Shown one piece after another: positions 1 to 25,867 of a DNA stretch of 25,867 nt (the first letter of the stretch is position 1; every line of letters starts with the position of its first letter). The notes beneath the pieces are model-generated. The model was not told the DNA's origin. It did no database searches and saw only the letters and a program-made list of their open reading frames with translations. Source of the DNA: a virus; IMG/VR virus record IMGVR_UViG_3300025646_000321, positions 1-25,867 of that record. The stretch is one strand, 5' to 3'. Made by a program: the position numbers and the translations under genes.

Positions 1-2
1 AG

Positions 3-1460
3 CTCTATCACACTGGAGGCAAGACTGGCGGATCGTATTGGCGCATCGGGGATAATGAAGATTCGCATATCTACATTGCGGAAGGTTTTGCAACGGCGGC
101 AACGATAGCTCAGGTCACAGATAAGGCTTGTTATGTCGCGTACTCTGCATCAAATATTCCTACCGTAACTGGCCTGCTGAGGGATCGTTACGGCCCGTCA
201 AAGCGCATCATCATCGTCGCCGATAACGACGCGAACGGCGTTGGTAAAAACTATGCCGACCAAGCATCGGCTAAGTTTGGTGCGACTGTCATCATCCCTC
301 CTGTAGATGGCATGGATGCGAATGACTATTTGTTGGCTGGAAACGATCTCTCAGCCCTCCTAGAGCCGCCTGAGCAAACGTTTGACTGGTTGCTCGATGG
401 TAACGACTTCCGCAACTCTCCCGCGCCTATATCGTGGCTAATCAAGGGCTGGATGCAGAACAATAGTTTAATGATGGTTCACGGGCCATCTGGATCAGGC
501 AAAACATTCTTGATGCTCGACTGGTGCCTGCGCCTGGCCGCAGTTGATATGGAGAATCGTGACTGGTGCGGACATAGGACTAAGCAAACGCCAGTGGCTT
601 ATCTGGCCGGTGAAGGGCATCACGGATTGCGAGGACGTATCGCCGCATGGCTCCAGCATCATGATGTAGACAGTATACAGATGTGGATATCTAAAAGCGG
701 CACTGATCTAAATACTCACGAAGGCCTTGTAAAGGTAATTGAGAATATCAGAGCTTTGCCAGTTAGCCCGAAGGTTATCGTTGTAGACACATTGCACCGA
801 TTTTTACTTGGCGATGAGAACTCAGCGCAAGATGCCAAGACGATGCTCGATTCGTGCGCCGTGCTAATGGAAGAGTTCGACTGTACTGTTATCTTGGTGC
901 ATCACACTGGCGTATCTGAAGAGGCACAGCACAGGGCCAGGGGATCAAGCGCCTGGCGCGGGGCATTGGATATCGAAGTGAGTGTGAAGCCAGGTAACTC
1001 GGATCGGCCAATTGAAATTGTGCAACGCAAGATGAAAGATGCCGAGATGCAAAAATCTAAATTCTTTGATCTTAAGCCAGTCACAATCAATGGTTGGCGC
1101 GATGAGGATGATCAATTGGTGTCGAGCGTTGTGCTTGATCCGGCGAATGAGCCTATTAAAGAGAACAAGAAAAGCTCAAAGGTTTCTGAGTTCAGAAAAC
1201 GATTTGAGCGCGCTTGGCATGCATCACATCGTGAGCGAGATGCAAAAGGTCGTCCATTTGTAGATAGGAACGCAATGCTTGATTTCTTAACTGGGCCCTT
1301 CATTGGCATGTCAGAGCCAGCCGCTAAAAAGGCATTACAAAAAGATCCATCACGCATGATTGGATGCTTAATTGATGGAGAAATAATCGTGCCATTTGGC
1401 AATGGATGGTCTGCAACTGACGCGGCAATGATCTTGGATCTTGAGTCGCAATGTCGATAA
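3..1460 (+). CDS. Primase-helicase, 5'-truncated (Toprim + RepA-like ATPase)
   Basis: The frame is open from the left edge to the stop, so this is the 3' part (485 codons) of a longer gene. Visible first is a Toprim half: an acidic residue in IAEGF (E27 of the visible part) and IIIVADNDANG with D74 and D76. A RecA-like ATPase follows: Walker A GPSGSGKT (161-168), Walker B VIVVDTLHRF (D262), the strand-sensor segment ILVHHTG, and RGSSAWRG (R313) as in RepA/AAA_25 hexameric helicases. The ATG at 312 lies between the two domains in an uninterrupted frame, so I treat it as internal. A catalytic primase or zinc-binding part probably lies upstream, outside the window. It would synthesise primers and unwind phage DNA at the fork. 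The C-terminal 130 residues are not recognised and could mediate oligomerisation or DNA binding. Domain assignment is confident; the exact family is inferred from motifs. Confidence 0.88.
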   Translation, partial: LYHTGGKTGGSYWRIGDNEDSHIYIAEGFATAATIAQVTDKACYVAYSASNIPTVTGLLRDRYGPSKRIIIVADNDANGVGKNYADQASAKFGATVIIPPVDGMDANDYLLAGNDLSALLEPPEQTFDWLLDGNDFRNSPAPISWLIKGWMQNNSLMMVHGPSGSGKTFLMLDWCLRLAAVDMENRDWCGHRTKQTPVAYLAGEGHHGLRGRIAAWLQHHDVDSIQMWISKSGTDLNTHEGLVKVIENIRALPVSPKVIVVDTLHRFLLGDENSAQDAKTMLDSCAVLMEEFDCTVILVHHTGVSEEAQHRARGSSAWRGALDIEVSVKPGNSDRPIEIVQRKMKDAEMQKSKFFDLKPVTINGWRDEDDQLVSSVVLDPANEPIKENKKSSKVSEFRKRFERAWHASHRERDAKGRPFVDRNAMLDFLTGPFIGMSEPAAKKALQKDPSRMIGCLIDGEIIVPFGNGWSATDAAMILDLESQCR

Positions 1461-1470
1461 AGTGCTAATC

Positions 1471-1626
1471 TTGAGGACAAGACTTTATAATCAATATGTT
1501 AGAGGCGAAAAAGGACAGAGGACAATTGAGGACAAGACAAAATTGTCTTTTTGTGATCTCTTTAAAATCAATGACTTACAAGCAAAAAAAGACAAATGCA
1601 AGGACAAAATAATTGGAGGACAAGAC
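1471..1626 (+). repeat. Three direct repeats TTGAGGACAAGAC
   Basis: Copies lie at 1471-1483 and 1526-1538 (identical 13-mers) and at 1613-1626 (same motif with one extra G). Shorter related pieces are AAAGGACAGAGGACAATTG near 1510-1527 and AAGGACAAAAT at 1600-1610. Start-to-start distances are 55 and about 88 nt, so spacing is not helically regular. The pattern is compatible with protein-binding sites (repressor or initiator iterons), which is inference. Confidence 0.6.
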
Positions 1627-1663
1627 AAGACATACTCTTTAGAGTATGTCTTTTGTCCTTTTT
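1618..1663 (+). terminator. Strong bulged hairpin with T run
   Basis: An 11-bp perfect stem (AAGACATACTC at 1627-1637 with GAGTATGTCTT at 1642-1652) closes a TTTA loop. The stem continues below a 3-nt bulge (GAC, 1624-1626) as GGACAA (1618-1623) with TTGTCC (1653-1658), giving 17 bp in all. TTTTT follows directly at 1659-1663. This is the form of an intrinsic terminator ending the replication-gene transcript. The lower stem is GC-poor and the T run is short, so a processing or regulatory hairpin is also possible. A weaker AAGAC/GTCTT hairpin with a T run sits upstream at 1534-1552. Confidence 0.6.
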
Positions 1664-1693
1664 GTCCCCGAGATTTGCGAGTAGAATCTGAGC

Positions 1694-1702
1694 TGTGGAT
1701 AA
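1694..1702 (-). promoter_or_regulatory. Perfect DnaA-box 9-mer
   Basis: TGTGGATAA on the + strand is the reverse complement of TTATCCACA, the high-affinity DnaA-box consensus. It lies beside the repeat cluster and just after a helicase gene, which fits an origin. A single box may also be chance: one 9-mer has roughly a one-in-five chance of appearing in a window this size. Confidence 0.35.
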
Positions 1703-1708
1703 CTTGTT

Positions 1709-1712
1709 GGAG
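1709..1712 (+). promoter_or_regulatory. Shine-Dalgarno that sets the TerS start
   Basis: GGAG lies 6 nt before the ATG at 1719. A GTG at 1695 would extend the protein by eight residues, but the GGAG would then be inside the gene and no equal site precedes the GTG, so 1719 is preferred. Confidence 0.65.
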
Positions 1713-1718
1713 TTAGAG

Positions 1719-2126
1719 ATGAGTGAAGAAGTGAAAATGGGAAGGCCAACTGATTATACCGATGAGTTGGTGGATAGAATTTGCGAGGAAATTGCGGCTG
1801 GAAGATCGCTGAATAAGATTTGTAGCGATGAGTCTTGGAGTCCAGATAAATCTACGTTTTATCGTTGGATGTACAGGCATCCAGAGATCCGCGACAAATA
1901 CGCGCGCGCGAAAAATGCGCAACAAGAATATGCGGCTGAAGATATTTTGGAGATCGCTTACGAAGCAACGCCTGAGACTTACAACGTGGCTCGATTGAAG
2001 GTTGACGCGCACAAATGGGTCGCATCAAAGCTATTGCCCAAACGATATGGCGAAAAACAACAGCTCGAACACACTGGCGAGTCTGGCGGGCCGTTGATCA
2101 TCAAGTGGAAAGGCGAGAATGTCTAA
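1719..2126 (+). CDS. terS: Terminase small subunit
   Basis: The product has 135 residues. It starts with MSEEVKMGRPTDYTDEL, then has a helix-turn-helix-like section (AAGRSLNKICSDE through STFYRWMYRHPEIRDKYARAK), a middle helical part (QQEYAAEDILEIA) and the motif VARLKVDAHKWVASKLLPKRYGEK. This order (GRP/YT start, HTH, KYARAK, LLPKRYG) is typical of phage small terminases, which bind the packaging site, form a ring and hand DNA to the large subunit. It lies directly before the large terminase gene. The ATG at 1719 has GGAG 6 nt upstream. The last 8 nt overlap a small membrane-peptide ORF, so the three genes look translationally coupled. Family assignment is by motif recognition and is strongly backed by the neighbour. 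Confidence 0.88.
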   Translation: MSEEVKMGRPTDYTDELVDRICEEIAAGRSLNKICSDESWSPDKSTFYRWMYRHPEIRDKYARAKNAQQEYAAEDILEIAYEATPETYNVARLKVDAHKWVASKLLPKRYGEKQQLEHTGESGGPLIIKWKGENV

Positions 2127-2214
2127 TTTTGATAAGTTTCTGTTCGTGATGGTAACTTGTTTGGTGTTAACTGTATTCGCGATGTTCGCGGACTTTTTGA
2201 GGTGGCATGCCTGA
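2119..2214 (+). CDS. 31-residue putative membrane peptide between terS and terL
   Basis: An ATG (2119) lies inside the last codons of the small terminase and its TGA (2212-2214) inside the first codons of the large terminase, so it overlaps each neighbour by 8 nt and fills the gap exactly. The peptide begins MSNFDKFLFVMVTC and continues LVLTVFAMFADFLRWHA: a short polar start, one hydrophobic helix of about 19 residues (7-25), and a charged/aromatic end. A purine-rich site (GGAAAGG) lies upstream of the start. No family is recognised. A single-helix membrane protein in a phage could be a holin-like, spanin-like or membrane-targeting peptide, but nothing proves a function. The tiling overlaps argue that it is translated, or at least that the frame serves as a ribosome relay to terL. 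Confidence 0.5.
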   Translation: MSNFDKFLFVMVTCLVLTVFAMFADFLRWHA

Positions 2215-3484
2215 GATAGATATTCCTTATGAAGCTAGAGATGTAATGATGCCGTTTCACCGGCGCAAGCAAAGGTTCGCTTGCCTGGTGGCTCACCGAA
2301 GGTGCGGCAAGACAGTAGCCGCGATAAATGACCTGATTCGAGATGCGCTCGTGACCCCGCGAGAGAATGTGCGCGTTGGTTACGTTGCGCCAACTTTTCG
2401 CATGGCGAAACAGATTTGCTGGGATTATGCGAAGCATTACACCCAGCACATCCCTGGCATAAAGGTCAACGAGTCCGAGCTTCGGATCGACTTTCCGAAC
2501 GGCGCAAGGCTTAGATTGTTCGGCGCTGAGTCTGCCGAGTCGATGCGAGGTATCTATCTCGACTCAGTCGTGATGGATGAGCCAGCAGACTTTCCAGCGA
2601 ACGTGTGGCCTACGATCATCAGGCCGACGCTTGCTGATCGTAGCACTCCAGATTCTCCAACTCGCGCCACATTCATTGGTACGCCGAAAGGTAAGAATGA
2701 GTTCTGGGAGATATTTGACAAGGCCAAGGATGATTGCGATTGGTATACCGCAATGCACAAAGCAAGCGAGACAAATATACTGCCGCAGGCTGAGTTAGAG
2801 GACGCGCTGAAGATCATGGGCGAGGATCGGTACGAGCAAGAGTTTGAGTGTAGCTTCGAGGCCGCAATCATGGGCGCGTACTACGGCACTGAGATGAAGC
2901 GAGCGACTGAAGAAAACAGAATCACGAATGTGCCATATGATAGATCGATTGGCGTTGTGACCGCATGGGACTTGGGCGTTGGAGACTCGACATCGATATG
3001 GTTCGCGCAATATGTCGGTGCTGAAGTTAGGCTGATCGACTACTACGAATCATCTGGCGTTGGCCTCGATCATTACGCTAACGTGTTGCAAGATAAGAAT
3101 TATGTTTACGAATCTCACATATTGCCTCATGATGTGCAGGTCAAGGAACTAGGCACGGGCAAATCCAGGCTTGAGACGCTAGACAATCTTGGAATTAGAC
3201 CTGTCGAAATAGCACCGAACCTACGAGTTGACGACGGCATTCAGGCAGTACGATCCATGTTGGATCGATGCTGGTTTGATGAGAAGAAATGCAATCGAGG
3301 GATTGAAGCGTTGAGACAATATCAGCGAGACTTCGATGAGAAAGGCAGAACGTGGCGAGGTAGGCCAAGGCACGATTGGACTTCGCACGGTGCTGACGCA
3401 ATGAGATACTTGGCCGTCGGCCATAGGCCGATGCAGACAAGCTGGGGCGAACCGATTAGGCGTAACTTGAAAGGTATTGTGTAG
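2207..3484 (+). CDS. terL: Terminase large subunit (packaging ATPase-nuclease)
   Basis: The product has 425 residues with both terminase halves. ATPase: Walker A-like AHRRCGKT (29-36), adenine-binding/strand region GYVAPTFRMAKQI, Walker B VVMDEPADF (D124, catalytic E125), and the coupling motif FIGTPKGKNEF. Nuclease (RNase H fold): AWDLGVGDST with D255 as a metal ligand and SHGADAMRY with D397. It powers DNA translocation into the procapsid through the portal and cuts the concatemer at the end. GAGGTGG sits just before the ATG. The protein is at the short end for large terminases, as in many marine podoviruses, but no motif is missing. The stop TAG shares its final G with the GTG start of the next gene. 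Confidence 0.95.
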   Translation: MPEIDIPYEARDVMMPFHRRKQRFACLVAHRRCGKTVAAINDLIRDALVTPRENVRVGYVAPTFRMAKQICWDYAKHYTQHIPGIKVNESELRIDFPNGARLRLFGAESAESMRGIYLDSVVMDEPADFPANVWPTIIRPTLADRSTPDSPTRATFIGTPKGKNEFWEIFDKAKDDCDWYTAMHKASETNILPQAELEDALKIMGEDRYEQEFECSFEAAIMGAYYGTEMKRATEENRITNVPYDRSIGVVTAWDLGVGDSTSIWFAQYVGAEVRLIDYYESSGVGLDHYANVLQDKNYVYESHILPHDVQVKELGTGKSRLETLDNLGIRPVEIAPNLRVDDGIQAVRSMLDRCWFDEKKCNRGIEALRQYQRDFDEKGRTWRGRPRHDWTSHGADAMRYLAVGHRPMQTSWGEPIRRNLKGIV

Positions 3485-6400
3485 TGAATCTATTGCAATT
3501 GATCAAGATGGGCAGAGTGATAGATCCGCGTGTTGCCCCAAAAGTAAACGATGCAGAGAAAGTCCGTGATCTTTTATACAGAACTGAAACCACTGGAGTT
3601 ACAGATCCAAATCCGGTAAGCATATTTGATTTTGAAGGACGGCCATTTATATCTGGCATGTCGGATCGAAGCCAAGCTGGCGAAATGGTAACTAACATCA
3701 ACGGCGTTCAGTTAGCAAGGCCTGTCAATCTTGAGGGCGGACAAAATTACATGTTCCAGAATCCAGGATTGTTATGGGCAAATGCTCCGAAGGAGGCAAA
3801 GTACATAAATGATTTTGCCCAGCATTTAAGGGGCCTATACGGGAAAGATCCGCTATATTTTCCTTGGCGGATGGGGCCAGGATCAGCAGACTCATCAACA
3901 ATGACCGGCGACGTGATGTTAAGTTACGCGCAATCTGCGTTAGGAAAACGTGACAGAAATGCAGTTAACAAGTACATCAAAGAGAATTACATACCAGATT
4001 GGTACGGGCTTGATGATCCAAGATCGATTGGTCAATGGAATAATTTAAAAGCAAGCCAAAGGGCTGACTTTGTAAAAAAGTTTGGCAACGTAGGCAACGT
4101 TAATCAATTTGGCGGATTGACAACTGGGGAGGCAAGGGCAATCGTCACTGAGCCGTTCCAGTATTCAGCTCCTGACATGAGATTGCAAAACGTCGGACTG
4201 TTAAGTGGCCGAAATATAGTTCCATCAAACCACAGCACATATAAAGCGGCTTTTGAGGGCGAAGGACTTGGAAGGCTGATAGAAGGTGACGTAACTCCTT
4301 TTGATCTTAATCCTACGATGAAGGCAAAAGCAGGATTTGCTGATTACGAAAGAAATGTTAATCGAGCAAACTTGACTGGCGACGATATGACTTCATTGAT
4401 GTACAACGTCGTCGGAGGACAGATAACCGACAAAGTGCTAAAGAATCTTGAGAAGGCAGGAGTAACTGCGGCTGGCCTTGCAACGATAGGGGCGGCCGGA
4501 GCCGCACCGCCTGAGTTCTTGGATCGCATATACAATCCGCAAAACCATAAGTTCATCATGAATGATGACGGCTCAATATCTACGCATTTGATGGCGGCCG
4601 AAATGGACAGCGATGGCAATTGGTATGTGTTTCCGCTAATTCAAGAGGATGCCGATGGCAACTTAAACGATTACAGGAACGACTTTGACACCGCGATGGA
4701 GAAGGCCATTACTAGTGGCAATTTCTTGCCGTTTGGTCAGAACAAAGATGCGGCGTTAGAGTTCAGCAAAAACTACAAGCAAGGAACGCCGCTCGAAGAT
4801 TTCAATCCGATGAAGCCAACTATTCAGCAGAATATGGAGTCAATGATAAATACTCCAAGACGTGCTGAGGTAAATCCGATTAGGAGGAATGCGGCTTTAG
4901 GTCTTATTTCAGATGCATTTAAACTTGGCAAAGATGTTTTGAACGATATGCCAAATTTAAAAGCCTTTGTTGGGCAAGCCTTTGGAGATGTTGGATTTGG
5001 AGCCGAAGTAGTAGGCGCAGAAGGAAGAGAGCCGGTTAAGGTAGAAGGAACATTGCCTATTGGAGATTTTATTTATGGGGAAGCTCCAGAAGGACTTAAT
5101 GAGCTATCTTATGGATTTCCTATGACTGATCAACAAGTGCTAGATGCTGGCTTGATTGGCGCTGGATCTGCAAAGCCATTAATAAGTGGCGCAAAAGCAA
5201 TTGGCAGAGGCGGCAAAGCATTGTTAGAGGGCGCTCCAGAAGTAGCTGGCCGCATGTATGAAAATGCTATGGACGCAATTGGTGCAAATAGATATGCAGT
5301 TCCACCAGGAGGAAATCAAGTCGCACAACTAGCACAAAGAAACGAGCAAGGATTTTATTCTGCTGTTGAGCAAGCTGGACTAAACTTGAAAAGAAAATCA
5401 GGCCCAGGGCAAGGATACTTAAACGATATAAAAAATAGCGCAAATGTAACCAATGAAGAAATTGAATTTATGGGGCTTGATAAGTTTTTGCAAAGCAAGC
5501 CAAATTTAACTAGAGAAGAAGTCCAACAATACATTAATAGGAATAAACCTAAAGTAGAATTTAAAAACTTAAATATCTCGAATGAAGGGGCTTTTGATGT
5601 TCCTCAATATACTAAATGGACTTTGCCTGGAACAATTTCAGATGATGTTGAGCTATTAATTAAAGCTCCAAACTCTCAATTCAAGTGGTATGGAAGACAT
5701 TACGAAAACGAAGAGAATGTAGTTGGATGGGTTCGAGGCACAGGTAGAATCGATGCCGACGGCAAAAAAGTTTTCTTGGTAGAAGAAGTCCAGTCTGATT
5801 TACATCAAGTCGGAAGAGATAAGGGATACGCAAAATATTCAGATAGCAAATACAAAGTAGTTAAAAATGATATGGATCAATACGACTTAGTTAATTCTGA
5901 CGGAGACGTAGTAGATACATTTAATTCAAGGACAGTAGCAGAAGAAGAGGCGGTTGACAGAATGTCTTGGGATTTAAAAGGTCAAGCTCCTGACGAGGCT
6001 CCATTCAAAGATAGTTGGTATAAAGTTGCGATAAAAAATGCTATAGACGCGGCAGTTAAAGGTGGCTACGACAAAATAGCTTTTGTTGATTCTGCTGTGC
6101 AGATAGAAAGATATAAGTTAAGTAGAGTCATTAAACAGGTAAATGTAAACACTCTTGATGGATCTCCAGATATTAGAAGAATTACTTTGATACCTACAAC
6201 TGGAGGTGTTGACAACACTATAAACCTGACAGTAAACAAAGAGGGCGTAATACAAACAGGCAGAATTGGCGATAACCGCAACATGTACAAAGGAAAACCA
6301 TTATCTGCTGTAGTTGGCAAAGATTTGGCTAATAAAATCATGGCTGGAGGCGAAAAAAATTCAATATCTGGATTGGACTTAGATATTGGTGGTAAGGGCA

Positions 6401-6675
6401 TGAAGGAATGGTATGACAACAAGATTCCTAATTATGTCAAAGATTACGCCAAAAAAAGGTTAAATACAAAATCTGGTAAGACAGTTATCAATGCTGGTGT
6501 TCAAGGGGACAAAGAATTTTTGTCGATAGACCTTACAGAAGATTTAAAATCCAAAGTATCTCAAGGCCAGCCATTATTTAGTGCCGCCCCAGTCGCAACT
6601 GGCGGTTTAATTAACCAAAATAAACAAAATGATAGAAAAAATGCCAGAAATCTGGATACTGGACTCTTGTTTTAA
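3484..6675 (+). CDS. Large polyvalent-type phage protein (1063 residues)
   Basis: It starts at GTG overlapping the terL stop by 1 nt, with AAAGGT upstream. The N-terminal half (1 to about 430) is not recognised; it holds a small Ala/Gly hydrophobic stretch (VTAAGLATIGAAGAAPP, about 328-344). A middle part (about 530-600) has the Gly/Ala-rich look of ejected virion proteins. The C-terminal third carries a domain I know from very large phage proteins: VVGWVRGTGRI, then VEEVQSDLHQ (about 772-781), APFKDSWYKVAIKNAI (about 838-853) and IPNYVKDYAKKRL (about 980), ending with a QPLFS segment. Such domains are usual in 'polyvalent' proteins delivered with DNA. Role: probably a virion or ejected protein; the enzymatic activity is unknown. 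The 3' half is visibly more AT-rich than the 5' half (sampled 60-nt lines: about 52% GC at 3841 versus 25% at 5521), suggesting a mosaic origin. Confidence 0.7.
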   Translation: MNLLQLIKMGRVIDPRVAPKVNDAEKVRDLLYRTETTGVTDPNPVSIFDFEGRPFISGMSDRSQAGEMVTNINGVQLARPVNLEGGQNYMFQNPGLLWANAPKEAKYINDFAQHLRGLYGKDPLYFPWRMGPGSADSSTMTGDVMLSYAQSALGKRDRNAVNKYIKENYIPDWYGLDDPRSIGQWNNLKASQRADFVKKFGNVGNVNQFGGLTTGEARAIVTEPFQYSAPDMRLQNVGLLSGRNIVPSNHSTYKAAFEGEGLGRLIEGDVTPFDLNPTMKAKAGFADYERNVNRANLTGDDMTSLMYNVVGGQITDKVLKNLEKAGVTAAGLATIGAAGAAPPEFLDRIYNPQNHKFIMNDDGSISTHLMAAEMDSDGNWYVFPLIQEDADGNLNDYRNDFDTAMEKAITSGNFLPFGQNKDAALEFSKNYKQGTPLEDFNPMKPTIQQNMESMINTPRRAEVNPIRRNAALGLISDAFKLGKDVLNDMPNLKAFVGQAFGDVGFGAEVVGAEGREPVKVEGTLPIGDFIYGEAPEGLNELSYGFPMTDQQVLDAGLIGAGSAKPLISGAKAIGRGGKALLEGAPEVAGRMYENAMDAIGANRYAVPPGGNQVAQLAQRNEQGFYSAVEQAGLNLKRKSGPGQGYLNDIKNSANVTNEEIEFMGLDKFLQSKPNLTREEVQQYINRNKPKVEFKNLNISNEGAFDVPQYTKWTLPGTISDDVELLIKAPNSQFKWYGRHYENEENVVGWVRGTGRIDADGKKVFLVEEVQSDLHQVGRDKGYAKYSDSKYKVVKNDMDQYDLVNSDGDVVDTFNSRTVAEEEAVDRMSWDLKGQAPDEAPFKDSWYKVAIKNAIDAAVKGGYDKIAFVDSAVQIERYKLSRVIKQVNVNTLDGSPDIRRITLIPTTGGVDNTINLTVNKEGVIQTGRIGDNRNMYKGKPLSAVVGKDLANKIMAGGEKNSISGLDLDIGGKGMKEWYDNKIPNYVKDYAKKRLNTKSGKTVINAGVQGDKEFLSIDLTEDLKSKVSQGQPLFSAAPVATGGLINQNKQNDRKNARNLDTGLLF

Positions 6676-6685
6676 GGGATAGAAC

Positions 6686-7576
6686 ATGGATATACCACAA
6701 AGAATACGGGCGCTGATACAGTTACAAAGCAATTTGGGCTTTCAGGGCGAAGAAATAGACGCTTATCTTGGCCCAAATACTTATACAAGAGCAAAAAATG
6801 CTGGCGCTGATACAGTTAAAGAGCTTCAGAGGATATTAGGCGTTCCGCAAACTGGAGTTATAGATAAAGCCACTAAATCTGCCGGATCTGCCAGCAATAG
6901 CGATCTCAGAAGCGTAGGATTCAAAAACAGAGGCGGAACTCTTTTGGTGGATGCGCAAGCAGATCCTCTTCTTGCTGGAATTTTATCTAAAATAGGCATT
7001 GCAGAATCTGGAAATGATCCAAACGCAGTAAATATCGGAGGTTTTCCAAAAAAATTCTCAGATATAGATAAAAGTTATAAAGCTAAAGACATGACAATTG
7101 ATGAAGCATTTGCCGCAACTACAGGTAAAGGTACTGGAGCGTCTGGGCTTTATCAAAACATGCCTCAATATCTTGTTAATAGGGCAATCTCTGCCGGAAT
7201 AGATCCATCCACAGGAAAATACGACGAAAACGCTCAAAGAGCCATTGCTGAATACCTAATTAAGCAAGCAAATGAAGGTTCATTTACTCCAAAAAGAGCG
7301 TACGAAGATCCTACTGGTTTTGCTAGTGATCTTGGTGGAATTTGGGCAGGAGTGCCAATAGGATATAAATTAGACGATCAAGGTAATCAAATAAATAGAG
7401 GCGCATACGATCAGCCTGGAGTAAATGCGGCAACGCAAGCATATACTTACGATGATATGTTGATGGAAATTGATGATTATTATCAAGCCGCAAAAAGGGC
7501 CGCAATGGAGCGTCAAAGACGGCTTATCGGCGAAAAAAATTATGGCATATTGCAAAATATTCCGGAGAATCTATAA
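6686..7576 (+). CDS. Lysozyme-like peptidoglycan hydrolase with N-terminal binding-like repeat
   Basis: The product has 296 residues. The N-terminus resembles a peptidoglycan-binding helix bundle (ADTVKELQRILGVPQTGVIDKATKS, about 41-65). From about 95 it has a lysozyme-fold core: ILSKIGIAESGNDPNAVN, with E107 the likely catalytic glutamate, MTIDEAFAATTG (136-147), and GASGLYQNMPQYL (151-163), which matches the 'GrYQ..p.tL' element of phage muramidases and transglycosylases. There is no signal peptide or SAR helix, so export would need a holin, or the protein works in the virion. Its position after the large polyvalent protein and directly before the adaptor gene (ATG immediately after its TAA) fits either an endolysin or a virion-associated wall-penetrating enzyme. 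Fold and residue calls are from motif recognition. Confidence 0.75.
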   Translation: MDIPQRIRALIQLQSNLGFQGEEIDAYLGPNTYTRAKNAGADTVKELQRILGVPQTGVIDKATKSAGSASNSDLRSVGFKNRGGTLLVDAQADPLLAGILSKIGIAESGNDPNAVNIGGFPKKFSDIDKSYKAKDMTIDEAFAATTGKGTGASGLYQNMPQYLVNRAISAGIDPSTGKYDENAQRAIAEYLIKQANEGSFTPKRAYEDPTGFASDLGGIWAGVPIGYKLDDQGNQINRGAYDQPGVNAATQAYTYDDMLMEIDDYYQAAKRAAMERQRRLIGEKNYGILQNIPENL

Positions 7577-8203
7577 ATGACAATCACAAACTACTCAACT
7601 CTACAATCGACGGTTGCAGACTTCCTAAACCGTAGCGATCTGACTAGCGTCATACCGACGTTTGTACAGTTGGCCGAGTCGCAAATTAACCGCGACGTTC
7701 GCCATTACAGCATGGAGGCAAGAAGTTCTGCGCAACAAGACGCTGGCGACGAATATATGCAAGTGCCATCGGACTGGATCGAAACTATCAGGATGCATGT
7801 ACAAGGCACTGGAACCACAACGCTTGACCTAATATCCAGAGCCTCCATGTCTGATAAACGAGAAGGCGCTGAAGATATGTCTGGCAGGCCTGAGTATTAT
7901 TGTCATGCAGATGGCCAATTTCAGCTTTATCCAACACCGGATGCCGAATATACTATTGAGCTACTTTACTACCAAAAAGTGCCTGATTTGGCTTCAAATA
8001 GCACGAATTGGTTGTTAGATGACGCTCCAGATGTATATTTGTATGGAACGCTAATGCATTCTGCTCCATACTTACAGGAAGATGGTAGGGCAACGGTTTG
8101 GGCTTCTCTTTATTCTGCGGCAGTTCAGCGTTTAAATGAGAGTTCGGAAAGATCCAGGTATTCTGGTTCAGGTTTAACACTTAAAGTAAGAGGACTAGGC
8201 TAA
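7577..8203 (+). CDS. SU10-type head-tail adaptor protein
   Basis: The product has 208 residues and starts with no gap after the previous stop (GGAGA about 10 nt upstream). The order STLQSTVADFLNR, IPTFVQLAESQINRDVR, YMQVPSDWIE, GRPEYYCHADGQFQLYPTP, YTIELLYYQKVPDL, and WLLDDAPDVYLYGTLMHSAPYL is characteristic of the SU10 adaptor family, a neck protein between the portal and the tail nozzle. In the virion it would form a 12-fold ring below the portal. This agrees with the SU10-like capsid gene and the P22-like portal in the same window. It overlaps the next ATG by one base (TAATG). Confidence 0.82.
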   Translation: MTITNYSTLQSTVADFLNRSDLTSVIPTFVQLAESQINRDVRHYSMEARSSAQQDAGDEYMQVPSDWIETIRMHVQGTGTTTLDLISRASMSDKREGAEDMSGRPEYYCHADGQFQLYPTPDAEYTIELLYYQKVPDLASNSTNWLLDDAPDVYLYGTLMHSAPYLQEDGRATVWASLYSAAVQRLNESSERSRYSGSGLTLKVRGLG

Positions 8204-8589
8204 TGAGCTTTTCAAATTATTTAGAAACAGAGCTTTTGGATCATGTATTCGCAAACAATGCTTACACATCTCCAACAACTGTTTACGTTTCATTGCATAC
8301 AGCAAATCCAGATGAAGATGCTTCTGGTGCTGAAGTTTCAACGTCAGGAACTGGATATGCTAGAGTTGCTGGAAGTTTTTCAGTATCTGGAAACACCGCA
8401 ACAACGACTGCGGCAGTTGAGTTTGCAACAGCAACCGCTAGTTATGGCACAGTAACTCACGTTGGCATTTGGGATGCATCGACTGGTGGCAATATGCTTG
8501 CATATGCCGCATTGACATCATCAAAGGCAATAGATACTGGTGACGTATTCCGCATCCCAACTGGCGATTTGGATATCACCTTAGACTAA
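8203..8589 (+). CDS. Small virion/tail-associated protein
   Basis: The product has 128 residues. It begins MSFSNYLETELLDHVFANN, followed by VYVSLHTANPDEDASGAEVS, GYARVAGSFS, YGTVTHVGIWDASTGGNMLAYAAL and ends with a TGDLDITLD strand. I recognise this arrangement (NYLE start, 'SLhTa.P.e.g', 'thvGIwDA..GGn.l.ya.l') from a widespread family of small phage structural proteins next to fibre genes. It is nearly all beta strand by appearance. Its exact place in the particle is not known to me. Start and stop overlap the neighbours closely, and AGAGGA upstream serves as the ribosome site. Confidence 0.65.
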   Translation: MSFSNYLETELLDHVFANNAYTSPTTVYVSLHTANPDEDASGAEVSTSGTGYARVAGSFSVSGNTATTTAAVEFATATASYGTVTHVGIWDASTGGNMLAYAALTSSKAIDTGDVFRIPTGDLDITLD

Positions 8590-8590
8590 T

Positions 8591-9196
8591 ATGGCGTACA
8601 GAACTGGATTTGGCACTGGTAATTATGGCGTTAGGGCGTTTGGTCTTGACGGCACTATTACTGATGCCATCGGTTCTGCTACAACAGCCGCAACTACAAT
8701 ATCGAGCGCTGAAGTTGTAAAAAGCGCAAGCGCAAGTACAAGCGCAACAGCATCTTTAACATCTGCTGGACGTATAGTAAAAGATGGATCTGCCGCGAAA
8801 ACGGCAACTGCATCTACATCTGCATCTGGACAAAAGATATTTCAAGGATCTGCAACTGTTTCTGCAAGCATTACAAGTGCTAGTGCGTCAATACAGTTTG
8901 TAACAAACGCAGAGGCAAGCACAAGTGCAAGCGCATCTTTCTCTGCTAGTGGAGTTCGCGTAAGGCTTGCCGATACAGCAATCTCAGCAAGTTTAACGGC
9001 AACATCTAATAGCCAACTTGAAGCAAATGCAGTATCTCAGATTAATGCGGTTGCTACTGTATCACCATCAATTGTAAGAGTAAGATTTGGTGGCGGAAGC
9101 ACAACTCAGAGCGTTTCATCTTTTGTTGCAATTGGCCGCGAGAAATGGGAGATAATTCCTGTAAATTCTGTAACATGGACACAAATAGCCGCTTAA
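8591..9196 (+). CDS. Ser/Ala/Thr-rich 20-residue-repeat virion protein
   Basis: The product has 201 residues. An N-terminal MAYRTGFGTGNYGVRAFG cap is followed by about seven repeats of exactly 20 residues, centred at about 40, 60, 80, 100, 120, 140 and 160. Each is a small-residue run (SASTSATASLTSA) followed by a short hydrophobic/charged turn such as RIVKDGSA, QKIFQGSA or VRVRLADT. The C-terminus REKWEIIPVNSVTWTQI is a non-repeat cap of a type common in phage tail proteins. It lies between a structural protein and the fibre gene, so a tail or fibre part is likely. A regular 20-residue period suggests a beta-solenoid or stacked beta structure (inference). No enzymatic motif is seen. Confidence 0.65.
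   Translation: MAYRTGFGTGNYGVRAFGLDGTITDAIGSATTAATTISSAEVVKSASASTSATASLTSAGRIVKDGSAAKTATASTSASGQKIFQGSATVSASITSASASIQFVTNAEASTSASASFSASGVRVRLADTAISASLTATSNSQLEANAVSQINAVATVSPSIVRVRFGGGSTTQSVSSFVAIGREKWEIIPVNSVTWTQIAA
8708..9085 (+). repeat. 60-nt period inside the Ser/Ala-rich gene
   Basis: The 20-residue protein period equals 60 nt. DNA copies have diverged (AGC/TCT/TCA serine codons are mixed), so the repeat is visible mainly at protein level and is old rather than a recent tandem duplication. Confidence 0.55.
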
Positions 9197-9208
9197 AAGG
9201 AGTGAAAA

Positions 9209-9724
9209 ATGGCTGATACTACAACGACGACTTACGGCCTCACTAAACCAGAAGTCGGCGCATCTGAAGATACTTGGGGAACCAAGTTAAATACTAACTT
9301 AGATACTCTCGATGATTTGCTAGATGGAACAACGGCGATTGCGCCAAACTTGACTGCTGGAAGCTGGAAAGTTGGCGGAACTGCGGTTACATCGACTGCC
9401 GCAGAACTTAATATTCTTGATGGAGTTACAGCTACAGCCGCAGAACTAAATACGTTAGATGGCATTACCGCAACTGTTACTGAGCTAAATTATACTGACG
9501 GAGTTACGTCGGCAATACAAACTCAGATAGACGCAAAAGCTCCAATTGCAAGCCCAACTTTTACAGGAACTGTAAATATACCTACAATTGATTTTGGCGA
9601 TTGGACGATTACTGAGTCTGCTGGCGTTTTGTATTTTGCAACTGGCGGAACAAACAAAATGAAGTTAGACGCTTCCGGCAATCTTACAGTTGTTGGAAAC
9701 GTGACCGCATACGGCACAATGTAA
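9209..9724 (+). CDS. Tail-fibre-like protein (collar/trimer motifs)
   Basis: The product has 171 residues, with AAGGAG 6 nt upstream. The N-terminus TTTTYGLTKPEVGASEDTWGTKLNTNLDTLDDLLDGT is the usual virion-attachment start of marine phage fibres. Three copies of a T-x-x-ELNxLDG-like unit follow (about 62-73, 77-86, 90-99), then AKAPIASPTFTGTV, a trimer-forming fibre motif, and a beta-rich end LDASGNLTVVGNVTAYGTM. In many fibres the last motif is followed by an S74 chaperone domain (SDxRLK...), but this gene stops there. It would form a thin trimeric fibre. Confidence is high for the fibre class, low for the receptor. Confidence 0.78.
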   Translation: MADTTTTTYGLTKPEVGASEDTWGTKLNTNLDTLDDLLDGTTAIAPNLTAGSWKVGGTAVTSTAAELNILDGVTATAAELNTLDGITATVTELNYTDGVTSAIQTQIDAKAPIASPTFTGTVNIPTIDFGDWTITESAGVLYFATGGTNKMKLDASGNLTVVGNVTAYGTM

Positions 9725-9735
9725 AGGATAGATAA

Positions 9736-10692
9736 ATGGCGTTACCAAGTAGCGGAACTTTAAGTATTAGCCAAATAGCTTCTGAGTTTTCAGATACTGC
9801 GCCTCACTCTATGAGTGAGTTTTATAGAGGTGGAGGTCTTGTTCCAGACTCACCAAGCAATACTGCTGTGCCTACTTCTGGGCAAATAGCTATCGGTAAT
9901 TTTTATGGCGCTCAAAATAGAGTTGGATTGCCGTTAACAATTACTGGAAATACTCAAAACTACAATTTGTATAACACAGTTTCTGCTAATCCGGGATACT
10001 CTGCCGGATCTACAGATATTACATTGACGATTAATCCGGGAGTATATGTAGGATCAAGTTCTACTGGAAGTTACGCTCTTTCGATTCCCGGAAGTTTTAA
10101 TCCCGGCGACACTGTAACCGTTGTAAATAACGGAACTGTAATTGGAATGGCAGGAAACGGAGGATCTGGAGGCCCCGGAGGATTTCCGGGAGCGGCAGGC
10201 GCAGGTTCAAACGCAGGAAACGCTGTATATGTAAGTTTCCCAACTGTAATGACCAATAACGGCACACTAGCAGGAGGCGGCGGCGGCGGCGGCGGAGGAA
10301 GAGGATGGGAATATGTAGCTCCGCCTGCACCTAAAACACCAACACGAATTACGCCTCTTGGCGGAGGCGGAGGTGGCGGTGGCGCAGGATATAACGCTGG
10401 CTCTGGAGGCGCTGGAGGGCCAGCAACTACAGGGAATCAAACTCCATATCCGGGATCGCCGGGGAGTAGCGGGTCATTTACTTCTGGCGGAAGTGGTGGG
10501 GCTGGCGGAAGTTTCCCTAGCGGATCAGGTGGGCCGGGAGGCTCAGGTGGAGGGCAAGGCGCAAACGGAAGTTCTGGAGGAAGCACTCCATTTGGCGGCG
10601 GCGCTGGAGGCGGCACTAGAGGTTATTATTTAGTAGGCAATCCATACGTTACATATCCAGCAACCGGAACAAGATTAGGTCAAGTTTCTTAA
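9736..10692 (+). CDS. Glycine-rich tail adhesin
   Basis: The product has 318 residues. The N-terminus MALPSSGTLSISQIASEFSD...SMSEFYRGG with VPTSGQIAIGNFYGA is a frequent virion-anchoring module of phage tail proteins. A beta region (TLTINPGVYVGSSS through PGSFNPGDTVTVVNNG, about 95-133) follows, then a long poly-glycine part (about 134-295) with Gly runs at 180-188 and 209-216, interrupted by loops such as RGWEYVAPPAPK. This looks like the polyglycine-II sandwich adhesins at tips of phage fibres, where the loops between Gly runs contact the host receptor. The C-terminal segment YYLVGNPYVTYPATGTRLGQVS could be a cap. It follows the fibre gene by 11 nt with AAGGA upstream, consistent with a fibre-tip protein. 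Confidence 0.75.
   Translation: MALPSSGTLSISQIASEFSDTAPHSMSEFYRGGGLVPDSPSNTAVPTSGQIAIGNFYGAQNRVGLPLTITGNTQNYNLYNTVSANPGYSAGSTDITLTINPGVYVGSSSTGSYALSIPGSFNPGDTVTVVNNGTVIGMAGNGGSGGPGGFPGAAGAGSNAGNAVYVSFPTVMTNNGTLAGGGGGGGGGRGWEYVAPPAPKTPTRITPLGGGGGGGGAGYNAGSGGAGGPATTGNQTPYPGSPGSSGSFTSGGSGGAGGSFPSGSGGPGGSGGGQGANGSSGGSTPFGGGAGGGTRGYYLVGNPYVTYPATGTRLGQVS
10276..10293 (+). repeat. (GGC)6 triplet tract in adhesin
   Basis: Six GGC codons in a row encode part of the Gly run at residues 180-188; a second mixed GGN tract lies near 10360-10386. Slippage here would add or remove whole glycines without a frameshift. Confidence 0.7.
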
Positions 10693-10703
10693 AAGAGGAC
10701 ATT

Positions 10704-11054
10704 ATGCAAACAGTTACAGTAAAAATAATAGATTTTGACGAAGAAAGTGGATCATTAATTTGTTCATTTGCTTCTGACACTACGCAATCAAATAATCCAG
10801 ATGATTACAGATCGTTTGCGTTCCAGCCTGTATTAATGTGGCCTGACGCGAACACTACCGAAGAGGTAATGGCTGAATTGGCTAAATGTGGAATTTCTAT
10901 GTGCCAAGATGCTGAAAGGCAAGAGTCTTTCAAGAATAGTCCTGATAAGATTAATTCATATAAAAACATGGTTAATCAGGTTAAAACTTTTAATGTTTCA
11001 GACCTTTTGGTTAATAACTCTCCAGAAGAGCAAACTCCATCGGTGGAGGTATAA
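10704..11054 (+). CDS. Unrecognised 116-residue protein after the adhesin
   Basis: The start has AGAGGA upstream. The protein begins MQTVTVKIIDFDEESGSLIC, contains DDYRSFAFQPVLMWPD (about 34-49) and ends in an acidic tail. No family is recognised, and there are no membrane segments or catalytic motifs. Its place directly after the adhesin and close coupling to the next gene would fit a fibre-assembly chaperone or a small fibre accessory protein, but that is inference from position only. Confidence 0.55.
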   Translation: MQTVTVKIIDFDEESGSLICSFASDTTQSNNPDDYRSFAFQPVLMWPDANTTEEVMAELAKCGISMCQDAERQESFKNSPDKINSYKNMVNQVKTFNVSDLLVNNSPEEQTPSVEV

Positions 11055-11056
11055 AA

Positions 11057-11539
11057 ATGCAGAGGAAAGTATATAGAGCATTTGGTTTTCTTGTATATAA
11101 CAATATATTTAAAGATGCAGAGCCATATTTTCCAGCTTATGCCGCCAATAGAAAATGGTTTAACTATTTCACTAAAGGCTCGATGGTAAATAACGTCGTA
11201 ATGTCTACAAATGAGGCATTACCAGACTGGCCAACTGGATCTTGGATTACTCCAGATGATTTAACGTTTTCAGGAACGGTAAGCCATACGATTGTTGGCG
11301 ATACTGAGGTTTGGTGCGTACCAGCAGAAGCAAATAACAACTATTTGCCAGATTGCGAGAAATGGTTTTTGGCGGCAGGAAGCTCCGAGACATTGCCAGT
11401 TGGGACGAAAATCATGTTTTGCGATGGATCGTTGGCAGTAAACGGACAAACGATTACAAATCCAACTCAATTAAAGATTAAATCATCTGATACAACGGTT
11501 ACCGCCAATCAGGATTGTTTTGGTATAAAATTTGTTTGA
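11057..11539 (+). CDS. Unrecognised 160-residue protein, possibly beta-rich/cupin-like
   Basis: It starts 3 nt after the previous stop with GGAGGT upstream. Aromatic-rich N-terminus (VYRAFGFLVYNNIF...WFNYF), then an apparently all-beta part: FSGTVSHTIVGDTEVWCVPAEANN, EKWFLAAGSSETLPVGTKIMFCDGSLAVNGQTI. The 'LPVGTKI...DGSLAVNG' spacing recalls cupin beta barrels, but a metal-binding histidine set is not visible (one His in the beta part), so this is only a resemblance. Three cysteines are scattered. It overlaps the next gene at TGATG. It could be a virion decoration or fibre accessory protein. Confidence 0.55.
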   Translation: MQRKVYRAFGFLVYNNIFKDAEPYFPAYAANRKWFNYFTKGSMVNNVVMSTNEALPDWPTGSWITPDDLTFSGTVSHTIVGDTEVWCVPAEANNNYLPDCEKWFLAAGSSETLPVGTKIMFCDGSLAVNGQTITNPTQLKIKSSDTTVTANQDCFGIKFV

Positions 11540-12117
11540 TGTACGCCAAACAGCTAGATATCAGTTTTCCAATTCCAGAGGATCGGGATAGAGAGATATT
11601 AAGCGAGCATGGAAAGCTAAAAATATCTAACAGACCAAGTTTAATTAGGCGAAATTTGTTAGAAGTTGACGATTACTTAAATCTCTTACCGCAAGTAAGA
11701 GATTTTTGTATTGATTCATCTATTAGCGACTTAAAGTTATTAAGCCCTCATTTGCATACAAAAGATAAGTCTGTTATCAACTTTTATCTAAGCACAAACA
11801 ATGAAATTACATCGTTCTGGGAGGGCAAAGATGAATTCGACGACAGATGGACAACCGATGGTGGCGACACTTATTACAACGTAAAACCTGAAAATCTTGA
11901 TGTTGTTTACAGATTCTGTGCCAAGCCCGGCGACGTATGGATACTCAATCCTCAAAAAATACATTCAGTATTGCCTGACATTCAGGCAGAAGAAAACATC
12001 AAAAAGGGCAACAAAGATAGAAGATTGATACATTACGTCAGAAAAAACACAAGAAAGATGATTCAGTTAATTTTTAATATAGAAATTGATGAAATGATAG
12101 AAAGGATTTATGCGTAA
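11539..12117 (+). CDS. Putative cupin-fold (2OG oxygenase-like) protein
   Basis: The product has 192 residues; ATG overlaps the previous TGA (TGATG), preferred over an upstream in-frame TTG at 11515. The pattern SPHLHTKDKSVINFYLSTNNEITSFWEG (69-96), VYRFCAKPGDVWILNPQKIHSV (123-144) and RRLIHYV (161-167) matches a family of small phage oxygenase-like proteins with a double-stranded beta helix. The distal metal His would be H142 and the substrate Arg R161 or R162. The expected H-x-D is here H71-L-H73, so the iron site is altered or the protein is inactive or differently metallated. It lies immediately before a gene with two 2OG-oxygenase domains. A role in small-molecule or macromolecule hydroxylation is inference. 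Confidence 0.55.
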   Translation: MYAKQLDISFPIPEDRDREILSEHGKLKISNRPSLIRRNLLEVDDYLNLLPQVRDFCIDSSISDLKLLSPHLHTKDKSVINFYLSTNNEITSFWEGKDEFDDRWTTDGGDTYYNVKPENLDVVYRFCAKPGDVWILNPQKIHSVLPDIQAEENIKKGNKDRRLIHYVRKNTRKMIQLIFNIEIDEMIERIYA

Positions 12118-13261
12118 TTTTAAGTTGGTTGAGAATGCCTTACATCCAGATAATTGTGCTTATTTAACTGATTACTTGAGAAAGCATTCTGAATCTGGAA
12201 ATTATGTTCCAGACGTTCAATGCACAATAAGCGCACCACTAGAAAATGATCCTATACTTGAAAAATTGTTAGAAGAATTTTTGCCAAAAATGGAACTAGA
12301 GACAGGCAAAAAACTTTTTCCAACATACGCATACGCTAGATATTATAAAAAAGGCGAAGTTATGCTTTGTCATACTGACAGGCCATCGTGCGAAATAAGC
12401 GCAACAATTACTCTTGGATTTGATTCTGAAGTTTGGCCTATTTTTATGGCAGATCAAGGATCTGAAACTGATCAAGGAATTATTGGCCAAAATGGAAAAA
12501 TATCCAGAATAAAAAACATTCAAAAGTTTTTAATGAATGTTGGTGATGCGGTTATATATCGAGGATGCGACGCTCCACATTGGAGAGAAGAATTTAAAGG
12601 CGAATGGCAGGCGCAAGTATTTTTACATTATGTTGACCAAGACGGCCCAAACGCAGAATGGAAGTTTGACAAAAGGAAATGTTTGTCGCACATGGATAAT
12701 AAAGATACATCAAACGATGAAATATTCTTTTGGTATGTGGACGATGCCATATCAAAAGCATCATGCGATTTGATGATAGAAAAGTTTGAGCAAACAGAAG
12801 GTTTTCAAAAAGCTCAAATTGGTGGTGTAAAAGATGGATCTGTTGATCTCAATGTTAGAGATGTCAACAAATTAGCAATTACAAATGAGATTGGCATAGG
12901 CGCAACCTTGACAGGCATTGGATTTAACATTAACCAAAGATCATGGAAATTTGATGTAACAAGGAGCAATCAGTGCGAATACTTACGTTACGATCAAAAC
13001 GGACATTACAAGACTCACGTTGACTCGTGGATTAATCCAAGTGAAAAAGAGTGCAGAAAAATAACTGTATTGGCGTTTTTAAATGATGATTTTGAAGGCG
13101 GCAAATTTTATCTACAACATGGTTCAGAAAGGATATATCCTAACCAAAGCAAAGGAACTGTTATAGCGTTTCCGAGCTTTATGAATCATGGAGTCGAGCC
13201 AGTAACGTCTGGCATAAGGCGTAGCATAGTTACATGGATTGTCGGGCCTTGGTTTAGATAA
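12110..13261 (+). CDS. Tandem 2OG-Fe(II) oxygenase, two domains in one chain
   Basis: The product has 383 residues; start overlaps the previous gene by 8 nt with AAAGGA upstream. Domain 1 (about 1-190): YARYYKKGEVMLCHTDRPSCE with H88/D90, GDAVIYRGCDAPHWREEFKGEW with H157, then QVFLHYVDQDGPN. Domain 2 (about 200-383): EYLRYDQNGHYKTHVDSW with H303/D305, LNDDFEGGKFYL, FPSFMNHGVEPV with H360, and GIRRSIVTWIVG with R370/R371. Both keep the H-x-D...H facial triad for Fe(II); the 2-oxoglutarate Arg is clear only in domain 2. The second resembles prolyl-4-hydroxylase/PKHD-type enzymes. Likely activity is hydroxylation of a protein side chain or other substrate; the substrate is unknown. It belongs to an AT-rich accessory cluster with the following desaturase. 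Confidence 0.85.
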   Translation: MRNFKLVENALHPDNCAYLTDYLRKHSESGNYVPDVQCTISAPLENDPILEKLLEEFLPKMELETGKKLFPTYAYARYYKKGEVMLCHTDRPSCEISATITLGFDSEVWPIFMADQGSETDQGIIGQNGKISRIKNIQKFLMNVGDAVIYRGCDAPHWREEFKGEWQAQVFLHYVDQDGPNAEWKFDKRKCLSHMDNKDTSNDEIFFWYVDDAISKASCDLMIEKFEQTEGFQKAQIGGVKDGSVDLNVRDVNKLAITNEIGIGATLTGIGFNINQRSWKFDVTRSNQCEYLRYDQNGHYKTHVDSWINPSEKECRKITVLAFLNDDFEGGKFYLQHGSERIYPNQSKGTVIAFPSFMNHGVEPVTSGIRRSIVTWIVGPWFR

Positions 13262-13262
13262 C

Positions 13263-13994
13263 ATGAAACAACACCATAAATTACTTATATCTCAGGCGCT
13301 CATACATCTAATTGGGATAGTAGGCATTTTTCTATATTTTGACGCTAAATTCTTATGGTTAACTGCCGCAGGAGTGTTTTTGTTTGCTCATTTGGGCATA
13401 GGAATTTATTGTCACAGATATCTAGCTCATCAATCGTTTGAAACTAGCGCTTTTGTTGAGAAAATATTAAATTTTTTATCAATTATGTGTTTGCAAGGGC
13501 CGCCAATGGTATGGGCGGCAAACCATGTTACTCACCATAAGAACGCTGATCAAGACGGAGATCCGCATCCAGCAAGCTCATGGTTAAGGACTTGGTTTTG
13601 GATAGGTACGGACAAAAACTCTGTTATATGCCAAAAGACAATAAAAAGGCTGTCAAAGGACAAAATACACAAAAACACAAATAAACACTATTACAAAATA
13701 TATTGGTCAATTATCATTATTTCTAGCTTTTTTGACTTTAAGGCGACTTTGTATTTGTTTGTTTTGCCTGTTATTTACGCATTCCATATGTCTTCATTTA
13801 CTAACGTAATACTGCATAAATTTGGATACAGAAACTTTGAAACTAACGATAAATCGATGAATTTGCCGATACCTATACTGTTAGATAGCGCATATCACAA
13901 CAATCATCACGCTATGCCTAAATCTTACAATATGGCAGTTAAATGGCACGAGTTTGATATGTTAGGTCATGTGATAGATTTAATAAGGAAGTAA
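13263..13994 (+). CDS. Acyl (fatty-acid) desaturase, membrane di-iron
   Basis: The product has 243 residues; ATG 13263 lies 1 nt after the previous TAA, preferred over an in-frame TTG at 13239 inside the upstream gene. Hydrophobic segments at about 9-25, 29-48, 66-82, 147-157 and 162-176. Three histidine boxes typical of acyl-CoA/acyl-lipid delta-9-type desaturases: HRYLAH (51-56), HVTHH (88-92) and HNNHH (212-216), plus the NVILHKFGYR element (N181, H185) that supplies further ligands. It would insert a cis double bond in an acyl chain in the host inner membrane, using O2 and an electron donor that is not encoded here. The full ligand set suggests activity. Composition is very AT-rich (about 20% GC in the line at 13681), unlike the flanking tail and portal genes, supporting acquisition. 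Such phage genes probably adjust host membrane lipids (inference). Confidence 0.88.
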   Translation: MKQHHKLLISQALIHLIGIVGIFLYFDAKFLWLTAAGVFLFAHLGIGIYCHRYLAHQSFETSAFVEKILNFLSIMCLQGPPMVWAANHVTHHKNADQDGDPHPASSWLRTWFWIGTDKNSVICQKTIKRLSKDKIHKNTNKHYYKIYWSIIIISSFFDFKATLYLFVLPVIYAFHMSSFTNVILHKFGYRNFETNDKSMNLPIPILLDSAYHNNHHAMPKSYNMAVKWHEFDMLGHVIDLIRK

Positions 13995-13997
13995 CAA

Positions 13998-15482
13998 ATG
14001 GCTCTAATACCACTACAGATACAGGCCGGAGTTTTTAGAAACGGCACAGAATTTGAGCAATCAAACAGATGGCGAGATGCTAGTTTGGTTCGCTGGCATA
14101 ACGGCTCGATGAGGCCTGTGGGCGGTTGGTCTACCAGAGTTGCTTCTGGATTTGATGCCGCCGCCAGAGGAATGCACACTTGGGTTGATAACTCAGATGA
14201 CAGTCACATAGTTGCTGGAACTTATGCAAAATTGTTTCACGTTACCGCGTCTGGAACCGTAGTTGAGATCACTCCATCCGGGCTAACTGTTGGATCAGAA
14301 GATGCCGCAGTTAATCTTGGATATGGAGGAGGATATTATGGACTTGGATATTACGGAGTTGAAAGGCCAAATACTGGAGTATTTCAGGAGGCCACAACTT
14401 GGTCATTGGATAACTGGGGCGAGTATCTCGTTGCCTGTTCTCCTCAAGATGGCAAGTTATATGAGTGGCAACTTAATACTGGAGTTGTAGCCGCGCAAAT
14501 ATCAAATGCTCCTGTTGATAACTTAGGATTGATAGTTACAGAAGAAAGATTTTTATTTGCTCTTGGCGCTGGCGGCAATCCAAGAAAAGTACAGTGGTGC
14601 GATAGGGAAGATAACACGACGTGGACTCCTGCCGCGACAAACGAGGCTGGCGACATTGAGTTGCAGACAAATGGCCAAATTATGGCCGCCGTTAGAGTTA
14701 GAGGTAAAACTTTGATCGTAACTGATAACGACGCTCATTCTGCTACTTACCAAGGGCCACCGTTTGTTTACGGATTTGAAAGAGTTGGAACCGCTTGCGG
14801 TCTTGTATCTCGAAAGGCTATAGCTTCAATTGACGATGGCGCTTTTTGGATGGGGGCAAGAGGCTTCTTTATCTTCGATGGATCTATAGCAAGAGAGATT
14901 CCATGTGACGTATCTGATTATGTTTTTGCTGATATAAACAAAAACCAAATAAGCAAGACCTACGCAGTGCATAACAGTCAGTACGGCGAAATATGGTGGT
15001 TTTATCCAAGCAATGACTCATTAGAGAACAACAAATATGTAGCTTTTGATTACCTTGAAAAGCACTGGGAAATAGGCGAAATCGACAGAACTTGCGGCGT
15101 TGATAGGGGAGTTTTTACAAATCCAATATGGGTTGACGCGAGTGGAAACCTTTACGACCAAGAGTTAAGCGAGCAATTGGGGCATGGATCTTATGACGTT
15201 TTTGCAGAAACCGGCCCAATAAGCCTTGGGGCTGGCGATAACATAATGAAAGTTACAAGCCTCATACCTGACGAAAAAACACAAGGTGACGTGACCGTAA
15301 CGTTTAAAACTAGGTTCTATCCAAATGACTCAGAATCGTCGTTTGGGCCGTATACCATGTCAAATCCTACTGACGTTAGGTTTAGCGGCCGTCAGGTAAG
15401 GATGCGCGTTGACGGCGCGAGAAATACTGCTTGGAGGTCTGGCGTAATGAGGATTGAAGCCAAGCCGGGAGGTAACCGTTGA
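13998..15482 (+). CDS. Tail nozzle/hub protein (P22 gp10- or T7 gp12-like)
   Basis: The product has 494 residues, with AAGGAAG upstream. The N-terminus IPLQIQAGVFRNGTEFEQSNRWRDASLVRWHNGSMRPVGGW is typical of podovirus nozzle or DNA-stabilisation proteins. Many beta repeats follow, each with W/Y-rich blades (HIVAGTYAKLFHV, ATTWSLDNWGEYLVACSP, FLFALGAGGNPRKVQWCDRED, DGAFWMGARGFFIFDGS, YGEIWWFYPS), suggesting a beta-propeller core, and a beta-rich C-terminus. It forms the six-fold tube below the adaptor that closes the packaged head and conducts DNA. The size (about 490) is near that of P22 gp10. Family is by pattern; which homologue it is closest to is not decided. Confidence 0.78.
   Translation: MALIPLQIQAGVFRNGTEFEQSNRWRDASLVRWHNGSMRPVGGWSTRVASGFDAAARGMHTWVDNSDDSHIVAGTYAKLFHVTASGTVVEITPSGLTVGSEDAAVNLGYGGGYYGLGYYGVERPNTGVFQEATTWSLDNWGEYLVACSPQDGKLYEWQLNTGVVAAQISNAPVDNLGLIVTEERFLFALGAGGNPRKVQWCDREDNTTWTPAATNEAGDIELQTNGQIMAAVRVRGKTLIVTDNDAHSATYQGPPFVYGFERVGTACGLVSRKAIASIDDGAFWMGARGFFIFDGSIAREIPCDVSDYVFADINKNQISKTYAVHNSQYGEIWWFYPSNDSLENNKYVAFDYLEKHWEIGEIDRTCGVDRGVFTNPIWVDASGNLYDQELSEQLGHGSYDVFAETGPISLGAGDNIMKVTSLIPDEKTQGDVTVTFKTRFYPNDSESSFGPYTMSNPTDVRFSGRQVRMRVDGARNTAWRSGVMRIEAKPGGNR
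15468..15473 (+). promoter_or_regulatory. Strong Shine-Dalgarno for a TTG start
   Basis: GGAGGT lies 5 nt before TTG at 15479, inside the end of the nozzle gene. The site and the TTGA overlap with the upstream stop support the unusual TTG as the real start; no suitable ATG occurs nearby in frame. Confidence 0.65.
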
Positions 15483-16153
15483 GTTCGCCTTTACCGCCAA
15501 ATCCAAATACTGGAAATTGGCAAATATGGGCTGAAAGGTTAAATGCATTCTTAACTAGGACAAGAGATGTTCTAAGAAGTTTAACCAACGGAGACTCAGC
15601 CGCAGAAGATGGCGTTCTCATGTGGGATCGCTCAATCGAGCATCCAGTTGTTTCTCTTGACGGGGAATGGGTTCCTCTTGCCTATGGCGACAATGAATAC
15701 ATGGGCTATGGATATGGCGCATTTTTAGATTTTAGCGATCAAACCGCAGGAACAGTTGACACCGCAACGGCTATAACTTGGGGCCAAACGGCATATTCAA
15801 AAAATATATCCGTAGGCAGTCCCAGCAGTAGAATAGTGTTTCAAAAAGCAGGAAAATACTATATTCACTTTACTGCACAACTAAATTCTCAGTCAGCGAA
15901 TGCAAAAACATTTTGGTTTTGGCCAAGGTTAAACGGAACTGACGTAACTGGTTCCACCATGAGAATAACTATGCACGATAACGATGAGGCAAAAACCATA
16001 GCAAGGGCGGCCATATTCGATGTATCTGCAAATGACTATTTAGAGGCAATGTTTGCCGTAGATGACCTAGATACAGCCTTGAAATCATACGCGGCAGAAA
16101 CATTTTGCCCAGCAGTTCCATCTGTAACTTTGATGATAAAAAGCATAGCTTAA
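15479..16153 (+). CDS. Structural protein with C1q/TNF-like jelly-roll end
   Basis: The product has 224 residues from a TTG start overlapping the upstream stop (TTGA). N-terminus PPNPNTGNWQIWAERLNAFLTRTRDVLRSL is a helical virion-binding part. The middle VLMWDRSIEHPVVSLDGEWVPLAYG is a beta hairpin region often seen in fibre or tail-knob proteins. From about residue 90 there is a beta domain with SRIVFQKAGKYYIHFTAQLNS, KTFWFWPRLNGTDVTGST and a final hydrophobic strand SVTLMIKSIA, resembling C1q/TNF-type jelly rolls used by phages for trimerisation and receptor contact. It ends at TAATG with the next gene. A tail-knob or fibre role is likely but not proved. Confidence 0.65.
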   Translation: MSSPLPPNPNTGNWQIWAERLNAFLTRTRDVLRSLTNGDSAAEDGVLMWDRSIEHPVVSLDGEWVPLAYGDNEYMGYGYGAFLDFSDQTAGTVDTATAITWGQTAYSKNISVGSPSSRIVFQKAGKYYIHFTAQLNSQSANAKTFWFWPRLNGTDVTGSTMRITMHDNDEAKTIARAAIFDVSANDYLEAMFAVDDLDTALKSYAAETFCPAVPSVTLMIKSIA

Positions 16154-16536
16154 TGACAAATAATGCCAGAAATACTCTTACAGAGGAGCTTGTCAGGTGT
16201 AAAGTTTGGATTGAAAACGCTTTGGCTTACTCTGGCGATACTCACACTTTCGACGATATTGCTCTTGGCGTTCTTGGTCACCGTTATCAGTTGTGGCCTC
16301 TTGAGAACAGTTGTGCGGTGACAGAATTTGTTGAATATCCTAGACAAAAACACTTTCACGTTTTTTTAGCTGGTGGTACGCTTAACGAAATTTTACAGCT
16401 AAATGAGCCATTTGCTCAGTTTGCTAAGGCCCATAAATGTAGCGCTATGACAATAGCTGGAAGGCCTGGATGGGAAAAGATACTAGACAAGTTAGGCTGG
16501 GAATACCAGTTTACAACGCTTAAAAGGGAGATTTAA
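16153..16536 (+). CDS. Small virion-cluster protein, possibly GNAT-like fold
   Basis: The product has 127 residues; ATG shares one base with the preceding TAA. Features: LVRCKVWIENALAYSGDTHTFDDIALGVLGHRYQLWPLENSCAVTEFVEYPRQKH, then FHVFLAGGTLNEILQLNEPFAQFAKAHKCSAMTIAGRPGWEKILDKLGW. The alternation of strands and helices and the ending 'a.k.GCs.m.i.GR.GW.k.L...GW' recall the short acetyltransferase-like proteins near the ejection genes of several podoviruses. An acetyl-CoA-binding Q/RxxGxG/A loop is not clear, so enzyme activity is doubtful. It may be an internal or assembly protein. AAGGGAG at its end serves the next gene. Confidence 0.55.
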   Translation: MTNNARNTLTEELVRCKVWIENALAYSGDTHTFDDIALGVLGHRYQLWPLENSCAVTEFVEYPRQKHFHVFLAGGTLNEILQLNEPFAQFAKAHKCSAMTIAGRPGWEKILDKLGWEYQFTTLKREI

Positions 16537-17193
16537 ATGGGCGGCGGCGGAAAAGGCGGAAGCAGAACTCAAACAACTGAAATGCCAGCATTTATGAGGC
16601 CCTATGTTGAGAGAAACTTACAAAGGGCAGAAACTGCACAAAAGGTTGGATATCAGCCGTATTTTGGGCCTGATATTGCCGCTTTTAATCCTACTCAAGA
16701 GGCGGCTTTTAATGCAAACATAGGAGCCGCAGAAGCGTTCGGATTAGTTCCTAGAGGATCTGTAACTGCAATGCAAGGCATGGCTCCAGAGCCACAAACA
16801 TTTGAAGGTGGTCTTAGAGCATATTCATCTGCGCCATTGTATGAGCAAGCCCTGGCTGAGTATAAATCAAGGATGCCTGGACAAGTTGCTCAATACAACA
16901 AATTGTTTGTTGATCCTTATAACGTTGAAGGTAGCGCTGGATATGCTAATCCTGTGAGCGAAAATACTTCTCAATACACTCCAGTTGGAACGATAGCAAG
17001 TTTAAAGGCGCCCAATTCTTGGGCAATATGGGATCCTCGTAGTCGAGGAACATTAGCTTACAACAGCCCTATTCCGCAAGGATGGCAACTTATAGGTGAC
17101 GATCTGGTTTATAAAACAGAAGAACACGGTATGGCGGCTGATTTTATCGATGGAAAGTGGTTTCATCCTACTAAAGGTAGTCCAAAATATTAA
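16537..17193 (+). CDS. Gly-rich-start virion protein (ejection cluster)
   Basis: The product has 218 residues and begins directly after the previous stop, with AAGGGAG 6 nt upstream. N-terminus MGGGGKGGSRTQTTEMPAFMRPYVERNLQRAETAQKVGYQPYFGPDIAAFNPTQEAAF is a familiar start of structural proteins before the internal proteins of marine podophages. The rest is Pro/Tyr/Gly-rich (YKSRMPGQVAQYNKLFVDPYN) with a C-terminal WAIWDPRSRG...DGKWFHP section. No catalytic motif. It probably belongs to the core or ejection complex, by position and N-terminal pattern. Confidence 0.6.
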   Translation: MGGGGKGGSRTQTTEMPAFMRPYVERNLQRAETAQKVGYQPYFGPDIAAFNPTQEAAFNANIGAAEAFGLVPRGSVTAMQGMAPEPQTFEGGLRAYSSAPLYEQALAEYKSRMPGQVAQYNKLFVDPYNVEGSAGYANPVSENTSQYTPVGTIASLKAPNSWAIWDPRSRGTLAYNSPIPQGWQLIGDDLVYKTEEHGMAADFIDGKWFHPTKGSPKY

Positions 17194-17208
17194 ATAAAAG
17201 GAAATAAT

Positions 17209-18180
17209 ATGGCTGGCGCAGGAGTTCCAAATGTAAATCAAGCCGCCGCGCAGGGAGTATACAGCGCTGGAATTGGATCGGCACAAGGTATGGGATACAC
17301 GCCACAGCAAGTACAGGCTGGGCAATTAGCAACTACGAATATTGCTCCGTACATGAATCCTTACACTGAGCAAGTAATCATGGCTAACGAAGCGGATATT
17401 CTTCGTGGCGCTCAAATGGGGCTTGGTAGTCTTGGCGCACAAGCGCAAGCCGCTAGGGCTTTTGGCGGATCTCGACATGGCGTAGCAGAGGCAGAATTAG
17501 GCAGAAATGTTGCCTCTCAGTTGGCGCAATCGTCTGCCGGATTAAGGCAGGCTGGATTCCAAAACGCGCAACAGGCCGCATTAGCCGATATTCAGAACCA
17601 AATGGCGGCTCAACAATATAACGTTGGCTCAGGATTGCAAGGGCAACAACAAAGACTAGCCGCCGCTAACCAGCTTGCTAACATTTCAAATCTTGGCTTT
17701 GGTATGGGGCAAACTGTACAGCAAAATCTCATGCAACAAGGCGCTCTACAGCAAGGCGTTCAGCAGGCATTGATAGACGCGGCAAAACAACAATACGCCG
17801 GATATACTAACGCACCTGCGACATCAATAAATTACTTATCTAACGCAATTGGAGCTACTCCTACTGGCGGGACAACAACACAGAGCGGAAGCCCTGGGCT
17901 ATTTAATATGCTATCTACAATAGCAGGCATAGCCGCCCAAGCTGGAGCTTTTTCAGACGTAAGGCTTAAAAAAGACATTAAGCAAATAGGAAAACTTCCT
18001 AACGGAATGAATCTGTACAAATGGGCCTGGAACAAGATTGGTAAAGCCATTGGTGCGGATAAGTTTCCAACCTTTGGAGTTTTGGCTCAAGAAGTTCAAA
18101 AGACTAATCCAGAATTTGTTGTTAAAGGTGATGATGGATATTTAAGAGTTAATTATTCAAAAATTTATTCTGTAGGATAA
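17209..18180 (+). CDS. Internal/ejection-type helical protein with S74 chaperone end
   Basis: The product has 323 residues, AAGGA upstream. Residues 1-200 are rich in Ala, Gln and Gly and strongly helical (QAQAARAFGGSRHGVAEAELGRNVASQLAQ, then Q-rich repeats to about 195), like ejection proteins that line a membrane channel. From S249: SDVRLKKDIKQIG, NLYKWAWN, FGVLAQEVQKTNPEFVV and a final RVNYSKI, the standard order of the peptidase S74 intramolecular chaperone, which self-cleaves before the Ser of its SD. S249 and D250 and a downstream K are present. S74 domains normally trimerise tail spikes or fibres, so finding one on an Ala/Gln-rich helical protein is notable, though seen in marine phages. 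It is followed 3 nt later by another small virion gene. Confidence 0.72.
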   Translation: MAGAGVPNVNQAAAQGVYSAGIGSAQGMGYTPQQVQAGQLATTNIAPYMNPYTEQVIMANEADILRGAQMGLGSLGAQAQAARAFGGSRHGVAEAELGRNVASQLAQSSAGLRQAGFQNAQQAALADIQNQMAAQQYNVGSGLQGQQQRLAAANQLANISNLGFGMGQTVQQNLMQQGALQQGVQQALIDAAKQQYAGYTNAPATSINYLSNAIGATPTGGTTTQSGSPGLFNMLSTIAGIAAQAGAFSDVRLKKDIKQIGKLPNGMNLYKWAWNKIGKAIGADKFPTFGVLAQEVQKTNPEFVVKGDDGYLRVNYSKIYSVG

Positions 18181-18183
18181 GAC

Positions 18184-18606
18184 ATGATTAATCCTTTTGA
18201 TCCTTACGGGTTATACACAGATCCAAATCAACCTGGTGTTGGTAAAAACATCATAGGAGCCAATAAAGCTATGGCTCCACAACAACAGCCAGTTGGATTG
18301 TTAGGCATACAGCCAAGACAAATTCCTCATGCTAAATTTGAAGAAGAACAGGCAAATGGCGCTGGATTTAAAATGGCCGCAGATGCATTTATGAAGGATA
18401 AAAAAAATATTCCTCAGCAAGGCCTAAATGCACCGCAACAGACAAGTGGACTGATGTTTGGACAAGAAGGAATAGCTCCTAATTATAATTTTGAAGCCCC
18501 AACAACTTTTGGTTTGGATCAATATCAAGATATTGGATTAAACCAAATTCGTCCAGATGACTATACTCGTAGCGGACTAGGACTGTTTTTGAATAAATAT
18601 TTTTAA
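18184..18606 (+). CDS. Small Gln/Pro-rich protein of the ejection cluster
   Basis: The product has 140 residues, start 3 nt after the preceding stop (TAGGAT upstream). It begins MINPFDPYGLYTDPNQPGVGKNIIG, has mid-section AKFEEEQANGAGFKMAADAFMKD and ends DDYTRSGLGLFLNKYF. Rich in Gln, Pro and Gly, probably disordered. No family recognised. Position between the S74 protein and the 631-residue internal protein suggests a virion or scaffolding accessory. Confidence 0.55.
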   Translation: MINPFDPYGLYTDPNQPGVGKNIIGANKAMAPQQQPVGLLGIQPRQIPHAKFEEEQANGAGFKMAADAFMKDKKNIPQQGLNAPQQTSGLMFGQEGIAPNYNFEAPTTFGLDQYQDIGLNQIRPDDYTRSGLGLFLNKYF

Positions 18607-18617
18607 AAGGCTAAGTG

Positions 18618-20513
18618 ATGACGGAAGAAGAAAGAAGAATTAGGCTGGCTCAATTAGCTGAAGAAAGAAGAAGAATAGATGCTCAAAGGCAAGCAAGAAT
18701 GAATATGCTTGGATTAGGGAGTGATTATTATAATGAGCAATTTGATGCTTCTCTTCCGCCAATGTTGACTGGCGTAAATTTGGCTGAACAACAAAATAAT
18801 GGTGTACAAATTGATGAAAACGGCAATCCTATTTTGCCTACTCAATCTTCATTAATTAAGCCAAATCAAATGCCGCCTGAATTTCCTATGCAAAGGCCGC
18901 CACTTCCTGACGTTTCTTTTTTGAGGCCACAACTTCCAAATGTTAATACTCCAGATGTACAGGATATTAGTCCAGAGCAGAATAATTTGGCAGAAAATGC
19001 TACTCAATTTGCAAATAACGTTATAAATAGAAGAAATAACAGAATTTCTGGTTCTCCAAACATATTGGATACTGTGCGCTCGATTCAAAGCTATCAAAAC
19101 CAAAACAGATTGCCTGTTAATCAAGTAGCGCAAAATGGCCCAACAGTTGGATCAATAGATCCAAGATCACCTAATCAATATATGTCTGCAATGGAAGCGG
19201 CCGGAGGAGGGCAAGGACAGATTACAGACCAAATGGGGCTTAAACCAGGCGGAGGCGTTGGCCTCAAATCTGATTTAATTGATTACGCAAAAGATGGTAG
19301 CGGTGATGTTTTATATAACGGCCAAAGCACTGGAGTAAAAGCTGACGAATTGAATGAGGCCCAACAAAGACTTTCTGGAAATTATGGTTCTCAAGATCAT
19401 TATCAAAAGACTTTTGGTAACCAAGAATTTTTATTGGCATTGGCTATTGGTCTAAACTCATTAAGCACATTCCCGAACCAGCAATGGGGGCAATTTTTGC
19501 AAGGTCAAATGCAAAGCATTCAAAAGCGCAAAGGCGCTATTGATGGCGCTAACTGGTTATTGAGCAAAGGCAGAAGGGATCTTGCAGAGGCAGTAGCTAC
19601 TGGTACTTTAGATTTTGATAAAGCATATGCTGAATTTACCAAAAAGCCTGAAGAAACATTTAGAGAGTTTACTGCAGAAGAATACAAAGCAATTGGACAC
19701 GATCCATTAACAGGTGGTCGAATTCAAGTTAGCGAGACAACTAACAAAATAATAGGTGGCCCATACACTAAATCAACTGCTCCGACCGTGAATCTCAATG
19801 TTGGGGACAAAAGCATTGGAAAAGGTTATGAAGAAATGGCCAAAGAATTTGCTCCTGGAGACGTTAAATTAATTGACGATGCAGAAAAAGCAATTGGAAG
19901 AATTTCTTCTCTAAACAATACTGCTGACGCTATTGTTCGTGGCTCAGTTAGCGGAGGCAAAGAAGGATTTGAAACTGGCCCATTTGCTGAATTTAGAAAA
20001 GGTGTTGATGCGTTCTTGGTTGGATTTGGAAATAGAGATAAAGCAAGAGTAAACAGATTAACTGACGCAGAGTTGATTAACGCAACACTTGGTGCTGATG
20101 TATTTGGCGCAATTGGAGAGCTTGGAATTGGAGCAAGAGGACTTGATACTCCAAATGAAAGGGAATTTTTGAGGCAAGTTCTTACAGGAACAATTGAAAC
20201 AACTCCAGCCGCTTTGTTGTACATGACTTATATAAGACAAAAAATTCAAAGAAGCGTAATTGATCGATACAACAACAGGCTTAATGCTGGCGTTTATGGC
20301 CCATTTGAAGAGCAAAGAAGCTTAAAAAACATTGAACAACCATCATCTATATTTGTAGATGACGAAGGCAAATTAAAAGAGTTTAATAGTTACAAAGAAA
20401 TGCAAGATTGGCTTGAAAACAAAAAAACTCAATATTCTGAAAGCACAACTACACAAGGTGCTGGAACAGTTACAAAAGACGGTGTTGAATACGAAATTGA
20501 GGAAGTTCAATAA
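18618..20513 (+). CDS. Internal virion / DNA-ejection protein (631 residues)
   Basis: ATG 18618 is preferred over GTG 18615 because AAGG at 18607-18610 is then 7 nt away. The N-terminus is a highly charged helix (TEEERRIRLAQLAEERRRIDAQRQ), followed by a long Asn/Pro/Gln-rich disordered part (about 40-200). A helical part (about 260-330) contains FLLALAIGLNSL. The C-terminal TDAELINATLGADVFGAI followed by GELGIGARGLDTPNEREFLRQVLTG (about 480-525) with TPAALLYMTYIRQ is a recurring motif of large phage internal proteins near the portal. Likely ejected with DNA to form or line the channel across the cell envelope. Role assigned by motif and neighbourhood; no enzyme signature seen. Confidence 0.68.
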   Translation: MTEEERRIRLAQLAEERRRIDAQRQARMNMLGLGSDYYNEQFDASLPPMLTGVNLAEQQNNGVQIDENGNPILPTQSSLIKPNQMPPEFPMQRPPLPDVSFLRPQLPNVNTPDVQDISPEQNNLAENATQFANNVINRRNNRISGSPNILDTVRSIQSYQNQNRLPVNQVAQNGPTVGSIDPRSPNQYMSAMEAAGGGQGQITDQMGLKPGGGVGLKSDLIDYAKDGSGDVLYNGQSTGVKADELNEAQQRLSGNYGSQDHYQKTFGNQEFLLALAIGLNSLSTFPNQQWGQFLQGQMQSIQKRKGAIDGANWLLSKGRRDLAEAVATGTLDFDKAYAEFTKKPEETFREFTAEEYKAIGHDPLTGGRIQVSETTNKIIGGPYTKSTAPTVNLNVGDKSIGKGYEEMAKEFAPGDVKLIDDAEKAIGRISSLNNTADAIVRGSVSGGKEGFETGPFAEFRKGVDAFLVGFGNRDKARVNRLTDAELINATLGADVFGAIGELGIGARGLDTPNEREFLRQVLTGTIETTPAALLYMTYIRQKIQRSVIDRYNNRLNAGVYGPFEEQRSLKNIEQPSSIFVDDEGKLKEFNSYKEMQDWLENKKTQYSESTTTQGAGTVTKDGVEYEIEEVQ

Positions 20514-22144
20514 TGCCTATATATAAATTTAAAAATCCAAACACCGGACAGGCTGTTCAAGTATGGGCTGATACAAAAGATATGGCGATTCAAAAGTTTC
20601 AATCTGAAACAAGAGATCCAAAAACTTTTCGTATTAAAGATCCAAGATCAGATGTATCTCAAAATATAACCGCATTTGATGCTAAAGAGGCAGTTAAAAT
20701 TTCTCAAAATATGCCAAGTGGAGGCCTTGGAACTCAAATTCTTGGTGGAGTAACTACTGGACTAGCTAATCTTGCTGGGCTACCTGTTGACGCTGTTAGT
20801 TCAGCTATGGGCGCTTTTGGGCTTCCAACAAGTGATAAGCCTATAATGGGATCTGAATTTTTAAAAGAAGCATTAGAGGTTCCATTTTTTAATGTTGATA
20901 CATTGAAATTTGAAAACAGACCGTCACAAATGGCTCCACAAACTGGGCTAGAAAGATTTGCCAGAAGAGGCGCAGAGTATGCCGCAGGATCTGTTGCTGT
21001 GCCAGGAGTAGGTGGAGTAAGACAAATTCCATCAGCTTTAGCGGCCGCAGGCGGAGAGCAAGCCGCTTTGGAATTGACTGAAGGAGATATTCCAAAATGG
21101 TTACAGCCAATCATAGGCGTTGCATCTGCTATTGTTCCTGCTGGTCTGAAAGCTGGCGCATCAAAAGGTTTTCAAAGATTTAAAGGCACAAATCCTTATC
21201 AAGTATATTCTTCCGAATTAAGAAACGAAGCATCTAATCTTTATTCTCGAATTCGTGATAATAAAAATCTAACAATAGATCCAACTATTTTTCAAGGATT
21301 GGAGAATGATGCATTTAACTTTGCAAAACAAAATGGATTTACATTTATAGATGATGCTGGAAGAGAAGTAATTAAAAAAGATTTTGAAAAAACAAAAGAA
21401 ATATTAAGCACATTGAAGGCAAGAGATCGCCAGAATTATGTTACCGGCGCTCAAGCAATGTCTGATAGACAAAGTATCCAGAATGCAATTGAGGACGCAG
21501 TAGGCTCAGAAAAAGCAATGCTTTCATACATCTGGGGACAATATAAAAATAGAATTGCATCTCAACTTGGGCCAGAATTTGAAATGGCCAATGAGTTGTG
21601 GAGACGCTCATCAAATGCTGACAAAATATTGACTGAGTTGAATATTGCTGGAAATGCAATCGATCAAGGCGGAGACGCATATAAACTGGTGCAAGGTAGG
21701 CTAAAACAGTTGTTAAATAGAATTGAAAAAGGTTATGAACCTTTCTTTAATGAAAAAGAAATAGAAGCAATACGAAATGCATCTAAACAAACAACCGCAC
21801 AGTCTATGGGAAGGTTCCTGCAACAATTTGGATTTAGCGGATCTTCATTAACTTCCCTTAAGCCGGCAATTCTTCCAGGGGCGGCTACAGCTTATACCGG
21901 AGATTTAACTACTGGAGCGATTGCCGCCGGAATAGGGCAGGGAGCATCTATAGCTGGCAAAGGAATGGCCAGAGGATCTCAAAGCGCAAGAGTAAATAAA
22001 ATGATTGAAGAAGTTTTGGCAAATCCAAAATTAGGGCCAGAAGCTAAAGATCAATTAATTAGGGCCATACAAACTTATGCGGCGCAACAAGCAGGCGGAG
22101 TTGCTGAAGGCGTTGAGTCAGCCGTAGAATCTATAATGCCATAA
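20513..22144 (+). CDS. Internal/ejection protein with hydrophobic segments
   Basis: The product has 543 residues; ATG overlaps the previous TAA (TAATG), with GAGGAAG upstream. The N-terminus MPIYKFKNPNTGQAVQVWADTKDMAIQKF is a small beta-hairpin-like part. Gly/Ala hydrophobic stretches occur at about 70-104 (LGGVTTGLANLAGLPVDAV), 195-215 (IIGVASAIVPAGLKAGA) and 460-490 (AYTGDLTTGAIAAGIGQGAS), typical of proteins inserted into a host membrane on ejection. Between them is a long charged helical part (220-430). It is the third of a row of proteins that probably form the ejectosome. No family name is certain. Confidence 0.65.
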   Translation: MPIYKFKNPNTGQAVQVWADTKDMAIQKFQSETRDPKTFRIKDPRSDVSQNITAFDAKEAVKISQNMPSGGLGTQILGGVTTGLANLAGLPVDAVSSAMGAFGLPTSDKPIMGSEFLKEALEVPFFNVDTLKFENRPSQMAPQTGLERFARRGAEYAAGSVAVPGVGGVRQIPSALAAAGGEQAALELTEGDIPKWLQPIIGVASAIVPAGLKAGASKGFQRFKGTNPYQVYSSELRNEASNLYSRIRDNKNLTIDPTIFQGLENDAFNFAKQNGFTFIDDAGREVIKKDFEKTKEILSTLKARDRQNYVTGAQAMSDRQSIQNAIEDAVGSEKAMLSYIWGQYKNRIASQLGPEFEMANELWRRSSNADKILTELNIAGNAIDQGGDAYKLVQGRLKQLLNRIEKGYEPFFNEKEIEAIRNASKQTTAQSMGRFLQQFGFSGSSLTSLKPAILPGAATAYTGDLTTGAIAAGIGQGASIAGKGMARGSQSARVNKMIEEVLANPKLGPEAKDQLIRAIQTYAAQQAGGVAEGVESAVESIMP

Positions 22145-22154
22145 GGGAATATAA

Positions 22155-24248
22155 ATGAAGCCAGAGCGCATGGATAAAACGAAGATTGAAGGCATTGTAC
22201 AGAATGCTGTGCAAGATGCTGTTGACTTCATTGAAAGCGAAATAGCAGAAGATAGGATTAAGGCACAACGCTACTTTGATGGCGAAGTGGATATTGGCCA
22301 AGAGGACGGCAGATCAAAAGTAGTTGCGACTAAAGTACGCGACACGGTTCGAGCTATCAAGCCAAGCCTTATGCGCGTATTCTTATCTACCGATAAGCCT
22401 GTTGAGTACGTTCCAAAAGGGCCAGAGGATATAGCAACGGCTCAAATGGCCACTCAGTATATGCACTGGGCATTTGGCGAGCTTGGCGGATATCGCATCG
22501 TAAATGACGCATTTCATGACGCATTAGTTAAGAAAGTTGGCGTTTTAAAAGTATATTGGGACAAATATACAGAATCTGAAACATACTCTTATACGAATTT
22601 AACCGATGATGAATTTACCGCAATTGTTAGTGAAGATGACATTGAAGTTATTGAGCATAGCGAAGAAAGTTCTATGTCCATTGATGAAATGGGCATGGAA
22701 ATGGAAGCTAGAGAACATTCTGTCACGATTATACGAAAGAATGAAAAAGGGAAGTTAAAGGTCGAATCAGTTCCGCCAGAGGAATTTATGGTGGACAGAA
22801 ACGCTCGATCAATTGATGACTTCTATGTCATAGCTCACCGCACCGAAATGCGCGTATCTGACGTTGTAAACATGGGATACGATTTTGATCAAGTATCAAA
22901 GCTAACCGGAATTGGTTCAAGTGACACATATTCAGAGCAAGAAGATTTTGAGCGTCGCGGATACCAGATGGACGAGGATGATCAAACGCCAGACTTGTCA
23001 ATGAAGCTGGTGGCGATTACCGAAGCCTACATGAAGATGGATATTGAAGGCACTGGAGTTGCACAGCTATATAAATTTACGCTTGGCGGTAACGATTATC
23101 AGCTATTGGATTATGAGCCTTGGACAGAAGTCCCATTTGCAATATTTGAGATAGATCCAGAGCCACACGCATTCTTTGGCCGATCTGTTGCAGATTTGAT
23201 CATGACCGATCAAGATGCGGCCACAGCTATGCTTCGCGGAGTGCTGGATAACGTGGCATTGACTAACAATCCAAGGATTGGATTTGTAGAAAATCAGGTC
23301 AATGTAGACGATCTTTTGAATAACGAGATTGGCGGTATTATCCGCATGAAGTCTCCAAACGCCATTCAGGACATTTCTGTGCCGTTTGTAGCCGCGCAAA
23401 CACTTACGGCTATCCAGTATATGGATCAGATGATTGAGGGCAAGACAGGCGTTTCTAGGGCCGCTATGGGCCTAGATCCAGATGCCCTACAAAATACTAC
23501 CGCTACGGCGGCTCAGTTGACCGCACAAGGCGGCGCGGCTCAGGTAGAGGTAATGGCAAGGAATCTGGCAGAAGGCGGCATGAGGCGCTTATTTAAGCTC
23601 ATGTTAAAGCTGTTTGTAGAGAACAGTGACGAAGAGCAATTAATGCGTATGAATAGCCAGTTTGTGCCTATTGATCCACGCTCATGGAACACCAATATGG
23701 ACGTTATGTGTAACGTTGGCCTTGGAACTGGGCAAGACGATCAAAAAGCCGCCGCACTGCAACAAGCTCTAGGGCTACAGATGCAGATATGGCAGACATA
23801 TGGCCCAGGCAATGGCTTGGTAACGATGACACTAATTCGCAATACGTTGGCGGATATGTTGGCCGTTGCTGGCATTAGAAACAGTGACAGATACTTCTCG
23901 CCAATGAACGAACAACTTGAGCAACAGTTGATTCAGATGAAGATGATGGAAGCATCACAGAGGCCTCAGCCACTTGATCCAGGAAATGCAATGGTGCAAG
24001 CAGAGCAACTCAAAGCTCAGGTTAAAGCTCAGACAGATTTGGTCAAGATGCAAGTCGATGCTCAAAAAGCTATTGCGCAGGATGACAGAGAGCGCGATAA
24101 GATGGATCAAGATTTGCTTATTGAGGCCGCTAAAATACTTGGGCAATATGGAGCAAAAGTTGATGTTGAGGCTATAAAACAGGCTCAACAGGCTCCTAGA
24201 TATCCAGATCAAGCTCCTGCTCAAGCTGTTACTGGCGGAAGGTTTTAA
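22155..24248 (+). CDS. Portal protein (P22-like)
   Basis: The product has 697 residues, similar to P22 portal (about 725), AAGGGA upstream. Motifs: AEDRIKAQRYFDGEVD, VVATKVRDTVRAIKPSLMRVF, PVEYVPKGPEDIATAQMATQYMHW, DALVKKVGVLKVYWD, VPPEEFMVDRNARSIDDFYVIAHRTEM, PHAFFGRSVADLIMTDQDAATAMLRGVLDN, and YMDQMIEGKTGVSRAAMGLDPDALQ...TATAAQLTAQGGAAQ. The C-terminus is a long Gln/Lys-rich helix (from about 610), as in portals with a helical barrel. It forms the dodecameric ring through which the terminase pumps DNA and onto which the adaptor binds. Composition (about 55% GC in one sampled line) is higher than in the preceding ejection genes. Confidence 0.93.
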   Translation: MKPERMDKTKIEGIVQNAVQDAVDFIESEIAEDRIKAQRYFDGEVDIGQEDGRSKVVATKVRDTVRAIKPSLMRVFLSTDKPVEYVPKGPEDIATAQMATQYMHWAFGELGGYRIVNDAFHDALVKKVGVLKVYWDKYTESETYSYTNLTDDEFTAIVSEDDIEVIEHSEESSMSIDEMGMEMEAREHSVTIIRKNEKGKLKVESVPPEEFMVDRNARSIDDFYVIAHRTEMRVSDVVNMGYDFDQVSKLTGIGSSDTYSEQEDFERRGYQMDEDDQTPDLSMKLVAITEAYMKMDIEGTGVAQLYKFTLGGNDYQLLDYEPWTEVPFAIFEIDPEPHAFFGRSVADLIMTDQDAATAMLRGVLDNVALTNNPRIGFVENQVNVDDLLNNEIGGIIRMKSPNAIQDISVPFVAAQTLTAIQYMDQMIEGKTGVSRAAMGLDPDALQNTTATAAQLTAQGGAAQVEVMARNLAEGGMRRLFKLMLKLFVENSDEEQLMRMNSQFVPIDPRSWNTNMDVMCNVGLGTGQDDQKAAALQQALGLQMQIWQTYGPGNGLVTMTLIRNTLADMLAVAGIRNSDRYFSPMNEQLEQQLIQMKMMEASQRPQPLDPGNAMVQAEQLKAQVKAQTDLVKMQVDAQKAIAQDDRERDKMDQDLLIEAAKILGQYGAKVDVEAIKQAQQAPRYPDQAPAQAVTGGRF

Positions 24249-24475
24249 TGAATATTAAAGATAAAGCATCAAAGGTTAGACAGCTTCAAGGCGACGAGAC
24301 TTTTATCTCAGTTATGGAGGCTATCAAATCTAAGCAAGTTGCAATTTTTTTAAATTCAAACTCTACTGAAAAGGATCGAGAAAAGGCGCACAACGTTATT
24401 TGTGCATTAAGCGAGGTCAATGATTACATTAACTCAGTTTTAACTGACGAAAAAATCTTTGACAAAAACAACTAA
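24248..24475 (+). CDS. Small helical protein between portal and scaffold
   Basis: The product has 75 residues; ATG shares a base with the portal stop (TAATG), GGAAGG upstream. Sequence elements: KASKVRQLQGDETFISVMEAIKSKQVAIFLNS, EKDREKAHNVICALSEVNDYINSVL. It looks like two or three helices without charge bias. Similar short ORFs are frequent between portal and scaffold genes, but their function is not known to me. It may be an assembly factor. Confidence 0.6.
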   Translation: MNIKDKASKVRQLQGDETFISVMEAIKSKQVAIFLNSNSTEKDREKAHNVICALSEVNDYINSVLTDEKIFDKNN

Positions 24476-24489
24476 GGGAGATAAGCACC

Positions 24490-25494
24490 GTGTCTGACAC
24501 GACTGAAAACCAATTTGACGGAAGTATTGAGCAAGCAGTTGGACTTATTGTACGAACTGACGAGCCAGAAGAAGTAGAGACAGAAGAGGTTACTGATTCC
24601 GAAGATGCCACTCCAGAAATGGAAGCGTCAGAAGAGGTATCGGATGAGGTAGATGACGCTGAGGTCGACGACAGCGAGGAAGAGGAAGTAGAAGTCGAAG
24701 CGAAGGATAGTGACGAAGAGGCTGATGACGAAGCCGATTCTGAGGAACCAGTTTGGCACACCGTCAAGGTTGATGGCGTGGAACAACAGGTAAGCCTAGA
24801 GGATCTAAAGCGAGGTTATTCAGGCCAAAAGTATATCCAAAAGGGAATGCAAGAAGTTGCCCAGTCTAAAAAAGAACTTGAGGCAATGTACGGCGATCTC
24901 AATGCTAGACGGCAGAACGTAATGCAACTAGAACAGATGTATCAATCTGGTCAAATTCTGCAAGAACCAAAAGCACCTACAAAGGCTCTCTTCGACGAAA
25001 ATCCATTAGGATATGTGGAAGCAAAAGCCCAATATGAAGAGGACATTCAGAAATATCACGCTCAAAGGCGGAAAATTGCAGAAGAAATTCATTATGCAAA
25101 AGAAGCCGAAAAAAGAGCTAAGGCTTATTATACTCAGCAAGAGGCAATTAAATTGATTGAATTAGTGCCTGAGTTAAAAGATCCGAAACAATCTGAATCT
25201 CTGAAAAATAGGATGTATAAGTTAGCTACTGAATACTATGGTTACACCCATAAAGATATGGAGGAACTAATAGATAGCAGGGCGGCTAGGATCTTAGCAG
25301 ATGCCACGAAGTACAGGAATATGATGGATGGCAAGTCGAAAGCCGAGGCGAAAGTTAAAGGCGCGAAACCAGTCATAAAGCCTGGGGCAAAGAAAGTTGA
25401 AAATACGCGCCAGAAAGCAATGGAACGGCAACGGGCCAAATTTAAACAGAGCGGTCGCATCGAAGATGCACTTAGCTTTATTGTTAATGAATAA
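24490..25494 (+). CDS. Scaffolding protein
   Basis: The product has 334 residues from GTG 24490, with GGGAG roughly 10 nt upstream. Residues about 24-86 are extremely acidic (runs of E, D and S), then WHTVKVDGVEQQVSLEDLKRGYSGQKYIQKGMQEVAQ (about 87-125), a long charged coiled-coil part (130-270), and a basic C-terminus (KAEAKVKGAKPVIKPGAKK, QKAMERQRAKFKQSG). This acidic/coiled-coil/basic order and the position between portal and capsid are typical of head scaffolds, where the basic tail binds the capsid protein. No protease motif is present. Confidence 0.85.
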   Translation: MSDTTENQFDGSIEQAVGLIVRTDEPEEVETEEVTDSEDATPEMEASEEVSDEVDDAEVDDSEEEEVEVEAKDSDEEADDEADSEEPVWHTVKVDGVEQQVSLEDLKRGYSGQKYIQKGMQEVAQSKKELEAMYGDLNARRQNVMQLEQMYQSGQILQEPKAPTKALFDENPLGYVEAKAQYEEDIQKYHAQRRKIAEEIHYAKEAEKRAKAYYTQQEAIKLIELVPELKDPKQSESLKNRMYKLATEYYGYTHKDMEELIDSRAARILADATKYRNMMDGKSKAEAKVKGAKPVIKPGAKKVENTRQKAMERQRAKFKQSGRIEDALSFIVNE

Positions 25495-25511
25495 CTTTGA
25501 GGTAAATTAAA

Positions 25512-25867
25512 ATGGCACAACCAAGTAACACTTTTGACAGCTATGATGCTGTTGGTATTAGAGAGGATCTTTCTAATATCATTTATGACGTATCGCCTTT
25601 AATTCTTGGGGCCAACCTGAAGTAATTCGGGATTGATAATCGCGTGAATTTCTGGGACGCTAAGTTGGAAACAATAAGCCAATCAGAAGCCAAGCGCCGT
25701 AGGAATACGGTGAAGGTTCAGAGACTAGAGTATGGAGTCCAGAACGGACAGTAAAACTCCACGAGTGCGCGACATCCTACGGGATGAAGATATAGTCCGA
25801 TACTCCTCAGAAACGAGGAGAGCCAAAGATAAAGAGCTTTGGTGTAACAATTGGAAGATACACCTTT
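25512..25867 (+). CDS. Major capsid protein (SU10 type), intron-split, 3'-truncated
   Basis: Start ATG 25512 with GAGG 9 nt upstream. Exon 1 (25512-25598) encodes 29 residues, MAQPSNTFDSYDAVGIREDL followed by SNIIYDVSP, the conserved N-terminus of SU10-type (DUF5309-like) capsid proteins. After the Pro codon the frame would run into a TAA at 25623-25625. The proposed exon 2 (25854 to the edge) reads GAA GAT ACA CCT TT, giving SP-E-DTPF after splicing, the usual continuation in this family. The rest lies outside the window. The protein forms the icosahedral shell with the scaffold encoded just upstream. The exon join is inferred from RNA folding and frame, not measured. Confidence 0.82.
25599..25853 (+). 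ncRNA. Group I self-splicing intron in the capsid gene
   Basis: Paired elements found by eye. P1: exon GCCUU (25595-25599) with guide GGGGC (25608-25612), U-G at the splice point. P2: CCUGAA/UUCGGG (25616-25631) with GUAA loop. P3: UCGCG (25640-25644) with CGCGA (25768-25772). P4: UUCUG (25650-25654) with CAGAA (25684-25688). P5: UUGG/CCAA (25665-25682). P6: CCGUA/UACGG (25697-25710). P7: GACUA (25723-25727) with UAGUC (25793-25797). P8: CAUCC/GGAUG (25773-25786). P9: CUCCUC/GAGGAG (25803-25820). The Q-like AAUCAGAAGCCAAGC and the R and S segments (GACUAGA; AAGAUAUAGUCC) match classic group I core sequences. Intron ends with G 25853. About 255 nt, no homing-endonuclease ORF. It would excise itself from the capsid mRNA using guanosine. 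Confidence 0.93.

Follow-up and report, generated by a model that had tools for sequence, protein, structure and literature searches.

A putatively mobile, ORF-less group I intron in an SU10-type phage capsid gene, one of a family at nine sites of that gene

The capsid locus and its intron

The window, by which we mean the whole 25,867-nt stretch of DNA that was analysed, is a fragment of a virus record (IMGVR_UViG_3300025646_000321) and ends within a major capsid gene. On the plus strand, exon 1 of this gene, aligned to the intronless loci L004-L010, occupies 25512-25598 (29 codons, MAQPSNTFDSYDAVGIREDLSNIIYDVSP). It is followed at 25599-25853 by a group I intron of 255 nt, assigned on the basis of the RF00028 model, empty alleles and covariation, and at 25854-25867 by the start of exon 2 (EDTP...), which is cut by the record end and is whole in locus L003 (9700-10566). 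Elsewhere in the window, the contig start cuts a gene for a primase-helicase-like protein with Toprim and AAA_25 domains (3-1460, plus strand), and the structural gene region includes a gene for a fatty acid desaturase-like protein (13239-13994, plus strand; PF00487, 3e-15), adjoined by one for a 2OG-Fe(II) oxygenase-like protein (12110-13261; PF13640).

Because the window is cut 14 nt into exon 2, the whole capsid gene was examined in L003 instead. This locus and the other close relatives, L004-L010, come from a portal-protein scan of viral contigs; L003 has a portal protein 100% identical to that of the window, the same intron (255/255) and a complete capsid gene. Removal of exactly 255 nt from L003 leaves an uninterrupted, in-frame protein of 318 aa with SPEDTPF at the junction, which matches SU10_MCP (PF17236, E=4e-87, residues 7-314) and phrog_1328, a major head protein. 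In L004-L010, whose portal proteins are 97-99% identical to that of the window, the site is empty: the empty allele runs from ...GACGTATCTCCA directly into GAAGATACACC..., versus ...GACGTATCGCCT, 255 nt and then GAAGATACACC... in the occupied one. As these alleles differ by precisely 255 nt, the borders of the intron are exact; they conform to the group I border rule (U at the 5' exon end, here U25598, and G at the intron end, here G25853). The earlier note had placed the intron at these positions, after codon 29 of an SU10-type major capsid gene, had proposed that joining 25598 to 25854 restores the capsid frame, and had described the intron as lacking an endonuclease of its own; each of these claims stands, there being no ORF within the 255 nt and no homing endonuclease ORF in a family whose members are 250-274 nt long with stops in the reading frame.

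Both of the sequence checks that had been proposed were run. A search of the whole window with RF00028 gave a match to the full model at 25590-25820 on the plus strand, with E=8.9e-21 and a score of 85.6 bits where the cut-off is 50, and in the intronless capsid homologues exactly the 255 nt are missing, rather than being translated. The folding energy of the 255-nt stretch (z=-4.85) was equalled by none of 200 shuffles. At the level of sequence, the observation that a group I intron of 255 nt interrupts the major capsid gene of a phage is thereby confirmed. The ligated junction of CGCCT with GAAGA was looked for among viral contigs and none was found, which is neutral, because the contigs searched are DNA.

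Helices P1, P2, P3, P4, P5, P6, P7, P7.1, P7.2, P8, P9 and P9.1 are all predicted to form in the intron RNA (all positions are on the plus strand). In P1 (25595-25612), the exon bases GCCU and the first intron U (25595-25599) face the guide GGGGC (25608-25612), with a U25598.G pair at the 5' splice site, and P2 (25613-25635) carries a GUAA loop with an in-frame stop, UAA, at 25623-25625. The 5' strand of P3 (25640-25646) is partnered by 25766-25772; P4 (25650-25655/25683-25688) and P5 (25659-25661/25677-25679) lie in 25650-25688, followed by P6 and P6a (25689-25717). P7, the guanosine-binding helix, joins GACUA (25723-25727) to UAGUC (25793-25797) and is a pseudoknot on P3, which gives the conserved P3-P8 core of RF00028. 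P8 lies at 25774-25785, P9 (25803-25808/25815-25820) and P9.1 (25823-25828/25837-25842) at 25803-25842, and the omega-G is the final intron base, 25853. The region between P7 and P3' holds P7.1 and P7.2 (25733-25761), an extension typical of subgroup IA, and we take the intron to be an IA-like compact group I intron. P3, P4, P7 and P8 had been described as perfect; all four are complete, but with two G.U pairs in P3 and one in P4 the set is not wholly Watson-Crick.

The proposed structure is well kept among 27 distinct introns of the family, with 94.5% of cells retained over 73 base pairs. P7 is invariant, P7.2 is 97% kept and P7.1 only weakly so (73%), and the terminal G is present in 27/27 introns when these are delimited with U ending the exon and G ending the intron. 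Where the helices vary, the pairs covary: both sides have changed in 44 of the 73 pairs, and cells with both sides changed number 314, versus 93 in shuffles, although these are related rows whose covariation events are not independent. When one strand was slid, a control that preserves this relatedness, only 30-41% of the pairing was kept.

Each of the 27 distinct introns reaches an in-frame stop no later than its nucleotide 28, most often the UAA of the P2 loop, with insertions in all three phases; the other two frames have such a stop in 29 of 54 cases. An early in-frame stop is expected if the catalytic core must be kept free of ribosomes, as in the introns of T4.

From this arrangement we infer that the RNA is spliced in the cell. 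The guide GGGGC would pair with the GCCU that ends exon 1, a guanosine held in P7 would attack after U25598, and the released exon would in turn attack after omega-G25853, so that Pro29 is joined to Glu30 in frame. The stop in the P2 loop would halt translation of the unspliced RNA ahead of the catalytic core. If the intron works in this way, it follows, as the earlier note had suggested, that capsid output depends on splicing.

An intron family at nine sites of one gene

Scans with the intron core and with adjacent capsid exons, followed by spliced alignment, yielded a family of 35 introns (27 distinct) of 250-274 nt, all ORF-less and located at nine positions in one gene. In the codon numbering of L003, these insertion sites lie after 29.00, 54.67, 85.67, 110.33, 112.67, 115.67, 122.00, 216.33 and 246.00. 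The best solution with U ending the exon and G ending the intron restores the capsid protein in 35 of 35 introns. Six records carry two introns per gene: L142 and L114 (sites 29 and 246), L289 (216 and 246), L299 (112 and 246), L118 (85 and 115) and L213 (54 and 85). Over the 29 intron-bearing records (~503 kb), RF00028 matched 35 times; the number in every record equals that of the capsid-gene introns found there, none lies outside the capsid gene, and five close intronless relatives had no match. The records were picked for one capsid intron, second introns and absence elsewhere being no part of the selection. The ranking of one contig scan favours unsplit genes, so that no prevalence is derivable from it.

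Occupied sites differ from empty ones in the exon itself. At site 29 the exon ends in TCGCCT in 16/16 intron alleles versus 1/83 empty alleles, and at site 246 it ends in ACGCCT in 10/10 versus 14/86; the exon changes at site 29 are synonymous and match the guide GGGC. Scored in a simple way and with no formal test, the sequence 5' of the guide matches the exon 2 that follows its own intron (P10) more closely than it does the exons at other sites in 24 of the 27 introns. The sole empty site-29 allele with TCGCCT is that of L100, where it may represent a state before entry or a precise loss of the intron. The capsid ORF of an intronless close relative, L006 (9358-10314), contains GCCT once, exactly at site 246, which holds an intron in other phages and here is empty with a native GCCT.

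A gene-blind sample, collected with the core pattern and without a capsid condition, matched at least 120 contigs and gave 119 downstream reading frames, which we assigned by cluster, PHROG and Pfam. About 53 of the 119 (~45%) are capsid genes of several families, namely 16 of SU10 type (one by tblastn only), ~20 of phrog_267/283 type and ~17 others, some of them weak matches; the sample is arbitrary, biased to this core and includes near-copies (11 groups of identical fragments). About a fifth (24/119) are psbA, the highly expressed cyanophage gene for photosystem II D1 (for example L134 and L172), and the remainder include dUTPase, polymerase, terminase and endonucleases. When non-SU10 cases were tested for an upstream exon of the same capsid family, three had one confirmed, and in the remainder the upstream sequence matched an endonuclease or nothing. 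Capsid families unrelated to the SU10 type have introns with the same core inside or adjoining them in L144, L154 and L126 (phrog_27239/267), L113 and L155 (phrog_247) and L216 (phrog_10). The earlier note's view that the location is unusual is thus overstated, given the capsid share of this sample and the published capsid introns (PMC3706429, PMC7886860).

This capsid type occurs in 306 records of isolate phages, 296 of which cover at least 80% of it in one place; no split capsid gene was seen among the 60 matches listed of the 306. The nearest isolate found is a phage of Octadecabacter. The intron itself had only partial matches in isolate phages (9 records, four of them in DNA polymerase genes of Enterococcus phages). 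The site-29 pattern matched 27 times in cellular genomes, never with the capsid gene.

Movement between lineages and sites

Transfer between lineages, like the occupancy of many sites, is read here from sequence comparison. L245 carries an intron identical to that of the window (255/255) in a different capsid lineage: its exon 2 protein is 99% like that of L011 and ~83% like that of the window, and its DNA away from the site is 96-100% that of L011, so that only a short stretch around the site has changed. Intron presence is patchy among phages that are 97-99% identical. In the intron tree, whose bootstrap is not quite settled, the site-29 intron of L227 is separated from every other intron at that site and pairs with the site-54 intron of L213 at 100/100, so that site 29 was entered at least twice; L118 (site 115) groups with L183 (site 122) at 88/85. 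Over ~100-140 alignment columns the intron of L013 has a core identical to that of L142 at site 246, while its ends are site-29-like, a chimera indicating that introns of two sites have recombined. Although some close relatives thrive without the intron, we consider it highly probable that the whole is best explained by a mobile 255-nt group I intron in an SU10-type capsid gene, which has moved between related phages carrying only short flanking exon and belongs to a family settled at nine positions.

By what route it moves can be inferred only with less confidence. The mechanism that we find most credible, though still somewhat short of probable, is collaborative homing at the DNA level: an endonuclease from elsewhere, free-standing or supplied by a co-infecting phage, would cut intronless alleles, repair would copy the intron in, and new sites would be reached when the same enzyme cuts loosely related targets. 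The L245 intron, in an L011-like backbone with a short changed stretch, looks like gene conversion from a break, and there are published examples of an ORF-less intron partnered by a free-standing enzyme (reviewed in PMC3984707). Of the 30 intron-bearing records, 8 have a gene for endonuclease VII (HNH superfamily) at a distance of 1-3.5 kb downstream from the capsid gene; however, 5 of 6 close relatives that have no intron share it, and many intron carriers lack it. It is probably a gene of the lineage, which intronless sisters have too. Another point against homing by a DNA break is that the sites have no wider target in common than GCCU. HNH_3, GIY-YIG, LAGLIDADG_1 and LAGLIDADG_3 enzymes were looked for in the 30 intron-bearing records, which are fragments, and none was found; weak HNH hits in two records were NinG-like by eye and were discarded as homing endonucleases. 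In L003 the endonuclease VII-like gene lies at 11734-12132, downstream of the capsid gene, and could be a helper or an ordinary resolvase.

Alternatively, new sites may have been reached through RNA: the guide would direct the intron to reverse-splice into capsid mRNA, and a DNA copy would then be made and recombined, an account that we regard as possible but rather doubtful. Sites 29, 54, 110, 216 and 246 have in common only GCCU beside a guide (G)GGGC, and when 954 positions are ranked by how often empty alleles have GCCU natively, 54.67, 246 and 110.33 come 1st, 4th and 6th. Different sites are occupied by sister introns, as in the two pairs in the tree, and this core sits mostly in highly expressed hosts, capsid genes and psbA; both observations are consistent with the same process. 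Against it, native GCCU occurs at site 216 in no empty allele and at site 29 in ~1%. Moreover, a common GCCU is expected on every route, and the pattern is undecisive between routes because a surviving intron must match its exon. Spread by a route of this kind has never been directly shown in nature, rRNA genes being the best circumstantial case for such spread of ORF-less group I introns (PMC3984707). We tentatively entertain, as an idea that has some way to go before it is likely, that an ORF-less family is at home on the most abundant late phage mRNA and spreads within and between capsid genes by reverse splicing; if true, this would account for the nine sites, the GCCU targets, the genes with two introns and the surplus of capsid genes and psbA among hosts of this core. 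On balance, a DNA route with an outside helper seems somewhat more likely for transfer to the same site, with the RNA route possible for new sites.

It is unlikely that no special mobility is involved and that old introns, inherited with the gene, were reshuffled by ordinary homologous recombination during co-infection and repeatedly lost. Introns do cluster by site beyond chance, and chimeras such as L013 are what ordinary recombination would produce, but entry of separate lineages into site 29 at least twice, the sharing of one identical intron by two otherwise diverged capsid backbones, where the converted stretch is very short, and patchy presence among near-identical phages all argue against simple inheritance. 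Much more improbable still is retention of the intron as a regulator of capsid output, with splicing as a timing switch: it sits in the main structural gene and has an early in-frame stop throughout the family, but that stop is equally explained by a core kept free of ribosomes, the closest relatives have no intron, sisters differ in intron content, and evidence for such regulation, when considered, was not found. The notion that there is no intron at all, only an assembly error or a translated insertion, has a negligible chance, for although the window record stops just after the feature, independent contigs (L003 and L245) carry the identical intron with full flanks, which rules out an assembly artefact; the in-frame stops also count against this reading, and the empty alleles and covarying pairs refute it.

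How introns without an enzyme reach new sites is an old question that becomes easier to test here. One gene of 318 codons offers nine sites, near-identical empty alleles, sister and chimeric introns and a recent transfer, so that the routes could be separated by crosses. In addition, splits of this kind can occur in the capsid genes of environmental phages, which gene callers and capsid-marker surveys may then truncate.

Comparison with known introns

Taken alone, the intron of the window is an ordinary compact group I intron, and introns in capsid genes are already known. Mycobacteriophage LittleE has one in its major capsid gene, likewise with U ending the exon and G ending the intron, the splicing of which was confirmed by RT-PCR; it differs in its 819 bp, its LAGLIDADG-like ORF, its single site in one phage, and in the capsid gene and hosts concerned (PMC3706429). 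The tail-gene intron of BAKA (265 bp; PMC3706429) is similar in size to those described here and also needs no ORF. In crAss-like phages one capsid gene is in five fragments, and the Zeta group resembles our case in having several group I introns in a single capsid gene; these are gut phages, however, in which three of four segments encode domains typical of intron proteins, and the available part of that account contains no comparison of sites, guides and empty alleles (PMC7886860).

According to another report, phages commonly have introns of similar length without an ORF (PMC12363816). The Jug phage introns that it describes are similarly compact (~206 nt) and mostly ORF-less, with metatranscriptome reads supporting splicing for 37 of 76. 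They differ in being scattered over many genes of huge phages, among them terL, nrdD and polymerase, and in the part of the report consulted the capsid gene is not named as a host.

A nine-site family in an SU10-type capsid gene, and an excess of capsid genes among hosts, were not found in the open-licence papers searched; what is new here is the setting, that is, a nine-site ORF-less family in one capsid gene. The closest parallel comes from ORF-less introns of rDNA, where related introns also occupy different sites of one gene, have short guide targets and lack an endonuclease, and for which spread by reverse splicing has been proposed (PMC1299323). Those introns reside in fungal nuclear ribosomal RNA genes, whereas the family described here resides in a protein gene of phages.
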